From Nitrososphaerota archaeon (GTDB lineage: Archaea; Thermoproteota; Nitrososphaeria; Nitrososphaerales; Nitrosopumilaceae), in assembly GCA_028867755.1 (NCBI GenBank), contig JAGWFT010000001.1:722727-786726 (forward strand): a DNA stretch of 64,000 bases, given 5' to 3'. Positions 1 to 64,000 of the stretch are shown here, in pieces. The notes beneath the pieces are model-generated. The model was not told where the DNA came from. It did not search any database and was given only the letters and a program-made list of their open reading frames with translations. The position numbers and the translations under genes were made by a program. The first letter of the stretch is position 1, and each line of letters opens with the position of its first letter.

Positions 1-395
1 ATACTTACCTTTGATTGGACTGAAGCATGTACTCCATCTCTTAGGATTTCGACATCTGTTGCTTTAGGTTTGAAAATCTTTGCACATGCAAGTGAAATTA
101 CAGAAGATATAGCACTAGAGCTTTTCAGACCATATCCTGATGGTATTTCAGTGTTGACAGATATCGTGAGTTTATTTTTTTCAAGCTCAGACTTTGGAAC
201 TGACGTTTCTATTACTGATCTTATTAGACGTGCACTAAGGTTTGATTCTCTATTTTCAAAAACTATCCCTCTTCCTGGCTCTGTATTGATTAGGGCATCA
301 ATTCCAAGCGATATGCCAAGTGTTGCACCCTTACCTGTTGCAATAGCGTTTACTATTGAGATTGCACCGTGCATGCTTGCTCTTACCTGAACCAT
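1..395 (-). CDS. aroK: Shikimate kinase, archaeal GHMP type (3' part missing)
   Basis: Read by translating the reverse strand by eye; the C-terminal part lies off the left edge. It starts MVQVRASMHGAISIVNAIAT and has the GHMP-kinase phosphate-binding loop PSGYGLKSSSA near residue 90, which identifies the archaeal shikimate kinase, unrelated to bacterial AroK. It phosphorylates shikimate at the 3-hydroxyl in the cytoplasm. The ATG lies two bases after the aroE stop codon on the same strand, so the two genes form an operon. The family is clear; the C-terminus cannot be judged. Confidence 0.88.
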   Translation of the reverse strand, partial: MVQVRASMHGAISIVNAIATGKGATLGISLGIDALINTEPGRGIVFENRESNLSARLIRSVIETSVPKSELEKNKLTISVNTEIPSGYGLKSSSAISSVISLACAKIFKPKATDVEILRDGVHASVQSKVS

Positions 396-397
396 AT

Positions 398-1219
398 CTA
401 AAATCTCCCAAGTAGCGTCAATTTCATTGCTTCGTATGGAGCAGGGACGCCAGTCCAAATCTCAAAAGATTTCATTGCTTGAGCTAAAAGCATTTCCCAA
501 CCATATATGATGACTGCTCTCTTTTCTTTTGATTGTTGAATTAATGGAGTTTCTACAGGCATATACACAATGTCATAAACTATAGAGTCTTTGGTGATAT
601 TTTTTGTTGAGATGGGACAACCCATTCCCTTGAGACCTACTGAGGTAGCGTTTACGATGAATCTGAAATTTGCTGCGGTGTCACCAGCTTTTACAAGATC
701 TAAATATTCTGATTCTAAACCAAGGCGCCTTGCAAATCTCACTATTTCCTCTGCTCTCTCTTGGGTCCTGTTTGTAACAGTTATCTTGCGAACTTTTTCT
801 TTTGCAAACCCTGCAACTATGGCTCTTGCAGCTCCTCCTGCCCCAATTAACAATACATCAGAACCTTTACAATCTATTTTCCTTTTTCGTATAGGATCTA
901 GAAAACCATCTACATCAGTATTGTATCCCTTTAGATGTCCATCCGTATTGACTACTGTATTTGTTGCCCCGACAGTCTTACACTCCTCATCAGCTTCGTC
1001 AAGCAACCGCATCATGTCAATTTTGTGAGGTATGGTAACATTGAAACCTGCAATACCTATCTTTTTTAGGTCCTTAACGCCGTCATCAAGCTCGCCTTTT
1101 GGAATCCTGTATGCTATGTAAGTACAATCTAATCTAAGAAATGCAAATGCAGGATTGTGTAGCGCAGGCGATAAGGAATGATCAATGGGATCGCCTATAA
1201 CTGCATAAGTTTTTGTCAT
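398..1219 (-). CDS. aroE: Shikimate dehydrogenase
   Basis: 273 residues, the usual length. It reduces 3-dehydroshikimate to shikimate with NADPH. Visible motifs are the substrate-binding SLSPALHN near residue 15, NVTIPHK near 60 with the catalytic lysine, NTDVDGF near 100, and the dinucleotide-binding GAGGAARA near 127, followed by NRT for NADP selectivity. It lies immediately upstream of the GHMP shikimate kinase, and the dehydratase aroD is a little further upstream on the same strand, so consecutive pathway steps are grouped. Confidence 0.95.
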   Translation of the reverse strand: MTKTYAVIGDPIDHSLSPALHNPAFAFLRLDCTYIAYRIPKGELDDGVKDLKKIGIAGFNVTIPHKIDMMRLLDEADEECKTVGATNTVVNTDGHLKGYNTDVDGFLDPIRKRKIDCKGSDVLLIGAGGAARAIVAGFAKEKVRKITVTNRTQERAEEIVRFARRLGLESEYLDLVKAGDTAANFRFIVNATSVGLKGMGCPISTKNITKDSIVYDIVYMPVETPLIQQSKEKRAVIIYGWEMLLAQAMKSFEIWTGVPAPYEAMKLTLLGRF

Positions 1220-1278
1220 TGAAAACTAGTTCCTCTACATCATCATTTAAGGATTAGATGGCTTGGCAGACCAAGTCT

Positions 1279-1566
1279 TCAAACACCGTAGCTGCTTGTT
1301 CTGGAATAGAACTTTTTTAGCTTGGAGCCACATTTTGGACAGCTATTTTGTTGATGGATTGTGGCACATTCAAGGCAGACAAAATTAGATCCACCGCTTT
1401 TAGATGATCTGTATTGGTATATTATGATATAAGATAGCGCAACTATCCATACAAGTATCACCAATGGAATCAGATGGAAGATTCCAAGAACTGCTGTTAC
1501 TGCAATAGCTAGTATGATTACATTTCTTGGAACATTATTTAGAAGCTGACTTGGATTCATCCACAT
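1279..1566 (-). CDS. Membrane-anchored zinc-ribbon protein, unknown function
   Basis: 95 residues. Two hydrophobic stretches (about residues 14-30 and 33-51) form a hairpin or two membrane spans. The cytosolic tail has CLEC and CPKC spaced like a zinc ribbon (CxxC-x9-CxxC). No family recognised. It sits upstream of aroE on the same strand, 59 bases away, but nothing links it to the shikimate pathway. A protein with the same plan occurs at 57650-57898. Confidence 0.7.
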   Translation of the reverse strand: MWMNPSQLLNNVPRNVIILAIAVTAVLGIFHLIPLVILVWIVALSYIIIYQYRSSKSGGSNFVCLECATIHQQNSCPKCGSKLKKFYSRTSSYGV

Positions 1567-1663
1567 TATCTTAGTTTATCTTTTATAATAAGGCTAGCAA
1601 CGAGGCATTCTTGTGAGGTAATGCAGAGATTAGTTAATTAATACAAAATGAATTTCATAATGT

Positions 1664-1885
1664 ATGGAGTCAGACGATTTCAGAGACATAGTAGAGGAAT
1701 GCAATGTGATTCTTGATGAGAGCCTGGATATACTCTCTGATATAGAGTTTGAAGCCAATTCTGAGAAAGAAGACATTGTAAAACCCACAATGACAAGAAA
1801 TGATCTTGTTGACATGGCTCATGATGTTGCAGATTCTGTCAGGATAAAAAAGGCCGAGTCTTCTTTTGCTAGAAGGCATTTCTAA
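1664..1885 (+). CDS. Small acidic protein, unknown
   Basis: 73 residues, starts MESDDFRDIVEECNVILDES; acidic first half, probably all helical, with a basic tail (RIKKAESSFARRHF). No family recognised. A TATA-like TTAATTAATA at about 1634-1643 lies 25-30 bases before the ATG, which supports this frame over the two antisense frames and suggests a leaderless mRNA. It points towards aroD. Confidence 0.6.
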   Translation: MESDDFRDIVEECNVILDESLDILSDIEFEANSEKEDIVKPTMTRNDLVDMAHDVADSVRIKKAESSFARRHF

Positions 1886-1912
1886 AAAGCAACTAAATTT
1901 TTTTGTACAGGC

Positions 1913-2587
1913 TTAATTTTGTAATCTAAACACTGATCTCATTTCATCTACGCTGAACTGTCCTGGTGCAATTGGTTTGCCAAGTGACACATAGGTAAAA
2001 AGACTCCCAAGTCTTGTACATAAAATTCTAGACATTCTGCCATAATCGCCCATTGCAAACGCAATCAGGTTTGATCTACGTGGAATTCCTTTGTATAAAT
2101 TGAGAATTCGAAGTGTATCATTGATAGTTCTAGCTGTAGTTACAATCTTGACATTTTTTGAAAGTTTTGCCATTTTTTTTGCCATCATTTTTAAATATTT
2201 TTCACTCGGAGTTTTTGAAAAATCATGCCATGATACCAATAAACTCACTCTTGTTTTTTTGAGATATTGGTGCATGGACTTGTTTTTTCTTAATGTGTTG
2301 TATTCGACATCAAGAAGATACGGGTTAAACTCTGCAATCAGTTTTAGTATGGATATTCTTTCTGTTTCAGTACCAGAAAACTTGCCGCCCTCCGATTTAG
2401 GTCTGAGGGTACATACACATCTTCCTAAATATGGCTTGACTATATTCAGACAATGAGGAATTTGAGTTGGATTCAAAAAATCCAGTCTTAGTTCAGCATA
2501 GTCAGATTTGTTCAGTGCTGTTCTCAGATTAGCCACGAGCTTTGCTACGCTACGTACGCCAATTGATACGCATGTTTTATTGGCCAT
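1913..2587 (-). CDS. aroD: 3-dehydroquinate dehydratase, type I
   Basis: 224 residues, typical of the class I (Schiff-base) enzyme. It dehydrates 3-dehydroquinate to 3-dehydroshikimate. Visible: substrate-binding ELRLDFLN near residue 33, the catalytic histidine in SWHDFSKTP near 120, the Schiff-base lysine in VKIVTTART near 147, and AMGDYGRMSR near 177, matching the family's SMGxxGxxSR. It lies on the same strand as aroE and aroK, separated from them by two small genes. Confidence 0.93.
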   Translation of the reverse strand: MANKTCVSIGVRSVAKLVANLRTALNKSDYAELRLDFLNPTQIPHCLNIVKPYLGRCVCTLRPKSEGGKFSGTETERISILKLIAEFNPYLLDVEYNTLRKNKSMHQYLKKTRVSLLVSWHDFSKTPSEKYLKMMAKKMAKLSKNVKIVTTARTINDTLRILNLYKGIPRRSNLIAFAMGDYGRMSRILCTRLGSLFTYVSLGKPIAPGQFSVDEMRSVFRLQN

Positions 2588-2615
2588 TCTTAGTTTTATG
2601 TCGTATTTGGTTTAC

Positions 2616-2918
2616 CTAACCTGATTTGAGTTGGTTTGCTGGCGTGCAAGCTTCCCATTGTTTCAATGAGGCACATTGACCAGGATTGCGTTGTGCGCTA
2701 CCTATTGCTTGTTTCATTGCTGACCATTCTTGTGGTGAGCAAAGATGATCTCCACATATGTATTGTCCACCCAAAAATCTATCTGTCTTGTGAGTGTCTT
2801 GTAGGTACTTGAAGTCTCTTGGTGTCAATGCACTTGCAGATGGTGTTGCCACTGCATAGATGACTATGGCTGACAACATTACTGCGGCCAATCCAAATCG
2901 CTGTTTTTGATTTAGCAT
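2616..2918 (-). CDS. Small secreted protein, unknown
   Basis: About 100 residues from the ATG at 2918. The longer frame to 3023 is less likely, because a TATA-like TAAATATA at about 2943-2951 sits 25-30 bases before this ATG. The N-terminus MLNQKQRFGLAAVMLSAIVI is a signal peptide ending near ASA. The mature part has four cysteines (ICGDHLC, QCASL, EACTP), consistent with disulfides outside the cell. No family recognised. Confidence 0.65.
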   Translation of the reverse strand: MLNQKQRFGLAAVMLSAIVIYAVATPSASALTPRDFKYLQDTHKTDRFLGGQYICGDHLCSPQEWSAMKQAIGSAQRNPGQCASLKQWEACTPANQLKSG

Positions 2919-3078
2919 CTGTGAGCTTGTATATCCCACGGGTATATTTACATTAGCATACAATCGTACTTGATTATGAGATCTAAAAATGCCATCTGGG
3001 TTGTTTTTTCTTGACATAGGCATTTCCCGAACAATCTCTAAAGAAACTTTTATGAAACGATCAAAACATGAACGTTAT

Positions 3079-3375
3079 ATGAGCACAGAAAACAGACAGG
3101 ACGCAAAAGATACCGTATTCATTGGGAAAAAGCCTTTGATGGCATATGTGACATCAGCACTCATACAGCTTGCTAATCAGCCAAAAGTATCGATAAAGGC
3201 CAGAGGGCTTAGCATCGGTAGAGCTGTGGACGTGGCACAAATAATTGCTAGAAGGACAGATGGTTCCGGGTATTCTATAGGTGAGATCAAAATTGGATCT
3301 GAGCAGCTCGAGTCAAATGACGGAAGACCAAGAAATGTATCTACTATGGAAATTGAAATAAAGAAAAATGCATAA
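3079..3375 (+). CDS. alba: Alba chromatin / RNA-binding protein
   Basis: 98 residues from the ATG at 3079, preceded by a TATA-like TTTTATGA at about 3048-3055; an upstream ATG at 3052 would lie within the promoter. The Alba signature is clear: VFIGKKPLMAYVTSAL then VSIKARGLSIGRAVDVAQII, including the DNA-contacting lysine of the GKKP loop, which is acetylated in Sulfolobus Alba. It binds DNA and RNA as a dimer and compacts the chromosome. It is divergent from the secreted-protein gene at 2616-2918. Confidence 0.92.
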   Translation: MSTENRQDAKDTVFIGKKPLMAYVTSALIQLANQPKVSIKARGLSIGRAVDVAQIIARRTDGSGYSIGEIKIGSEQLESNDGRPRNVSTMEIEIKKNA

Positions 3376-3486
3376 GATTGTCTAAAACATGTCCAACACT
3401 ACATGTTTTAGCTGTTTTTCTTTGATTTCTATTTATGAACAAGACAATTAATTTTCAAATATTAAATATTAAACCACTTTAGGAAG

Positions 3487-4335
3487 GTGGTGTGGAAACC
3501 AAACTCTATCGTAGTTTCTGATTCTAGAGATCTTTCCAAGATTAGAAAGAATACCATATCGCTCACTGTAACATCACCACCATATCATAATGCAATAAAT
3601 TATGATGAACATCAGGACACTCAAAAGTGGTATAGAGGAACAGTAGGGGCATCAATTGAGAGCTGGCTTGAAGAAATGAAACAAGTGTTCTCTCAAGTCT
3701 ATCAAGTAACCAAACCTGGGGGATACTGTTGCATTGTCATAGGAAATGAGATAATAGAAGAAAAAAACAAACTGCCTTTGCCAGCCATGCTGTCAGTTGA
3801 ACTGACAAAAAATGACATTGGGTGGAGGTTCTTTGAGGAGATAGTTTGGAATAAGGTAACCGGGGGCAAAAAGCGATTCCGTGTTACTGTACAGCATCCG
3901 TATCCAACCTATTACTATCCTAATATCATGCACGAGCAGATTATCATACTGCGAAAGGCTCCATTTTACAACGTAAAGGACAAGAAAAGCAGGCTTAGAG
4001 TAGACAACATAATGAAAAAGGAGATTGCAAATTCAGTATGGCATATTGCCCCTGTTCCCCCAAGCTACAGAAAGTTCCATCCGGCCGCTTTTCCAGAGGA
4101 GATTCCATATAGGCTTATCCAGCTTTACAGTAATGTAGGTGATCTGGTCTTGGACCCCTTTACAGGGAGTGGGCAGACTACCAAGATGGCTAGATTTCTC
4201 AAGCGAAAATACATAGGAATCGACAAGTCAGAAAAGTACGTCAAGATTGCAAGAAAAAGAACAATAGAGCCTCCACTACTTCGTAAATTGCAGTTAGTGC
4301 CTAACTGGAAATTCCCAGAATTGCTTGATTTCTAG
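3487..4335 (+). CDS. DNA amino-methyltransferase (N4-cytosine/N6-adenine), orphan
   Basis: 282 residues, GTG start (GTG at 3487 or 3490) about 25 bases after an AT-rich TATA region at 3458-3475. Motif IV TSPPYHNA near residue 30 precedes motif I LDPFTGSGQTTKMA near 220, the order of beta-class amino-methyltransferases. SPPY is more usual for N4-cytosine enzymes, though N6-adenine cannot be excluded. No restriction endonuclease or specificity subunit is adjacent, so it is an orphan methylase rather than half of an evident restriction system. The target sequence cannot be read from the protein. Confidence 0.88.
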   Translation: MVWKPNSIVVSDSRDLSKIRKNTISLTVTSPPYHNAINYDEHQDTQKWYRGTVGASIESWLEEMKQVFSQVYQVTKPGGYCCIVIGNEIIEEKNKLPLPAMLSVELTKNDIGWRFFEEIVWNKVTGGKKRFRVTVQHPYPTYYYPNIMHEQIIILRKAPFYNVKDKKSRLRVDNIMKKEIANSVWHIAPVPPSYRKFHPAAFPEEIPYRLIQLYSNVGDLVLDPFTGSGQTTKMARFLKRKYIGIDKSEKYVKIARKRTIEPPLLRKLQLVPNWKFPELLDF

Positions 4336-4387
4336 TCGTTTCATCGGTGATAGTAAAGGTTATCTATTAAGTATAGTCATTCAAGCC

Positions 4388-4591
4388 ATGGTAAGTCCAA
4401 ACAGCAAGTCGTATTTTCGAGAGGTAGACAAAAGCCATAGGAAATACACTTCTGCACTAAAGAGAGCCAGATCAAGACAATCTGTGATGAATCTTTATTG
4501 GCATCACAAAAGACAACATGAGGCTCTTTTGAGAAAACATCTCAAAGACGAGATGGTTGAAATAGTTCAAATAAAAAAGAAATTCAAATAA
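4388..4591 (+). CDS. Small basic helical protein, unknown
   Basis: 67 residues from ATG 4388, with TATA-like CTATTAAGTA at about 4363-4372. Rich in Lys, Arg and His (SHRKYTSALKRARSRQSVMN, then HHKRQHEALLRKH), suggesting nucleic-acid or ribosome contact; that is inference from charge only. It follows the methyltransferase by 52 bases but has its own promoter. Confidence 0.55.
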   Translation: MVSPNSKSYFREVDKSHRKYTSALKRARSRQSVMNLYWHHKRQHEALLRKHLKDEMVEIVQIKKKFK

Positions 4592-4625
4592 CTTTTTCTT
4601 TTTCTTTAATGACAATAAACTTGTT

Positions 4626-4811
4626 TTAATTATTACTAAAAGAATCGCGCCACATCTTTACTACTGATATATCAGAACTGTTTTCATTTATCTTGGAAAT
4701 TTTTGACTTGTTGTCCTTGTGTTGCTGTGTGTTCACATGGTTCTCCATTTCTTTTTCCTCTATCTCTTCTGAGCATATGTTACAGCGTAGATTCAATGTA
4801 TTCAAAGGCAA
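4626..4811 (-). CDS. Small C2H2-type zinc-finger protein
   Basis: 61 residues. CNIC at residues 10-13 followed by ENHVNTQQH gives a Cys2-His2 pattern (C-x2-C-x11-H-x5-H). The rest is polar. No family recognised; it may bind nucleic acid or protein. The gene converges on the small basic protein gene upstream. Confidence 0.55.
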   Translation of the reverse strand: MPLNTLNLRCNICSEEIEEKEMENHVNTQQHKDNKSKISKINENSSDISVVKMWRDSFSNN

Positions 4812-4962
4812 AAATTCACTATATTAACTTGACAGAATCTAATAATGTTCGATCAGTGAAATATCCAAGCAAGACTGTGCCGTGCGTAAATTGAGTAAGT
4901 TTTTGCCTTTTTCGAGGCTTTAACATAACAACTGTTGTCTTGATAGAATGTTAGAACTAATT

Positions 4963-6018
4963 TTATTTTTCGATAATGTATTCATCATCTACTTCCATGC
5001 CAAAATGTCTTCCAGTTGCTGATTTGGCATGTGCAAGTACAGCGTCTCCTCTTTTGAGATGAGTCACTGATACCAGATGTCCATTTGGGCGTACAAATCT
5101 GATTGTTTCTGCATTTTGGGCAATTATGCCGCCAACTTCATCATCAATTTGAGCTTTTATCATTAACATCGGTCTGCTCTCTATTTTTGAGCGGCCAACA
5201 GTAGCTCTTCTAGCTCTTCCATGTGAATCAGTTACTAGCACCTCTGATCCTGTCTCCAATTCTGAAAGATACTTGGTGGTTCCATCTGGTGATAATGTGT
5301 AACAATGGACAGCTCCAGCATTAACCCTGAAAGGTCTAGGTGATGTAAAAGAAGATCCTACAGATTCGTTGTGAACCAAAAACAAAAAGTTTGATCTACT
5401 TCCTATCAGCATACCTTCTCCTCGACCAAGCATAGATGCAGTGTCCACACAGACACGCTCACCATTTCCAACTTCTTTTATCTCAAGAATCTTTGCAGGC
5501 TTGAGGTCAAAGCTCCTTGTTCCAAGGTAGACTAGTGCTTCCCTTACCTCATTTAGTGAACTTGTCAAGAATATGACTCCATCGACACCTATCTCTAGTA
5601 TGGAGAACATCTTTCTAACCTCTTCAGGTGAATTGGCAATGGCAAATATCTTTGTGTGAATCTTGTGCAGTTTTGCTATGATATTCTCAAGAGGAATTAT
5701 CTTCCAGTCTTTTACTTCAACTACCACAAAATCAAGTCCTTGCTTTGCAAACTGTAATATCTTTTCAATATCTGTATTTGATAACACCTTGAACTTCATT
5801 CCAACCTTTTTTCCTCTAGTGTTTGCTGCCTTGTCTACTATTACATAATCAGCATTTTGTGAGGCGTGAATCGTTGCAAGTTTTGTCTTCAATCCCTTAA
5901 GGGATGAAGGGTCTACATTGACAATCTTGATTCCCTCCTTTTCTATCTCAGTCAAAAATTTGGCAAGTTGGCCCCGCGATACCTTGGGGGATATGATAAG
6001 CTCTCTACTTTTTGCCAA
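4963..6018 (-). CDS. aroB': 3-dehydroquinate synthase II (archaeal AroB')
   Basis: 351 residues, full length. It converts 2-amino-3,7-dideoxy-D-threo-hept-6-ulosonate to 3-dehydroquinate with NAD-dependent deamination, replacing bacterial AroB. Recognised from the conserved C-terminal half (VGNGERVCVDTASMLGRGEG, then GSRSNFLFLVHNES, RPFRVNAGAVHCY). Its start overlaps the end of the ADTH synthase gene by 14 bases, so the two first steps are co-transcribed and probably translationally coupled. Confidence 0.92.
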   Translation of the reverse strand: MAKSRELIISPKVSRGQLAKFLTEIEKEGIKIVNVDPSSLKGLKTKLATIHASQNADYVIVDKAANTRGKKVGMKFKVLSNTDIEKILQFAKQGLDFVVVEVKDWKIIPLENIIAKLHKIHTKIFAIANSPEEVRKMFSILEIGVDGVIFLTSSLNEVREALVYLGTRSFDLKPAKILEIKEVGNGERVCVDTASMLGRGEGMLIGSRSNFLFLVHNESVGSSFTSPRPFRVNAGAVHCYTLSPDGTTKYLSELETGSEVLVTDSHGRARRATVGRSKIESRPMLMIKAQIDDEVGGIIAQNAETIRFVRPNGHLVSVTHLKRGDAVLAHAKSATGRHFGMEVDDEYIIEK

Positions 6019-6793
6019 GATGTTTTGCAGCTTCCTTTGCTGTTTCTTTTCTAAATATTATTGCAGCAAGAGCATGAGTCATCTTGGTCGGACTGGCATG
6101 CTCAAAGATGTTTCTTCCATATGTAACTCCCTTAGCTCCAGCCTGCATTGCTTCTTCTGTCATCTGTAGTATGTCCTTGTCTGTCTTTGCTTTTGGACCA
6201 CCTGCAATTACAACTGGAACTGGAGTACTCTTTACTATCTTAGAAAATGAACCTATGTCTCCAGTATACAATGTCTTGACAATGTCAGCGCCACACTCTG
6301 CACCAATTCTTGCCGCGTGTCCAACAATTTCTGGGTCATGTGGATTCTTTACGTTTTCTCCTCTTGGGTACATCATTGCAAGTAATGGCATACTCCACTT
6401 GTGACATTCATCCGATATTTTTCCAAGTTGCTCAAGCATTTCTGGTTCTTCTTTTCCGCCAATGTTGATATGCAAAGATACTCCATCTGCTCCAAGTCGC
6501 ATTGCTTCTTCGACTGTTCCAATGAGCATCTTTCTGTTTGGAGACATGGAAAGGGACGTACTTGCAGAATAATGAACTAGTAATCCAATCTTAGTTGGTT
6601 TGGGCAAGTTCTTGAAAATTCCTTTATTGATTATAACAGATGTAAGACCAAAATTCTGGCATGCGTAGATCAAGGGATATGGATCTTCAATTCCCTTTAT
6701 GGGACCGCTTGATATTCCGTGGTCCATGGGGATACACAGCATCTTACCATTTCGCATTATGCGATTCATTCTAATTTGAAAACCACTGACCAT
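6005..6793 (-). CDS. aroA': 2-amino-3,7-dideoxy-D-threo-hept-6-ulosonate synthase
   Basis: 262 residues, class I aldolase fold. It condenses aspartate semialdehyde with a ketose phosphate to start the archaeal aromatic pathway. Visible: [10 protein letters not shown] near residue 22, [13 protein letters not shown] near 100, the Schiff-base lysine in [10 protein letters not shown] near 177 and the phosphate-binding VVIAGGPK near 200. A fructose-bisphosphate aldolase of the same superfamily is the alternative, but coupling to DHQ synthase II settles the role. First gene of the operon. Confidence 0.92.
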
Positions 6794-6956
6794 TGGAGTT
6801 AATCCTTAGTGTGCCCTACTTAAAAATAACGGGTTTTGTTATACGAATACAATATTATCCAAACCCGTCTCATGCAAGTTCGTATTTTATCTATGGTAAA
6901 CTTTCATGATTTGGCCCTCAAACGATTAAATACAATAGGAAAAGATCAAGAGTCAA

Positions 6957-8075
6957 TTGAGCCAGCTAACTCAGCAACTTCATCACTCCGAGATAGGTGA
7001 CATTTTAGAAAACTCTGTTGCTGGAAAAAGGCCTGGTTATGATGAATGCATGAGGCTTTTGGAATCTGATGATGTTCATCTGATGGGTCTTGTAGGTGGA
7101 CATCTTACAAGAAAAAAATTTGGAAAAAGAGCTTCATTTGTAAACAACATGATTCTCAACTACACCAATGTGTGTATTACTGATTGCAAGTTTTGTGCAT
7201 TTTACAGGCCTCCGGGACATGATGAATCTTATACTGTATCATTAGAACAGGTTGAATCACGATTAAAGGCAGCGTGGGAGATGTTTGGCATCACGCAGGT
7301 GATGTTTCAGGGAGGACACAACCCAAAGCTTAGAATCGAATACTATGAAGACGCATTTAGGCTCATACGAAAAAAGTTTCCCAAAGTGGGAATCCATGCT
7401 CTTTCAGCATCTGAAATTGATATGATATCAAAAGTAGAGCATACCAGTACTAAAGAAGTTCTTGCAAGGCTAAAAGAAGCAGGTCTTCAATCAGTACCTG
7501 GTGCAGGTGCTGAAATTCTAGTTGACAGCGTAAAACAAGTGATAAGTCCAAAAAAGATCTCAAGTGATACATGGCTTAGAATAATGGAAGAAGCTCACAG
7601 TATCGATATCCCAGCATCTGCCACAATGATGTATGGACATGTTGAGACAAAAAAAGAGATTGCAGAACACTTTGTAAAGATTGGAAAACTTCAGGAAAAA
7701 ACTGGCGGATTTATGGCATTTATTCCGTGGAGCTTTGAGCCAAACAACACACTAATGCAAAAAGAAGAGACAGTCAAGTATGCTGCAGGTGGAACTGAAC
7801 TGCTAAAGATGATTGCAATATCAAGAATAATGTATGATGGTCTTATACCTCACATCCAGTCATCTTGGCTTACAAACGGTATAGCAATGGCTCAGATGGC
7901 ATTGCAATATGGTGCAGATGACTTTGGAGGCACACTACTTGGAGAAGAGGTAGTATCATGCACAGGTGCCAGGTCTACCGAACTTACAGCACCTAAAATT
8001 ATTGATGCCGTAAAACAAATTGGATATCAAGTAGAAGAGCGCGACAACTTTTACAATGCTATAAAAACGTATTAA
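6957..8075 (+). CDS. mqnC: Radical SAM enzyme, MqnC-like (cyclic dehypoxanthine futalosine synthase)
   Basis: 372 residues, TTG start; TATA-like ATTAAATAC at about 6925-6933 fits a leaderless mRNA. The [4Fe-4S] motif is C73-x3-C77-x2-C80, followed by the aromatic of the radical SAM motif (CAFY). FQGGHNP near 117, PGAGAEIL near 182 and FIPWSFEPNNT near 255 match MqnC more closely than MqnE or the F420 enzyme CofH (a separate CofH lies at 46792-48057). It would cyclise dehypoxanthine futalosine in menaquinone synthesis. Thaumarchaea contain menaquinones (known). Its 3' end overlaps the UbiD gene by four bases. Confidence 0.8.
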   Translation: MSQLTQQLHHSEIGDILENSVAGKRPGYDECMRLLESDDVHLMGLVGGHLTRKKFGKRASFVNNMILNYTNVCITDCKFCAFYRPPGHDESYTVSLEQVESRLKAAWEMFGITQVMFQGGHNPKLRIEYYEDAFRLIRKKFPKVGIHALSASEIDMISKVEHTSTKEVLARLKEAGLQSVPGAGAEILVDSVKQVISPKKISSDTWLRIMEEAHSIDIPASATMMYGHVETKKEIAEHFVKIGKLQEKTGGFMAFIPWSFEPNNTLMQKEETVKYAAGGTELLKMIAISRIMYDGLIPHIQSSWLTNGIAMAQMALQYGADDFGGTLLGEEVVSCTGARSTELTAPKIIDAVKQIGYQVEERDNFYNAIKTY

Positions 8076-9565
8076 ATTCCGTAACTGGACCATTTAGAGT
8101 CTACAAGTTTCTTGGTCTCTTCATCTGATTTGACAAGCTCTTGGATCTCTCTTTGATATCCTTCCTCTCTTGTTTTTTGTGTGGCGTCGATGCCAAGTTT
8201 TGAGCCAAGGTTGACAAGCGGTGACGCAGGGTCAAGTGTGTCAGTTGGTGTATTGTTGATTATGGTGACATCCCTTGCAGCGTCTGCACGAGTTGTAATG
8301 GCCCATATGATATCATTCATGTCATGTACATTGACATCTTCATCAACCACGACAAAAATTTTTGTCAGTGCAAGCTGACCCATTCCCCACAAGCCCATCA
8401 TGACTTTTTTTGCCTGTCCGGGATATCTTTTCTTGATTGATATTATTGCCATGCCTTGGAACCATCCTGCAGCAGGCATTGCAAAATCAACCACTTCAGG
8501 ATGAAACATTCTGATAAGTGGAAGAAATGAGCGTTCTATTACTTTGCCAATGAAAGCATCTTCTAAGATTGGTTTTCCAACTATGGTAGTAAGATAGATT
8601 GGTTTTTGCCTTCTCATGATTCCAGTCAATGTGAACACTGGATATGGTTCTGGAGGAGTATAGTATCCTGTATGATCACCAAACGGGCCTTCCATTCTAA
8701 TGTCTGAAGGGTCAACATATCCTTCTAGCACAATCTCAGCGTTTGCAGGAACTTCCAAGTCTACTGTTTTGCACTTGACAGTCTTAATTCCAGTCTTTCT
8801 TGTTATTCCGGCAAAGATATACTTGTCAAGCCCTTCTGGCACTGGTGCTACTGCAGAAAAGACTGTTGCAGGGTCTGCACCAATTATTACTGCTACTTCT
8901 ATCTTGTTACCTGAATCTTTTTTGATATCATAATGATGTGCTCCACGCTTGTGTTTTTGCCAGTGCATGAGAGCATGAGTCTTGTCCAATACCTGCATTC
9001 TGTATACGCCAAGGTTTCTAACGCCTGTCTCGGGATGTTTTGTCGCAACAAGGCCAAACGTGATGAATCTTCCTGCATCCTTTGGCCATGTTTTCAAGAT
9101 TGGGATTTTTTCAAATGATGGCAAGTCTTCAAATACTTCTGTCACAGGGCCACTCTTTTGCAATTTTGGAGCAATATCAGTTATCTTTGAAAGCTCGGGA
9201 AGTTTTCGTAATTTATCCAAGATTCCACTTGGAACTTCCATGCGAGTCATGTCTACAATTCTCTGACCAATCTCTGTAAAGTCAGAGCTCTCCAGCCCAA
9301 TCTCTAATCGTTTCATAGAACCAAAAGCGTTTCCTAAAACTGGCATGTCATAATTTTTTACATTTTCAAAAAGAACTGCCGGTCCATTTGAATACATGAC
9401 ACGACTTAGAATTTCTGAAATTTCCAGATTAGAGTCAACCTCTGTCTTCACTCTTTTCAGCTCGCCTGCTTTTTCTAGCTTGTCTGCAAACTCGGAAAGC
9501 TCTTCAATTGGCACATGTCTTCTGAATGTGTATCTAGTATAAAGCTTAACTGGATTTGTGCCCAA
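8072..9565 (-). CDS. UbiD-family decarboxylase (probable menaquinone branch)
   Basis: 497 residues, TTG start. The UbiD family uses prenylated FMN for non-oxidative decarboxylation. Visible: an N-terminal DKLEKAGELKRVKTEVDSN, the central EGPFGDHTGYYTPPEPYPVF and TTIVGKPILEDAFIGK, and MGLWGMGQLALTK; these are strongly conserved in UbiD. In futalosine-pathway organisms a UbiD homologue decarboxylates the naphthoate intermediate; the convergent MqnC-like gene supports that role here. No UbiX partner lies in the window. Substrate is inferred from context. Confidence 0.85.
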   Translation of the reverse strand: MGTNPVKLYTRYTFRRHVPIEELSEFADKLEKAGELKRVKTEVDSNLEISEILSRVMYSNGPAVLFENVKNYDMPVLGNAFGSMKRLEIGLESSDFTEIGQRIVDMTRMEVPSGILDKLRKLPELSKITDIAPKLQKSGPVTEVFEDLPSFEKIPILKTWPKDAGRFITFGLVATKHPETGVRNLGVYRMQVLDKTHALMHWQKHKRGAHHYDIKKDSGNKIEVAVIIGADPATVFSAVAPVPEGLDKYIFAGITRKTGIKTVKCKTVDLEVPANAEIVLEGYVDPSDIRMEGPFGDHTGYYTPPEPYPVFTLTGIMRRQKPIYLTTIVGKPILEDAFIGKVIERSFLPLIRMFHPEVVDFAMPAAGWFQGMAIISIKKRYPGQAKKVMMGLWGMGQLALTKIFVVVDEDVNVHDMNDIIWAITTRADAARDVTIINNTPTDTLDPASPLVNLGSKLGIDATQKTREEGYQREIQELVKSDEETKKLVDSKWSSYGI

Positions 9566-9624
9566 GAAACAGGAAAGGGTTTTAACAAAAGAACTTTAAT
9601 TATCCTCTAAGGGAATGGCATAAG

Positions 9625-9855
9625 TTGTCCGGCCAAAAATGTTCCGTCTGTGGAGGCGGCGGGAAGATTGTTCTTTTAGATACCCAATGCTCTTTTTGCA
9701 ATGGAACTGGAGAATTTAGCAAAACTGCAGAAAGTTATATGAAATCGCACATTTGTCAATGTATATTTTTGGATAGGATAACATGTCCACTCTGTGGAAA
9801 AAAATGTCATCACGATACTCCAAACAAACCGAAAATTTTGATAGGCCCAGTCTAG
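9625..9855 (+). CDS. DnaJ-type zinc-finger-like small protein
   Basis: 76 residues, TTG start; TATA-like TTTAATTATC at about 9594-9603. Contains CSVCGGGGK and CSFCNGTGE, two CxxCxGxG repeats as in the DnaJ zinc domain, then CQC and CPLCGKKCHH, giving a second metal site. No J domain. Possibly a zinc-binding chaperone-like or RNA-related protein. It shares the palindromic stop region CTAG (9852-9855) with the next, convergent gene. Confidence 0.65.
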   Translation: MSGQKCSVCGGGGKIVLLDTQCSFCNGTGEFSKTAESYMKSHICQCIFLDRITCPLCGKKCHHDTPNKPKILIGPV

Positions 9856-10229
9856 ACGACTGGTGGCAATTCATTTTTCTTGTCGTGACCGCCAGAGCCA
9901 AATCTACAGTAAAAGCACTGGTCTGATTGCATGTACTTTAACTGTTCAATTTTTATCGCTCCAATCTTGAGCGCAATCTTGGTGAGGATTCTGTACTTGA
10001 GCGGCATTGCAGGAATCACCTCTTTTAGGTACACACGATAATGGTCAGGACAGAACTTTAACGTAATATTACTTGCTTCTTTTGAGGTCTCGCTTACTGT
10101 TTTGGCTACATTGATCTGCTCTCTTATGTATTCGTGCTTTGGGCAAGGGCAATCCTTTCCTCCTGGATGTTTGTATGCGGGTGTGTTTTTCCAGTCAAAT
10201 TCGGGATATTCCTTCTCAAAGTCGTCCAA
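9852..10229 (-). CDS. Cysteine-containing protein, unknown
   Basis: 125 residues, TTG start. Contains CPCPKHEY near residue 27, CPDH near 60 and CFYCRFGSGGHD near 105, which suggests a structural metal site built from three segments. No family recognised. Its last four bases overlap the convergent zinc-finger-like gene. Confidence 0.6.
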   Translation of the reverse strand: MDDFEKEYPEFDWKNTPAYKHPGGKDCPCPKHEYIREQINVAKTVSETSKEASNITLKFCPDHYRVYLKEVIPAMPLKYRILTKIALKIGAIKIEQLKYMQSDQCFYCRFGSGGHDKKNELPPVV

Positions 10230-10327
10230 CGGCTTAAAATCGGCCTTTACTCATATAAAACTTCTATAAATAGTGAAACCAAGCGTGATCAAAATCTAAA
10301 TAAACCACTTTACCAGAAATCAAACAC

Positions 10328-10840
10328 ATGTCAAAAGAATCCAAACCAAAAAGAACACGTTCTACTAAAAAAATTTCAGAGGAAGGATCTCATACTGCAG
10401 AACTTGAGGCAAAAATAGCAGAGCTTGAAGCCAAGCTTTCTAATTTATCTTCGCAGGTAAAACCAGCAGAAGTAAAGCACACTCACACAGCACCACCACC
10501 TCCACCAGCTCCAAAACCAAGACCTGCAGCTTCAGGTCCAACACACGGTACATTGCCAGCTGGAATGAAACCAACTCCACCACCAGCTACAAAAGAAGAA
10601 TCAAGAACTGAAAGCTATTCTGCTCCAGAGCCAGGCCAAGTGGCACCAGCTTATGCGCAAATTAGCTCAACAGGTTACACTGGAAACAAATACTTTGCAA
10701 CAAGAAGGAGATTATCATATCATCCACCAAACAAGCAGTTTACGGGATCAGGATCAACAACTACTGCGGCACCGCCAGCTCCAGAGCCACCAAAACCAAA
10801 AACTATGCGCGGAACACTGCCAGCAGGTTTCAAGCCTTAA
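10328..10840 (+). CDS. Pro/Thr/Ala-rich protein with coiled coil and GTLPAGxKP repeats
   Basis: 170 residues. Basic N-terminus, a short coiled coil (ELEAKIAELEAKLSNLSSQV near residues 25-45), then low-complexity PPPPPAPKPRP. Two copies of GTLPAG(M/F)KP occur, near residue 77 and as the extreme C-terminus, suggesting a short linear binding motif. The middle has YTGNKYFATRRRLSYHPPNK. TATA-like TCTAAATAAAC at about 10294-10304 supports the start. No signal peptide, so probably cytoplasmic. Function unknown. Confidence 0.75.
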   Translation: MSKESKPKRTRSTKKISEEGSHTAELEAKIAELEAKLSNLSSQVKPAEVKHTHTAPPPPPAPKPRPAASGPTHGTLPAGMKPTPPPATKEESRTESYSAPEPGQVAPAYAQISSTGYTGNKYFATRRRLSYHPPNKQFTGSGSTTTAAPPAPEPPKPKTMRGTLPAGFKP

Positions 10841-11288
10841 AGGCATCTAGCACTTCTTGTGAGTGTCCTGCAGGTTTTACTTTTTCAAAAACCCTCAAGA
10901 TTTTTCCTTTTTCATCTACTAGGAAAGTTGTTCTGTTTACTCCCATGTACTCTTTACCCATGAACTGTTTCTTTCCCCAAACGCCAAATTTCTTTGCTAT
11001 TTCTTTGTCGGTATCAGCAAGCAAGATGAATGGGACACTCATCTTTTCACCAAACTTTTTGTGAGACTCTTCATCGTCAGGACTGATTCCAACTATCTCA
11101 ATTCCAGCACTCTTGAATTTCTTGTAATCTCTTGAAAACTCTGCAGCCTCTGTAGTGCATCCTGGCGTGAAATCCTTTGGGTAAAAATAAACGACGTATT
11201 TTTTCCCCTTAAAGTCTGATTTTTTGAGAACCTTTCCCTCTGCGTTTTTTAGCTCAAAATCGGGAACTTGATCACCTATAGTTAGCAT
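10830..11288 (-). CDS. bcp: Peroxiredoxin, Bcp/PrxQ family
   Basis: 152 residues. Thioredoxin fold; the peroxidatic cysteine lies in FTPGCTTEAAEF near residue 45. The second cysteine five residues later, present in many PrxQ proteins, is absent, so it probably works as a 1-Cys enzyme or with an external thiol. It reduces hydrogen peroxide and organic hydroperoxides in the cytoplasm. Its 3' end overlaps the Pro-rich gene by 11 bases. Confidence 0.92.
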   Translation of the reverse strand: MLTIGDQVPDFELKNAEGKVLKKSDFKGKKYVVYFYPKDFTPGCTTEAAEFSRDYKKFKSAGIEIVGISPDDEESHKKFGEKMSVPFILLADTDKEIAKKFGVWGKKQFMGKEYMGVNRTTFLVDEKGKILRVFEKVKPAGHSQEVLDAFKA

Positions 11289-11376
11289 GATAACAAAAAA
11301 TGATGAATCCCTAATTATTTTTTGTCAAGTTAATTTCGAATGTTTTATATGGTATGTCTCTAGGTCATATCGAGTA

Positions 11377-12087
11377 ATGGTAAATCCACGTGCATGGCTT
11401 GCAGAAGCAATTGGCACATACTGCCTTGTCTTCTTTGGCCCTCTTGCAATTGGACTTGCAGCTGTTGCATATGGAACAGGCCTGTCCGTTCAAGCAATTG
11501 TAATGATATCGCTTGCACACGGTGCTGCGATAGGTCTTATGGTCTACGCATTTGGGCATGTATCTGGTGGACACTTTAATCCCGCAGTTACTATATCCAT
11601 GATAGTTACAAAACGAATCAATATCAAAGATGGTATTGTGTATATAATTTCCCAGCTTATCGGTGCAATTGCAGCTGCTGCATCTTACAAGGCCATACTG
11701 CCTGACATTGGTGCAAAGGTAAACTATGGAACTCAGGGAGGTCCTAGCGCATTACTTCACAACAGTGTATCGTCTGGATTTGCAGTAGAAGCAATCTTGA
11801 CATTCTTCTTGGTTACGGTGATATTTATGACAGCAGTGCACAAAAAGGCACCTGCTGGAATGTATGGTCTTGCAATAGGTGGAATGATATTTTTGATACA
11901 CTTGGTTGGAGTGCCTCTGACAGGCGCAAGTGTCAACCCTGCAAGAACATTTGGCCCTGCACTTATCTCAGGATTCTGGGACTATCACTGGATGTACTGG
12001 GCAGCACCAATTACTGGTGCGATAATTGCAGGACTGATAATGAATTACGTATTTGCCAAAAAAGCAGAACAAGAAGAAACGGCATAG
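11377..12087 (+). CDS. Aquaporin / MIP-family channel
   Basis: 236 residues from ATG 11377, preceded by TATA-like TTTTATATGG at about 11343-11352; the frame open from 11287 would start upstream of that promoter. Six membrane spans; the two pore motifs are NPA in GGHFNPAVTI near residue 68 and NPA in ASVNPARTFGPAL near 177. The second loop ends in NPART rather than the NPARD of glycerol facilitators, favouring a water- or gas-conducting aquaporin such as the AqpM/AqpZ groups. Confidence 0.9.
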   Translation: MVNPRAWLAEAIGTYCLVFFGPLAIGLAAVAYGTGLSVQAIVMISLAHGAAIGLMVYAFGHVSGGHFNPAVTISMIVTKRINIKDGIVYIISQLIGAIAAAASYKAILPDIGAKVNYGTQGGPSALLHNSVSSGFAVEAILTFFLVTVIFMTAVHKKAPAGMYGLAIGGMIFLIHLVGVPLTGASVNPARTFGPALISGFWDYHWMYWAAPITGAIIAGLIMNYVFAKKAEQEETA

Positions 12088-12140
12088 ATTTTCTACTGAT
12101 TTGAAATGTATTATAACGGGTCAACTGAAAGTTTCTTTGT

Positions 12141-12215
12141 GGACCCGTAGCACAGCTTGGATAGTGCGGTCGCTTGCGGAGCGACAGGTCGTGGGTTCGA
12201 GTCCCCCCGGGCCCG
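12141..12215 (+). tRNA. tRNA-Arg (anticodon GCG)
   Basis: Cloverleaf folded by eye. D stem GCAC/GTGC, anticodon stem GTCGC/GCGAC with loop TTGCGGA, T loop TTCGAGT. Anticodon GCG reads CGC/CGU arginine codons. CCA is not encoded. A TATA-like TATTATAA at about 12109-12116 lies 25 bases upstream. Two non-pairs occur: A3 opposite C70 in the acceptor stem and U50 opposite C64 in the T stem. Confidence 0.85.
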
Positions 12216-12305
12216 TTCTTATTTTGTATCGAGACATTTCAGGCTCAACTGCGTAACTCCAAATGATGTGATTTTTTGAACTTTATGACCATTTTTATTG
12301 ATCAT

Positions 12306-12704
12306 ATGTGTACCGTGTACGTGCAAGTATTTTGCAAGGTTAGATTCAGTTTTACTACGGTAGATTCGCGTTATTATGCAGGTGGAAGCACAGATCCTTT
12401 GGCTATTCTCTCAGATGTGGAAAAAAAGCTACCACTTCACATCAAAAAATTGCAGTATGGCAAAGCCAAGGGATCGTCAAAAGTATACGTGGAATATTCT
12501 ATAGGTTATGATGATTCAGATCTTCCAAAACAAAAAGAGGACTCTTTTGCAAGATTCATGGCCCAAGACCCATACGAAGAGTTGCTTGGAGGTGACATTG
12601 AACTGGTTGAAAATCTCATAAAAAAGACATATGGTGTATCAAAGGATGAGGATGATAAAATTGAGCACAAAATTTTGGAAGGCCATAATCTAATCAAGGC
12701 TTAG
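12306..12704 (+). CDS. Unknown protein
   Basis: About 132 residues; the start is uncertain (ATG 12306, or GTG 12315/12321, all downstream of TATA-like boxes at 12279-12286 and 12292-12299). Reads VQVFCKVRFSFTTVDSRYYA then DPLAILSDVEKKLPLHIKKL, a mixed alpha/beta protein with an acidic C-terminal half. No family recognised. Followed after 23 bases by the KTSC gene. Confidence 0.6.
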   Translation: MCTVYVQVFCKVRFSFTTVDSRYYAGGSTDPLAILSDVEKKLPLHIKKLQYGKAKGSSKVYVEYSIGYDDSDLPKQKEDSFARFMAQDPYEELLGGDIELVENLIKKTYGVSKDEDDKIEHKILEGHNLIKA

Positions 12705-12727
12705 CTTATCCAGTTGTTTGAAACACC

Positions 12728-12943
12728 ATGGACAGAATACGAATCAAGTCTAATGATCTAAAATCAGTTGGCTATGATGAGTCAATGCAAATATTGGAAA
12801 TAGAATTTCATCATGGAGGAGTCTATCAGTACTTTGGCGTGCCAAAACAGATCTACGATAGATTGATGAAATCTGTTTTATCGCATGGACAATATCATAC
12901 TAGGTACATCAAAAATAGATATCGACATGAAAAGATTCTCTGA
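12728..12943 (+). CDS. KTSC-domain protein
   Basis: 71 residues, essentially one KTSC domain: SVGYDESMQILEIEFHHGG, then VYQYFGVPKQIYDRL and HTRYIKNRY. The domain is often found next to or fused with RNA-modifying or lysyl-tRNA-synthetase-like proteins; its exact biochemical role is not established. Here it is free-standing. Confidence 0.85.
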   Translation: MDRIRIKSNDLKSVGYDESMQILEIEFHHGGVYQYFGVPKQIYDRLMKSVLSHGQYHTRYIKNRYRHEKIL

Positions 12944-13004
12944 TTGCTTACCACACATAGTATTCTTTACATACTGTTATTAGTGATGAACACGTATACT
13001 ATAG

Positions 13005-13805
13005 ATGTCAGACGTTACATTATTGCCCGATGATCTAGGGGAAAAATTAGCAAGACGTGTTGACAATCAACTTTTAAAAAATGAAAGACGTGGAGCATCA
13101 GAGAAGGATATCTTTGACAAAAAAAAGGTCATGGACGATGTACTTGACAAGACTTCGATAATGACTCTGTCCAAGTTGATAAATTCAGGTACAATATCAT
13201 ATGTTAATGGCATAGTTGGTTCTGGCAAGGAATCCAAGATGTACTGGGCTGTGGATCCTGATGGAAATGACATTGCTCTCAAGATATATCTAGTAACTGC
13301 ATCAACTTTTAAAAAAAGACAGCCCTATCTCGTTGATGATCCACGATTTTCACGTATAAAAAAAGGCACAAGAAACTTGGTGGAGCTTTGGGCAAAAAAA
13401 GAATTCAGGAATCTGACTCAATGTGCTAAAAACGGAATTTCCTCAATCAAACCAATTCGTGTTCTAAAAAACGTCTTGGTATTAGAATTTGTAGGAAAGA
13501 ACGGCGTTCCAGCAAAAACCCTTGTAGAATCAGAAATTGATGAAAATGACTATAAAGACGCAATTTCGATTATCTCACAGCTTTACAAAAAAGCAGAACT
13601 AGTGCATGCTGATTTCTCAGAATACAATATTTTCAAAACAGAAAACGGTTTGGTTCTTTTTGATCTAGGGTCAGCTATTGACATACGACACAGAAATGCA
13701 AAAGAATTTCTTCAAAGAGATATTGCAAATATTTCAAGATTCTTTGCTAAAAGAGGCTTGACCGTGGAACATCCATCTGATATAATGACAAGGATAACAA
13801 ACTAA
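13005..13805 (+). CDS. rio1: RIO1-type atypical protein kinase
   Basis: 266 residues. Glycine loop GSGKESKMYW at residues 72-81, ALKIY with the ATP-binding lysine near 93, catalytic loop LVHADFSEYN at 199-208 (D203, N208), and metal-binding LFDLGSA with D220. This is the RIO1 pattern. In archaea and eukaryotes Rio1 acts in maturation of the small ribosomal subunit. Fits with Tsr3, another small-subunit factor, at 61645-62133. Confidence 0.93.
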   Translation: MSDVTLLPDDLGEKLARRVDNQLLKNERRGASEKDIFDKKKVMDDVLDKTSIMTLSKLINSGTISYVNGIVGSGKESKMYWAVDPDGNDIALKIYLVTASTFKKRQPYLVDDPRFSRIKKGTRNLVELWAKKEFRNLTQCAKNGISSIKPIRVLKNVLVLEFVGKNGVPAKTLVESEIDENDYKDAISIISQLYKKAELVHADFSEYNIFKTENGLVLFDLGSAIDIRHRNAKEFLQRDIANISRFFAKRGLTVEHPSDIMTRITN

Positions 13806-13866
13806 GTTTTGTTGTCTACTTTAGCTGTCTTAAGTAGTATCACTGTGTAGTATATTTAGAGATAAA

Positions 13867-14028
13867 ATGATGAAGAATTTTTTCAAAGCCATGTGGAAAT
13901 CAAAACATGAGGAATCTAAAGAAAAACGTCAGACAGAACGGGAAGAAATGAAAGAAGAAACTCATGAGTTAGAACAGGTCGAGCAAGATGCGCAAGAAGC
14001 AATTAGAGAAGCCGACGATGAAGAATAA
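13867..14028 (+). CDS. Small charged helical protein
   Basis: 53 residues by direct translation: MMKNFFKAMWKSKHEESKEK, then Glu/Gln-rich to a terminal ADDEE. A short amphipathic start could touch a membrane; the rest is a charged helix. A TATA-like GTATATTTAG lies about 15-20 bases before the ATG at 13867. No family recognised. Confidence 0.45.
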   Translation: MMKNFFKAMWKSKHEESKEKRQTEREEMKEETHELEQVEQDAQEAIREADDEE

Positions 14029-14081
14029 CTGTTCTACAATAGCATCAAAAAGCCTATCTGATTATAGGTGTCAATAATTTC

Positions 14082-14186
14082 ATGGAAGAAGGCCATTTTT
14101 GGAGACAAGGTGTGTGCTCTGATTGTAAACGAGTGAAATGTAAAGAGGGATGCAACTGTGATTGTCATTGGGACAAGAATAGATGA
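14082..14186 (+). CDS. Cys-rich micro-protein
   Basis: 34 residues translated by eye: MEEGHFWRQGVCSDCKRVKC, then KEGCNCDCHWDKNR. Six cysteines and two histidines (CxxC, CKEGCNCDCH) suggest one or two zinc or iron sites. A TATA-like GATTATAGG lies about 20 bases upstream. Part of a group of Cys-rich micro-proteins in this window (16026, 31983, 33682, 34465). Confidence 0.5.
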   Translation: MEEGHFWRQGVCSDCKRVKCKEGCNCDCHWDKNR

Positions 14187-14401
14187 GTCATGACAGTTTA
14201 ATGAATTCTCATCATTTTATGGGAAATACTATGATGCAGTTATAATGGATATAGACGTGAGCAAATCTGGCACTCTAAGCTGATCTTATAGGCATGCGAG
14301 GCTTTTAATTCAAGATAGCACTATTATTGTTATGGAGTAGTGTGAGTTTGCACATCTCTGATCTTTCGTAGTTCAGAGAAAGACTGGAGTAACTACCCAG
14401 C

Positions 14402-14644
14402 TCAAATAACTTCAGATGCGGCATGCTGCTTCTTGACTTTGTCTATTGCATCTCTTATGATGTTTTTTAGCTCCTCACGTGTCATGCTTTCTACATTTCT
14501 ACCAAAACTCTCCTCAATCTGACAGGTCAGTTCTTTCTTAATATCGCTGAAAATATTTTGTTGAAGATTGTAATCAATTATCCCAGCCTCCCTGGCAGTT
14601 TGGCTAAAGACTTGTTCTATTACATCCCATGCGATTTCTTCCAT
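14402..14644 (-). CDS. Small helical protein, unknown
   Basis: About 80 residues from ATG 14644: MEEIAWDVIEQVFSQTAREA, then an amphipathic helical region ending KKQHAASEVI. The frame also opens at a GTG at 14671, but the ATG sits two bases after the stop codon of a 51-residue frame on the same strand, so coupled translation is likely. No family recognised. Confidence 0.55.
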   Translation of the reverse strand: MEEIAWDVIEQVFSQTAREAGIIDYNLQQNIFSDIKKELTCQIEESFGRNVESMTREELKNIIRDAIDKVKKQHAASEVI

Positions 14645-14646
14645 AA

Positions 14647-14802
14647 CTAAATTCTTGTACCTGCACTGCACATGCTAATGTCAGGCTCATAATGTAACAT
14701 CTTTCCTGGATGACAGCTAATGAATGCAAATGTTGTACAGATTTCCTGGTCTCTTTTTTTATCGCATTCTACGTCAAACTGCATTTGCATCTCCTGTGTC
14801 AT
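14647..14802 (-). CDS. Small Cys-containing protein, unknown
   Basis: 51 residues by direct translation: MTQEMQMQFDVECDKKRDQE, then ICTTFAFISCHPGKMLHYEP and DISMCSAGTRI. Four cysteines. A GAGGA sequence about ten bases before the ATG could be a ribosome-binding site, unusual in this mostly leaderless setting. Ends two bases before the next gene. Function unknown. Confidence 0.45.
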   Translation of the reverse strand: MTQEMQMQFDVECDKKRDQEICTTFAFISCHPGKMLHYEPDISMCSAGTRI

Positions 14803-15026
14803 ACTATGATTCCTCTTGATCCTGTTATGTCATCGTCTCTAATAAAGCGGCGTAATACATCATTTACAGCTACAAAAGAGTATACCTGAAGCACTATCTG
14901 GAATCGTCACTAAATTCTATTGACATAGAACTCTTCTTTTTTGTTAAAATTTGATAGATCTATGAAAATAGTGTGCAATCCTACCGTTCTTATTGCTTGA
15001 CAGCTAGACAATATATGATAAACTGA

Positions 15027-16022
15027 ATGCTTTCTCTTGATTCTGACTCGTATATGAAATGTGCTCGCTGTGGAAAGAGCGCCATGGTAACAGATGGTTC
15101 TACAGGAGAGAGATTTTGTGGAGTATGTGGGTTTGTTATCAATGAACGAATTGAAGATTCTGGCCCTGAGAGACGTTCATTCTCAAAAGAAGAACATGAG
15201 GACAGGTCAAGAACAGGCGTGCCATCGTCTCTTGCGATGCATGATATGGGACTTGCAACCGTGATAGGACACGATAACAAAGATGCAACTGGAAAGCCGC
15301 TTTCAATATCAATGAAGAGCACTATAACACGTCTCAGAACATGGGATAGTAGAAGCCAAGTTCACGAGTCTCAAGAGAGAAACCTTAGGCAGGCATTCAG
15401 CGAGCTTAGCAGAATGAAAGACAAACTTGCACTATCTGATTCTGTGGTTGAAAAGACTGCATACATTTACAGAAAAGCATTAGAAAAAAATCTCACAAGA
15501 GGCAGATCAATTCCTGGATTGATTGCTGCAGCAATGTATTTGGCATGTAGAGATACTGGTACCCCGAGGACATTAAATGAGGTAGCACACCAAATCAACA
15601 TAAAAAGAAAAGATGTGTCTAGATGTTACCGATTACTCCTAAAAGAACTCGATTTGAAAATGCCGGTGTTAGATCCCATAAAATGTATGTCACGAATATC
15701 AAGTCAGGCGCGTCTAAGTGAAAAAGTAAAACGACAAGCTCTTAAGATTTTAGAAGATGCAAACAAGCTGGAAATTACTGCAGGAAAAGATCCTATGGGA
15801 ATGGCAGCAGCAGCATTGTATCTTTCATGTGCAATAAACAAGGAAGGTACAACACAAAAAGTCATCGCTTTAGCAGCCGGAGTTACAGAAGTTACAATAA
15901 GAAACAGATGTAAAGGATTACGAGAATTACTAGACATAAAAATTCCAGACAAATTGAATCTAAGGCTGGGTTATACTGAAAAATCTACAAACTCGGTGAT
16001 TCAAGTTATGACGCCCGAATAA
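15027..16022 (+). CDS. tfb: Transcription initiation factor TFB
   Basis: 331 residues. N-terminal zinc ribbon CARC...CGVC (about residues 12-35), B-reader/linker region with GPERRSFSKEEHEDRSRTG, then two cyclin folds (IPGLIAAAMYLACRDTGTPRTLNEVA near 170 and PMGMAAAALYLSCAINKEGTTQ near 255). It recruits RNA polymerase to TBP-TATA complexes and reads the BRE. Thaumarchaea usually encode several TFBs; which one this is cannot be told here. Confidence 0.95.
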   Translation: MLSLDSDSYMKCARCGKSAMVTDGSTGERFCGVCGFVINERIEDSGPERRSFSKEEHEDRSRTGVPSSLAMHDMGLATVIGHDNKDATGKPLSISMKSTITRLRTWDSRSQVHESQERNLRQAFSELSRMKDKLALSDSVVEKTAYIYRKALEKNLTRGRSIPGLIAAAMYLACRDTGTPRTLNEVAHQINIKRKDVSRCYRLLLKELDLKMPVLDPIKCMSRISSQARLSEKVKRQALKILEDANKLEITAGKDPMGMAAAALYLSCAINKEGTTQKVIALAAGVTEVTIRNRCKGLRELLDIKIPDKLNLRLGYTEKSTNSVIQVMTPE

Positions 16023-16025
16023 TTC

Positions 16026-16169
16026 TCAAGCTGAAAAAACCTTAGTGTTAAACTCTCTACAATCACATTTTCTCCCATCAGGATTTACATGGATACAATA
16101 CCCATGAGGAAAATGATCGTGCCTGGGATGACTACAATCTATCCTATCGCATGTTTCGTAAAGGCTCAT
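16026..16169 (-). CDS. Cys/His-rich micro-protein
   Basis: 47 residues by direct translation: MSLYETCDRIDCSHPRHDHF, then PHGYCIHVNPDGRKCDCREF. Five cysteines and five histidines, CSHPRHDHFPHGYC and KCDC, point to zinc or other metal binding. A TATA-like TCTTTATCC on the minus strand near 16190 is at promoter distance. It ends four bases from the end of tfb. Confidence 0.55.
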   Translation of the reverse strand: MSLYETCDRIDCSHPRHDHFPHGYCIHVNPDGRKCDCREFNTKVFSA

Positions 16170-16302
16170 TACTTTGGTATGGATTTGGTAGGATAAAGAG
16201 AATGTGGTTGACTCTACACCATGACAGAGTCTTTCCTATCTGTAATGTACACTGTCAATAATTAAATACAATTGAAGCCTTGAAAATATCTAGACTAAGA
16301 AA

Positions 16303-17355
16303 ATGACAATTCATGTTCATGGATATGCAGCACAGCAAGCAAAAACATCTCTTGGCCCGTATTCTTTTGAGAGACGCGAGCCTTGTGATTACGATATTGT
16401 GATTGATATTGGATACTGCGGAATATGCCATACAGACATACATCAAGTAGGCGATGAGTGGGGAGGATCAACATTTCCAATGGTCCCAGGACACGAAATA
16501 ACAGGTATTGTCTCACAAGTTGGACCAAAAGTAACTCGATACAAGATAGGTGACAGGGTAGGTGTTGGATGTTTTGTCAACTCTTGTCGCAAGTGCGAGC
16601 CTTGTCGTAAAAACCTTGAACAGTATTGTACAGAGGGAATGACTACAACTTACAATGGAATTGAAAGAGATGGTACTCCAACTCAGGGAGGATATTCGAA
16701 CAAAATCGTGGTAGATGAAAACTATGTGCTTTCGATTCCTGATAATCTTCCTCTAGACAAGGCAGCACCACTTCTATGTGCTGGTATCACGCTTTATTCT
16801 CCTCTAATGCATTGGAAGGCAGGCCCTGGAAAAAAAGTCGCTATCATAGGTCTTGGTGGTATAGGTCACATGGGAGTAAAACTTGCACATGCACTTGGTG
16901 CAGAAGTTACAGTACTCAGCCATTCGCTCAAAAAACAAGAAGATGGCAAAAAATTGGGCGCAGACTATTTCTATGCTACCTCTGATCCTAAAACCTTTGA
17001 GAAACTCAAAGGATATTTTGACCTAATAATCAATACGGTATCAGCCGAGCTTGACTGGAACCAATACTTGGAACTGCTTACCCTTGATGGTGCAATGGTC
17101 GTAGTCGGAATCCCAGAGAAGCAAACCTCTATCGGGTCATTTCCTCTAGTTGCTGGTCGTCGTAGTCTTGCAGGCTCGCTTATCGGTGGCATTAAAGAGA
17201 CCCAAGAGATGCTTGATTTTTGCAGCAAGAATAACATCGCAAGCGAAATCGAACTTGTCCCAATTCAAAAAGTAAATGAGGCTTACAAGCGCATCCTCAA
17301 TAGTGATGTTCGATATAGGTTCGTCATTGATATCAAGTCACTTGAACAAAAGTGA
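16303..17355 (+). CDS. Zinc-dependent alcohol dehydrogenase, CAD/YahK-like
   Basis: 350 residues, medium-chain dehydrogenase. Catalytic zinc site [10 protein letters not shown] near residue 38 and PGHEITG near 63; structural zinc cysteines [15 protein letters not shown] near 95-110; Rossmann motif [11 protein letters not shown] near 184. Similar to cinnamyl-alcohol/aldehyde reductases that use NADPH. The physiological substrate is unknown. The stop codon lies within the left arm of an inverted repeat, a possible terminator. Confidence 0.9.
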
Positions 17356-17395
17356 TAGTCATACAGGATCAGAATTTTTGAATCTGGCATCACTT
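17350..17395 (+). terminator. Inverted repeat after alcohol dehydrogenase
   Basis: AAGTGAT at 17350-17356 pairs with ATCACTT at 17389-17395; inside, CAGA and TCTG flank a T-rich loop. The left arm includes the TGA stop of the dehydrogenase gene. It could end transcription or stabilise the mRNA end; archaeal terminators do not require hairpins, so the role is uncertain. Confidence 0.35.
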
Positions 17396-17473
17396 AGAAA
17401 TTTGTTATTGCAATTATAGGGATTAGAGTTCTATAGAGATCATGCGTATATACTTGGAAAACAATTATGATCA

Positions 17474-17974
17474 ATGACAACTGAAAAGACCGAAGTCTCT
17501 GCAGTAGAGAACATGACTAAACAAGAAATGACTAAAATAATAAAAACTGCTAAAAGAGAAGCTGAATCTTCAAAAAAAGAGGGAACTGTTTCAATTTATG
17601 ATGTCATGAAAAACAACACATCGGAAATAATTCAAAAAATGGAATTAAAACTTCCCACCTATACACAGCTTTATACAGACCTTTACACAAAATATCTGCA
17701 TACTATAGACGATCTTTATGGTACTTGTTATCTGTCTGAAAAGAAATTTTTTGACAAGTTAGGAATGGACAAGACAGTAGTCCGAGCCTTTGATGCTTAT
17801 TGTAAATCTGTTACCTCTGTAATGCTATCACAGATTGATATGAGTGCAGATTTTGCAAAAATGTACGTGCAATTTAGACTTGCCACAATAGACTCGTATG
17901 ATAAAGTCGTCCATCTTGTGATGGATAGCTATGCAAGAGCATGGGATCAGTTCAACTCATACAATAAAAAATAG
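17474..17974 (+). CDS. Helical protein, unknown
   Basis: 166 residues, almost entirely helical by composition, with a charged N-terminus (TKIIKTAKREAESSKKEG) and a Tyr-rich centre (TYTQLYTDLYTKYLHT). A TATA-like GTATATACT at about 17445-17453 supports the ATG. No membrane segment and no recognised family; reminiscent in composition of phasin-like four-helix proteins, which is only a guess. Confidence 0.65.
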   Translation: MTTEKTEVSAVENMTKQEMTKIIKTAKREAESSKKEGTVSIYDVMKNNTSEIIQKMELKLPTYTQLYTDLYTKYLHTIDDLYGTCYLSEKKFFDKLGMDKTVVRAFDAYCKSVTSVMLSQIDMSADFAKMYVQFRLATIDSYDKVVHLVMDSYARAWDQFNSYNKK

Positions 17975-17996
17975 TCATACCAAATAATTGCAAGAG

Positions 17997-18581
17997 TCAT
18001 CCTAGTAACATTCCTCTGCGATAGATCCTACCTTTGCAAGATTCAGATATGGATCCAATTTGACCTTCTATATGGATAACACCTCCTGACATGTAAGTGC
18101 CAACATGACCGCCTGCACTACCTTGTATTGTAATCTCACCTCCTGACATGTTATATCCGACGTAATATCCGGCACTACCTTGTATTGTAATCTCGCCTTC
18201 TGACATACGTTCCCCAACATAATCCCCTACGTTACCTTGAAATGCAATTTTACCCTGTTTGAGTCTATAACCAATGCAATCAACAGGGCAACCTAGATTG
18301 GGAAAGTCGAGCGTTACTATGTCATTCTTTTTTATTATCTTGTTTATTGCTGCTGAGATGAAGAGACCAGCAGTCCAGTAGTTTGCCTTGTCTGAGAAGG
18401 ACTCTCTGTTTATCAAGCCTGCAAAAATTGACACATCGTTGAGGGTGAGGCCAAGTCTTTCAATCTTTGACGACGCGGATTTGTAAGACTCTTCAGAAGT
18501 TAAACTGTTGGCATCAACAATGTATTCTCTGAAGATTTTGGCAATGGCGTATGTTATGTCGTTTGAGTTTTCTCTGGCCAC
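17997..18581 (-). CDS. Stand-alone GXGXG-motif beta-helix protein
   Basis: 194 residues. The C-terminal half has four turns of a right-handed beta-helix repeat: GDYVGERMSEGEITIQGSAG, GYYVGYNMSGGEITIQGSAG, GGHVGTYMSGGVIHIEG, IGSISESCKGRIYRRG. This is the GXGXG domain seen at the C-terminus of glutamate synthase and in subunit C of formylmethanofuran dehydrogenase. The N-terminal 90 residues are helical and unrecognised. Neither partner enzyme is nearby, so it is a free-standing scaffold of unknown role. Confidence 0.75.
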   Translation of the reverse strand: MARENSNDITYAIAKIFREYIVDANSLTSEESYKSASSKIERLGLTLNDVSIFAGLINRESFSDKANYWTAGLFISAAINKIIKKNDIVTLDFPNLGCPVDCIGYRLKQGKIAFQGNVGDYVGERMSEGEITIQGSAGYYVGYNMSGGEITIQGSAGGHVGTYMSGGVIHIEGQIGSISESCKGRIYRRGMLLG

Positions 18582-18727
18582 ACATCATGGAATGTTTTGT
18601 CCCTCTTTAGTTTTAATATCTTGATTTTCCATAGTCTTGTTTATTGTATACACAAACTAGCAAAAAATATACTGATAATGCCTGTAAACAAGAGCAACAA
18701 TATTAGCCACATCTACGTATCACTCCG

Positions 18728-19144
18728 ATGTTCCAAAACATACTGGTCGCAGTGGATGGTTCGGAATCTGCAAGTAAGGCATTCAAAAGAGCCGCCTACC
18801 TTGCTCAAAGATGCAATTCCAAGATAGATTTGGTTCATGTGGTACAGTGCGAGGTTGGAGGTGACAGTGCCAATACCTTTGAGATGATAGAGGATCTCAA
18901 AGACAAGGCCAAAAGAATGCTTGAGGAATACAGAGTTGAGGCTATGAAAAATAATGTACCGATACAGATAACCATAATGCAAGGCGATCCTGCCAAGACA
19001 ATAATTGAGATTGCAAAGGCAAAAAGTTACGACCTTATCATTATGGGGACAAGAGGTAGGTCATCTTTTCAGGAATTGTTAATTGGCAGCGTCTCACAAA
19101 AGGTGATGCATCATGCAAGCTGTCCCGTAATGGTCGTGAGATAG
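18728..19144 (+). CDS. Universal stress protein UspA
   Basis: 138 residues, single Usp domain. N-terminal NILVAVDGSESASKAFKRA and the nucleotide-binding MGTRGRSSFQELLIGSVSQKV near 107-127 (GxxG-x9-GS), so an ATP-binding type. TATA-like ACAATATTAG at about 18697-18706. Acts in the cytoplasm; stress role inferred from the family. Confidence 0.92.
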   Translation: MFQNILVAVDGSESASKAFKRAAYLAQRCNSKIDLVHVVQCEVGGDSANTFEMIEDLKDKAKRMLEEYRVEAMKNNVPIQITIMQGDPAKTIIEIAKAKSYDLIIMGTRGRSSFQELLIGSVSQKVMHHASCPVMVVR

Positions 19145-19220
19145 CATAATTTTAGAGATAAAGTCTTACAGGATCAAGAGTCTGCATTAAAATCAGACTT
19201 TCATAACCACATTTCTTTTG

Positions 19221-19511
19221 CTACTGCCAAGTTATCTTTAGGAATACCAGGGAGCCAGCAAGCTGTACTATGCGAACAATCAGAACAAACGGCAAGAGTG
19301 CAGCCTGATACAAGTCAAACATGACGAAGTATGTGTATACATTGATTGCATTATCTAAAAAGAGCATTGCAACAAAAAAGATCATTCCAAGGTGAACCTG
19401 TGATTTTGTTTTTGAATGCATCTTTACAAAGGTAGCAATTAGAACGCTGAATACTCCCATGTTTGCCATTGCAACAATGGCACAGTATGGAATAATTGTG
19501 ATCAAACTCAT
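19221..19511 (-). CDS. Small membrane protein, three spans
   Basis: 96 residues with three or four hydrophobic helices (about 5-28, 40-58, 60-90) and a basic loop KMHSKTKSQ. It ends a three-gene minus-strand run after two winged-helix regulators (12 bases downstream of the nearer), so it may be their sensor or target. No family recognised. Confidence 0.65.
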   Translation of the reverse strand: MSLITIIPYCAIVAMANMGVFSVLIATFVKMHSKTKSQVHLGMIFFVAMLFLDNAINVYTYFVMFDLYQAALLPFVLIVRIVQLAGSLVFLKITWQ

Positions 19512-19523
19512 TCACCCTGTAAT

Positions 19524-19892
19524 TTACTTGTCTCTGTACAAGTTTGCAGCAAGCTCATCAAAGATAGCAATGTTTACCTCAAGAAAAGTGGAAAGAAAAT
19601 AGGTTGTACCATACTTTTCACCCACGTGTGACACTAGGTTATTTTTTTCGAGAACTCCAATGTGATGCTGTATTGCCCTATAGTTTAGTTCAAGCTCTTT
19701 TGCAAGTTGGTGTGCATTGAGCGGTGACTTTTTCAATGCAAGAACCATTCTTATTCGGTTCTGACCTCCTCGAGAATTTGCAAATACCATCCATAGTAAA
19801 TTCTTTGCATAGGGTAACTCTGTGTCCTTTTGGTTCGAATCTTCTACAGTTCTATGATTGTGATATGATGATACAGTATCAAATGTGCGCAT
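19524..19892 (-). CDS. Winged-helix regulator, ArsR-like (paralogue 2)
   Basis: About 122 residues from ATG 19892, which lies 25 bases downstream of TATA-like GTATTTATG; the frame is open further, to a TTG at 19943. The HTH reads LPYAKNLLWMVFANSRGGQN, KSPLNAHQLAKELELNYRAI, QHHIGVLEKNNLV. Closely related to the next gene upstream, so a tandem duplication. Probably dimeric DNA-binding repressor; no metal-binding CxC motif visible. Confidence 0.8.
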   Translation of the reverse strand: MRTFDTVSSYHNHRTVEDSNQKDTELPYAKNLLWMVFANSRGGQNRIRMVLALKKSPLNAHQLAKELELNYRAIQHHIGVLEKNNLVSHVGEKYGTTYFLSTFLEVNIAIFDELAANLYRDK

Positions 19893-19946
19893 AGTGGCAT
19901 CTTTACGTGATAACATAAATACATTTTTCAAGATTGAGTGCAAATT

Positions 19947-20252
19947 CTATTCCTTGGCTCCATAGGCTTTCGACACGATTTCATTATATGCTTCTATATT
20001 GGCTTCAAAAAAGGTAGAAGGGAAATAGGTTGTACCATATTTCTCACCGACTTTTGTAATGAGGTTATTTTTTTCTAGTACCTCGAGATGATGCTGTATT
20101 GCCCTATAGTTTAATCCTAAATCATTTGCCAACTGGTTGGCATTGCGTGGAGACTTTTGTAATGCAATCATGATCTTGACTCTATTTTCTCCGCCTCTTG
20201 AGCTGGCAAAGATAAAAAAGAGAAGATTTTTTGCATATGGCAAGCTCGGCAT
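19947..20252 (-). CDS. Winged-helix regulator, ArsR-like (paralogue 1)
   Basis: 101 residues: LPYAKNLLFFIFASSRGGEN, KSPRNANQLANDLGLNYRAI, QHHLEVLEKNNLITKVGEKY. Well over half identical to its downstream paralogue over the shared 95 residues. Located directly downstream of the multidomain cupredoxin gene (85 bases), so it may control the copper genes; that is inference from position. Confidence 0.82.
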   Translation of the reverse strand: MPSLPYAKNLLFFIFASSRGGENRVKIMIALQKSPRNANQLANDLGLNYRAIQHHLEVLEKNNLITKVGEKYGTTYFPSTFFEANIEAYNEIVSKAYGAKE

Positions 20253-20337
20253 TTGAACGATTAAACGTCAACGTAATGCGGTTAAAGATGTTATGAGCAA
20301 GTGACCAAATCTTGTATTAAAAAAAGAAAAGGAAGGG

Positions 20338-21708
20338 TTAGGAAACGACTATGGTTCCACGCATCTGTGAATGGATCATACATGCATAATCGTATGTTCC
20401 AGGCTTGTTGAAAGTAAACGTGAATGTCTTTCCTGGTTTGAGGAATCCACTATCAAAGGTTCCATCCGCACTGGTAGTTCCTGGCTTGACTGATGTTACA
20501 GTATGTGTGGCACCATCGGTGTTCACAAAAGTTACAGTTGTTCCTGCCTTGATGTTAAGCACATCTGGCGTGAAGAATGGTGATTCCAAGCCATTGATGT
20601 ATACTGTGTTTGGTGGTGGATTGGCATTTGTGTCAGTTGTGGATGATAACGCACTTCCAGTTGGTTCTGAGACAAACACGTTAAAGTCTGTGTATGCCGC
20701 TCCCCACATGTAGTTTGAGAGAGCGCTTGGTTGAAGTTTAACATCCATAACATATGGCCCTGAACTTGGAAAAATCTCAGTCAATGACTCTACACCAGTG
20801 TGACCATGGACTGCTCCATTCATAGCAAGTGCTCCTTCGACTGGTGCAGATTGTGCTACAATGTAACCTCCAGTTGATGCAGTAACTTGCAGGTCAGGAT
20901 GTATAATCATGGAATGATCCTGAGCTTTTGTCACAGTAAAGACAAAAGTTACAGGCTGTCCTGCGACAATTTTGTTCGAGGTCGTGCTAAACTCTAAATT
21001 GACTGCAGTTCCTGGAATTGTTCCATTGAGTGTATGTGTCTGGTCTATGTTTTGCACATAAACTGGAAACTCAAACTCTCTTGCTCCAAAATTATTTTGT
21101 GGATCCTTGGCAAAGTCCTTTGGACTTCCAGATAGCATTGTATGAGTCCATCCTTTAGGAGTTGGTTCCAATCCGCCCATTGTAGTTCCAATTGATGATA
21201 CAGTCAGGTATACAGTACTTTCACCTGCTGTTGGAAAAGCTACACTAAAGCCCATGTTTCCAACGTGGGAATGTCCAGTTGTTGTTTTGTAGACAAGGTT
21301 TCCATTTGGATCTTTTACTGCTATTGCCCAATCAACATGGCTAAGCTTTGCTCCAGAGACTGAGTCTTTTACATGCATCTGGATTGAGGCTAGGTTATTT
21401 GTTTGAATCATTGGGGTCGCAGTAAAGTCTACTGTGACATTGTCAGATGTCTTTGATAGCGGCGTATTCTGTGTATCGCTGTCCTTCATTTCATTTGACT
21501 GGCCAGAGCTCATCGAATCTTGCCCATACATCATTGCTGTCATATCATGATGTGGTGCGGTCATCGAATTGTTGTCTGCAGTCATTGCACTGGCTTGCCC
21601 TAGATCTTGCATCTTGTTGTCATGCGACATAAGGTCAAGCGGTACAATCATTGCAAGTACAGCAACAGTTGCTATAACTATTGTTGTAATAGCTAAGTTT
21701 GTTTGCAT
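20338..21708 (-). CDS. Membrane-anchored multidomain cupredoxin with Met/His-rich segment
   Basis: 456 residues. N-terminal membrane anchor (about 5-25), then a Met/His-rich stretch to residue 80 (MSHDNKMQD, TAPHHDMTAMMYGQDSMSS) suited to Cu(I) binding, two or more beta-sandwich regions, and a C-terminal type I copper domain: FVNTDGATHTVTS provides one His, and YACMIHSQMRG gives Cys, His, Met with amicyanin-like C-x2-H-x2-M spacing. Extracytoplasmic electron carrier or copper store. It shares a 35-bp upstream element with the cupredoxin gene at 21934-22464. Confidence 0.88.
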   Translation of the reverse strand: MQTNLAITTIVIATVAVLAMIVPLDLMSHDNKMQDLGQASAMTADNNSMTAPHHDMTAMMYGQDSMSSGQSNEMKDSDTQNTPLSKTSDNVTVDFTATPMIQTNNLASIQMHVKDSVSGAKLSHVDWAIAVKDPNGNLVYKTTTGHSHVGNMGFSVAFPTAGESTVYLTVSSIGTTMGGLEPTPKGWTHTMLSGSPKDFAKDPQNNFGAREFEFPVYVQNIDQTHTLNGTIPGTAVNLEFSTTSNKIVAGQPVTFVFTVTKAQDHSMIIHPDLQVTASTGGYIVAQSAPVEGALAMNGAVHGHTGVESLTEIFPSSGPYVMDVKLQPSALSNYMWGAAYTDFNVFVSEPTGSALSSTTDTNANPPPNTVYINGLESPFFTPDVLNIKAGTTVTFVNTDGATHTVTSVKPGTTSADGTFDSGFLKPGKTFTFTFNKPGTYDYACMIHSQMRGTIVVS

Positions 21709-21738
21709 GACATGGTTCTGCTTATAAAATTATATAGC

Positions 21739-21773
21739 AATATTTCAAAATCAAGTGTAAATTATATGCAAAT
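21739..21773 (-). promoter_or_regulatory. Shared 35-bp upstream element, site A
   Basis: Plus-strand reading AATATTTCAAAAT, then GTGTAAATTA, then ATGCAAAT. 32 of 35 positions match site B at 22501-22535. It lies 31 bases before the ATG of the multidomain cupredoxin gene, just upstream of a TATA-like box at about 21722-21731, where an archaeal activator or repressor would act. Confidence 0.65.
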
Positions 21774-21933
21774 CTCTAGAATTGTTTTATGGTCGGGAAA
21801 GTAGTCAATTATTTGATGCTAGATATGAACAAAGTTATGCAGATTATTGATAGACCTTATTGTATAAAAAATTAAAAAAAATAACATGATGCTATTGCCA
21901 GCGTGATCTGCTGATTATATTGCGGCATCATAC

Positions 21934-22464
21934 TTAGTTGATTCTCGGAAGGACCACTATCTCGCCACGCATGTTTGGCTCGTGCATTGAACACCAAAAG
22001 TCGATTGTTCCAACATTGTCTGCTGTAAAGGTAATGGTTTTCATCTCTCCTCTATGAATGTCAAACTGGGGAGCAATTCCGTCTACAGTTATCATATGTT
22101 CTGGTCCCTGGACATCTACAAAGTTGAGAGTAACTTGGTCGCCTTGGTTTACAACAATTACTGAAGGTGCAAACATGTACTGCCTTACCTTCCATCCTCC
22201 CATACTATCTATTTTTTTTATTACCAAGCCGCCTCCAGAGGGAAGGGTTGAGTTTGGATATGGCTCTGACGGGTGATCGGAGGCTGGATAAATGCTGGTT
22301 ATACCATCTAGGTGGACTGTTGCTATGTAGAATGTCTTTTGTGACGCGGCAGAAGCCGTATTGGTTTGTCCGAACATTTGTCCTTCAAGAGAAACCGTGG
22401 CAATGACTCCAGCTATTGCAGCTATTGTCAGGCCAAGAATTACACTCTTGTTTAGATTTTTCAT
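21934..22464 (-). CDS. Secreted or membrane-anchored single-domain cupredoxin
   Basis: 176 residues. N-terminal hydrophobic anchor (about 8-26). Copper ligands visible: H123 in GPEHMITVDG, and C158, H161 and M165 in WCSMHEPNMRG (C-x2-H-x3-M). The loop is shorter than in plastocyanin and resembles the end of a cytochrome oxidase subunit II CuA loop without its second cysteine. Likely an extracytoplasmic electron carrier, as expected for the copper-based respiratory chain of ammonia-oxidising thaumarchaea. Confidence 0.87.
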   Translation of the reverse strand: MKNLNKSVILGLTIAAIAGVIATVSLEGQMFGQTNTASAASQKTFYIATVHLDGITSIYPASDHPSEPYPNSTLPSGGGLVIKKIDSMGGWKVRQYMFAPSVIVVNQGDQVTLNFVDVQGPEHMITVDGIAPQFDIHRGEMKTITFTADNVGTIDFWCSMHEPNMRGEIVVLPRIN

Positions 22465-22500
22465 ATAGTCAAAAAGTAATTTATTAGAAAGCTATTTAGT

Positions 22501-22535
22501 AATATTTCAAAATGATGTGTAAATTACATGCAAAT
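22501..22535 (-). promoter_or_regulatory. Shared 35-bp upstream element, site B
   Basis: AATATTTCAAAAT, then GTGTAAATTA, then CATGCAAAT. It lies 37 bases before the ATG of the single-domain cupredoxin gene and about 14 bases upstream of a TATA-like TAATTTATTAG (22477-22487). Nearly identical to site A in the same position and orientation relative to its gene. Confidence 0.65.
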
Positions 22536-22575
22536 TACCTTTTTATCACTAGTTGACAATGTTAGTTCAACAGTA

Positions 22576-22595
22576 ATTTGCATGTAATTTTGAAA
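22576..22595 (+). promoter_or_regulatory. Shortened inverted copy of the element, site C
   Basis: ATTTGCATGTAATTTTGAAA is the reverse complement of both ends of site B with 11 internal bases, about one helical turn, missing. It points the other way, towards a TATA-like CTCTTTATGTTATT at about 22599-22612 and the inverted repeat at 22629-22677. Confidence 0.5.
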
Positions 22596-22628
22596 AATCT
22601 CTTTATGTTATTATGATATTAGAATCTC

Positions 22629-22677
22629 GGTTCGATTCATTTAACATGTTCTCAACCCCGTACGATTGAATCGAACC
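22629..22677 (+). ncRNA. Possible hairpin RNA or large operator
   Basis: GGTTCGATTCA (22629-22639) and TGAATCGAACC (22667-22677) are perfect 11-base inverted arms around a 27-base centre that includes the palindrome AACATGTT. A TATA-like box at about 22600-22607 places a transcription start near 22628, exactly at the left arm. The rest of the 351-base gap (22465-22815) holds sites B and C and two AATTCGAAATA repeats (22694, 22772). RNA versus protein-binding palindrome is undecided. Confidence 0.35.
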
Positions 22678-22815
22678 AACTAAAATTTTCAAAAATTCGA
22701 AATAAAACTATTATTTGTTTCCAGTAATATGTCGCATCATGCAGTTGTGATTTGTATAAAATTTGTATGTGAATTCGAAATATCGCTAAATAATAAATTT
22801 TTAATCTTGCTGTCA

Positions 22816-23475
22816 ATGACTAAAAAAATACTATTGGGAATTGCTATGGCAGCAATTGTGTTGGCCTTGGGGATAGGAACACAAAACTTTGCTCTAGCAA
22901 TGACAGACAATGCACAAGGTGGTGTTGCTAAAAATGTATCATCTCCAACATTTGTATCATCCACTGATTCCATGATGTTAGTGGCAACTTCGCCCACTGC
23001 TAAAGGCGGTAAGGCTACTTTCGCATTGGTACCAAGACCTGCTGAAGGGATAGATGGAATACCAGTTCCAAAACAAGCTGCACCTGATATGATACTGGTT
23101 GCAACATCAAATGGTAGACATATCAGTTATACGTTAGTACCAAGACCCATTGAAGGGATAGATGGAATACCACTTCCAAAACTAATTCAGCAGAACTCAG
23201 AGACTACAGTATCCTCTCCCAAATCTACTGATCCAAGTCCTATGATGCTTGTGGCAATTTCTCCTACTAAAAAGGGAGGAAGTACTACCTTCATGTTAGT
23301 GCCAAAGCCAGTCGAGAATGTAGATGGAATACCAATGCAAAAACAGACAAGTCCTGACATGATACTGGTTGCACAGCCATCGCCCAATGGCGGTAAGCCT
23401 ATCTTCACATGGATACCAAAACCTGTTGAAGGTATAGACGGTATACCACTCACAAAATCGCCTCCAAATAGCTGA
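22816..23475 (+). CDS. Secreted four-repeat protein, unknown
   Basis: 219 residues from ATG 22816; TATA-like TAAATAATAA at about 22787-22796. Signal peptide MTKKILLGIAMAAIVLALGI ending near LAMA. Then four repeats of about 33 residues (53-86, 91-122, 143-176, 181-214) of pattern (M/I)(M/I)LVA...(F/Y)xLVP(R/K)PxExxDGIPxxK. Repeats 1 and 3 carry SPTxKGG, repeats 2 and 4 begin PDMILVA, so a two-repeat unit duplicated. No cysteines. No family recognised; located beside the copper genes. Confidence 0.8.
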   Translation: MTKKILLGIAMAAIVLALGIGTQNFALAMTDNAQGGVAKNVSSPTFVSSTDSMMLVATSPTAKGGKATFALVPRPAEGIDGIPVPKQAAPDMILVATSNGRHISYTLVPRPIEGIDGIPLPKLIQQNSETTVSSPKSTDPSPMMLVAISPTKKGGSTTFMLVPKPVENVDGIPMQKQTSPDMILVAQPSPNGGKPIFTWIPKPVEGIDGIPLTKSPPNS

Positions 23476-23505
23476 TCTCCTTCAGTGTAAAACCAGTGGA
23501 AAAAA

Positions 23506-23537
23506 TAAAACACGAAAGATCAATCTCTCGTGTTTTA
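23506..23537 (+). terminator. Hairpin after the repeat protein
   Basis: TAAAACACGA at 23506-23515 pairs with TCGTGTTTTA at 23528-23537, and AGA/TCT extends the stem inside. It ends 62 bases after the stop codon and is followed by AT-rich sequence. A terminator or mRNA-end stabiliser for the repeat-protein transcript. Confidence 0.5.
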
Positions 23538-23701
23538 GAAAGGTAATGCACTAAAATGGTTGGAGTCCTCCCCTCTTCTTTTTAAATTTGGAACATACCT
23601 GAGATAACCTAGCTCAATCAACAAAACACTAATGGGTCTGAAATTATACTAAAAGACAATACAATGTCATTTCTTCAAATAAAAAAGGTCACAGATATCT
23701 C

Positions 23702-24757
23702 ATGACAGATCTTTATCGTGTACTGCCAGAGGAGGTAGACAAGCTTGTAACAAGTATGGAGCAGCCGCGTTATCGAGCAGATCAGCTACTCCACATGCTG
23801 TACAATGAGTTTCCAAAGGACATATCTTCAATGCGCCAGCTTCCCGCAGAGATGAGAAATGCACTATCTACGGCAGGATACACAATTGGGTCTGCAGACG
23901 AAGTTCACCGTGTTGTAAGCGAGGATGGGCAGACAACAAAGCTTCTTCTCAAGCTAGGTGACGGAACTCTTATCGAGACAGTACTCATGCAATATCGCAA
24001 GAATAAGGGGCGTCCAAGATCAACTGTATGCGTCTCAACCCAGGTTGGCTGCCAGATGGGTTGCACATTCTGCGCTACCGGGCAGATGGGTTTTGAGCGA
24101 AATCTCAAGGCAGAAGAGATAGTCGCCCAAGTATTGCACTTTGCTTCTGTTCTCAGAGAACGGGGAGAGCATGTCACCAACCTTGTCTTTATGGGGATGG
24201 GGGAGCCCCTGGCAAATTATACAGAAACTATCAGGGCAGTCAAACTACTGACAAATGCACGTGCGTTTGGTCTTGGACAAAGACACATTACAATTTCAAC
24301 AGTCGGTGTCATGAAAGAAATAGATCGGCTTGCAGACGAAGACCTGCAGATAGGACTTGCAATCTCTCTTCATGCACCAAACGACGAGCTGCGTAGAAAA
24401 TTAGTACCAACTGCAGGACCGCATTCGGTAGGAGACTTGATCTCAGCTACGCGAAGCTATTTCAAGAAGACAGGTCGTCGTGTTACATTGGAATATGCCC
24501 TGATAAACGGTGTTAACGACTCACCAGAGATTGCAGCAGAACTTGCGACACTCTTGAAGGGAAATGGGGCTCATGTTAATCTCATACCGGTGAATCCAAC
24601 TGCTGGTGGTTTTCAACGTCCAAGATGGAAACGCATAACAGAATTCGAGCGAATACTAAGGGAATCTGATGTGAATTGTACTGTAAGGGTGGAAAAAGGG
24701 TCAGAGATCTCTGCCGCCTGCGGTCAACTAAGGACAGACACAGCAAAGAATCTCTAG
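23702..24757 (+). CDS. rlmN: RlmN-family 23S rRNA (A2503-C2) methyltransferase, bacterial type
   Basis: 351 residues, full length. Radical SAM cluster motif C117-x3-C121-x2-C124 (GCQMGCTFCATGQMGF), the preceding TVCVSTQ with C110, NLVFMGMGEPLANY near 160, and the methylated catalytic cysteine C340 in ISAACGQLR. It methylates C2 of A2503 in 23S rRNA and, in E. coli, A37 of some tRNAs. RlmN is general in bacteria and unusual in archaea. The gene looks richer in GC and in CGN arginine codons than its neighbours, suggesting transfer from a bacterium. Confidence 0.92.
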   Translation: MTDLYRVLPEEVDKLVTSMEQPRYRADQLLHMLYNEFPKDISSMRQLPAEMRNALSTAGYTIGSADEVHRVVSEDGQTTKLLLKLGDGTLIETVLMQYRKNKGRPRSTVCVSTQVGCQMGCTFCATGQMGFERNLKAEEIVAQVLHFASVLRERGEHVTNLVFMGMGEPLANYTETIRAVKLLTNARAFGLGQRHITISTVGVMKEIDRLADEDLQIGLAISLHAPNDELRRKLVPTAGPHSVGDLISATRSYFKKTGRRVTLEYALINGVNDSPEIAAELATLLKGNGAHVNLIPVNPTAGGFQRPRWKRITEFERILRESDVNCTVRVEKGSEISAACGQLRTDTAKNL

Positions 24758-24873
24758 TCTATCCTACGATTTTTTCTGCACATAGATTATTGATATAATT
24801 ACGTTATGGCTTGCTCGAGGCCAGAGCAAGATGATATCAATGAGAATTTATTCTCCTCCATTCAAAACTAATC

Positions 24874-25155
24874 ATGCATAAAGATAGAGGAGTCTGTAAG
24901 GGTCTCTGTAAACAGTACAAGGTTAGAAAACCAAGAGATGGAACCAGCCGTTATTTGTCAGATCAGGTGAGATGTCAGATTTGTGGAATTTTTATGGCAA
25001 GGGAGGGATGCCACGATATCGAAGAAAAACCTGTGACTAGTGAAACCGTAGGCCTATATTGTAATTGTTGCAACTGCATGGTAAGATCAAAACCACGAAA
25101 CAAACCAGGCATGAAAAATCCTCAAAACGATTCACCAGAAAAATATCAAGAATAA
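24874..25155 (+). CDS. Cys-rich protein, unknown
   Basis: 93 residues; TATA-like GAATTTATTC at about 24844-24853. Nine cysteines: GVCKGLC, VRCQICGIF, EGCHD and LYCNCCNCMVR, likely two or more zinc sites as in small HNH or zinc-ribbon proteins, but no HNH residues are evident. The basic ends (KQYKVRKPRDGTSRY, SKPRNKPGMKN) suggest nucleic-acid contact. Confidence 0.65.
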   Translation: MHKDRGVCKGLCKQYKVRKPRDGTSRYLSDQVRCQICGIFMAREGCHDIEEKPVTSETVGLYCNCCNCMVRSKPRNKPGMKNPQNDSPEKYQE

Positions 25156-25230
25156 AGACATTCCAAATATTTTGATACTTAGATGTGAACTTGTTCTCCA
25201 AATTTATGTTGCCATTAATTTTTAGGTATC

Positions 25231-25506
25231 TCAAGTGGGACTACAGGTATAATTTGCATATTTTCCTTCCAACCCAGCAGCTCTTGATATGTGAGATTCT
25301 TGAGGATCGTTTAGTATTGCAAGATGACAAATTCCAACCCTATTGTTGCTGTCACGTAGATGATTGGTTAGTGCAATAGCTGCCTCCACTGACGAGCCTG
25401 CAGGATGTGCCTTTTCAAACAAGATGTGGCCTATTGCTTCAGGCACAACCATCATCAATATTACAAGTATAACAAACTTGTTAATTGATTTCTTATTGAT
25501 ATTCAT
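25231..25506 (-). CDS. Membrane-anchored two-cysteine protein, paralogue A
   Basis: 91 residues from ATG 25506 (the frame is open to 25653, through the operator region). Basic N-terminus, one membrane span (NKFVILVILMMVVPEAIGH), then an outside domain with SSVEAAIALTN, CHLAIL, SRAAGLEGKYANYTC. The same motifs recur in the gene at 33846-34148, so this is a small paralogous family; the two conserved cysteines probably form a disulfide. Divergent from the Lrp-GAF regulator, with shared operators. Confidence 0.7.
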   Translation of the reverse strand: MNINKKSINKFVILVILMMVVPEAIGHILFEKAHPAGSSVEAAIALTNHLRDSNNRVGICHLAILNDPQESHISRAAGLEGKYANYTCSPT

Positions 25507-25563
25507 GTATCTATTATAACAATATGTTTTGATATTGTAGCCGGAAGTAAATTCAAAAGAGAA

Positions 25564-25578
25564 TTTCCAATACGGAAA
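25564..25578. promoter_or_regulatory. Palindromic operator 1 (Lrp-GAF intergenic region)
   Basis: TTTCCAATACGGAAA, an imperfect palindrome embedded in ATTTCC...GGAAAT. Its centre is 52 bases, five helical turns, from that of operator 2, so both face the same side of DNA. Lies between the membrane-protein and regulator genes. Confidence 0.6.
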
Positions 25579-25615
25579 TAAAAATGACAAGAAATTGCCA
25601 AAATATTGTTTGAAA

Positions 25616-25630
25616 TTTCCGATTCGGAAA
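25616..25630. promoter_or_regulatory. Palindromic operator 2 (Lrp-GAF intergenic region)
   Basis: TTTCCGATTCGGAAA, a better palindrome than operator 1. It abuts a TATA-like CATATTACC at about 25633-25641, which is 25 bases before the regulator ATG, so binding here would block TBP/TFB or touch the BRE: likely autoregulation. Confidence 0.65.
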
Positions 25631-25661
25631 TCCATATTACCAGCACTGCACAATTACAGAC

Positions 25662-26657
25662 ATGTTGGACGAAATTGACAAGATAATCCTTTCACAGCTT
25701 GGGAAAAATTCCAGAACCTCATCACAAGAAATAGCCCACACGTTACAAGAAATTGGCTTTACAATTACTGATAGGGCAATAAGGCAGCGCCTCTCAAGAC
25801 TTGACAAGAAGAAAGTAATTCTTGGATATTCTGTCATATTAAACCCAAATCTAGTATCAGAAAGAATTAACAGGACAATCCTGATCAAATTTAAATTTTC
25901 AAAGAATCAGCACGATTCAACTGAACGACTTGCCGAATATTTGAATTTGTCACCGTATTGTATTTACGCTGCAAGGTTAAGCGGTGACTTTGATTGGATT
26001 TGCCATTTTGTTTTTTCATCAACAGAACAGTATGATCTTGAAACGAATAACCTTTTGAACAGATTTTCAGATCTAATTGCAGATTTTAGATCGTACGAAT
26101 CAAAGGCAATCAAGTCGTTACCTTATGCGTTATCAAATGAACATTTGCTACATGACAGAAAGCTTCAGGTTTATTCAATTCTAAATTCAATAAAAAAATA
26201 TGATAATCTCAAGGACAGACTTTCGTCCATCGCAGAGAGTCTGGTAAAATATTTTGATGCTAAATTTGCAAGAATTTGGTTTTACGACAAGAAATCAAAA
26301 TCCCTAGTTTTAAAATACAGCGCAGGAAAGTACAAAAACACAGAGGGCGAATTCTCGAAAATACCATTAAACTCCCAAAAGATTGGATATGTTGCAAGGA
26401 CCAAAAAGCCTGCAGTTTCAAACGATATTGCTCATGATCCTAGAATAAAATACCATGAATGGGCAAAAAAGGAAAAACTCAAATCATTTGCAGGATATCC
26501 ACTGCTTTACAAGGGTAATGTGGTGGCAGTTTTAGCCATGTTTTCCGAGAAAGTTCTCTCGCCTACCGATTTTGAGGTTTTGGGTATGTTCTCAGAGGAG
26601 ATATCAAAGGAACTTTCCGGGTTTTTTGAGGCAGAAGAATTTCTGAAACGTACATGA
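25662..26657 (+). CDS. Lrp/AsnC-type regulator fused to a GAF domain
   Basis: 331 residues. N-terminal Lrp-type HTH (DEIDKIILSQLGKNSRTSSQ, then TDRAIRQRLSRLDKKKVILG, residues 3-60), a RAM-like alpha/beta middle part (about 65-150: RTILIKFKF, CIYAARLSGDFDW), and a C-terminal GAF sensor domain (about 185-325: DAKFARIWFYDK, GYVARTKKPAVSNDIAHDP, FAGYPLLYKGNVVAVLAMFS). GAF domains bind small ligands or dimerise. The ligand is not evident. Confidence 0.87.
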   Translation: MLDEIDKIILSQLGKNSRTSSQEIAHTLQEIGFTITDRAIRQRLSRLDKKKVILGYSVILNPNLVSERINRTILIKFKFSKNQHDSTERLAEYLNLSPYCIYAARLSGDFDWICHFVFSSTEQYDLETNNLLNRFSDLIADFRSYESKAIKSLPYALSNEHLLHDRKLQVYSILNSIKKYDNLKDRLSSIAESLVKYFDAKFARIWFYDKKSKSLVLKYSAGKYKNTEGEFSKIPLNSQKIGYVARTKKPAVSNDIAHDPRIKYHEWAKKEKLKSFAGYPLLYKGNVVAVLAMFSEKVLSPTDFEVLGMFSEEISKELSGFFEAEEFLKRT

Positions 26658-26718
26658 CAGTTGGACTTGTAGACTGACAAGTGTCTGAAAATCCTCTTTC
26701 ACCAGTAAACTTTATCAT

Positions 26719-27120
26719 TTGCCAACGATATTACCTTGCACGGATTACAAATCTCTCTTCGATAAGGTTGTAGCAATAGACCCAAAGATTCGCTTTGTGA
26801 CAATATTTGATATGAGTGGAAAGATAATGTTCAGCGAACATCGCAAGGGGGTAGAAAATATTCTCACCTCAGAAGAAAGCCAAAAATCACTCCAGCTTGC
26901 AATAACTGCTTGGAAGTCAAGAAACGAAGTATCAAACAAGATAGGCAAAGGCAAGTATGCACTTGTAGAATATGAAAAGATAAAACGAATCACAATGCCG
27001 CTTGATTCAGATCACATCTTGTATATTACAACTGATGTTGAAGCTGATCATGGACCAATAATTTACAGAGCCTTGCGATTAAAGCAAGATGCGTTACATA
27101 ACCCAGAAGGAATGCCATAA
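26719..27120 (+). CDS. Unknown protein, roadblock-like
   Basis: 133 residues, TTG start. Reads VVAIDPKIRFVTIFDMSGKI near residues 17-36 and PLDSDHILYITTDVEADH near 93-110, an alpha/beta plan like roadblock/LC7 or profilin-like domains and similar to a family of hypothetical proteins common in thaumarchaea (I believe DUF6659, from memory). Lies 61 bases after the Lrp-GAF gene; could be a co-transcribed signalling partner. Confidence 0.65.
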   Translation: MPTILPCTDYKSLFDKVVAIDPKIRFVTIFDMSGKIMFSEHRKGVENILTSEESQKSLQLAITAWKSRNEVSNKIGKGKYALVEYEKIKRITMPLDSDHILYITTDVEADHGPIIYRALRLKQDALHNPEGMP

Positions 27121-27196
27121 AAGACAAACAATTACAATTTTGTCAATTTAGTTTTTATATTGCCTGTAGCGCCAAAACAGAAAACTGGCATGTGAC

Positions 27197-27382
27197 TTAG
27201 TGTTTTGTCAGATTATAGTTTGCAGCCTTTTGCAAGATATTTTTTATTATCGGATCTGTTGCATTTTGTACATTATCACGAATCTGAGCAATCTTGTCAA
27301 AATAGGTACCTGCTTGAGTAAAATGAAAAAATGCAATTAGAAAAAGTGCTACTGCACATATGATTATTATCTTGCCAATCAT
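27197..27382 (-). CDS. Small membrane-anchored peptide, unknown
   Basis: 61 residues: one hydrophobic N-terminal helix (GKIIIICAVALFLIAFFHFT) followed by a polar helical tail (DKIAQIRDNVQNATDPIIKN). Single-span protein or signal peptide. No family recognised. Confidence 0.5.
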   Translation of the reverse strand: MIGKIIIICAVALFLIAFFHFTQAGTYFDKIAQIRDNVQNATDPIIKNILQKAANYNLTKH

Positions 27383-27580
27383 AGTATGACTCTATCATGT
27401 GTTCTTTTTACCTATATGGTAAGGATGTTTACATTCTAATGTTAAAATTTTAAATGACATTTCTTGGCTTTCAATTACACATTATATTAGATCTTTCTGT
27501 ATTAGAAAAATAAAGCGTATTTTTTACTCAAAAATCCATGTAAAGTCTTATTGTTTGTACCCAAACCTAAACTACTGAAT

Positions 27581-27650
27581 GGAAACTGTAGGGCTAAGAG
27601 TTGGGGGGAAGGGCACATTTCCCAATAGAGTATATGGCACCTACAGTTCC
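27581..27650 (-). ncRNA. Candidate structured small RNA
   Basis: On the minus strand GGAACTGTAGG (27650-27640) pairs with CCTACAGTTTCC (27592-27581), 11 pairs with one bulge; inside, GGGAA/TTCCC (27623-27619 with 27610-27606) forms a second stem. A TATA-like ATTAATTAATTTTGG (27680-27666) is centred 24 bases before the first stem base, the right distance for an archaeal start. I do not recognise it as SRP RNA, RNase P RNA, a tRNA or a known riboswitch. Apart from it, the 513-base gap 27383-27895 shows only AT-rich sequence and the palindrome GTTCATGAAC at 27695-27704. Confidence 0.4.
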
Positions 27651-27895
27651 CAGACAAAAGTAACTCCAAAATTAATTAATACTTGTGTACTTTTGTTCAT
27701 GAACAATGTTTTCTGTTCCGATCCAGATGTCACAATTGTACAAAATTATAAAACATGACAAGATGCTTGTAAAAGCAGATCAAGATCAAAATGAACTGTT
27801 ATAGTTTAGTTGCAACTGATTGCAGAAAACTAAATGAAAATCTTATGATATATCAATATGGAAAATAAAAAAAGAGAAAAAAGTGGTCTGAATTT

Positions 27896-28429
27896 CTATT
27901 CTTGAAATCCACTTGGGGTTGTTCCGCTAGGAGCTGTGCTGTTCTGTGGTTTTTGCCACATTCCCATATGTCCACCCATCATAGGCCCATGCATCATCAT
28001 TCCACGATGACCGCCGCCCATGCTGCTCATGCCTCCAAATATGGAAGATGCAGTTAATGGATGCCCCTGTGATTTGTAAAGTACACTGCCGTTTCCGGAA
28101 TCTACTATTACAGAGTAAACAGTTTTGCCGTCTGTTACCTTGAAGGCATAGACTGCATAGTCCTGTTTTACAACAAGACTTCCAGACAACACTTGTCCTC
28201 CAGTTACCTGACTTGCAGCAGTATCTGCAGCAGTGGTAAAGCTGGTCTTTATGCTAGATAAAAGCAACTGCGAAAGATTGACTGAACCAGATATCTGTGG
28301 TGCTTGAGTGGTACCAGCGCCTGGTGCGATCTGTGCATACGCCATTGAACCTCCTACTGTGGCAATCACTGTCACACCAAGAATCATGGCAAGCAACTTT
28401 CGATGTGCCTTTATGTCCTGTATGTTCAT
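27896..28429 (-). CDS. Secreted PepSY-like protein with Met/His/Gly-rich tail
   Basis: 177 residues. N-terminal span or signal peptide ending near AYA (about 13-33). The middle (SQVTGGQVLSGSLVVKQDYA, then VYAFKVTDGKTVYSVIVDSG, NGSVLYKSQG) looks like a PepSY domain. The tail MGGGHRGMMMHGPMMGGHMG is built to bind Cu(I) or another soft metal. Extracytoplasmic; metal buffering or protease inhibition are inferences. Confidence 0.75.
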   Translation of the reverse strand: MNIQDIKAHRKLLAMILGVTVIATVGGSMAYAQIAPGAGTTQAPQISGSVNLSQLLLSSIKTSFTTAADTAASQVTGGQVLSGSLVVKQDYAVYAFKVTDGKTVYSVIVDSGNGSVLYKSQGHPLTASSIFGGMSSMGGGHRGMMMHGPMMGGHMGMWQKPQNSTAPSGTTPSGFQE

Positions 28430-28565
28430 TGTACCATAACGTTCGGTATTCTGTTTATAATGGATTGTGACACCTTGTTAAGGAACAAGGTTACTTGTCT
28501 CTTACGTTCTTCAATCGTATATTTTCTCTTGGCGTTAAAATAAGGCATATTGTACCTACTCCATC

Positions 28566-28955
28566 ATGGAAGATGCAGACTCGTGGTACAAGCAAGGCAA
28601 TGACATGATGATGCAGGAAAAAAATGAGGATGCCATACTTGCATATGACAAAGCGCTTAATCTAAACCCGTCTCATGCCAGTGCTTGGAATAACAGGGGC
28701 ATTGCCATGTTTCGATTGAAACTATACCAAGATGCAATTGATTGCTACGACAAGGTAATTGAGCTAAACCCAAACCATGCAAACGCATGGTACAACAAGG
28801 CAAAGGCACTGCGAGGCCTAGGACAGTCAGTTCTTGACAAAGCAAACGAGGATCGTGTTGCTGCAGCAAAAATAATTAACCAATCACTTGCAATATTTGA
28901 TTCTGCAGAAAAATGTTATGATAAGGGAGAAATTCTTTCAGGTGAGAAAACATAA
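28566..28955 (+). CDS. TPR-repeat protein
   Basis: 129 residues with two clear tetratricopeptide repeats (SWYKQGNDMMMQEKNEDAIL, AYDKALNLNPSHASAWNNRG, then IAMFRLKLYQDAIDCYDKVI, ELNPNHANAWYNKAKAL) and a third degenerate helix pair. Soluble protein-interaction module; partner unknown. Confidence 0.88.
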   Translation: MEDADSWYKQGNDMMMQEKNEDAILAYDKALNLNPSHASAWNNRGIAMFRLKLYQDAIDCYDKVIELNPNHANAWYNKAKALRGLGQSVLDKANEDRVAAAKIINQSLAIFDSAEKCYDKGEILSGEKT

Positions 28956-28967
28956 ATTGAATTTTTT

Positions 28968-29282
28968 TTACTGGCCAACAACCTTGAAGATTGCTTCTCT
29001 TATCTCAGCTGATCTTTCAAAGAGTGTCTTGGCTATCTCATCTATCTCGCCACCACTTGGTTTTTTGCCGGAATGAACTACAAAATAATATGTTTCAAAC
29101 TTGCCAACTATAGAACCATGTGTATATCCGTAGACATATTCTGACTCGTCTTTTATCTGGAAAATTCCGCTAAACTCTGGCATACGAAGATTTGATATTA
29201 TGCCAGGGATCTTACCTATCTCTTCGTCTATCATTGTCTTAAGCACAGTTCTATCTTTCTCTTTTAGTGCCACGCTTGTCAA
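28968..29282 (-). CDS. Conserved-looking hypothetical protein
   Basis: 104 residues, alpha/beta: KEKDRTVLKTMIDEEIGKIP, GIFQIKDESEYVYGYTHGSI, VGKFETYYFVVHSGKKPSGG, then a C-terminal helix. No family recognised. Converges with the TPR gene, 12 bases apart. Confidence 0.6.
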   Translation of the reverse strand: MTSVALKEKDRTVLKTMIDEEIGKIPGIISNLRMPEFSGIFQIKDESEYVYGYTHGSIVGKFETYYFVVHSGKKPSGGEIDEIAKTLFERSAEIREAIFKVVGQ

Positions 29283-29394
29283 GTAAAGGTGAGCTCCATA
29301 AAAATAGTGATATCAGGCACAACCTGTTTAGGTTGAATTGTTACAAAATGCATCAACTTTTAAAACACCGCCATACAAAATTAAAATAACCAAA

Positions 29395-30012
29395 ATGGAA
29401 GCATTAATTCTTGGATTCTTAAATGCAATATATCTACAGATACCTGGTCTAGGTCAAAGCCAGCTTGGCAGTGTCAATCCATGGATAAAAGGCGTAATTC
29501 CATCGGCATTTGGAATCATGGGTATCGCAATAATGCTAAACCTACTCAACGCAGGAATAAGAAAAAAGATGGTAGACCAAGACAAGCTGAAAAGGCTGAT
29601 GAGAGAGACAAGGTCTTGGCAAAAAGACAGGATGGCTGCATTTAGGTCAAAGGATCAAGAAAAGATTGATCAGCTAAACAAAAAATCTCCGTACATGAAC
29701 AAGCTAAATATGGAAATAATGCAGCTTAACATGAGACCGATGGCTCTGACGTTTGTCCCATTCTTACTTGTCTTCTATTTCCTACTGCCTCACATGTTCT
29801 CATACACTGTAGCAGAATCGCCAATCCCACTTAACGTATTTCCAGGAAACTTTTTCCACCTTACATGTTCCGCAGACGATGTAAAAAATGAGGCCAAAAC
29901 CCACTGTGCACACGAAAATGACATGTATTTCTGGGGCTGGTACTTCCTATCGTCTATTTCCATGAGCGGAATAATAATGCGAGTAACAAAGACATCGGCA
30001 AACCTTGACTGA
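29395..30012 (+). CDS. EMC3/TMCO1 (DUF106) family membrane protein, YidC/Oxa1 superfamily
   Basis: 205 residues from ATG 29395; TATA-like TTTTAAAAC at about 29357-29365 excludes the longer frame from 29338. One N-terminal span, a basic cytosolic coiled coil (KKMVDQDKLKRLMRETRSWQ, then KLNMEIMQLNMRPM), then two further spans (MALTFVPFLLVFYFLLPHMF; WGWYFLSSISMSGIIMR). This is the archaeal Oxa1-superfamily insertase plan, placing membrane proteins in the bilayer. Two extracytoplasmic cysteines (LTCSADD, HCAHEND). Confidence 0.85.
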   Translation: MEALILGFLNAIYLQIPGLGQSQLGSVNPWIKGVIPSAFGIMGIAIMLNLLNAGIRKKMVDQDKLKRLMRETRSWQKDRMAAFRSKDQEKIDQLNKKSPYMNKLNMEIMQLNMRPMALTFVPFLLVFYFLLPHMFSYTVAESPIPLNVFPGNFFHLTCSADDVKNEAKTHCAHENDMYFWGWYFLSSISMSGIIMRVTKTSANLD

Positions 30013-30143
30013 TCTAGGTTATCTTGTACTATCTTTGTAACAAAAATACCAATTAACTAACAGAATAGATTTTTACATCCACAAGCAGTATCCAAGAAAT
30101 TTAAAGAATCCATTAAATGCTAGACCATATCATCTCTTGATCA

Positions 30144-30659
30144 TTGAGCAACGATGTGTTAAAAGACAAGATTAAGAGATGGCTTGAGAATGAAGACTTT
30201 GCAGTCTCTGAGAGACCTGAAGATGTCTCTGACTTTCACCTTGTCATTTCCAATCTTCACGGAAAAGGAACATTCGCAGACATTGTAAAGCTAAAAAACA
30301 AGGATTTTGTAATACTAGGAAGCGCGTTGCAAAACCCGCCAGAATTTTTACAACTGCTTTCTACCATGACAGAAAAAGAAAGGTCTGATTTCTTTAACCA
30401 AATTCAAAGAGAATTATTAAAGTTTAGAGTTGATCATGAATTTCATCCAAACAAACTCATGCCAGAACGTATGATAGTAAGGGACACTGTTTATGAGGAA
30501 GATATCACAAGAACTATTTTTATGGAACATCTCAAGAGGGTAAAGTTTGCATCTCTGTTTCTACTCTGGTCAATTGGACACAAGTTTTCACCTGATTCAA
30601 TACAGTCTTCTACACCACATCCATCATCAACATCAAGTTCTCGGCCACCTTATGGTTAG
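30144..30659 (+). CDS. DUF2299-like protein
   Basis: 171 residues, TTG start; TATA-like CATTAAATGC at about 30111-30120. An alpha/beta domain (LKDKIKRWLENEDFAVSERP, FHLVISNLHGKGTFADIVKL, ELLKFRVDHEFHPNKLMPER) resembling DUF2299, a small archaeal family of unknown role, followed by a Ser/Pro-rich tail. Overlaps the next, convergent gene by four bases. Confidence 0.7.
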   Translation: MSNDVLKDKIKRWLENEDFAVSERPEDVSDFHLVISNLHGKGTFADIVKLKNKDFVILGSALQNPPEFLQLLSTMTEKERSDFFNQIQRELLKFRVDHEFHPNKLMPERMIVRDTVYEEDITRTIFMEHLKRVKFASLFLLWSIGHKFSPDSIQSSTPHPSSTSSSRPPYG

Positions 30660-30991
30660 GTATCTATCTGTTTTTTGATACAGTTATCATATCTTTGAGA
30701 GGCGTCACGATATGACTCTTCTGCAGCAATTACTGCAGTATCTGCCTGAACCTTGCTTGCAGCAGCATCATGGAGTTCAAAAAATCCCTTTTCTGAATTG
30801 TCTTCTAGCGAATTTACTATCTCGCCAGCACTTGCAGTAACAAGTCTTACCAATCCTGATGCAATCAAGTGGTTTTGTGCACTTGCAAGAGCATTGGCAA
30901 ATGCAAAATCAGAACTTTCTTGTTGATAGTATAGTTCATGGAGTCTCTCGGTAGACTTGATTAATGTATTATATTCGTCCTCGCAGTCCAT
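30656..30991 (-). CDS. Helical protein, unknown
   Basis: 111 residues, predicted almost fully helical, Ala-rich (ASKVQADTAVIAAEESYRDA). One cysteine near each end (MDCEDE, NCIKKQIDT). No signal or span. No family recognised. Confidence 0.6.
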   Translation of the reverse strand: MDCEDEYNTLIKSTERLHELYYQQESSDFAFANALASAQNHLIASGLVRLVTASAGEIVNSLEDNSEKGFFELHDAAASKVQADTAVIAAEESYRDASQRYDNCIKKQIDT

Positions 30992-31137
30992 CTTTAACCA
31001 ATATCGATAAACTGGTTCTTATCTTTTGATTCCTTGATACAAAAACATCAATGGTGACTGTCTAAGTAAATTTGCTTTTTTTGACCTGATGGATATAGAT
31101 TCATCAATTTATTGCTTAAATAGAAAATTTACGAGTA

Positions 31138-31224
31138 ATGCCTGAAATGCCATACGAAGAAATCTACTTTCAAAGGCTAAAAGAAGAAGATCCAGAAGAA
31201 TATGTGAACATATCAAGTCAGTAA
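31138..31224 (+). CDS. Possible micro-protein
   Basis: 28 residues by direct translation: MPEMPYEEIYFQRLKEEDPE, then EYVNISSQ. A TATA-like GCTTAAATAG at about 31114-31123 lies 25 bases before the ATG, the usual leaderless spacing here. May be a real micro-protein or a shortened gene end; the 329-base gap 31000-31320 holds nothing else seen. Confidence 0.35.
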   Translation: MPEMPYEEIYFQRLKEEDPEEYVNISSQ

Positions 31225-31320
31225 AAGACGTACTGGACTTGATACGCACTGAATTTTATTCTATTTTCCTAAATGGGTTAAAATATGGATTAAAGTCATA
31301 GCGACTAGAGGCCTGCAAGA

Positions 31321-31899
31321 ATGACCAAGAAAATAAACAACGATCAAAACAAAAAGACATCTGACAAAAAAATACCCGACAGCACGGGATCAAAGCACAA
31401 AAACAAACTAATTGCAATAGGTGTTATCGCAGCAATAGTTGTAGGAGTTGCATACTATCTTCACCAGTCAGACAATACCGTAGATGTCAATTTTCAAGCA
31501 GTGGATGGGATTCCTTGTGAGACACAAGAATATACCACTTATCACGTGCACGCACATCTTGATGTTTTTGTTAATGGTCAACACATAACAGTGCCTCAAT
31601 ACATTGGAATCATGGATAATACGTGTCTATACTGGCTTCACACTCATACGCCAGACGGCATAATGCATATCGAGTCCCCACAACAAACAGATTTTAGCTT
31701 GTCACAATTTCTTGATGTATGGAAAAAGACAAGCACAGGTGCACCTCCTGATGGAGAACCAATAATTTTTGTCAACGGACAAGAAGTATCTACCAATCTA
31801 AACAGTACAAAGCTCAATGCACATGATGAGATAGCAATTGTATATGGTTCCACACCTCCTAACATCCCGTCATTCTATCAATTTCCAGAAGGACTATAG
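31321..31899 (+). CDS. Membrane-anchored His-rich extracytoplasmic protein
   Basis: 192 residues. Basic N-terminus, one span (about 29-46: LIAIGVIAAIVVGVAYYL), then an outside domain with PCETQEYTTYHVHAHLDVFV near 65-84 and CLYWLHTHTPDGIMHIESP near 102-120. The HVHAH and LHTHTPDGIMH motifs are probable metal ligands; a pair of cysteines could form a disulfide. I recall similar hypothetical proteins in other archaea and bacteria, without known function. Confidence 0.72.
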   Translation: MTKKINNDQNKKTSDKKIPDSTGSKHKNKLIAIGVIAAIVVGVAYYLHQSDNTVDVNFQAVDGIPCETQEYTTYHVHAHLDVFVNGQHITVPQYIGIMDNTCLYWLHTHTPDGIMHIESPQQTDFSLSQFLDVWKKTSTGAPPDGEPIIFVNGQEVSTNLNSTKLNAHDEIAIVYGSTPPNIPSFYQFPEGL

Positions 31900-31982
31900 T
31901 CTAATCTGAGATTTATCTTAATACAATAAAAATACTGTTTTGGACAAGATGTCAGAATAATAGATACATGAAAAACTAGACT

Positions 31983-32078
31983 TTATTTTCTTGTTCCTTT
32001 TTCAAATCCGCATCTTGTACACACAAATTTTTTTCCTATGTCAAAAAAAGGTCCATTACATTTTGAACATTTTTTCAT
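31983..32078 (-). CDS. Zinc-ribbon micro-protein
   Basis: 31 residues by direct translation: MKKCSKCNGPFFDIGKKFVC, then TRCGFEKGTRK. CxxC-x12-CxxC is a minimal zinc ribbon. Upstream sequence on the minus strand is very AT-rich (TGATTAAACG and TTTTTATTTTGG). Convergent with the His-rich protein gene. Confidence 0.55.
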   Translation of the reverse strand: MKKCSKCNGPFFDIGKKFVCTRCGFEKGTRK

Positions 32079-32137
32079 TTTTTATCGTTTAATCAACCAA
32101 AATAAAAAGTTTAGAGTGTGATACTAAATATAGCATC

Positions 32138-32485
32138 TCAACCCATATTTACAAGATCTTTTGTTACTGTAACCCCTTGATCATTAGTAACTGTTACCAT
32201 CTTTGCTGAAGCAGGAGGCGATAACATCACTTTATCTCCTGGGTTTAGTATGGGGAGGCTGTCTGAGCTTGTTCCATAATCTGCCTTGATGTTGGTAAGG
32301 GGTGACGAACCTGTGTTGATTACATATAGGCGTATCACAGAACCTGTTCCCATGACCATTTCAGTGCTGGGATTAACAGATAATCCATACTGTGGTGTAT
32401 TTGCATGTACCACAAAAAGGACAACAATGGCAATTGCTACTGCTGCGCCTCCTCCGATTCCTCCATAAATCAATGTTTTTGACAT
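32138..32485 (-). CDS. Membrane-anchored beta-sandwich protein, unknown
   Basis: 115 residues. One N-terminal span (about 5-27), then a single Ig-like or CARDB-like beta domain (YGLSVNPSTEMVMGTGSVIR, LYVINTGSSPLTNIKADYG). Extracytoplasmic. No family recognised. Confidence 0.65.
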   Translation of the reverse strand: MSKTLIYGGIGGGAAVAIAIVVLFVVHANTPQYGLSVNPSTEMVMGTGSVIRLYVINTGSSPLTNIKADYGTSSDSLPILNPGDKVMLSPPASAKMVTVTNDQGVTVTKDLVNMG

Positions 32486-32605
32486 TTGAATCGTCGATAA
32501 CTTGGATGGTAATTTAAGGATGATGTCTGTAGATTAAAAATAACTCGAGCAATTCTAAAAAAACTCGGTTGGGCTCTATATAATTATTTTATTGCAAATA
32601 TTATG

Positions 32606-33541
32606 TTATGATGACTTTCGTGTTTTTTTCTGTTTTTTCTTTTTATTCTTATAATGCCACAAAAACATCATAAAACCTATTACGCTTGATACAATGGTTC
32701 CAACTCCAACAACTGGCGCAATGAAGAACTGTCCGACCCAAATCCCATTTGCATCTCCAATCTCAAGCATGCCACGCTGTCTGGCATAGACATTAAACGA
32801 GTTATCTATGGGGTATGTTTTACCGCTATCGTCAGAGTATGTACCGTTTACGTGAATAATTGCCTGTGTGGGGTTTCCCAACTCCTTTTGTGTCTGTACA
32901 ATAAATTCAAAATCTAATGATTTGCCAGCGTCAAGGTTGGTTAAATCAAGGGATTTTTTTCCTGCAAGTTGCAGTTCAGATGAATATGTAGAAAGTTCTA
33001 TGTTGTGGGCATTTGCGCCTTGGTTTGCTATGGTACCCTTGATAGAAAAGGGCTCTCCTGCAAAAACATCACTTGGAGTTTGGAGGTTGATAGATAGGGA
33101 AGGCCTTGATGCAACAAAGAACTGGGTTGTCTGAGTTACAGTGTGCCTTACAGGCTGCGAGTCAAAAAGCCCCCTGACAAAATAATCCATTTCTACGTTT
33201 GCAACAAAATTTCCGTCAGGGACACCATTTTTTACCGTTGCATTAAAGTCATTTCCAAAAGTAGAATCCTTCCCAATCTTGTCAAGATGAAAACTATTTT
33301 GTTGTATCTGTAGCTCTGGACAGGCTATGGTAACTGTTATGTTTGATATCTGATCAACAGTAGCCTTGACCACAGAAGATAATACAAATTGTTTTCCATC
33401 CATGATTATGTCTGGATAGTTCAGGCTTAGCTGTAGATTTGGATCCGTTATGTTATTCTGAGTGGCATATGTAGGAATGAACAGTACTGATGAAAAAACA
33501 ACCAAAAAACAATATTTTGCAAAACTATGCCAGACTTCCAT
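32606..33541 (-). CDS. Cell-surface protein with CARDB-like domains and C-terminal anchor
   Basis: 311 residues. Signal peptide (residues 1-26, ending YATQ), two beta-sandwich domains (about 30-145 and 150-250; NQGANAHNIELSTYSSELQL is typical of CARDB/NEW3 domains), a C-terminal span (FFIAPVVGVGTIVSSVIGFM) and a basic cytosolic end KKKKQKKTRKSS. Several Asn-x-Ser/Thr sites. Structural or adhesive surface protein. Confidence 0.75.
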   Translation of the reverse strand: MEVWHSFAKYCFLVVFSSVLFIPTYATQNNITDPNLQLSLNYPDIIMDGKQFVLSSVVKATVDQISNITVTIACPELQIQQNSFHLDKIGKDSTFGNDFNATVKNGVPDGNFVANVEMDYFVRGLFDSQPVRHTVTQTTQFFVASRPSLSINLQTPSDVFAGEPFSIKGTIANQGANAHNIELSTYSSELQLAGKKSLDLTNLDAGKSLDFEFIVQTQKELGNPTQAIIHVNGTYSDDSGKTYPIDNSFNVYARQRGMLEIGDANGIWVGQFFIAPVVGVGTIVSSVIGFMMFLWHYKNKKKKQKKTRKSS

Positions 33542-33681
33542 CCTTTTGATATGAATTGTACCGTGTATTCAAAATTCCTATTTGCATTATAGTATTTGAT
33601 AACATGATGGACAACATGTCGACACGTTATGTATGTTTCTTGCTTTTCATGATTTATCTACTTGTACTGTTGTAAGATGTC

Positions 33682-33813
33682 ATGAAAGCAAAGTTCAAGA
33701 CAACATGTTCAGAGTGTAGAGCAGAGATAAGTGTGGGCTCTGAAATATCAAAAACCTCATCGGGAAAATGGGTTCACAAACACTGTGCCCCTGAATCAGA
33801 AGATCTACCATAG
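33682..33813 (+). CDS. Zinc-binding micro-protein
   Basis: 43 residues by direct translation: MKAKFKTTCSECRAEISVGS, then EISKTSSGKWVHKHCAPESE. CxxC...HKHC resembles a PARP-type or LIM-like half finger. A TATA-like GATTTATCT at about 33650-33658 fits a leaderless start at 33682. Confidence 0.55.
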   Translation: MKAKFKTTCSECRAEISVGSEISKTSSGKWVHKHCAPESEDLP

Positions 33814-33845
33814 GATACGCCAAAACTATCTATCTTATCTAGTTT

Positions 33846-34148
33846 CTAGGTACATGAGTATACTGCGTATTGTCCTTGAATTCCAGCAGCTCTACTTACA
33901 TTTGTTGCAGTAGTATCATTTTTGAGAACTAGATGACATTTCAGATCACTATTGGTATACATGCTGTGCTGTTTATCGGTCAGTGAAAGGGCTGTATCCA
34001 CGGAGGAGGTGGGCGAGTGTTTCTGTGTATCAAAATAAAAATGTCCAATTAGTTCCGGTATTGCTATCATTAGTACAACCAGGATGGCAAACATGTTTAA
34101 TCGCTTTTTTTGTTTGGCGTCCAACCGGTCTCTGATTTTAATGAACAT
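33846..34148 (-). CDS. Membrane-anchored two-cysteine protein, paralogue B
   Basis: 100 residues from ATG 34148 (a TTG at 34163 is the alternative). Basic start, one span (MFAILVVLMIAIPELIGHFY), then SSVDTALSLTD, CHLVLKND, SRAAGIQGQYAVYSC. Matches the protein at 25231-25506 throughout. Family unknown; see the separate observation. Confidence 0.7.
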   Translation of the reverse strand: MFIKIRDRLDAKQKKRLNMFAILVVLMIAIPELIGHFYFDTQKHSPTSSVDTALSLTDKQHSMYTNSDLKCHLVLKNDTTATNVSRAAGIQGQYAVYSCT

Positions 34149-34207
34149 TATATTAAGATACAATATGATTTACGTCTGATTGCAGTATGAAAAAAAGTTG
34201 GACAGTC

Positions 34208-34357
34208 CTACAGATGTAGGATTGCTGCGAGAATTCCGGCTCCAATCATTGTACCAAGACCCAAAAATAATAGGTCAAAAGCGATCACTTTCTTAAATGG
34301 TGCACGGACTTGCATTCCCCATACGCTTGGTTTTCTCATCTCAGGTGTATTATTCAT
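34208..34357 (-). CDS. Small single-span membrane protein
   Basis: 49 residues by direct translation: MNNTPEMRKPSVWGMQVRAP, then FKKVIAFDLLFLGLGTMIGA, GILAAILHL. One membrane helix with a basic cytosolic N-terminus. No family recognised. Confidence 0.5.
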   Translation of the reverse strand: MNNTPEMRKPSVWGMQVRAPFKKVIAFDLLFLGLGTMIGAGILAAILHL

Positions 34358-34464
34358 GTATTATAGTATGGGAAATACTAGATAGGATATTGTCAGCTAG
34401 GTTTGTTATTTGTAAGCTAGATTGTTGAAGATGCATCATATGCATGAACAACAATATCTTACCT

Positions 34465-34581
34465 ATGAGTATACAATGCGATAGTTGTGGCTCTAGAAAA
34501 ACTTCTATTCACTACAACTCCAAATACAAAGGATTTCGAGGTTCTTGTTCCACTTGTGGGATAGACTGGCCAGAATCATAA
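34465..34581 (+). CDS. Zinc-ribbon micro-protein
   Basis: 38 residues by direct translation: MSIQCDSCGSRKTSIHYNSK, then YKGFRGSCSTCGIDWPES. CxxC-x19-CxxC zinc ribbon. Free-standing between a membrane micro-protein gene and the nuclease-like gene. Confidence 0.5.
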   Translation: MSIQCDSCGSRKTSIHYNSKYKGFRGSCSTCGIDWPES

Positions 34582-34629
34582 ACTGCAATATTCTGTTCAT
34601 TCGTAAGGCCTACGATTAGGCTAGCTTCC

Positions 34630-35217
34630 TTATTTTTCAAACTCAGTCCAAATCGAGTCTATTTTATCTCTTAGTATCTTCACATCGATTTTTTCCATAA
34701 ACTCCCTTTCAACTATATATCCAGATACATCGTTCTCACTATGGGTCTGACCTGCAAGACCGTCTTCAACATGTGGTATACCTCCTGATCTCCACTCTCT
34801 CATCTCAAATAGCCACACAAGGTCTTCCAAATTTGAAAAATCAATATCGTCGTGGCCTATGAACAATATATGACATTTGGGAAGATTTTCATAGAGTTTT
34901 TCATAAGCAATCATCTGGGCCTTTGAGATGATCATTCTATCGTCATGAAATATCTTGAGCTCAAAAATCATAAACCCTCCATGGTGCTCAATTAGCCAAT
35001 CAATATCTGTACCTCCTGATGTTTTCATGCGTTTTGATATTATGTTGCCAAGAACCTCTCTTGTTTTTGCAAATAGGGCGGGATTTGCTATCTTGTGCTT
35101 TGGCTCGTCCAGTTCGTCCTTATCATATTTGGTCTTCTGAGAATGTTTTCTGGATGTCTCTTTAGGGTTGTATATGATGTCTGCAAGGCCTGTAACATCT
35201 GAAACCATCATGGGCAA
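34630..35217 (-). CDS. Possible PD-(D/E)XK-type nuclease
   Basis: 195 residues, or 192 from the Met at residue 4. The core GGTDIDWLIEHHGGFMIFEL, followed directly by K, fits a D...ExK catalytic motif on consecutive strands, as in restriction-endonuclease-like proteins. The following region (KAQMIAYEKLYENLPKCHIL, FIGHDDIDF) continues an alpha/beta fold. No methylase is adjacent. The assignment rests on one motif. Confidence 0.5.
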   Translation of the reverse strand: MPMMVSDVTGLADIIYNPKETSRKHSQKTKYDKDELDEPKHKIANPALFAKTREVLGNIISKRMKTSGGTDIDWLIEHHGGFMIFELKIFHDDRMIISKAQMIAYEKLYENLPKCHILFIGHDDIDFSNLEDLVWLFEMREWRSGGIPHVEDGLAGQTHSENDVSGYIVEREFMEKIDVKILRDKIDSIWTEFEK

Positions 35218-35269
35218 TAAGATTGACAGCCTTATAGATCCACAAAATCAATTTTTGAAAACAAAGAGC

Positions 35270-35301
35270 TGTTAGATGTTCTCCCAAAAAACAATCTAAC
35301 A
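35270..35301 (-). terminator. Hairpin after the ferritin-like gene
   Basis: TGTTAGAT (35270-35277) pairs with ATCTAACA (35294-35301), extended by GTT/AAC with one bulged base. It lies 25 bases after the ferritin-like stop codon on the minus strand and is followed there by T-rich sequence; also upstream of the nuclease-like gene. Confidence 0.45.
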
Positions 35302-35325
35302 AAAATACAAAGTTCGTACAGTTTT

Positions 35326-35904
35326 CTAGCCTAGAGCTCGTGAGTGTTTTTGAGTATGGGGTCTTTCACCTGGATATTTTCTTCTCATGTGTCCAGAAGG
35401 TCTTCCATACAATAGTTCAAGAAACCATGCCTCATGCTCTATCTCTTCTCTAAGTATGTCTTTTGCAACGTCGTATGTGGCAGGATCTTTGCCATGTGTC
35501 ATCTTACACACTTTGTTCCAATTGACAATTGCACCTTGTTCTGCCTTGAGGCATTTCTCAAGGATTGCCTTTGTGTCAGTTGGTTTTGTAGGTAATTGTA
35601 GAAATTCACATCCTGACATCTTGATAAAGTCTTGAGCATTAAGTGGTAGCTTGCCTCCCAATTCATAAATTCTTGAAAGACATGATTCAAAGTGACTTAG
35701 ATCTTCAAGTCTGGCATCCTCGATTACTCCCTTCAGCCCCTCTCCTTCCATTCCGGTGCAATGTGCTCTAAGATTTGTAAAATAGTAATAGGCTGTAAAT
35801 TCTACTGACGCATTGTAAACTAGAGCATTTATCAACTCCTTCACGTTGATGCCATTCTGTTCTAGCACTTTGACTCCAACAACATTTAGTTCTTTTTTAG
35901 TCAC
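35326..35904 (-). CDS. Dps-like ferritin (DPSL/thioferritin type)
   Basis: 192 residues, GTG start. Four-helix bundle with ferritin di-iron ligands: SVEFTAYYYF near 36, EDARLEDLSHFE near 62-74, AEQGAI near 122 and REEIEHEAWF near 150. Two cysteines near the iron site (SCLSRIYELGG; SGCEFLQL) recall the cysteine pair of archaeal DPSL proteins. It oxidises iron with peroxide and protects DNA. Divergent from the MarR gene. Confidence 0.82.
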   Translation of the reverse strand: MTKKELNVVGVKVLEQNGINVKELINALVYNASVEFTAYYYFTNLRAHCTGMEGEGLKGVIEDARLEDLSHFESCLSRIYELGGKLPLNAQDFIKMSGCEFLQLPTKPTDTKAILEKCLKAEQGAIVNWNKVCKMTHGKDPATYDVAKDILREEIEHEAWFLELLYGRPSGHMRRKYPGERPHTQKHSRALG

Positions 35905-35971
35905 AAATACGGTTCAGGCTTGCTGGACGATATAAAGAGATCGTTAGGGGGCTAAGTTTATAATAATTAGC

Positions 35972-35988
35972 TATCTAATGATTAGATA
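35972..35988. promoter_or_regulatory. Palindromic operator of the MarR-MFS operon
   Basis: TATCTAATGATTAGATA, a perfect 17-base palindrome. A TATA-like TTTATAATAATTA ends about ten bases upstream, so the palindrome covers the expected transcription start near 35985. Typical position for repression by the MarR protein encoded just downstream. Confidence 0.7.
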
Positions 35989-35998
35989 TCTAACTGAT

Positions 35999-36475
35999 AT
36001 GACAAAATATGATTTTGAGGCGAGTGTTGGATTTGTAGTAAACAACACGGCAAAGGCATTTCAGAAAACATTAGATTTTGAGCTCAGAAAAAACGTAGGT
36101 GTGACAATTAGTCAATGGAAAGTAGTGGCATCTCTTGTACAACAACCAGGTCTGACCCAGAAGGAAATTGCAGACAAGGTTGGTGTTGAAGGTGCAACAC
36201 TAGTCCCGATAATTGATAAGATGGAAGAAGAGGGACTATTAAAAAGAAAACCAGATTCTAACGATAGAAGAGTAAACAGGATCTATCTGACCTCCAAGGC
36301 AGATTCTTTGTGGAACTCTATGACAGAGTGTGCCATTCACATAAGAAAATCTTCCACCAAGTACATTTCAGAAGATGACCTTGAAACTACAATGAAAACA
36401 TTACGCAAGATATCAAAAAACCTATCAACATATTTTGCAGTTGGTACACTTGTAGAAATTTCAAGAAAAAAATAG
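35999..36475 (+). CDS. MarR-family transcriptional regulator
   Basis: 158 residues from ATG 35999. The upstream in-frame ATG at 35978 lies inside the operator and before the expected transcription start, so it is unlikely. Winged helix: ISQWKVVASLVQQPGLTQKE, IADKVGVEGATLVPIIDKME, EEGLLKRKPDSNDRRVNRIY (wing with DxRxxR-like DSNDRRVNR). Followed after 13 bases by an MFS efflux gene: a standard ligand-released repressor and pump pair. Confidence 0.9.
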   Translation: MTKYDFEASVGFVVNNTAKAFQKTLDFELRKNVGVTISQWKVVASLVQQPGLTQKEIADKVGVEGATLVPIIDKMEEEGLLKRKPDSNDRRVNRIYLTSKADSLWNSMTECAIHIRKSSTKYISEDDLETTMKTLRKISKNLSTYFAVGTLVEISRKK

Positions 36476-36488
36476 AGGCTAGGATAAA

Positions 36489-37973
36489 ATGGTAATGTCA
36501 AAGAACCCAAAAGATGCCGCAACTGATAAGATATCATCGAGGGCGTGGAAGACGCTTATCATACTAAGCTTGCTTGCAACTATGGCTATGTATGCAGAAA
36601 CAATGCTTGTACCAGCAATTCCTGATCTGATAAAAGATTTTCATATTTCATACAGTACTTCATCATGGATTCTTACAACCTATCTTCTAGCTGGAGCCAT
36701 AATGACACCAATTGCTGGCAAGATGTCAGATATCTGTGGAAAGAAAAAGATGTTGCTTGTAATTATGATAGTTTATGCAGTAGGAGTTTCGCTAGGAGGT
36801 TTTGTTACAAATATCTATGAAATGCTGGCAGTCAGGGTAGTACAAGGAATGGGAATGTCCATGTTCCCAATAGCTTTTGGATTGATAAGGGAACAATTTC
36901 CAATAAGTAAGATTGCAATTGGTCAGGGTATAATATCGTCTATGTTTGCTGGAGGTGCAGTTATTGGTCTTGTCGCAGGAGGGCACCTAATTCAAAACTA
37001 TGGATGGCAAGCAACCTTCTTCTCAATAATTCCAATTGTATTGGCATTGCTAGTAATAGTACAGAGGTTCATCCACGTAGATGAGGCTCATCCACAATGG
37101 AGGTCAGAAGAGATAAAGGAACAAAACACCAAGCCAAAAAATAGCATAGATATTCAGGGTGCAGTAACTCTTGCAGTATCTGTAACTGCGTTTCTGATGG
37201 CACTGACTTTTGTTGAGACCGGAGATATGGTGGGGTCTTCCACAATGATAGGATTAGTTGTAATTGGAATTGTATACCTGATTCTCTTTGCCATAATTGA
37301 AAAGAGATCAAAGTCACCACTAATAGATCTCAAGATACTTTTCAACAAGGTGATACTTCCATCGAATATACTGATAATGATTGTAGGAATGTCGATGTTC
37401 ATGGTCTTTCAGACAATACCTGTTCTTATTCGAAGTCCAACCCCGTTGGGATTTGGAGAGGATCCAGTAGCTACAGCAAATGTGCAGCTTCCGTTTGCAC
37501 TTGTCTTGCTTATCGTTGGCCCCACTTCGGGTTTTATCATATCAAAGCTTGGCTCTACAAAGCCGATAATAATTGGTAGCGTAATTAGTGCAATGGGATT
37601 TGCAAGTCTTTTCGTGTATCACTCGACAGAATTTATGATATCGATAAGCCTTGCAATATTATCAACCGGATTGTCACTTACAAATGTAGGTGCAATGAAT
37701 GTGATCATGGTTGCAACTCCAAAACAAAATGTAGGGGCCTCACTTGGTATGAGTACTCTGATCAGAATAATTGGTGCGTCAGTAGGACCTGCTATGGCTG
37801 GAATGTTTATGCAAACACACAGGACATCATTACCAGGAGTGTCTGGCACATTTCCGACTCCTGATTCTTACAATCTCATATTTCTCATTGCCACAATTAT
37901 TGCTATATCATCAATTGGGCTTGCGATATTTTTGAGGAAGTTTGTTTCTAAAACTATAGTTCACATCAAGTGA
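36489..37973 (+). CDS. MFS drug/proton antiporter, DHA2 type (14 spans)
   Basis: 494 residues with about 14 hydrophobic helices. MFS motif A is GKMSDICGKKKMLL near residue 80, RVVQGMGMSMFPIAFGLI near 120 matches motif B, and the antiporter motif is GAVIGLVAGGHLIQNYGWQATF near 160 (G-rich with GG). Exports small hydrophobic compounds or drugs in exchange for protons; the substrate is unknown. Confidence 0.9.
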   Translation: MVMSKNPKDAATDKISSRAWKTLIILSLLATMAMYAETMLVPAIPDLIKDFHISYSTSSWILTTYLLAGAIMTPIAGKMSDICGKKKMLLVIMIVYAVGVSLGGFVTNIYEMLAVRVVQGMGMSMFPIAFGLIREQFPISKIAIGQGIISSMFAGGAVIGLVAGGHLIQNYGWQATFFSIIPIVLALLVIVQRFIHVDEAHPQWRSEEIKEQNTKPKNSIDIQGAVTLAVSVTAFLMALTFVETGDMVGSSTMIGLVVIGIVYLILFAIIEKRSKSPLIDLKILFNKVILPSNILIMIVGMSMFMVFQTIPVLIRSPTPLGFGEDPVATANVQLPFALVLLIVGPTSGFIISKLGSTKPIIIGSVISAMGFASLFVYHSTEFMISISLAILSTGLSLTNVGAMNVIMVATPKQNVGASLGMSTLIRIIGASVGPAMAGMFMQTHRTSLPGVSGTFPTPDSYNLIFLIATIIAISSIGLAIFLRKFVSKTIVHIK

Positions 37974-38799
37974 CATCTTGCGACTGGTCAGAATCCTGAG
38001 TCTCGTATTTGCTTTTAAGAAGACTGACCTCGTTTCGGGCAGCCTCATACTCATCTCTTGTTCGCACAAGTGCAGTTTTGACAATTTCCAGTTCCTTTTT
38101 CACAGACTCGTACTTTGAGTTTATAGCAGCTGCAATGACTCCAGCTGCCTCTACAATCTTCTTAGAGTCATCTTTTTTTCCAACTGATGCAAGTTCTTTC
38201 TCTATGAATTCTAACTCGTTCTTTGTTATGAGTATCTCCTTTTTCTTCAACTCTTGCTGCGACTTTAAAGAATCAAGCTCGGCTCTTACTTTCTGTGTAG
38301 CAGAGTTTAATTCGTCAAGCTCTGACTTGGAATTGTCTATCTTTGACTGAACTTCCTCAAGCTCTAATATCTTGGTGTTTTTTTGTGAATCGACTACAGA
38401 CATCTCATCTCTTATTTTCTGAATTTGTTGCTTTATTGCATCAACGTCTATCTGATTATACTGTGACTTTGTCATTGCAAGATCTAGTTTTGCAGTCTTG
38501 ATTTGTTCTAGGACTGATTCTCGTTCTACCATGATTGAGGTAATTTCTGATCTCAAAGAACCAAGTTCTTCTTTTGCAGTATTGGTCTCTTTTGTAATAG
38601 TATCAAGTTCAGTTTTCATGGCACCGATTTCACTAGAGCATGATTCTAATATGAGTGCACTTTGTTGAATCTCTTTTTTCAATTCGTCAAGCTCGTTTTG
38701 AAATTGTCCATTTTGAGTCTGTTCCAGACTCTTTACTTGGGCGTCTTTTGCAGGTTCTTCTCTCTCAGATTCCTTTCTTGATCGACCAAATAGGCCCAT
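37966..38799 (-). CDS. Long coiled-coil protein, unknown
   Basis: 277 residues from ATG 38799 (MGLFGRSRKESEREEPAKD). Almost all a coiled coil from about residue 30 to the end (heptads such as SEITSIMVERESVLEQIKTA; LDELNSATQKVRAELDSLKS), with a short Ala-rich break near 215 (KIVEAAGVIAAAINSKYE). SMC-arm-like but without ATPase heads. MGLFGRSRKE could be a membrane or protein docking tip. Overlaps the MFS gene by eight bases at the 3' end. Confidence 0.75.
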   Translation of the reverse strand: MGLFGRSRKESEREEPAKDAQVKSLEQTQNGQFQNELDELKKEIQQSALILESCSSEIGAMKTELDTITKETNTAKEELGSLRSEITSIMVERESVLEQIKTAKLDLAMTKSQYNQIDVDAIKQQIQKIRDEMSVVDSQKNTKILELEEVQSKIDNSKSELDELNSATQKVRAELDSLKSQQELKKKEILITKNELEFIEKELASVGKKDDSKKIVEAAGVIAAAINSKYESVKKELEIVKTALVRTRDEYEAARNEVSLLKSKYETQDSDQSQDVT

Positions 38800-38856
38800 T
38801 ATTAGAACTTGTTGCACGTGGTAAGAAAAGTATTCCTTTTTTGTAACAAAAGATCT

Positions 38857-39048
38857 CTATTTCCTTTTCTTCTTAAGAAAGCTCATGTAAAATCCCAATC
38901 CGCCTATGGCAAACCCAAATATGATTATGCCAAGTCCCTCTAGATTATTTTTGAAATACCCGGGAGCAAACACAAAGATCAATATTCCAATTACGATTAG
39001 AACCATACCACTTCCTTTGGGTCTGTTGTGTTCGCTATGTGCAGACAT
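38857..39048 (-). CDS. Small two-span membrane protein
   Basis: 63 residues: two hydrophobic helices (MVLIVIGILIFVFAPGYF and LGIIIFGFAIGGLGFYMSFL), His-containing N-terminus (SAHSEHNRPKG), basic end KKKRK. Lies directly after the lysyl-tRNA synthetase gene (two bases), so probably co-transcribed. Confidence 0.65.
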   Translation of the reverse strand: MSAHSEHNRPKGSGMVLIVIGILIFVFAPGYFKNNLEGLGIIIFGFAIGGLGFYMSFLKKKRK

Positions 39049-39050
39049 GG

Positions 39051-40634
39051 CTATAGGTACTCTGAGATTGTGGAGGCTACTTTTTTCCTTCCTATGTCTA
39101 GTATGAAAGGACCAATCTTCGGTCCCCTCTCTGCTGCAAGTATTATTTGATATAAAATTCTGAAAAAGTCTTTGGGTTGTACCCCATTGCTTTTTGCAAT
39201 ATTGTATATAGTATTTTGCAGGTCTTCCGGTTCTTTTTCTGCAGATAAAATACTTGCAAGCTCTGACAATGTTTTTTTTGTCATTGCATCTATCTGAACT
39301 TCAACCTTGGTTGGCTTGTCAAAGTCATCTGCATAGTTTCCTGCAAGTGTTATCAATTCATCAATTTCTGAAGACGGTTCCTTCATGGTTCCGTATTCTA
39401 TGAGCTTCTTTGTCACCTTGGAAGTCCTATCCTCTCTGAATATCTTACAAAGCTGAACCAACAATCTATAGTTCACATATGGTGTAGGGCTTGAGGGCTT
39501 GAGCAAATTTACGTACTCGTATAATCCCTTTACTCTGGTCGTCTTGTTCTCGTTATCAAGTTTTATCTTTCCAAAGTAAATGTTCTCAAGTTCATGGTAT
39601 TCGTCCATCAGTACAGGAATGTCTTCAAAGCCAATCTCACGGGCTCCTGTGATCCTTTTGTATAATAATAACAGAATAGACTTGGGTGTTCCATATCTTA
39701 ACCAGGCCTGCGATGTTACAACATTTCCAAGAGATTTTGATATTTTTTTTCCGCCCTTGTCAAGAAACATCTCGTATTTTACATGTGTAGGATGCTGAAA
39801 GCCAAGTATCTCGTCTGCAACCCAATCATTGACCTTTACTGAATCCATGATGTCTTTTCCGTAGGCTTCAAATCTTATGTCAAATGCCTGCCATCTTGCT
39901 GCAAACTCTACTTTCCATGCAAGCTTTCCAAGGTCTTTTGTAATGTCTGCAATTCCCTCATGTCCACATCCATCAAGAATCTTGGAACCAATAGTGGTTC
40001 CACTACATTTGTATTTTATCTTCTTCTCATCTGGAAGATATTCATAAGCAATAGCAGTATACAGTCTTCCACAATTTGCACAAACAGGAAAGTACGGTAG
40101 GGCTTCTTGATATTTTTCTTGGCCCACAAATTCTGCAATCTTTTCTCCAATTTTTTTGTTGTTTGTTAAAATGGTATGAATTTGATCTTTTAGTAGTCCA
40201 TTTCTGTAAGTGTCTACCCCCCGTTGGAACTTGTACTTGATTCCAAGCTTGTCCAGCCCATCAAGCAGAAGACTACTCATGTGCAACCCATACGAATCAT
40301 GACATCCAAACGGATCTGGAATAAATGAAACAGGTTTTGCAATATGATCCTTTAACCAGTCAGGTAATCCTTCAGGAATCTTTCTGAGACCGTCAAGATC
40401 ATCTGAATATGCAACAAGTTCTGACTTGAACCCAAAGTTTTCAAGTGCAAGTTTTATGCCATATGCTCTAACTGCATCACCCAAGCTTCCAATGTGAGGT
40501 ATTCCAGATGCGCCAAGACCACTCTCAACTCTTATCATGTTGGTGCTTCTACCAAGAGATTTTTCCCTTTCAAGAAGCTCATCTGCAAGTTTGTCTATCC
40601 AAGTACCCCTTCCTATTATTTTCTGTTCTTCCAT
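39051..40634 (-). CDS. lysK: Lysyl-tRNA synthetase, class I
   Basis: 527 residues. Class I Rossmann motifs: PHIGS at residues 46-50 (HIGH-type) and KKISKSLGN (KMSKS-type) near 285. A zinc-binding insertion has CANCGRLY and CSGTTIGSKILDGCGH near 195-225. This archaeal LysRS is unrelated to the class II enzyme of most bacteria and eukaryotes. Its ATG overlaps the stop codon of elp3 (TAATG), so translation is probably coupled. Confidence 0.96.
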   Translation of the reverse strand: MEEQKIIGRGTWIDKLADELLEREKSLGRSTNMIRVESGLGASGIPHIGSLGDAVRAYGIKLALENFGFKSELVAYSDDLDGLRKIPEGLPDWLKDHIAKPVSFIPDPFGCHDSYGLHMSSLLLDGLDKLGIKYKFQRGVDTYRNGLLKDQIHTILTNNKKIGEKIAEFVGQEKYQEALPYFPVCANCGRLYTAIAYEYLPDEKKIKYKCSGTTIGSKILDGCGHEGIADITKDLGKLAWKVEFAARWQAFDIRFEAYGKDIMDSVKVNDWVADEILGFQHPTHVKYEMFLDKGGKKISKSLGNVVTSQAWLRYGTPKSILLLLYKRITGAREIGFEDIPVLMDEYHELENIYFGKIKLDNENKTTRVKGLYEYVNLLKPSSPTPYVNYRLLVQLCKIFREDRTSKVTKKLIEYGTMKEPSSEIDELITLAGNYADDFDKPTKVEVQIDAMTKKTLSELASILSAEKEPEDLQNTIYNIAKSNGVQPKDFFRILYQIILAAERGPKIGPFILDIGRKKVASTISEYL

Positions 40635-42220
40635 TATCCCAATTCCTTTGACATGTATGGGCCATCAAGTGAGTAGCCCAACTTTCTATAGTATTCTCGT
40701 GTGCCCACTGCACTTATGACCAGCAATTTCTTTGCATCAAATTCTTCGCTTGAAATTTTTTCAGCTTCATTCATCAAGCTCTTTCCTAGTCCCAAGTGTT
40801 GCATGCTGTCCTTGTCACGCTCGCCAAGCTTGAGTGATTTGCCGTACACGTGAAGTTCTCTTACAATGCACGTGTTTCCATCTATTTCCTTTCTGTGTGC
40901 CAAATTGCTTGGTTTTCGCAGCCTCAAGAACCCAAATATTCTGTCTTTCAAGTCATCGTATGACAGAAAGACCTCGTACCCTCCTGAGGACTCGTAGTTT
41001 TCTCGATTTAATCTGATATTATCAACGTTAATCGTACTGTCAGACAACCCAGCCTCTCTACATCTGATGCATTTGCAGGAAAGATTTTGTTTTTTGAGGT
41101 TTTGCTGTACCATCTGGCGCAGATTTCCAAGGTTGGGGCCTGCAATAATTTGATCAGAGGAGATCTCTCGCTGCATCCTCATTATTCGTACCCATCTTGG
41201 TATGATCTTTTTCATCTCGGTTAGCACTGCTATCATCTCATCTTGGGAATATGGTGCAAATTTGCCTTCCTTGTATGATTTGTATAGCAAAGTATCTTCA
41301 AGAACAAGTGTCGGATAGATCTTTAACATATCTGGTCTAAGGGCAGGATCAGAAAATAGTTTTTTAAAATCTTCAATATCTTCCCTGGGCGTCATGGTTG
41401 GTAGGCCAGGCATCATGTGTGCTACAATCTTATAGCCTGCATCTTTTGATATCTGAAATGATTCTACTACGTCTTTAAACGTGTGACCTCTGTTGACAAT
41501 CTGATAAACTCTCTCATGTAGGCTCTGGACTCCAATCTCAACTCTTGTTATGCCATAATCAAGCATCCAGTCTACATGCTGGGTCTTGCAATAGTCAGGC
41601 TTTGTCTCTATAGTGAACCCGACATTTCTTATGTTTGCCTTTTCATTATTTTTCTTGGCTGATTCCAAGTCAGGCGAATCAAATCCATTCAATGCATCAA
41701 AACACGACTTGATAAAAGATCTCTGATAATCTTGAGGCATGAAAAGAAATGTTCCTCCAACAATGACTAGCTCAAGCTTGGCACTGTCATGACCATATCC
41801 AATTAGATGATCAAGTTTGTCAAGAACCTGTTTCTTTGGATCGTAATTATTTGCTATGGCGTTTTGCGTGGACGGCTCTCTCCCGGTATAGCTGTTAGGT
41901 GTGTTGAATTCTACTCCTCCTGGGCAATACGTACATCTGCCATGGGGGCAAGCATATGGTTTTGGCATTAGTGCTATCACAGCTACGCCAGATGCAGTCT
42001 TTACAGGTTTCCTGATCAGTGCTCTTTGGAGCTTTACAAAGTCTTGTCCGCTGACTGATGCAAGAATCTCATAATTTCTTGGTATTCGCTCAAGTGAATA
42101 CTTGACACAGATGCATTTAATCTCACGCTTGACGTTCTTGCTTGTTGGTTCTGATATGGCAAGAAGATTGCGAGAAATTTCTCCACATGCATCCTCAAAG
42201 CTTATCCCTGCCTGTTGCAC
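40634..42220 (-). CDS. elp3: Elp3 tRNA uridine-34 acetyl/carboxymethyl transferase
   Basis: 528 residues. Radical SAM motif C91-x4-C96-x2-C99 (CPHGRCTYCPGG), VEIGVQSLHERV near 232, a CKCIRC zinc site near 385 and a C-terminal acetyltransferase (GNAT) domain ending with QHLGLGKSLMNEAEKI and GTREYYRKLGYSLDGPYM. It adds a carboxymethyl-type group at C5 of U34 in tRNAs. Archaeal Elp3 acts without the Elongator complex. In operon with lysK, whose product charges a U34-containing tRNA. Confidence 0.95.
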   Translation of the reverse strand: MQQAGISFEDACGEISRNLLAISEPTSKNVKREIKCICVKYSLERIPRNYEILASVSGQDFVKLQRALIRKPVKTASGVAVIALMPKPYACPHGRCTYCPGGVEFNTPNSYTGREPSTQNAIANNYDPKKQVLDKLDHLIGYGHDSAKLELVIVGGTFLFMPQDYQRSFIKSCFDALNGFDSPDLESAKKNNEKANIRNVGFTIETKPDYCKTQHVDWMLDYGITRVEIGVQSLHERVYQIVNRGHTFKDVVESFQISKDAGYKIVAHMMPGLPTMTPREDIEDFKKLFSDPALRPDMLKIYPTLVLEDTLLYKSYKEGKFAPYSQDEMIAVLTEMKKIIPRWVRIMRMQREISSDQIIAGPNLGNLRQMVQQNLKKQNLSCKCIRCREAGLSDSTINVDNIRLNRENYESSGGYEVFLSYDDLKDRIFGFLRLRKPSNLAHRKEIDGNTCIVRELHVYGKSLKLGERDKDSMQHLGLGKSLMNEAEKISSEEFDAKKLLVISAVGTREYYRKLGYSLDGPYMSKELG

Positions 42221-42321
42221 GCCTTGTCTGAATGAGTTTGGGTATTAAATCCTAATCTGGACATGTAAAAACAAAACCCTTTTTGGCAATCATGACAATC
42301 TTAACACTGTGATATATTGAA

Positions 42322-42546
42322 ATGACTGTCGGATATGTGGCAATCCATTGTGATACAGGCAGAGAGTTATACGTATACGAACGTATCGTTGGAACGCATG
42401 GCGTAAAGGAAGCAAGCATTGTGATGGGGCTTTATGACATTATGTGCAAGATAGAGGCAGGAACTACAAAGGATCTAGAAGATGCAGTAATGAAGATAAG
42501 GAAAATCTCCCATGTGCAGACAACTATGACACTGCTTGTGTTGTAA
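42322..42546 (+). CDS. Stand-alone Lrp/AsnC ligand-binding (RAM) domain
   Basis: 74 residues: VGYVAIHCDTGRELYVYERI, then GVKEASIVMGLYDIMCKIEA and a second beta-alpha-beta half. The RAM domain without HTH (SMALR type) binds amino acids and can form mixed oligomers with full-length Lrp proteins. Convergent with purM. Confidence 0.85.
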   Translation: MTVGYVAIHCDTGRELYVYERIVGTHGVKEASIVMGLYDIMCKIEAGTTKDLEDAVMKIRKISHVQTTMTLLVL

Positions 42547-42551
42547 AGATT

Positions 42552-43574
42552 TTACGCTATTTTTAGAGAATCCACAAACACGCCATTTTTGCCCTTTATC
42601 TCACCAATCTGCCTACTCTGTAATCCGTATTTTTTGAATATCTCATCAATTCTTTCCTCTTCATCCTCTGGCGCGATGACACAAAATCCAATTCCCATGT
42701 TAAATGTCTTGTACATCTCTTCTTTTTCTACATCTTGGTTTTCAATCAACTGGAATATCTCCGGGGGTTCAGGCAAGTTGTCTATCACATATCCAATTTT
42801 TTTAAGGCGTAAAAGTTTGGTAAAAGATCCGCCTGTTATGTGTGCAAGTCCATGTATGTTACATTCTCTTATTGCTTCAAGTACAGGCTGGACATAAATC
42901 TCAGTAGGTGCCAAAAGAGCATCACCTAATACGCCCAGTCCCTTTATCTTGTCACGCAAAGAATATTTTGAAAGCAAAACTTTTCTTGCAAGTGAATACC
43001 CATTTGAATGCAGCCCGCTACTCTTCACCCCAATTATTATGTCTCCTGGGTTTATCATGTCTCCAAGAATCATGTTTTGTTTATCTAGAATCCCTGTTAC
43101 CATTCCTGCCAAATCGAATGAAAAATTTTTTCCTGCTATGAGGTCTGGAAGTATGGCAGTCTCCCCACCTACAATTGGAACCTTGGCCTTTTTGGCTCCT
43201 TTGACAAGACCTCGAACAATCTCTTTGAATATGTCTTGGTCATTTCTGTTTGCTGCAATGTAATCAACAAAGGATACTGGAATAGCTCCTATGCATATGA
43301 CATCGTTTACGTTCATTGCGACACAGTCTATTCCCACAGTGTCATATTTTCTCATCATTTGTGAAATTATCACTTTGGTTCCTACGCCATCAGTATGTGT
43401 AGCCAGTAATTTTCCGCCTGGCATCTCCACAATTCCTGCATAGTGTCCAAACCCTGACAGTGTCTTTATTCCCTTTCGCAGTTTGTGGGTTGACGAGATT
43501 AGCCTTCCAATGCCTGCCTGGCTCTGTTTTATTTTCTTAATGTCTATTCCAGTGTCTCTGTATGTTACTCCCAA
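42552..43574 (-). CDS. purM: Phosphoribosylformylglycinamidine cyclo-ligase
   Basis: 340 residues, TTG start. AIR synthase, fifth step of purine synthesis, ATP-dependent. Visible: GFGHYAGIVE near 43, LLATHTDGVGTKVIIS near 57, DCVAMNVNDVICIGAIPVSF near 82 and VGGETAILPDL near 135, IGVKSSGLHSNGYSLAR near 180; GLAHITGGSFTKLLRL near 240. Other purine genes are not in the window. Confidence 0.95.
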   Translation of the reverse strand: MGVTYRDTGIDIKKIKQSQAGIGRLISSTHKLRKGIKTLSGFGHYAGIVEMPGGKLLATHTDGVGTKVIISQMMRKYDTVGIDCVAMNVNDVICIGAIPVSFVDYIAANRNDQDIFKEIVRGLVKGAKKAKVPIVGGETAILPDLIAGKNFSFDLAGMVTGILDKQNMILGDMINPGDIIIGVKSSGLHSNGYSLARKVLLSKYSLRDKIKGLGVLGDALLAPTEIYVQPVLEAIRECNIHGLAHITGGSFTKLLRLKKIGYVIDNLPEPPEIFQLIENQDVEKEEMYKTFNMGIGFCVIAPEDEEERIDEIFKKYGLQSRQIGEIKGKNGVFVDSLKIA

Positions 43575-43632
43575 TGAATCTGCTCTAGTTACTCAGAATA
43601 AAAGAATTTTGTGTTGTAATGTGTCTACACTA

Positions 43633-43980
43633 TCAACTATTGGTTTTTTGCATGAACAAATCCAACATCGTTCTTCCCTTGTCTGTTATGAAATAAACAA
43701 CGTTTGACCCAATTGGCTCTTTTTGTATGAAACTATATGCCATGCAAAGATGGAGATAGTTCAGAAAGGACCTCTTCATCCTGATGTTTGACTTTACATA
43801 AAGGTCTGAAAATGTCACAGGCCCACACCTTAGCTGATACAGTAGCTTAAGGATGGATATTGTGCTAAAGTCTCTGGCTCTTGCCTTGACTGAGTCTAGT
43901 ACTTGCTCATCCCTTTTTATGATAAAGTCCGAAAACTGATCGGCTACTTCTACTGGTATGTAAGTCATTCTAGTTCGCAT
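43633..43980 (-). CDS. Winged-helix DNA-binding protein
   Basis: 115 residues (or 111 from the Met at 43968). Helix-turn-helix region ISILKLLYQLRCGPVTFSDL, YVKSNIRMKRSFLNYLHLCM, and wing FIQKEPIGSNVVYFITDKGR. Similar to thaumarchaeal winged-helix repressors related to the ArsR/PadR groups. Located between purM and a RAM-domain gene. Confidence 0.72.
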   Translation of the reverse strand: MRTRMTYIPVEVADQFSDFIIKRDEQVLDSVKARARDFSTISILKLLYQLRCGPVTFSDLYVKSNIRMKRSFLNYLHLCMAYSFIQKEPIGSNVVYFITDKGRTMLDLFMQKTNS

Positions 43981-44144
43981 ATTACAGTAGTGGTACGGTA
44001 ATGTACCTTATTAATTCTAACTGATGATTCTTTTGAGCTAATTCATAGCTTTTTTGAACTATTTACGCAACATAAAATAAATCAAACATACCAAAATACA
44101 TCAACTTTCAATTTGTTTTTATCCCGGGCAGATGAAACTACAGC

Positions 44145-44381
44145 ATGCATAGTGCATTTGTGCTTATGAACGCCGAGCTTGGAAAGGAAAACACTATTGT
44201 TACTGAGATTAAAAAAATTCCTAACGTCAAGGAGATCTATCCGGTGTATGGTGTTTATGATGTTTTGATGATAATCGAGTCTGATTCCATGGAAGTCTTA
44301 CGTGAAACGATAACATCCAAGATAAGAAAACTAGATGGAATAAAATCAACACTTACTATGATAATTGTAAAAGATCAATAA
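44145..44381 (+). CDS. Stand-alone Lrp/AsnC ligand-binding (RAM) domain
   Basis: 78 residues: HSAFVLMNAELGKENTIVTE, then PNVKEIYPVYGVYDVLMIIE, and KLDGIKSTLTMIIVKDQ. Same family as the protein at 42322-42546. TATA-like TTTTTATCC at about 44116-44124. Effector-binding partner for HTH regulators. Confidence 0.88.
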   Translation: MHSAFVLMNAELGKENTIVTEIKKIPNVKEIYPVYGVYDVLMIIESDSMEVLRETITSKIRKLDGIKSTLTMIIVKDQ

Positions 44382-44437
44382 TGCACCTTTGTTTTTCTAT
44401 AATTTAATAAAATTTATTCTAATGGGATTGTGGTATA

Positions 44438-45439
44438 TTGGCTAATGACTTTGTAATGCTTCTGTTATGGTTGGGGGAATTGCTTGTCTCAAGCTGGTTT
44501 CTCTCAGAGGGAGCAGAACATCTATCGGAAAGATGGGGAGGAAGGTTTGTTGGCAGAACGTTACTTAGCGTTGCAACTACATTGCCAGAGATTGGAATTG
44601 TAACAGCTGCTGTAAAGAGTGGTTCTTATGATACGGCACTGGGCTCTGCACTTGGAAGCAACCTGTTTATGATGACTCTGGGGCTCGCAGTGATGCTAAT
44701 AATTGCAACTACTCGTCTCTCAAAATCCCCCCAAAAGTTCATTGATGTAACACAATTTAAGATGGACAAAATACTTCTTGTAATCACATCTGTTGTCGGG
44801 GCAGTCTTATTTGTAAATGGATATGACATGACAGACGGAATTTTGTTTTCAGGACTGTTTGGAACATATCTATATCTTGCTTACCGAGAGATGAAAAAAG
44901 AAAAAACACAAGAAAGGTTCGAATCTGAACTTCACGAAACTACAAAAAAAACCACAAAGCATTTTGCACGCTCGATGTTATTCTTCGCAGTTGGTACTGT
45001 GGGAATATTTTTTGGAGCAGGACCTTTTGTCAATACTCTTCAGGGAACAGCATCTGATCTAGGACTCTCAGTTGTAGTCCTTGCTGTAATTGTAAGCCCA
45101 ATAGCAGGAGAGATGCCTGAGAAGATATCTATGATTCTCTTGGCAAGAAAGGGAAGCAATGGGGCATCCATTGCAATAGCAAATGTGCTTGGATCCAAGA
45201 TAGTGAACAACACATTACTTTTATCAGTAGCAATTTTTGCAGCAATTGGCTATAAGGGGTTGGGTACAACGATCAAAAACACATCACTTTTAGAAAATCA
45301 GATGATACTTGTCACAGTAATAACAATTGTTGCACTGATACCTATGTTTCGAAACAAGATGGGCTTGCGTTCAGGCATGATGCTGTTGGCACTCTATGCG
45401 ATAGGTATTGGATTCCAGTTTGTACTTTCTGGTCACTAG
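44438..45439 (+). CDS. Sodium/calcium exchanger-family (CaCA) antiporter
   Basis: 333 residues, TTG start; TATA-like AATTTATTC at about 44411-44419. About ten spans in two halves. The alpha-1 repeat is SVATTLPEIGIVTAAV with GSALGSNLF (residues 43-77) and alpha-2 is VSPIAGEMPEKISMIL with ANVLGSKIVNNT (about 218-260); the acidic residues bind the cation. Exports Ca2+ or another cation against Na+ or H+. Confidence 0.9.
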   Translation: MANDFVMLLLWLGELLVSSWFLSEGAEHLSERWGGRFVGRTLLSVATTLPEIGIVTAAVKSGSYDTALGSALGSNLFMMTLGLAVMLIIATTRLSKSPQKFIDVTQFKMDKILLVITSVVGAVLFVNGYDMTDGILFSGLFGTYLYLAYREMKKEKTQERFESELHETTKKTTKHFARSMLFFAVGTVGIFFGAGPFVNTLQGTASDLGLSVVVLAVIVSPIAGEMPEKISMILLARKGSNGASIAIANVLGSKIVNNTLLLSVAIFAAIGYKGLGTTIKNTSLLENQMILVTVITIVALIPMFRNKMGLRSGMMLLALYAIGIGFQFVLSGH

Positions 45440-46791
45440 ATGGGCTCTACTTTAATTCCATCTACCTTTACAGTTGGCGTGATGCATGGAAGAGCACTCC
45501 ATTGAAGAACATTTCTAGAATCATTTCCTATTGCAGATATGTTCTGCAATAAGACAGGCAAGTTATGCACTATCCTTACTGGCTTGCCTGCATTTACTAT
45601 CATCCCATTTTCTATTATCCTGACCCCACTTCTTGCAGTACATGAAAAATCTCCCCTTTCTGGATTTACCGCGTAGGTGTACCATAGCCTTCCTACAAGT
45701 AAGCCCTTCTTGGTCTCCCTGATGATCTCATCTAGGCCCGTCCTACCTTCCTTTATTCTCAGGTTGTGGGGGATGGGTGCTGGGATGGGGTTTGCAACTC
45801 GTCCCATTGGTGAGCCAACTCTACCTGCATTACCTGTGGGCTCGCGGTTCTCTTTGAATGCATGAAACAAGTCAGAATACGTATCTGAAAAAATGCCTGA
45901 CTCTATCAAGTATCTTGTTTTTGTCGGGGTGCCTTCATCATCAAAGGGTTTACTTCCTATTCCATCTGGAAAGTGTGGATCATCCATCAGACTAAAGTTT
46001 TCTATAGCAACTTTTTTTCCAAGTTTTTCGGTAAAGCAACTTCTTTTCTCAGAATATATCTTTAGGTTGAAATTTGACGCAAAGACAAATGCAAGCATCT
46101 CTCCAATTGCATATGGTTCAAAAATTATGGAGTATGTTTCGGGGCTGCAACTTTTCGGGTTGATTGAATTAATGCACATCTCTTTTGCGTCATTTCCCAC
46201 CTGCTGCGGAGAAAACGAATCAATTGTCCTCGAAGATGATGCACCAATGCCGCTCACAGGCGTGCTTCCATATTCAGAATCTGCGTTAATGGTCCCAGCC
46301 ACATATGTGGCCCTGTCTGAACAGCTCAGACCATTTGTATTTTCAATCTTAAACTCTTCAGATACAATGTTTAACGAGCCAGAGATTCTTGTTATTTTTT
46401 GATGCAATGCAGAATTTATCATGGTGTTTGCGATCTCTATTGCTTGAGATCCTGTGATATTCTCTATTTTTTTGTCAAATGTCTTTTCAACTCTAGGAAT
46501 TTTTCCAGGATGGGTCAGTGTCTTCCAAAATGTCTTGGGTTGTATGAAAGATCTTGTTTGCAGTGCCCTGTCAAGCAGATCTGTCTCTTCCATATTGCTT
46601 GTAAAGGCAGACAGTATCTTTTTTTCATGTATTGCTCGTATACTCAGACCCTCTTCATCATTTTGTTTCATCTCTGCTATCTCAGAGTCAGTTATTCTAA
46701 CAGTGGTGATCTTCTTTGTTACATGCACTGCCTCGCATTCGTCAATGTGCATTCTTGCTGCTTTGCGAAGAATTTGCTCGCAATTTGACAA
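45436..46791 (-). CDS. tldE: TldD/PmbA-family protein, TldE (PmbA) type
   Basis: 451 residues. Family features: SEIAEMKQNDEEGLSIRAIH near 36, GTPTKTRYLIESGIFSDTYS near 290, and the C-terminal GLLVGRLWYTYAVNPERGDF with FSCTARSGVRIIENG. The HExxxH zinc motif of the catalytic partner TldD is replaced by EPYAIGEML, so this is the TldE type. TldD/TldE complexes are proteases that trim unfolded peptides and modified peptides. No tldD in the window. Directly follows cofH (adjacent stop and start). Confidence 0.85.
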   Translation of the reverse strand: MSNCEQILRKAARMHIDECEAVHVTKKITTVRITDSEIAEMKQNDEEGLSIRAIHEKKILSAFTSNMEETDLLDRALQTRSFIQPKTFWKTLTHPGKIPRVEKTFDKKIENITGSQAIEIANTMINSALHQKITRISGSLNIVSEEFKIENTNGLSCSDRATYVAGTINADSEYGSTPVSGIGASSSRTIDSFSPQQVGNDAKEMCINSINPKSCSPETYSIIFEPYAIGEMLAFVFASNFNLKIYSEKRSCFTEKLGKKVAIENFSLMDDPHFPDGIGSKPFDDEGTPTKTRYLIESGIFSDTYSDLFHAFKENREPTGNAGRVGSPMGRVANPIPAPIPHNLRIKEGRTGLDEIIRETKKGLLVGRLWYTYAVNPERGDFSCTARSGVRIIENGMIVNAGKPVRIVHNLPVLLQNISAIGNDSRNVLQWSALPCITPTVKVDGIKVEPI

Positions 46792-48057
46792 CTAATTTCG
46801 CCTAGAGTTTTTGTACCTGTATCTATCTAGTTTTATTAATTCCTGATAGGAACCAAACTGACTGGTATCTTCTACCTTGTCAAGCATATCCTCTTCATTA
46901 TCAGAATTAAAAGTCTTGATTATCTTGTATCCTGTTGTTCTCTGGGCGGGGATTCTTCCGATCTCTCTCACGAGGCGTCTTATTTCACCAGGCCTTATTA
47001 GCTGACCATGACCGGCACCTGCAGCAGTAGAGATGCTTTCATTGATGAGCGTGCCACCAAAATCGTTTGCACCACACGTTAACAGCAGCTGTGACATGTT
47101 AGCACCTTCTTTGACCCAGGATGTCTGAATGTTATTGATGTAGTTGTTTAACATTATGCGTGAAACAGCATGAGTTAATATGACATCTCTTCCGTCAGAG
47201 CCACTTTTTATGCCATCATGAAGTTTTTCCTTGAACATTGGAGCTTCAGAGTGAATGAAATTCAATGGAACAAATTCTGTAAATCCACCTGTTTCCTTTT
47301 GTATGTCTCGAATAGTTTCAATGTGTCTTGCCCTATCCTCTGGAGTTTCAAGATGTCCAAACATCATGGTTGACGTAGACGGGATTCCAATTCTATGTGC
47401 TGTCTTTATAACTTCGATCCATTTTTTTACGCTAATTCTTCCAGGCGAGATCTTGTCGCGCAGTGATTGGTTCAAGATTTCAGCAGCTGTGCCGGGAAGC
47501 GAATTTACTCCAGCGTCTCGTAACCTTTGCAAATATTCTTGTATTGAAACATTTGACCTGGTTGCTCCGTAGAGCACTTCTTCTGGAGAAAATCCATGTA
47601 TGTGCATGTCTCCAATCTCCTTTTTTATCGCCTTGCATATGTTTTCATAAGTACTTCCATCCATGTCTGGTGGAAGTCCAGCTTGCACACATACCTCGGT
47701 TGCACCAAGCGACCTTGCTTCCTTTGCTCTTCTTACTATCTCTTCTATTGGCAAAAAATATCCCTCTTCTTCGCGAAAGTCTCTGCTAAATGCACAAAAA
47801 CCACACTGCTTTATGCAGACATTTGTAAAGTTGATGTTTCTGTTAACAACATATGTGACAGTATCACCGACACGCCTTTTGCGAAGTTCATCTGCTACCA
47901 TGGTGACAAGGTGAAAGTCAATTCCATTTGCAGAAAACAGTTCTACCGCTTCTTGTACAGTTACGTCTTTTTCTGCCAATGCTCTATCTAGTGTTTGAGC
48001 AATCAGTGGGTCTGCATGTCTGATTAGTGAATCAAAGAGAGAACTCTGCATCTTCAT
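46792..48057 (-). CDS. cofH: FO synthase subunit 2 (5-amino-6-(D-ribitylamino)uracil-L-tyrosine 4-hydroxyphenyl transferase)
   Basis: 421 residues. Radical SAM motif C81-x3-C85-x2-C88 in NFTNVCIKQCGFCAFSRDF. Other CofH markers: QAGLPPDMDG near 126, IHGFSPEEVLYGA near 152, LPGTAAEILN near 186, EFVPLNFIH near 258. It transfers a tyrosine-derived radical to the uracil compound; CofG closes the deazaflavin ring to FO, the precursor of F420. Overlaps cofG by four bases (ATGA), so coupled. Confidence 0.94.
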   Translation of the reverse strand: MKMQSSLFDSLIRHADPLIAQTLDRALAEKDVTVQEAVELFSANGIDFHLVTMVADELRKRRVGDTVTYVVNRNINFTNVCIKQCGFCAFSRDFREEEGYFLPIEEIVRRAKEARSLGATEVCVQAGLPPDMDGSTYENICKAIKKEIGDMHIHGFSPEEVLYGATRSNVSIQEYLQRLRDAGVNSLPGTAAEILNQSLRDKISPGRISVKKWIEVIKTAHRIGIPSTSTMMFGHLETPEDRARHIETIRDIQKETGGFTEFVPLNFIHSEAPMFKEKLHDGIKSGSDGRDVILTHAVSRIMLNNYINNIQTSWVKEGANMSQLLLTCGANDFGGTLINESISTAAGAGHGQLIRPGEIRRLVREIGRIPAQRTTGYKIIKTFNSDNEEDMLDKVEDTSQFGSYQELIKLDRYRYKNSRRN

Positions 48058-49223
48058 CTCAGATACTCCTTGCTTACAAGATTATCAGAGTCTGCAATCT
48101 CTGACATCTTAGACTGTAAATTAGATTCAACCATGGAAAAGAACTTGGGATATACAGGGAATCTTGCTCTTAGCTCAAACCCTGCATTTTCACAGTTTTT
48201 TTGTACTGTGTCAATTGAAGGCCAAGAAAATTCTGGATTGACATAATCAGGAGTTATTGGAGATATTCCTCCCCAGTCATTTATTCCAGTTTGAAGAAAA
48301 TCAGGATAAGAGTCAGGTGATAGGTTTGGTGGGATTTGTATGTTCATTTTTGGCATGATTAATCTAGTCAAAGCAACCAAAGTCTTGAAATATCTTTCTT
48401 CTGGTCCAGGCACGTTTCGCATTACAGTGTCAGGCTTTGGCTGAAAGTTTTGCAGTATAACCTCTTGAATGTGGCCATGTTTTTCGTGAATAGATTTTAT
48501 GGTAAAGATAGAATCTATCAACTCAAATGGGCTCTCACCAATTCCTATCAAAAGGCCAGTAGTCATAGGCATTGATAGCTCGCCAGCATTTTCCAGAACG
48601 CGAATTCTGGCCCTTGGGTTCTTGCTTGGGGCAAACTCATGAGGCATCTGCTTTTCCACAAGTCTCTCGCTTGAATTTTCAAGCATCACTCCAATGCTTG
48701 GATTTGTCTTTTTCAGCTCACTCATCTCAGATTTTGTCAAATTTCCAGCATTTGTATGTGGAAAGAGGCCAGCGTCAAGCACCATCTCTGATGCATGAAC
48801 AAGATATTCTATCGTACTTGAAAAACCGTTTTCTTTGAGCCATGCTCTTGCTTCACTATATTTTTGCTCTGGCCTCTCGCCTGTAACAAATAATGCTTCG
48901 GTGCACTTGTACTTGCGTCCAACCAAAGCAAGATTTGAGATGTCTTGCTTTGACATCATAGATACCTTGGATTCTCCAGGCTCTGCCTTGTATGTGCAAT
49001 AAGAACATGTATCGCGACAGAGGTTTATTAAATTAAAAAATACTTTTCTAGAATAGGTGACAGTCTTGCCATTGTTCATGTTTCTGAGAATCTGAGCTGC
49101 CTTGTAAATCTCAAACGGGTTTGATTCTGATTCTTGGTAAATTTGGTATGCCTCTTCCTTTGTGATATCTTTTCCATCAAACACCTTGTTTAATAATTCA
49201 GAATTTAGAAGTATCTTGCTCAA
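48054..49223 (-). CDS. cofG: FO synthase subunit 1 (7,8-didemethyl-8-hydroxy-5-deazariboflavin synthase)
   Basis: 389 residues. Cluster motif C69-x3-C73-x2-C76 in NLCRDTCSYCTYKAEPGE. Further CofG traits: LFVTGERPEQKY near 112, ENSSERLVEK near 182, TTGLLIGIGESPFELIDSI near 217, VILQNFQPKPDT near 252, and NDWGGISPITPDYVNPEFSW near 318. First gene of the cofG-cofH-tldE operon. Confidence 0.94.
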   Translation of the reverse strand: MSKILLNSELLNKVFDGKDITKEEAYQIYQESESNPFEIYKAAQILRNMNNGKTVTYSRKVFFNLINLCRDTCSYCTYKAEPGESKVSMMSKQDISNLALVGRKYKCTEALFVTGERPEQKYSEARAWLKENGFSSTIEYLVHASEMVLDAGLFPHTNAGNLTKSEMSELKKTNPSIGVMLENSSERLVEKQMPHEFAPSKNPRARIRVLENAGELSMPMTTGLLIGIGESPFELIDSIFTIKSIHEKHGHIQEVILQNFQPKPDTVMRNVPGPEERYFKTLVALTRLIMPKMNIQIPPNLSPDSYPDFLQTGINDWGGISPITPDYVNPEFSWPSIDTVQKNCENAGFELRARFPVYPKFFSMVESNLQSKMSEIADSDNLVSKEYLR

Positions 49224-49261
49224 CTAGTTTTGTAGCTTAGGGAGTTGTATTTATGCTTGTA

Positions 49262-50380
49262 TTAGAACTGATCAGGTCTTTTCTGAAGAGTAAGAGGTAC
49301 CTGCATGGTCTTGCCGTCACGAATTATTGTCAGCGTCATTTTGTCACCTACCGCTTTTTTGTCCTGTAAAAAGTTTAACAGGTCTTCAATTTTCTTAATA
49401 GCATATCCATCAGCTCCGATAATAATATCTCCGCCAATATGGTATTGAGTACCATTAATGGTCTTTGTTTCCGTATATCCGTGTAATGCTGCCTTTGCAG
49501 CTGAAGTGTTGGGTACTACTGTATTTATCATAAACCCAGATGATGCTGGTAACTGCAAAGTGTCGGCCAAGTCTGCATCAATACTTATTCCAGTTATACC
49601 AAGCCACGGGTGGTCATAATGTCCATTTTGTATTAAAGTTGGAACTATTCTCTTCATGGTGTTTGATGGAATTGAAAAACCTACGCCGGAAAATTCTCCA
49701 GTCTCTGATTGGATTGCAGTATTTATCCCAATCACCTCACCTTGCATGTTGAGAAGAGGGCCGCCAGAATTTCCTGGATTTATTGGTGTGTCAGTTTGAA
49801 TTACATTTGGTATGGAAAAGGAACTGTTTGGAGGATCAAGCAGTCTGCCCACCTGACTTACTATCCCAGATGTTATGGTCCCAGTAAGCCCAAAAGGATT
49901 GCCAATTGCAGCTACTTGGTCTCCAATTCTAAGATTTGACGAGTTTCCAAGTGTTAGAGGATACAAAACATAAGTGCCAGGTTGTACTTTGATGACTGCA
50001 AGATCAGCATATGGATCAGTACCAACTACTGAAGCTGGTAGTGATCGACCATCGTGAAAAACAACTCGAATCTTGGAACCGTCTTGTACCACGTGGTTAT
50101 TTGTTATAATGTGACCGTCTGTATCATAAACAATTCCTGAACCAATATCTTTGCTAGTAGAAGATTCATTTAGTTTGCTAACTATGACCTGAACCACTCC
50201 CTGATCAGACTGGGCAAAAAGATCGGCCAAACTGAGCTGAGAATTTTTTGCTTGGTCAAATGGAGCAGTTTGAGCTAGATGTGAAACATCAAACTTTGCT
50301 GGAGACATGACAAAAACAAATATCAAAACTAATACTACAATCCCATATGCTCCACCCAAAACAGTACTAGTCTTATCCAA
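49262..50380 (-). CDS. htrA: HtrA/DegP-type serine protease with PDZ domain
   Basis: 372 residues, TTG start. N-terminal span (about 8-26) anchors it with the protease outside. Catalytic triad H96 (ITNNHVV), D126 (DPYADLAVI), S215 (NPGNSGGPLL). One C-terminal PDZ domain (about 270-365: HPWLGITGISIDADLADTLQ, GGDIIIGADGYAIKKIEDLL). Degrades or refolds damaged extracytoplasmic proteins. Two hydrophobic-binding GI(T/V)S segments are typical. Confidence 0.94.
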   Translation of the reverse strand: MDKTSTVLGGAYGIVVLVLIFVFVMSPAKFDVSHLAQTAPFDQAKNSQLSLADLFAQSDQGVVQVIVSKLNESSTSKDIGSGIVYDTDGHIITNNHVVQDGSKIRVVFHDGRSLPASVVGTDPYADLAVIKVQPGTYVLYPLTLGNSSNLRIGDQVAAIGNPFGLTGTITSGIVSQVGRLLDPPNSSFSIPNVIQTDTPINPGNSGGPLLNMQGEVIGINTAIQSETGEFSGVGFSIPSNTMKRIVPTLIQNGHYDHPWLGITGISIDADLADTLQLPASSGFMINTVVPNTSAAKAALHGYTETKTINGTQYHIGGDIIIGADGYAIKKIEDLLNFLQDKKAVGDKMTLTIIRDGKTMQVPLTLQKRPDQF

Positions 50381-50494
50381 GAATGAGATTATAGTTGGTA
50401 CTCATATAATATTTTGTTTCGTACAATAAATCTAAAACTACAAGATTGTAAAGGTTCTATCAGGATGTGACATGTGAAGTCAAACAAACACAAT

Positions 50495-51406
50495 CTAGTC
50501 CTGATGTATCTTTTCAACACTGTGACTTTCTTTTGTGACAAGGTATATGCCTGTCAACATTAATGCAATAGCTAAGATTTGGTACAATCCAATTGCTTCA
50601 TGTAGAAATGTCACTGCAAAGAACAAACCGAACACTGTCCCAGTAGAGTAGATGAGCATAGTCCTCACAGTACCTATTCTCTTAAGGCTATGCAAAAACA
50701 AGTAAAGCGATATGCCAAACCCTATCATTCCAACTAGCAATAGATTTGGGATCTCAATAGATGTAATACCTATTGGAATTTTTGAAGCCATGGCAAAAAT
50801 AAAAAGAATTCCGCCTCCGATGAGGCCCTTGAGTTGGACAAGTCTTGAAACATCGACGCGATGAGCTACTATCTTGCTTATGTTGTTATCCAATGCCCAT
50901 AGTGCCATAGATGCTATTATCAAGAGATTGCCCTCTTTTTTTAGATTGGAAAGAAAGTCTGTGAATTGTAAGTTTGTTGTAACAACTATAACGCCTATCA
51001 AGACCAGTGCAACAGCTAGGTATCCGCGTGGCCTGAGCTTCTCTTTGAAAAATACCAAAGCAAAAAGAACCGTAAATATTGTTTCTGAATTAGACAAGAT
51101 TGCTGTATCTGAGGCAGTTGTTTGTTCAAGCCCCGTGAAAAATAAGATTGGTGCAACTATTGCACCTGATGCAGTTATCGCAAGTATGAGCGGCCAATCT
51201 CTTATTCTTACCTGTAATCCCTTTGCTTTGTAAGACAGGGGAACAGAAGCAAGCGCAGCCAATAGGTAAACTAGTGCACCATACATCAATGGATTTGTAT
51301 TTGCAAGCACAGGCTTGGAAGCAGTAGATATTGATCCAACTAGGACAGCACATAAAATGGCTGACGCATATCCTATTCTGGCAGATTTTATGTTTGATTG
51401 AATCAA
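50495..51406 (-). CDS. EamA/DMT-superfamily transporter
   Basis: 303 residues, ten predicted spans in two EamA repeats (ASAILCAVLVGSISTASKPV and NTNPLMYGALVYLLAALASV in the first; LLIIASMALWALDNNISKIV starting the second). FFTGLEQTTASDTAILSNSE is typical of the family. Likely exports a metabolite or amino acid; substrate unknown. Confidence 0.88.
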   Translation of the reverse strand: MIQSNIKSARIGYASAILCAVLVGSISTASKPVLANTNPLMYGALVYLLAALASVPLSYKAKGLQVRIRDWPLILAITASGAIVAPILFFTGLEQTTASDTAILSNSETIFTVLFALVFFKEKLRPRGYLAVALVLIGVIVVTTNLQFTDFLSNLKKEGNLLIIASMALWALDNNISKIVAHRVDVSRLVQLKGLIGGGILFIFAMASKIPIGITSIEIPNLLLVGMIGFGISLYLFLHSLKRIGTVRTMLIYSTGTVFGLFFAVTFLHEAIGLYQILAIALMLTGIYLVTKESHSVEKIHQD

Positions 51407-51500
51407 TATTCTTAAAGATCTCTGGCGTTATCTAAACTTCTTTTTGACGTATGCAAAATAGGCAAAAACTTGTCAGTAGTTTTCTTTAGGATTGCCATTT

Positions 51501-52709
51501 CTACAGACTGATTGAATTTTGTACAGTATCTACCATGGAATACGTCCTGCCCCTCCAAGTTACAGCCTTGTTGCTTTTCGCATTTAAAATTCCACTTGCA
51601 AATCCCAAGACAATTATCAAACTACCAAGAGGTGTGCCCAAGGCATACTTGGCAGAAAGCCCAAGACCCTTTGTGGCATCAATTATACTTGCAAGATACA
51701 CAAGACCAGACGCAATCAAAGATATTACAAATAACATGCTAAATGACAAAGACAGTGGTGCAAAGATTGCAGAATAGGCAAGAATTGGAAATGGCAGAAA
51801 CAGCAAAAATAACACTGCAACAAAAATCCCAGTAGCAATGTATCTTGCCTGAAGATACAATGGGGTCATTAGTCGTTTTAATGCATGCCAAAGTGTTGAC
51901 CAATCTCGTGCCCAAACCGCTTCTACTAGATGCTCACCGCGTACCATCTTCATCTTGAACCCTGATTCTTTTACTTTCTTGCCAAGAGCGCCATCCTCGA
52001 CCAGCTCACTTTTCACACCTTCATGTGTGCCCACCTTTGTGTAGGTATCTTTTTTTATGATAAAGAAACTACCAAAAAAATATCCCGTCTTTTTTGAAGC
52101 GTCATTTACTCGAATGGCAGAAAATCTTGTATGCAAAAATGTTGATAATACAGGCAGGGTAATCTTTGTCCATATGTCAAGGCAAAGCATTTTTGGAATT
52201 ACAGTCAAGGCATCCAAGCCCTCACTTAGAAGGTGTGATACGGAAAGAGATATGGTATTTTGAGAATGTGTCGTATCTGCATCTGTAAAAAGTAAAAGTT
52301 CTCCTGTTGCTTTTTTGAAACCCTCTACACAGGCCCAATTCTTTCCCATCCATTTTTCAGGTTTAGGTGCAGCAAGAACATACTTTACTTTTGGGTTATC
52401 CTTGGCAATCTTTTTGATTATATCTCCTGTTTTGTCATCTGATCTGTCATCTATTGCAATTATTTCATAGTTTTCGTAATCTTGATCAATTAATGAGAAT
52501 AGACATTTGTCGATGAATCCTTCTTCATTTCTTGCAGGCAAAATAATGGAAACTTTGGGGGAATTGTGGTGTTTTGAGTTAAATCTATCCAAGAAGGGAG
52601 AGTCACGAAAAGTAATCCACATTGACCTGATAAGAAGAATCCATGTCAAGGAAACTCCTGTCAGTATGGCTATTAGAGAATAATTGAATACGTCTATGAT
52701 AAAATTCAT
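51501..52709 (-). CDS. Membrane-bound family 2 glycosyltransferase
   Basis: 402 residues. N-terminal span (about 8-30), GT-A domain with VSIILPARNEEGFIDKCLFS near 53, IIAIDDRSDDKTGD near 83, FTDADTTHS (DxD) near 138, VEDGALGKKVKESGF near 235, then three or four C-terminal spans and the ending AVTWRGRTYS. Resembles CrtQ-like and ceramide-glucosyltransferase-like enzymes that put sugars on lipids. Seven bases after the SRPBCC gene's end, same strand, so co-transcribed. Confidence 0.87.
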   Translation of the reverse strand: MNFIIDVFNYSLIAILTGVSLTWILLIRSMWITFRDSPFLDRFNSKHHNSPKVSIILPARNEEGFIDKCLFSLIDQDYENYEIIAIDDRSDDKTGDIIKKIAKDNPKVKYVLAAPKPEKWMGKNWACVEGFKKATGELLLFTDADTTHSQNTISLSVSHLLSEGLDALTVIPKMLCLDIWTKITLPVLSTFLHTRFSAIRVNDASKKTGYFFGSFFIIKKDTYTKVGTHEGVKSELVEDGALGKKVKESGFKMKMVRGEHLVEAVWARDWSTLWHALKRLMTPLYLQARYIATGIFVAVLFLLFLPFPILAYSAIFAPLSLSFSMLFVISLIASGLVYLASIIDATKGLGLSAKYALGTPLGSLIIVLGFASGILNAKSNKAVTWRGRTYSMVDTVQNSISL

Positions 52710-52715
52710 CAGGCT

Positions 52716-53132
52716 TTATCTCTCAGCTTCTTCTTTAATGCTTTGAAGGGATTGCTCAGTTCCACTTTGGATGTGTTTTTTTATCATTCCGGTGAACATT
52801 CCCATCATGCCTGTTAGCTTGATGTTCCAAATTGCTTCTATCTCTGTTTTTTCTCCATGCGTTGACACCGATATTGTCTTTGTCCCATCAATGATTCCCT
52901 TTGTAAATTGCACGTGAATCTTTTCTTTAGGATAAATGATAACAGTCTGCATGCATTTTGAATCTTTGAATGCAATGGTAACCTCTCGATTTACTGTGTT
53001 TCCTTCTTTTGATATGTTCCTTACTTCCTTGGTACCCTTCCAGAATTTTGGTTCTGAATCAAGATCTGATATTATATCCCAGACTCTATCAAGTGATGCA
53101 TTGACCTCTATTGATGCCTGAATCTGAACCAC
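52716..53132 (-). CDS. SRPBCC (START-like) domain protein
   Basis: 139 residues from the GTG at 53132; a TATA-like AATAAATATG about 25-30 bases before it argues against the longer frame to 53201. Reads VVQIQASIEVNASLDRVWDI, ISDLDSEPKFWKGTKEV and a C-terminal long helix, as in polyketide-cyclase or lipid-binding SRPBCC proteins with a hydrophobic cavity. Probably binds a lipid used by the glycosyltransferase next to it (inference). Confidence 0.82.
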   Translation of the reverse strand: MVQIQASIEVNASLDRVWDIISDLDSEPKFWKGTKEVRNISKEGNTVNREVTIAFKDSKCMQTVIIYPKEKIHVQFTKGIIDGTKTISVSTHGEKTEIEAIWNIKLTGMMGMFTGMIKKHIQSGTEQSLQSIKEEAER

Positions 53133-53259
53133 ATTTTGAAGAATTCTACCTTCATATTTATTCTGTGACCTGATTTTACATTTGTATGTTATACATACCA
53201 TGTTGAGAATTTGTATGCTGTTTCGAAATCAATTTTAATGAGACAAAAAAAGGTTTTCT

Positions 53260-53586
53260 GTGGATACAATAACCTATGATGATTTTGCCAAACTGGATAT
53301 TCGTGTAGCAAAAATAATAGAAACAGAAAAGATCCCAGGAAAATCAAAGATCATAAAGGGAGTCATTGATTTGGGTGAAGAAAAAAGACAAGTAATCATT
53401 GGAGGTGCTGAGTATTATCAGCCTGAAGATCTGTTAAACAAAAAAGTCATAGTGCTCTCAAACTTGGAATCAAGAAAAATTGCTGGGGTAGAATCTAATG
53501 CAATGCTTTTGGCCGCAGACTTGAATGACAAACCTTTTTGGCTTACTGTGAACGAAGATGTTCCACTTGGAACAAAGATAAAATAA
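53260..53586 (+). CDS. tRNA-binding protein, MetRS C-terminal/EMAP II type
   Basis: 108 residues, GTG start. An OB-fold tRNA-binding domain: YDDFAKLDIRVAKIIETEKI, IDLGEEKRQVIIGGAEYYQP, VIVLSNLESRKIAGVESNAM, LLAADLNDKPFWLT. This matches the free-standing MetRS beta subunit or the CsaA/Arc1p family. It strengthens tRNA binding by methionyl-tRNA synthetase or acts as a chaperone-like factor. Divergent from the SRPBCC gene. Confidence 0.88.
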   Translation: MDTITYDDFAKLDIRVAKIIETEKIPGKSKIIKGVIDLGEEKRQVIIGGAEYYQPEDLLNKKVIVLSNLESRKIAGVESNAMLLAADLNDKPFWLTVNEDVPLGTKIK

Positions 53587-53605
53587 AAAACTTACTATCT
53601 ATATT

Positions 53606-55024
53606 CTAATTACTAATTATCTTGCCTGGATTAAAAGTATTGGTTGGGTCAAAGAATTGTTTTATCTTTTTAAAAATAGAATACACTTCATCTCCGTATT
53701 GTAGTTTAACAAATTCTGATCTTGCAAGTCCATCCCCATGTTCTCCAGTTATGGTTCCACCTATGCTTATCACTCCAGAGAAGAACTCCAGTGCAATCTT
53801 TTTGATAAGATGTGCGTCTTTTTTCTTTAAAATTGGTCTGATATGCAAATTTCCATTGCCTACATGACCATATGTAATCACCCTCATGGGGTATCTTGAT
53901 GTCAAATATTCTACTAGATCAAGTAGAAGAGGCAGCCTGTGCACTGGAACAGTGGCATCTTCTATCAAGGAAGACACCGTTTCTTGTCTTGAGATGCTCT
54001 TTAGGCTATAAGACAATGCAGAATTTCTAAAAGTCCACCATTGCATTATTTGATCATATCGTGTAGTGGAAAAAATTATTTTTCCAGATGACACATCTTT
54101 AACTTTTGCCTTCTTTTTTGATATGTTATCATCAAACTCTACAAAGAGCAAGCATTTTGTACTGTTTGGTGTCTTGGCCGTAATGTGTTTGATGATGTTA
54201 TGATCTATAATCTCCACTGCAGACGGTCCAAGTTTTAGAATTTTGGGCACGTCAATGACTGCACCTTTTAGAGACTTGTATGAAATTATTGTGAGAATTG
54301 ATTGTTTTGGAAGGTCAAAAGTTTTGAGCATGGCAGATGTGATTATTCCAAGAGTTCCCTCAGAACCCGCCATGATTTTGTGCAGGTCATTTCCTGATCT
54401 GATCTTGTCAATTCTATAGCCGCAAGAATTCTTCGATACTCTAGGAAATTGCCTTTGCATTTGTGGTTTTACAATCGCAAGAATTTTCTTTGTTGTATTA
54501 TTTTTCTTTGGGAGCGTCACAATGCTGCCCTTGGATGTGACCATTTTTACTTGAATCAAATTATCTGCTGTACTACCGTACTTTAATGAATGACTTCCGC
54601 TTGCATTGGTTCCTATCATCCCGCCAATGGTGCAGAATGGACCAATTGATGGGTTTGGCCCAAGAAATCTATTATGTCGTCTTAGTGTGTCATCAAGAAT
54701 TCCTTTGGAAACTCCGCTTCCGGCTTGAACAAATCTACGTCCAACCTTGATTTTGTCAAAATGTCTCATGTCTAAAATTATTCCAGTTCCAAGGGATCCT
54801 CCAACAAGACCAGTACCAGCACCTCTTGGCGTGACAGAAGTTTTGTTACGTAAGGCAAATCGAACAATTTTCATCACATCTTTTTCATTCTCAGGGAATG
54901 CTATTGCAGATGGTCTTACAATGTAGGAACTGGCATCAACTGAATAAAGATCTAATGCTTGCCTATCATATGCCACCTTACAGGTTACAATTTTTGCAAG
55001 TTTTTCACCTATCTTACTTGGCAT
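53606..55024 (-). CDS. FAD-linked oxidase, GlcD/D-lactate dehydrogenase type
   Basis: 472 residues. FAD-binding PCMH domain with SVTPRGAGTGLVGGSLGTGI near 58, NPSIGPFCTIGGMIGTNASG near 98, and AGSEGTLGIITSAMLKTFD near 215; C-terminal domain with YGHVGNGNLHIRP near 372, GGTITGEHGDGLARSEFV near 411. Oxidises a 2-hydroxy acid such as glycolate or D-lactate. No GlcE/GlcF or iron-sulfur subunit adjacent. Confidence 0.9.
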   Translation of the reverse strand: MPSKIGEKLAKIVTCKVAYDRQALDLYSVDASSYIVRPSAIAFPENEKDVMKIVRFALRNKTSVTPRGAGTGLVGGSLGTGIILDMRHFDKIKVGRRFVQAGSGVSKGILDDTLRRHNRFLGPNPSIGPFCTIGGMIGTNASGSHSLKYGSTADNLIQVKMVTSKGSIVTLPKKNNTTKKILAIVKPQMQRQFPRVSKNSCGYRIDKIRSGNDLHKIMAGSEGTLGIITSAMLKTFDLPKQSILTIISYKSLKGAVIDVPKILKLGPSAVEIIDHNIIKHITAKTPNSTKCLLFVEFDDNISKKKAKVKDVSSGKIIFSTTRYDQIMQWWTFRNSALSYSLKSISRQETVSSLIEDATVPVHRLPLLLDLVEYLTSRYPMRVITYGHVGNGNLHIRPILKKKDAHLIKKIALEFFSGVISIGGTITGEHGDGLARSEFVKLQYGDEVYSIFKKIKQFFDPTNTFNPGKIISN

Positions 55025-55105
55025 GGTATTTCTTAGTATCTTGGGTTAAAAAACAATTTAATTTCCTACAAAGATTTAATTTAGATTGTAATCGATTTTT
55101 CAATA

Positions 55106-56227
55106 TTGGATTTTCTAGGAATCAATGTTGACAAGCTTCTCAATTCAAATGATAATTCTAACCCATTGATGTGGTTAGTATGGATTGTTCCAATTTTTGT
55201 CTTTATGCTTTACGGACAGAAGATCCAACTGCAGGTAACCTCTTCTGAAATAAACAAGTCTCTTGAGAAACTAAAAACATATAGAGATGAAACCAAAAAA
55301 GAATTAATTGATTACATCAAGATCACTCTGAAGCCTAATTGGGATGTTTCACCCAAGATTGATAGATACTTTGAGCAATTTACAATAATGCCTGTTGATA
55401 TGGATCCAAATGGAATTGTTCCTAAAATCAGACACATAATGCGAACTCGTGAAGATTTTACAAGAATGCAGGTCAAGACGTTTGCTCCGGAACTAAACCG
55501 TGTTGAAGTAAGCAAGATAGTAAATATTCTAGAGGTTGTCACAACTATACATTTACTTTACAAGAGCGTGAGGCACTTGTTTCTAACGGCAAAAAAGCAA
55601 AACAACTTTCCTCTCATCTTACCACTGCAAATGATGATACCGTTTATTATGGAAGAAGCAGAGGCTCTCAAAACCGCAGTACCAGCATTCAAGCAAGGCC
55701 AGCCAATTGGTGATGGTATAGGTCCTATGGTTGTAGGAAAAATGATGCTTGACACTGAGAAAAAAGAGGCAGCGCATGAGACGGTTTGGAGCGAAAAAGA
55801 ATTTGAGGGAAGAAAACTCATACTAGTCAAGGCAGAAGGTCCAGCTGGTGCTGTAGGCAGACCAGGAGAGGCAGTTGAAAAAATCATCTCGGGAAAAAGG
55901 CCTGATATCATAATTATGGTAGATGCAGCTCTGAAACTGGAAGGCGAAGAAACAGGTTCTATAGCGCAAGGATTTGGTGCAGCAATTGGAGGTATAGGTA
56001 CAGAAAAATTCCAAATTGAGGAAACAGCCACAAAAAATAACATTCCAATCTACGCCATTGTGGTAAAACAGTCAATCAAAGAAGCCATAACGCTAATGAA
56101 AAAAGAGATTGCAGACACTGCTGAGAAGGTAACCTCTCAAATTTACGATATAGTAAAAGAGAACACGAAAACTGACCAGTCTGTCCTAATAATAGGCGTA
56201 GGAAATACTATAGGTGTGTCACAATGA
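55106..56227 (+). CDS. DUF1512-like archaeal membrane protein
   Basis: 373 residues, TTG start. N-terminal span (PLMWLVWIVPIFVFMLYG), then a large cytosolic part: SLEKLKTYRDETKKELIDYI, PKIRHIMRTREDFTRMQVKT, and a C-terminal alpha/beta domain with LVKAEGPAGAVGRPGEAVEK and MVDAALKLEGEETGSIAQGF. I assign it to DUF1512, an archaeal family of unknown function. Overlaps the next small gene by four bases. Confidence 0.75.
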   Translation: MDFLGINVDKLLNSNDNSNPLMWLVWIVPIFVFMLYGQKIQLQVTSSEINKSLEKLKTYRDETKKELIDYIKITLKPNWDVSPKIDRYFEQFTIMPVDMDPNGIVPKIRHIMRTREDFTRMQVKTFAPELNRVEVSKIVNILEVVTTIHLLYKSVRHLFLTAKKQNNFPLILPLQMMIPFIMEEAEALKTAVPAFKQGQPIGDGIGPMVVGKMMLDTEKKEAAHETVWSEKEFEGRKLILVKAEGPAGAVGRPGEAVEKIISGKRPDIIIMVDAALKLEGEETGSIAQGFGAAIGGIGTEKFQIEETATKNNIPIYAIVVKQSIKEAITLMKKEIADTAEKVTSQIYDIVKENTKTDQSVLIIGVGNTIGVSQ

Positions 56228-56412
56228 TGTTTTCTAGAAAGAAACAAGAAATCATAAATCCGTATACTGTGGAGCAATGCGCTTTATGCAATGCTGTTAA
56301 AAAAAAGAAATTTGCAGAAGATGATTATGTCTTTAAGACAATTGGAAAATGCTCTTCTTGTAACAATGGCACTGTATTGATATCAAAAATCTACGGTGAA
56401 TCTGTCAAATAG
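56224..56412 (+). CDS. Small zinc-ribbon protein
   Basis: 62 residues: EQCALCNAVKKKKFAEDDYV, then IGKCSSCNNGTVLISKIYGE. CxxC-x21-CxxC zinc ribbon. Its ATG overlaps the TGA of the DUF1512-like gene, so the two are translationally coupled and may form a complex. Confidence 0.72.
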   Translation: MMFSRKKQEIINPYTVEQCALCNAVKKKKFAEDDYVFKTIGKCSSCNNGTVLISKIYGESVK

Positions 56413-56415
56413 ATA

Positions 56416-57306
56416 TCAAATAGTTGTCACAGTGACGCCGTTCTCTTGAGGTATGAAAGTATGCTCGGCCTGAGCTACTCTTTGATTGTTTGCTTCTACC
56501 AAAATAGGATATGATCTGACAATTTTACTATGAATCAACTTTTCCAAAAGATCCCTGGCAGTTTTCTCGTCCCATTCGGGCAAGAGCCATCTTAGGGCAA
56601 ATGGCAACATGTTGAATTTTTGCCAAATAAAATCAATGAGCTTGTTTGCATCATCATCTTTTGCTCGCTTTCTTGTTGTCAAAGAAAAAATATTTCTGAC
56701 CTTACCTTCTCGAACAAATCCTAGACCATCTCGTGTTGTAACAAACGGTTCACATGCATATGCCTCTGTTGACTGGAAAGAAAATGAGCCAATGGACCAT
56801 ATGTTTGGCACAGATTTTCCAGCATGTATGGTATATTGCTCAAGAGAATGTCCGCTGAGATTTGCAATAGGTGTACCGCCCATCTGCTTTACTGTATTTT
56901 CTATAATTTTCCCAACATCACTTGATTTTGTACCTGCATGCATGATGGAGATTGCTTCTCTTAGTGCAGCTTCTGCTGCTTGTACTAGATAATCATAGTT
57001 TGGATCGTAACATACTGTGACTGCAGTATCTGCAATGTATCCATTTATCTGCACGCCCAAGTCAATTTTCAAGAGATCTGTTTCTTTGACAACAATGGTG
57101 TCGTTTGGTTCTGCGGTATAATGTGCAGCAATTTCGTTTAAACTAACATTTACAGGAAAAGCACACTTGCCTCCTTTTTGTTTTATCTCATTCTCAACTA
57201 ATTCGCAAATTTCTAGTAGTGTAGAGCCCACGTGATATTTTTTTCTGGCATTTTCTCTAACCTCGGCTGCAATTTTGCCTGCATGTATGTAATCCTGAAC
57301 CTGCAT
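56416..57306 (-). CDS. map: Methionine aminopeptidase, type II
   Basis: 296 residues. Pita-bread fold with metal ligands visible in LLKIDLGVQINGYIADTAVT (two Asp), LSGHSLEQYTIHAGKSVPNI (His), FACEPF-like YACEPFVTTRDG (Glu) and QAEHTFIPQ (Glu/His). The helical insertion (about 205-270) marks type II. Removes the N-terminal Met of nascent proteins. Confidence 0.95.
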   Translation of the reverse strand: MQVQDYIHAGKIAAEVRENARKKYHVGSTLLEICELVENEIKQKGGKCAFPVNVSLNEIAAHYTAEPNDTIVVKETDLLKIDLGVQINGYIADTAVTVCYDPNYDYLVQAAEAALREAISIMHAGTKSSDVGKIIENTVKQMGGTPIANLSGHSLEQYTIHAGKSVPNIWSIGSFSFQSTEAYACEPFVTTRDGLGFVREGKVRNIFSLTTRKRAKDDDANKLIDFIWQKFNMLPFALRWLLPEWDEKTARDLLEKLIHSKIVRSYPILVEANNQRVAQAEHTFIPQENGVTVTTI

Positions 57307-57392
57307 TGGTTTACTGTTGAATAGATTTGTTATTTAAAATCATCATTAGCATGAGAAGATTAAATTGGGGACTTTTTTGTGCATTCAACATC

Positions 57393-57466
57393 GGGATCGT
57401 GGTCTAGCTTGGTATGATTCGGGTTTTGGGTACCTGAGGTCGTCGGTTCAAATCCGGCCGATCCCA
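57393..57466 (+). tRNA. tRNA-Pro (anticodon TGG)
   Basis: Cloverleaf by eye: acceptor GGGATCG/CGATCCC with discriminator A, D arm GTCT...TGAT as usual in archaeal tRNA-Pro, anticodon stem CGGGT/ACCTG with loop TTTGGGT (anticodon TGG), T arm GTCGG/CCGGC with loop TTCAAAT. CCA not encoded, no intron. Confidence 0.93.
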
Positions 57467-57649
57467 TCTTTTGTATTTTACATTCACTAAAACCATAGTA
57501 CAGTTTCAATTAGTTATTATCTGACTTGCACAAATTCTGATGAGTCAGGCGATGAAGAAGAGTTAGAGACATGATAAAAAATGAATGTGAATTCAGTGAC
57601 TCGGAGCCTGGCATAACTATTTATTGAAATTTTTTGTTCAAAAAACATC

Positions 57650-57898
57650 TTGGGATTTGAAAAAAGAGAAATCTTGTTGATCCTGGGAGTTTTATTTCTG
57701 ATGATAGGACTATTGCCCTTCTTGGCTCCTGTGTATGCAGTAATAATTGCAGTTGTGGCATACTTTGGAATACGAGTATTGGTTGGAAGAAGAAAAAGGC
57801 AAATTAAAAAAGATGTGGGAGAGGGAATATGTGCAGTCTGTGGTTCTAGGATAATTCAGAACAAGTGCCCAAACTGTGATGAAACAAAACCCGTCTAA
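57650..57898 (+). CDS. Membrane-anchored zinc-ribbon protein, unknown
   Basis: 82 residues, TTG start; TATA-like ACTATTTATTG at about 57616-57626. Two close hydrophobic helices (LLILGVLFLMIGLLPFLAPV; YAVIIAVVAYFGIRVLVG), a basic linker RRKRQIKK, and a CAVC...CPNC zinc ribbon in the cytosol. Same plan as the protein at 1279-1566. Confidence 0.7.
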   Translation: MGFEKREILLILGVLFLMIGLLPFLAPVYAVIIAVVAYFGIRVLVGRRKRQIKKDVGEGICAVCGSRIIQNKCPNCDETKPV

Positions 57899-58062
57899 AT
57901 ATATCTACAGTTCTATCAAACCTGATAAATTCTACGCATAGCTTATAACGAATTATAGGCTACGTTTACCTAAATGAAATTAACGGCATATTGGGGATTA
58001 ACAACAAGCTCAACTTTTCCACAATTAACACCTAAAATTGCAATCTTTGTGATGGAAAGGTA

Positions 58063-61000
58063 GTGCAGATGAGATACTTAAGATCCTACACTATTGTCAG
58101 CTTTATAGTTCTAATTTTAATTGGCCAAACCTATTCTGCCCTAGGGCAAGCGGCTCCAATAGCAACCCACGTGGTGATAAACGAAGCTGATATACATCCT
58201 GTTGGGGACGACACAAAATATCCTATAGACTGGGTAGAGATCTATAATCCTACATCTAGTCCTGTAAACATTAGCGGTTGGACTATTGGTGCAACTACTG
58301 GACTGCAACAAATCTACATGATATCAAGCAATACAATAATCCAAAGTAAACAGTTTATGATCTTCACATATGGTCCACTATGGTTTCCACATGCTGGTGC
58401 AGTTATCCAACTAAAAAATAGTGACAAAACAATAATTGATCAAACACCACCGCTTACTGACTTTCAAGGAGGAGGTGGTTCATGGCAAAGGATGGTTGAT
58501 GGTTATGATACTGGCTCTTCAACTGATTGGGTTTACAAACCAGCCACTCCAGGATCATCTAATGGGCAACTATCTACTTCTACTACTGTAGCTCCGACTA
58601 CCATCGCCTTTGCTACTGACAAAACTAGTTACATTTTTGGAGATACTGTAACAATGAGTGGAAAAGTTTCAAAACTCATGAATGATCCTGCTTTAGGTTA
58701 CCCACTATCTGTTAACCTAGCAGTGTCTGGACCAGCTGGTTTTCAAAAAACATTCACCTTGTATCCAAGTACCAATCTACAGTTTAGTACATCTATGACA
58801 ACTGGCCAGATACTGGGATTTCAAGAAGGAAATTATACAGTATCAGCATCATATGGAAGTGTCGTAGCATCATCTTCTTTCATGTTGGGTTCAACGCCTT
58901 TTGTTCCGCCATCTCAGACTGCCCCAGTTACAATGTCAATATCAACAGACCAGCCGATTTATACCATCTTGCAGCCTATCACACTTAATGGAACTGTTTC
59001 TCAAGTTATTCCATTGACACCTGTAATTTACAAAGTCTATGAACCAAACGGCACCATGATATATCAAGGAAATCTCTATCCTGACTCCCAGGGACATTTT
59101 ACTACTTATAGCCCATACCAATCTCATTCCAGCACATCTGGAATTGTGATCAATGCCATTACTCCAATTTACGGCACCTATGCCATTACTGCAAGCTATG
59201 GTACATCTAGTGCAAAAACTTCCTTTACTTTACTTGCCACAAGTGTATCTTCTGTACCAATAGTCTTGTCAACTGATAAACAAGTGTATGGTCTTGGTGA
59301 GACAGTCACAATTGGTGGTCGTATTAATGTACAAGGATTGCAGAACAATGGGCTTACTCCTAGTTTGCAAATAACCCAGACATACCAAACAGGAGTAAAT
59401 CGAGGTGTACTGCCAAATGCTTTGAGTACCACAGCTTTTGTTAACGTTGCATCTGATGGAACCTTTTCATACAAACTAAGTGTTCCTGGTTCATCGAGTG
59501 GTTTAGGAAGCTATCGAGTCACCGTGACATCAGCATACGGACAAGCAAAGGCAGATTTTGTTGTAGTACAAGATCCATCAACTTACAAAGCACAATCTTC
59601 ATCTCCACTTTCAATTGCTACTGATAAAACATCGTACAGTGTAGGTGATAGCATTACTATTTATGGTAAAGTGGAGTATCCTTTGAGCCAAGCTGGCAGT
59701 GGTGGAACCAGTGTAAATATTGTGATAGTTAACTCAACAGGTGGATTCCTACTGTCATATCAAAATACAGCACAACAAACTGCAGCGGTTACATCAAAAT
59801 CTGTCCCGCTTACATACTATGCTTATCCGGATAGCAATGGTATCTTCCAGATTAAACAAACTATTCAGCGAATTATATTTCTGCCTGGTATGTATACTCT
59901 CAAAGCAACGTACAACTCAATAACCGCGTCAACATCTTTCTCAGTTTACGATCCGCTTGCAACAGGTTCACCAGGTCAAGTGAGTCCCATCACGGCAAGT
60001 CTTGATAAGCAAGTATATGGAGTAGGTGATACTGTACATCTGACTGGGAAAATATCCAGTCTAACAGGAACTTCTGCATACACCATAAATCTTTTAAAAC
60101 CTGATGGAGGGATAATTAGTGCTCCTTTAGCGCTAAATAATGGACTTTTCTCATGGGATTGGACTGTTCCAAGTCAAGCTGCATTTAACACAGCTTCTAC
60201 ATTTACTACCAATAGAGCTTCATCATTTAATGCAAGCTCACAGACTAGTCTGTATGGGATCTACGGAATAAAGATAACTTCTGATTATGGAAATTCGCAA
60301 TTGTTCTTCCAAGTATCCCAAAATCCCCAAAACCAAACTACAATATTGCCATTTACTATAGAGACTGGTAAGACAGAATACCTTAGTACGGATGTACTAA
60401 GTATTTCAGGACAAGCATTACCGCAATCAAATGCTGCTGCTCAATACTCTAACACTCAAGTTCAAATCTCAGTTTATACTCAAACTGGACAAGAAATTTA
60501 CAGATATTTTGCGACTCTAAACCAAGGAGGACAATTTCATGCAACTATACCAATGCAGCCTGGTGTATGGACAACAGGAACTTACAAAGTTTATGCACAG
60601 TATCTTACTGATTCTGCTCAAACAATATTTCAAGTGACTGATCCATTTACACTTAGTAGTACAGGCTCTCTCAAACTTTTCATGACGACAGATAATGGCA
60701 AATATCTTCCAGGACAAACAGTTCTGATAACTGGTAGAACTAGCTATATTGTATCAGTTGACAATGCATATCTTACATTTGACTTGGCAAATGATACTGT
60801 AATCAATGAAGGGAAAGTTGTATCTCAGAAGGGCTCTACATTACCGCACATCACAACATCTTTTGATCAATATGGCTCCTTCACATATAATTATGTAATT
60901 CCAAAATCTGCTCTTCTTGGAACTTATATTGTTATAGCTGAGGTACCGTTTGGATACTATAACACAACTTATCAGGTGGTTAATCAATTGCCGCAAATTG

Positions 61001-61578
61001 TACCACAAACAAATACAACTCAAGTAATTCAGCCTCCTCCTGTAAATACAACTCAAGTAACTCCGCCGTCTACAAATACCACTCAAGTTCCACAAGAACT
61101 AACTATGATTCCAACAAGTATAGGACCGACTCAGAAAAAGACAACCCAGTTTATGATTGTGAATAAGGATAACATGATTGAAAGTTCACTAATTCCTATA
61201 AATCTGAGTGAAAAAATCAACGGTAATCAAACCTACTATCCACAAGAGATGGATGGGCTACTTCGTGTAAACCCAGGTGACGAAAATGTAGTTAGTCTCA
61301 AGGTAATCTCTCCTGATGGCACATGCATAATTGGTTCAAATGCAAATTGTAAAGTATCTCAATCGACATATCATGGAAGCTCGCTTTACCAAAGTGTGAA
61401 AATAGGATCTAACAGCTTCCTAGTGGGATTTTCAGGATCAAATCAAAGAATACAACAATTCAGTGTTCTGCCAGTCAATGCAAACAATACTCTTACATCT
61501 GGTAGCTGGAATATACAGGTAATCAAAAATGATCAGGTGTCTAGATTCTACTATCAAGTAACCTATCTGACAAAATAA
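58063..61578 (+). CDS. Large surface protein with lamin-tail domain and seven Ig-like repeats
   Basis: 1171 residues (GTG 58063; ATG 58069 also possible). Signal peptide to about residue 29. Residues 36-165 form a lamin-tail domain (HVVINEADIHP, DWVEIYNPTSSPVNISGWTI). Then seven beta-sandwich repeats beginning near 183, 293, 403, 519, 645, 766 and 874 with the pattern (T/L)DKxxYxxGDxVxxxGK. A linker near 980-1015 has three NTTQV motifs (glycosylation sites), then a C-terminal domain with two cysteines (GTCIIGSNANCKV). No C-terminal span. Probably exported and attached to the surface layer. Confidence 0.85.
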   Translation: MQMRYLRSYTIVSFIVLILIGQTYSALGQAAPIATHVVINEADIHPVGDDTKYPIDWVEIYNPTSSPVNISGWTIGATTGLQQIYMISSNTIIQSKQFMIFTYGPLWFPHAGAVIQLKNSDKTIIDQTPPLTDFQGGGGSWQRMVDGYDTGSSTDWVYKPATPGSSNGQLSTSTTVAPTTIAFATDKTSYIFGDTVTMSGKVSKLMNDPALGYPLSVNLAVSGPAGFQKTFTLYPSTNLQFSTSMTTGQILGFQEGNYTVSASYGSVVASSSFMLGSTPFVPPSQTAPVTMSISTDQPIYTILQPITLNGTVSQVIPLTPVIYKVYEPNGTMIYQGNLYPDSQGHFTTYSPYQSHSSTSGIVINAITPIYGTYAITASYGTSSAKTSFTLLATSVSSVPIVLSTDKQVYGLGETVTIGGRINVQGLQNNGLTPSLQITQTYQTGVNRGVLPNALSTTAFVNVASDGTFSYKLSVPGSSSGLGSYRVTVTSAYGQAKADFVVVQDPSTYKAQSSSPLSIATDKTSYSVGDSITIYGKVEYPLSQAGSGGTSVNIVIVNSTGGFLLSYQNTAQQTAAVTSKSVPLTYYAYPDSNGIFQIKQTIQRIIFLPGMYTLKATYNSITASTSFSVYDPLATGSPGQVSPITASLDKQVYGVGDTVHLTGKISSLTGTSAYTINLLKPDGGIISAPLALNNGLFSWDWTVPSQAAFNTASTFTTNRASSFNASSQTSLYGIYGIKITSDYGNSQLFFQVSQNPQNQTTILPFTIETGKTEYLSTDVLSISGQALPQSNAAAQYSNTQVQISVYTQTGQEIYRYFATLNQGGQFHATIPMQPGVWTTGTYKVYAQYLTDSAQTIFQVTDPFTLSSTGSLKLFMTTDNGKYLPGQTVLITGRTSYIVSVDNAYLTFDLANDTVINEGKVVSQKGSTLPHITTSFDQYGSFTYNYVIPKSALLGTYIVIAEVPFGYYNTTYQVVNQLPQIVPQTNTTQVIQPPPVNTTQVTPPSTNTTQVPQELTMIPTSIGPTQKKTTQFMIVNKDNMIESSLIPINLSEKINGNQTYYPQEMDGLLRVNPGDENVVSLKVISPDGTCIIGSNANCKVSQSTYHGSSLYQSVKIGSNSFLVGFSGSNQRIQQFSVLPVNANNTLTSGSWNIQVIKNDQVSRFYYQVTYLTK

Positions 61579-61644
61579 CCAAATTGATGAAATCATATCT
61601 CAAATACTACCTTGAGTTATTTTTACATAGGCTGTGAAAATAAA

Positions 61645-62133
61645 GTGAAAGTTCAAGTTTTTATGCTGCGTCAGGACGATCCGACAAAATGTACTGCAGC
61701 AAAATTAGTAAAATTTGGATTGGCAAAACAAATAAGACGAACAGTAGGGGCAACCATGGTTTTAGATCCTTTTTCTGAGAAAATTGTTTTAAAAAGTGAT
61801 GGACAGACTATTGATTCTATTACTGCTATAGATTGTTCCTGGGAGTTGATAAAAAAAACATTTGTTAGACGTTTTTCAGGACTTTCTCGCAGGCTACCTC
61901 CTTTACTTGCCGGCAATCCTGTAAACTATTCTAAAATAGGAAAACTCACTACTGCAGAAGCTATAGCAGCTGCGCTTTTCATCATGAATCTTGATGAACA
62001 GGCCCATACAATATTAAATAAATTCAAGTGGGGGCATACATTTTTTGAACTCAATCAAGATCTCTTAAAAGATTATTCAAATGCAGATTCCCAAGAAAAA
62101 ATAATTGAAATATCAACTGATTATGGTATCTAA
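61645..62133 (+). CDS. tsr3: Small-subunit rRNA aminocarboxypropyltransferase Tsr3
   Basis: 162 residues from GTG 61645, chosen because TATA-like TTTTTACATA lies 20-25 bases upstream and the family starts with MKVxV...QDDPxKCT. Visible: QDDPTKCTAAKLVKFG, RRLPPLLAGNPVNYSKIGKL, TTAEAIAAALFIMN and KFKWGHTFFELN, the conserved Tsr3 core. It transfers the acp group from SAM to a uridine in 16S/18S rRNA helix 31. Fits with Rio1 as a ribosome-maturation factor. Confidence 0.9.
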   Translation: MKVQVFMLRQDDPTKCTAAKLVKFGLAKQIRRTVGATMVLDPFSEKIVLKSDGQTIDSITAIDCSWELIKKTFVRRFSGLSRRLPPLLAGNPVNYSKIGKLTTAEAIAAALFIMNLDEQAHTILNKFKWGHTFFELNQDLLKDYSNADSQEKIIEISTDYGI

Positions 62134-62289
62134 AACACATAGTAAATAACAGATGGTTAAACTAAGCGTAATTTGAGGGGTTGAAAGTAGAATTAACACA
62201 TCTCTCCAAGACGTCTTTGTTTCTTCCTCATGTCTTTTTAACGTGGGTAAAGATTTATTCGAGCGTTTTTTCCACACGAGTAGGCTTAC

Positions 62290-64000
62290 ATGACAAATGA
62301 ACACTCAGGACTTGTTCGTAGCTTATCTCTGCTAGACATAACTATGATTGGAATTGCCGCCATGATAGGCGGTGCCATCTTCAACTTGGTTGGACCTGCA
62401 ATGAATGAATCCGGACCTTCTCTGACAATTGTCTTTGCAGCTAGTGGTATTATCAGTTTCTTTACTGCTTTAACATACGCAGAGTTAGGTTCCGCCTTTC
62501 CAGAAGCTGGAGGGGGATATCGATGGGTAAGAGAGGGGCTTCCAAGACCAAATGCCTTCATCAGCGGGTGGATAGCATGGTTTGCCCATATGATAGCGGG
62601 CAGTCTTTATGCAGTTTCAATTGGAGATTTCTGTGGAAGTCTGCTTACAAGCTTGGGGGTTGCACCAGAATATGGCGGGATACCACTAAGTAAAATCATC
62701 GCAGTAATCTTCATCGTGGTATTCACATATGTAAATTACCGAGGCGTATCACTTACTGGTCGAGTGGGAAACGGTCTTACAATTGCACAACTTGCAATAA
62801 TTGTAATTCTTATAACCTCTGGATTGTTTGCGCTTGGTTTTGTTAATCATAACTGGGCAGAAAACTTTCATAATTTCATACCAAAGGGAGTGACTGGATT
62901 CATTTTAGCAATGGGAATAACCTACATTGCCTTTGAAGGGTATGAAATAATTGTACAAACAGGTGAGGAGGTAAAAAATCCAAAGAAGAACATTCCACGA
63001 GCCATTTTCATTGCTCTTGGAGTAGTAACTGTGTTGTACATTATATTCGCATTTGTTTTTGTAGGAGGGCTTCAGCCTAGTGTACTTGGAAAGGAAGTAT
63101 GGCAGTATATTGGTGATTATCAAGACTTGGGAGTTGGAAAAGCTGCCCAGTACCTGATACCGTATGGAACGATTCTAGTTTTTGTCGGTGGAATAGTATC
63201 AAGCATCGCTGCTCTGAGTGCCACCACGTTTTCTTCAAGCAGGGTATCTTTTGCTATGGGGCGACAGTATAATTTACCATATATTTTCAGTTCGATTCAT
63301 CCTAAATTCCACACCCCTCATTTTGCAATAATTGCATCAGGTTTCATAATGCTGATAATGGCATCTTGGTTACCATTAGAACAGATTGCACTTGCTGCAG
63401 GTGTGCTGTTTCTCTTTCTTTTCACACAGGTCAACTGGGCAGGAATAAACATACGAAGACTTTATGGGCATAAACTCGACTATGGGTTCAAGATTCCACT
63501 CTTTCCTCTCATGCCGTTAATAGGGATTTTTGCAAAAGCTGGACTGGCGATATTTCTTTTGATATACAATCCATTAAGTTGGGTGATAGCAATTGTTTGG
63601 ATACTAATAGGATTCTCAATATACAAATTATATATTTCAAAAAAAGAGATAGAGCATTACGCACCACTAGTTGCAAACATTGGTCCTTCACAGAGAAAAG
63701 ACTATCGTATCATGGTTGTATTTAATAAAAAAACAGTTGAAAAACTTGTAACTATTGCATCGTCTATTGCAAAGGACAAGGATGGCGAAATCTCTCTTCT
63801 AAATGTGGCTACAATACCCATTCAGATCCCTCTTTCTATGGCACATGGATTTGCCGAACCAGTGATGAAGTCCTTTGATGATTTGAAAAAGAAACCAGGT
63901 TTTTCAGAATATAGATATCTAGTTAGATTGTCTCATGATACCACCGAAGCAATCCTTGCAACCGCCGAAGAACAGGGAGTAAATCTTCTTATAATGGATT
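62290..64000 (+). CDS. APC-superfamily amino acid permease fused to UspA domain (3' end missing)
   Basis: 570 residues visible, cut by the right edge. ATG 62290: MTNEHSGLVRSLSLLDITMI. Twelve-span APC core with GIAAMIGGAIFNLVGPAM (first helix substrate site), TYAELGSAFPEAGGGYRWVR near 61 and ITYIAFEGYEIIVQTGEEVK near 210. From about residue 470 a UspA-like domain follows (RKDYRIMVVFNKKTVEKLVT; TIASSIAKDKDGEISLLNVA). Transports amino acids or polyamines, possibly gated by nucleotide binding. Confidence 0.88.
   Translation, partial: MTNEHSGLVRSLSLLDITMIGIAAMIGGAIFNLVGPAMNESGPSLTIVFAASGIISFFTALTYAELGSAFPEAGGGYRWVREGLPRPNAFISGWIAWFAHMIAGSLYAVSIGDFCGSLLTSLGVAPEYGGIPLSKIIAVIFIVVFTYVNYRGVSLTGRVGNGLTIAQLAIIVILITSGLFALGFVNHNWAENFHNFIPKGVTGFILAMGITYIAFEGYEIIVQTGEEVKNPKKNIPRAIFIALGVVTVLYIIFAFVFVGGLQPSVLGKEVWQYIGDYQDLGVGKAAQYLIPYGTILVFVGGIVSSIAALSATTFSSSRVSFAMGRQYNLPYIFSSIHPKFHTPHFAIIASGFIMLIMASWLPLEQIALAAGVLFLFLFTQVNWAGINIRRLYGHKLDYGFKIPLFPLMPLIGIFAKAGLAIFLLIYNPLSWVIAIVWILIGFSIYKLYISKKEIEHYAPLVANIGPSQRKDYRIMVVFNKKTVEKLVTIASSIAKDKDGEISLLNVATIPIQIPLSMAHGFAEPVMKSFDDLKKKPGFSEYRYLVRLSHDTTEAILATAEEQGVNLLIMD

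Follow-up and report, generated by a model that had tools for sequence, protein, structure and literature searches.

Ammonia-oxidising archaea depend on copper proteins. ArsR/SmtB regulators, whose winged-helix fold recurs at the locus described here, usually bind palindromic operators and not direct repeats with an 11-bp step, and in the SdpR/SdpI system of Bacillus an ArsR-type autorepressor is sequestered by a membrane protein; in archaea, operators placed upstream of the TATA box usually activate. For Nitrososphaera viennensis, a copper-limitation motif (TTCSGSMTTTGWACYANT, core TTTGWAC) has been reported at -35 to -70, together with an ArsR-family gene presumably co-transcribed with one of the motif-bearing genes, and the same study left the transcriptional regulation of Cop genes as an open question (Reyes et al. 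2020, PMC7785015). Our search of the literature retrieved no description of a copper-responsive regulator with a defined operator for ammonia-oxidising archaea. Here we analyse a window of 64,000 nucleotides from an archaeon of the ammonia-oxidiser lineage, in which two cupredoxin genes share a long upstream element. In our assessment, this element is probably the operator-promoter of a self-contained regulatory cassette, most likely bound by one or both of two winged-helix proteins, wHTH1 and wHTH2 (Table 1). The locus thus offers a candidate regulator-operator pair, a promoter grammar of two classes that differ in the number of 11-bp units and in how the TATA region is built, a candidate small RNA whose position follows from the promoter geometry, and a cassette that sits at different genomic sites along with its own control circuit.

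Table 1. Features of the cassette, with positions in the window.
Feature	Position	Strand	Basis and remarks
Small hydrophobic membrane protein	19221..19511	-	3' of wHTH1 in 9 genomes
wHTH1, winged-helix protein, HTH_5/ArsR-like fold	19524..19892	-	Pfam PF01022; ATG 38 nt from TGAAA box
wHTH1 promoter module (class II)	19914..19945	-	ATTTGCACTCA + ATCTTGAAAAATGTATTTATG; overlaps the end of wHTH2
wHTH2, 101-aa paralogue of wHTH1	19947..20252	-	Pfam and alignment
Cupredoxin A, 456 aa, exported	20338..21708	-	Pfam PF13473/PF00127; start 39 nt from TGAAA box
Promoter module A (class I)	21730..21773	-	Sequence and orthologous promoter alignment; profile E 8e-12 (training sequence)
Module A units	21773-21763; 21762-21752; 21751-21741; TATA box 21737-21730	-	ATTTGCATATA; ATTTACACTTG; ATTTTGAAATA
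Cupredoxin B, 176 aa	21934..22464	-	Closest solved relative is nitrosocyanin
Promoter module B (class I)	22492..22535	-	Orthologous promoter alignment; profile E 8e-13 (training sequence)
Module B units	22535-22525; 22524-22514; 22513-22503; TATA box 22499-22492	-	
Promoter module C (class II)	22576..22607	+	One unit ATTTGCATGTA + ATTTTGAAAAATCTCTTTATG; pattern match with 0 mismatches
Candidate small RNA	22629..22690	+	11-bp stem 22629-22639 / 22667-22677; C-rich loop; T-run 22686-22689
Promoter module D (class I, degenerate)	22750..22793	+	Profile E 4e-12 (training sequence)
Module D units	22750-22760; 22761-22771; 22772-22782; TATA region 22783-22793	+	
Gene D, exported protein	22816..23475	+	Four imperfect repeats; ATG 40 nt from TGAAA box

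On the minus strand, site A (21739-21773) reads ATTTGCATATAATTTACACTTGATTTTGAAATATT and site B (22501-22535) reads ATTTGCATGTAATTTACACATCATTTTGAAATATT. The identity at 32 of 35 positions on which the original prediction was built was borne out, as was the spacing from the start codons at 21708 (31 bases) and 22464 (37 bases). The best match to B in 60 Markov-simulated 64-kb windows of matched dinucleotide make-up reached 25/35, and the next-best match in the real window, A aside, also scored 25. A repeat search of the window extended the A/B repeat to about 52 nt at 85%, with the TATA box included. Alignment in register of orthologous promoters taken from other genomes of the genus gave the architecture [ATTTGYAYNNN]x2-[ATTTTGAAATA]-NNCTAAATA, the last element being the TATA box, located about 25 bp 5' of near-leaderless starts (aligned consensus ATTTGYAYNNN - ATTTGYAYNNN - ATTTTGAAATA - NNCTAAATAR, with 11-bp steps of approximately one helical turn). 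The second unit, changed to ATTTACAC in the present genome, again reads TTGCAT in G128 and G161, which identifies the long element as a direct repeat. Among the best-conserved parts of the array is a TTGAAA box just 5' of the TATA box.

The modules of the cassette fall into two classes. Class I, formed by two units plus TTGAAATATNNCTAAATA (CTAAATA), precedes cupredoxins A and B and gene D, all of them exported, and class II, formed by one unit plus TTGAAAAATNTNTTTATG (TTTATG), precedes wHTH1 and a hairpin RNA. Site C (22576-22595, plus strand) had been described as an inverted copy of the binding site lacking 11 internal bases, and this layout was confirmed: the site reads ATTTGCATGTA-ATTTTGAAA, which corresponds to B minus the middle unit ATTTACACATC; the missing bases are explained by an array with exactly one 11-bp unit fewer, and C is better read as the class II promoter of the hairpin RNA than as a binding site repeated in inverse orientation. 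The class I profile detected module C with an E-value of 2e-4 even though C was outside its training set. The wHTH1 promoter reads ATTTGYAYNCAATCTTGAAAAATGTATTTATG in nine genomes and resembles C, unlike A, B and D; within it, CAATCTTGAAAAATGTATTTATG is invariant in 9/9 genomes with the wHTH gene pair. This invariance covers synonymous positions of an overlapping longer frame, and the sequence 3' of the module varies with the start codon distance kept. The promoter positions suggest two corrections of gene starts, to 22816 for gene D and to 19892, a leaderless start, for wHTH1. Since promoter D lies inside the 22729-22816 extension, gene D probably starts at 22816 and the longer reading frame from 22729 would be wrong. 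Module D is better preserved in two orthologues (L046 and L047) than in the window; gene D itself matches no Pfam family, and its four imperfect repeats, of about 100 nt each, occupy 22975-23457.

Start geometry is similarly regular. Measured from the TGAAA box, the start codon lies 38-39 nt away in cupredoxin A orthologues (in-register ATG), 39-41 nt in those of gene D, 38 or 41 nt in those of wHTH1 and 42-46 nt in those of cupredoxin B, distances which match, as expected, TATA-directed transcripts predicted to be leaderless or nearly so. Downstream of C, no conserved start codon occurs at that distance from the box; the predicted start falls instead on the initial G of a hairpin (GGTTCGATTCA...TGAATCGAACC, 22629-22677) in 6/6 genomes, 38 nt past the box in five and 39 nt in the sixth. 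The stem is kept in these 6 genomes and the loops differ in length, and one double change was seen in the stem, six sequences being too few for informative covariation statistics. Among 250 genomes of the family, strong covariance-model matches were confined to the six with an intact cassette end. The hairpin has no match in Rfam, and no tRNA or known-RNA origin was found for it. The best reading of the hairpin would be a small RNA of about 60 nt. We claim no mRNA target for it, since the RNA persists without gene D in one genome and the RNAduplex values for pairing to mRNAs of the cluster were obtained without a control. Weak matches of the hairpin model in other genera (L126-L131) have mixed contexts and were taken as chance or leads. 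Two further hairpins are recorded as separate observations: in a groundwater archaeal MAG this stem (TTGGTTCGATTCAA...TTGAATCGAACCAA) recurs around another loop and in unrelated surroundings (L074, 4858-4925), and in G160 a thermosome-subunit-like gene has, just 5' of it, a hairpin whose stem (GGTTCGATCCA...TGGATCGAACC) is compensated (L180, ~6402-6471).

The element had been expected to define a genome-wide copper regulon, and the scan of the genome did not bear this out. The 15-mer core has exactly three copies in the 1.64-Mb assembly, A, B and C, and a profile trained on the A, B, D and E sites, with the C and wHTH1 sites left out, returned four significant matches, all in the cassette (E-values at training sites are by construction), with the wHTH1 site among the next at E 0.24. 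Other copper genes of the genome carry no copy, and the confinement of all strong copies to the cassette indicates a local regulon. A one-mismatch match on contig C57 falls inside a histidine-kinase gene and was discarded, as were exact 15-mer matches outside the genus, which come without the array architecture. Among 37 genomes of the genus, most of the compared assemblies being drafts, strong matches occur in seven only, all in this cassette; in G155 the cassette is spread over two contigs, with the matches near contig ends. The order D, RNA, B, A, wHTH2, wHTH1, membrane protein is kept where contigs allow it to be seen, and the seven cassettes have six settings of neighbouring genes, only those of G108 and G164 being alike, with G067 lacking gene D. 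The cassette appears to behave like a mobile unit that carries its own regulation.

The original prediction placed a regulator candidate among the winged-helix proteins at 19524-20252, and this pair does provide the best candidates, for it travels with the cassette and its homologues adjoin the array in distant families. The HTH_5 domain (PF01022) was found in wHTH1 and wHTH2 with E-values of 2e-7 and 5e-10, above the gathering cut-off, and the scores with the NCBIfam HTH_metalloreg model were below its cut-off. Neither protein nor any aligned orthologue contains cysteine, so that a cysteine-type metal motif is absent and direct copper sensing of the classical type is unlikely. The small membrane protein encoded next to wHTH1 matches no Pfam family, SdpI included, and its homologues adjoin wHTH genes in other families. 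Elsewhere in the present genome, a core wHTH paralogue and a membrane-protein gene are oriented divergently from a heavy-metal P-type ATPase that has HMA domains (L177, G000:C24:10142-12500); no module was found in the promoter of that locus, and the pairing with an HMA-type ATPase, seen in the present genome only and absent from eleven other core loci scanned, was rejected as a general link. One large region of contig C261 in G108 holds several additional wHTH genes and pairs of wHTH and membrane-protein genes (L178 and L179), one of them beside a cupredoxin gene; no class I or class II module was found in that region.

In other families, array matches carry 2-3 mismatches. G315 has a cupredoxin A orthologue, 61% identical, behind ATTTGTATTAG ATTTGTACATG AATTGTACATA ACGCTATATGC, with a wHTH homologue about 2 kb away. 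In G343/G387, G325/G391/G365 and G308/G313, similar arrays stand 5' of exported-protein genes directly adjoining a wHTH gene, which in several cases has a small membrane-protein gene as a neighbour, and in G048 it is the wHTH gene that follows the array. A wHTH gene was found within about 1.5 kb in 12 of 47 out-of-genus motif locus records (8 genomes, duplicates removed), of which the non-redundant loci number nearer 43, versus none of 66 control loci; as related genomes are not independent, we read this enrichment as four or five lineages. Several of the targets in distant genomes are exported proteins that are not evidently copper proteins; in f10 genomes they are a secreted Lipoprotein_15 repeat protein and two exported proteins, one beta-propeller-like and one SnoaL-like. 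The presence of the array beside wHTH homologues in distant families supports the wHTH proteins as the predicted binders.

Comparison across genomes shows the conserved modules, the start geometry, the co-travelling regulator genes and the linkage between wHTH genes and arrays. For binding, direction of regulation, signal and RNA expression, we infer the following scheme. wHTH1 and/or wHTH2 would most likely bind the phased 11-bp repeats, with their TTTGYAY core, on one face of the helix, and the bound protein would control recruitment of TBP/TFB at the TATA box directly downstream of the array and the TTGAAA box. Activation would be favoured, because the operators lie upstream of the TATA box. 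Class I promoters would drive cupredoxins A and B and gene D, and class II promoters would drive the ~60-nt hairpin RNA and wHTH1, whose position behind such a promoter implies autoregulation. The small membrane partner would probably pass on a signal from outside the cytoplasm to the wHTH protein, in the manner of SdpI and SdpR, and copper or redox state would be the likeliest signal.

The likeness of A and B could have a trivial origin if a promoter segment had been copied within the locus recently, with no regulatory meaning; the two genes are adjacent and belong to one broad fold family, and recombination could yield duplicated promoters. The conservation data make this very improbable. 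The modules are kept in seven related genomes with diverged flanks: units plus TATA region are 0.74-0.92 identical within orthologue sets, against 0.29-0.38 for the upstream flank, the TATA-to-start stretch is 0.43-0.60 identical, and the position of the absent first unit at site C is no better conserved than the flanks (0.34). Flanks conserved to the same degree as the element were looked for and not found, and high identity of the element combined with low identity of the flanks indicates that the element is conserved and not a duplicated neighbourhood, which upholds the earlier preference for selection over recent duplication; the element is likewise present 5' of the orthologous cupredoxin genes. 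It is also common to unrelated genes (D, wHTH1 and the hairpin RNA), and comparable arrays are present in other families. A different account would have a dedicated TFB paralogue, and not the wHTH proteins, read TTGAAA as a special BRE, the element being then a class of core promoter. The placement and conservation of TTGAAA fit this, and a TFB paralogue gene lies a few kb from the cassette in the window (15027-16022) and near it in G128 and G161. However, the stretches examined of G067, G164 and G155 have no TFB gene near the cassette, whereas wHTH genes are always near, and a BRE leaves the upstream 11-bp units and the array-adjacent wHTH genes of other families unexplained, for which reasons we consider it improbable.

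The hairpin, in turn, might belong to gene D, which follows it on the plus strand, as its 5' leader, or it might act as DNA, in the form of an inverted repeat recognised by a protein or a recombinase; the stem sequence is conserved beyond pairing needs, with a single double change among the six sequences. This is unlikely in our view, although it retains some weight: gene D has a leaderless-type promoter of its own, the hairpin and its promoter persist in G067 with no gene D downstream, the spacing of the arms differs by more than 10 bases, unusual for an operator, and in every one of the six genomes the hairpin starts where the transcript is predicted to start, all in keeping with a small RNA. 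As for the signal, it is quite possible, if somewhat doubtful, that the wHTH proteins respond to general envelope or redox stress and that cupredoxins are merely some of the targets; the f10 targets and the lack of cysteine speak for this. Against it, cupredoxin A orthologues are a target in two families, and the published copper-limitation motif has a like core and position (PMC7785015). Copper thus stays a plausible signal, to which the cupredoxins, the Met/His-rich N-terminus of cupredoxin A, which precedes a C-terminal cupredoxin domain behind the leaderless-type start, and the N. viennensis motif all point. Returning to the wHTH proteins as binders, their arrays could belong to an order-wide, so far undescribed archaeal system, in which a cysteine-free wHTH protein and a dedicated small membrane partner act on helically phased, TATA-joined TTTGYAY arrays, with the mobile cupredoxin cassette and its small RNA, under copper or redox control, as the version of this genus; we put this forward tentatively, as a nearly even call that leans slightly against.

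Compared with the described systems, wHTH1 and wHTH2 share the HTH_5 winged-helix fold of ArsR/SmtB proteins but, unlike them, have no cysteine, and the candidate operator is a direct-repeat array upstream of the TATA box and not a palindrome overlapping the promoter. The cassette is like SdpR/SdpI in having an ArsR-fold wHTH gene with the element in its own promoter and a small membrane-protein gene adjacent; both proteins score weakly with the NCBIfam SdpR model, at 26-27 bits where the cut-off is 100, and the position of the wHTH operators upstream of the TATA box suggests activation, in contrast to the repression by SdpR. As compared by its published description, and not by individual sites, the N. 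viennensis motif likewise has a TTTG core, sometimes repeated, 5' of the start codon, in that case in copper-responsive genes, and the TTTGYAY core of the present array lies at about -34 to -68. The N. viennensis motif, however, has a longer 5' side (TTCSGS) and occurs on either strand at several loci, whereas the array described here consists of direct repeats strictly phased at 11 bp that run into a TTGAAA box and a TATA box, and it is confined to one cassette.
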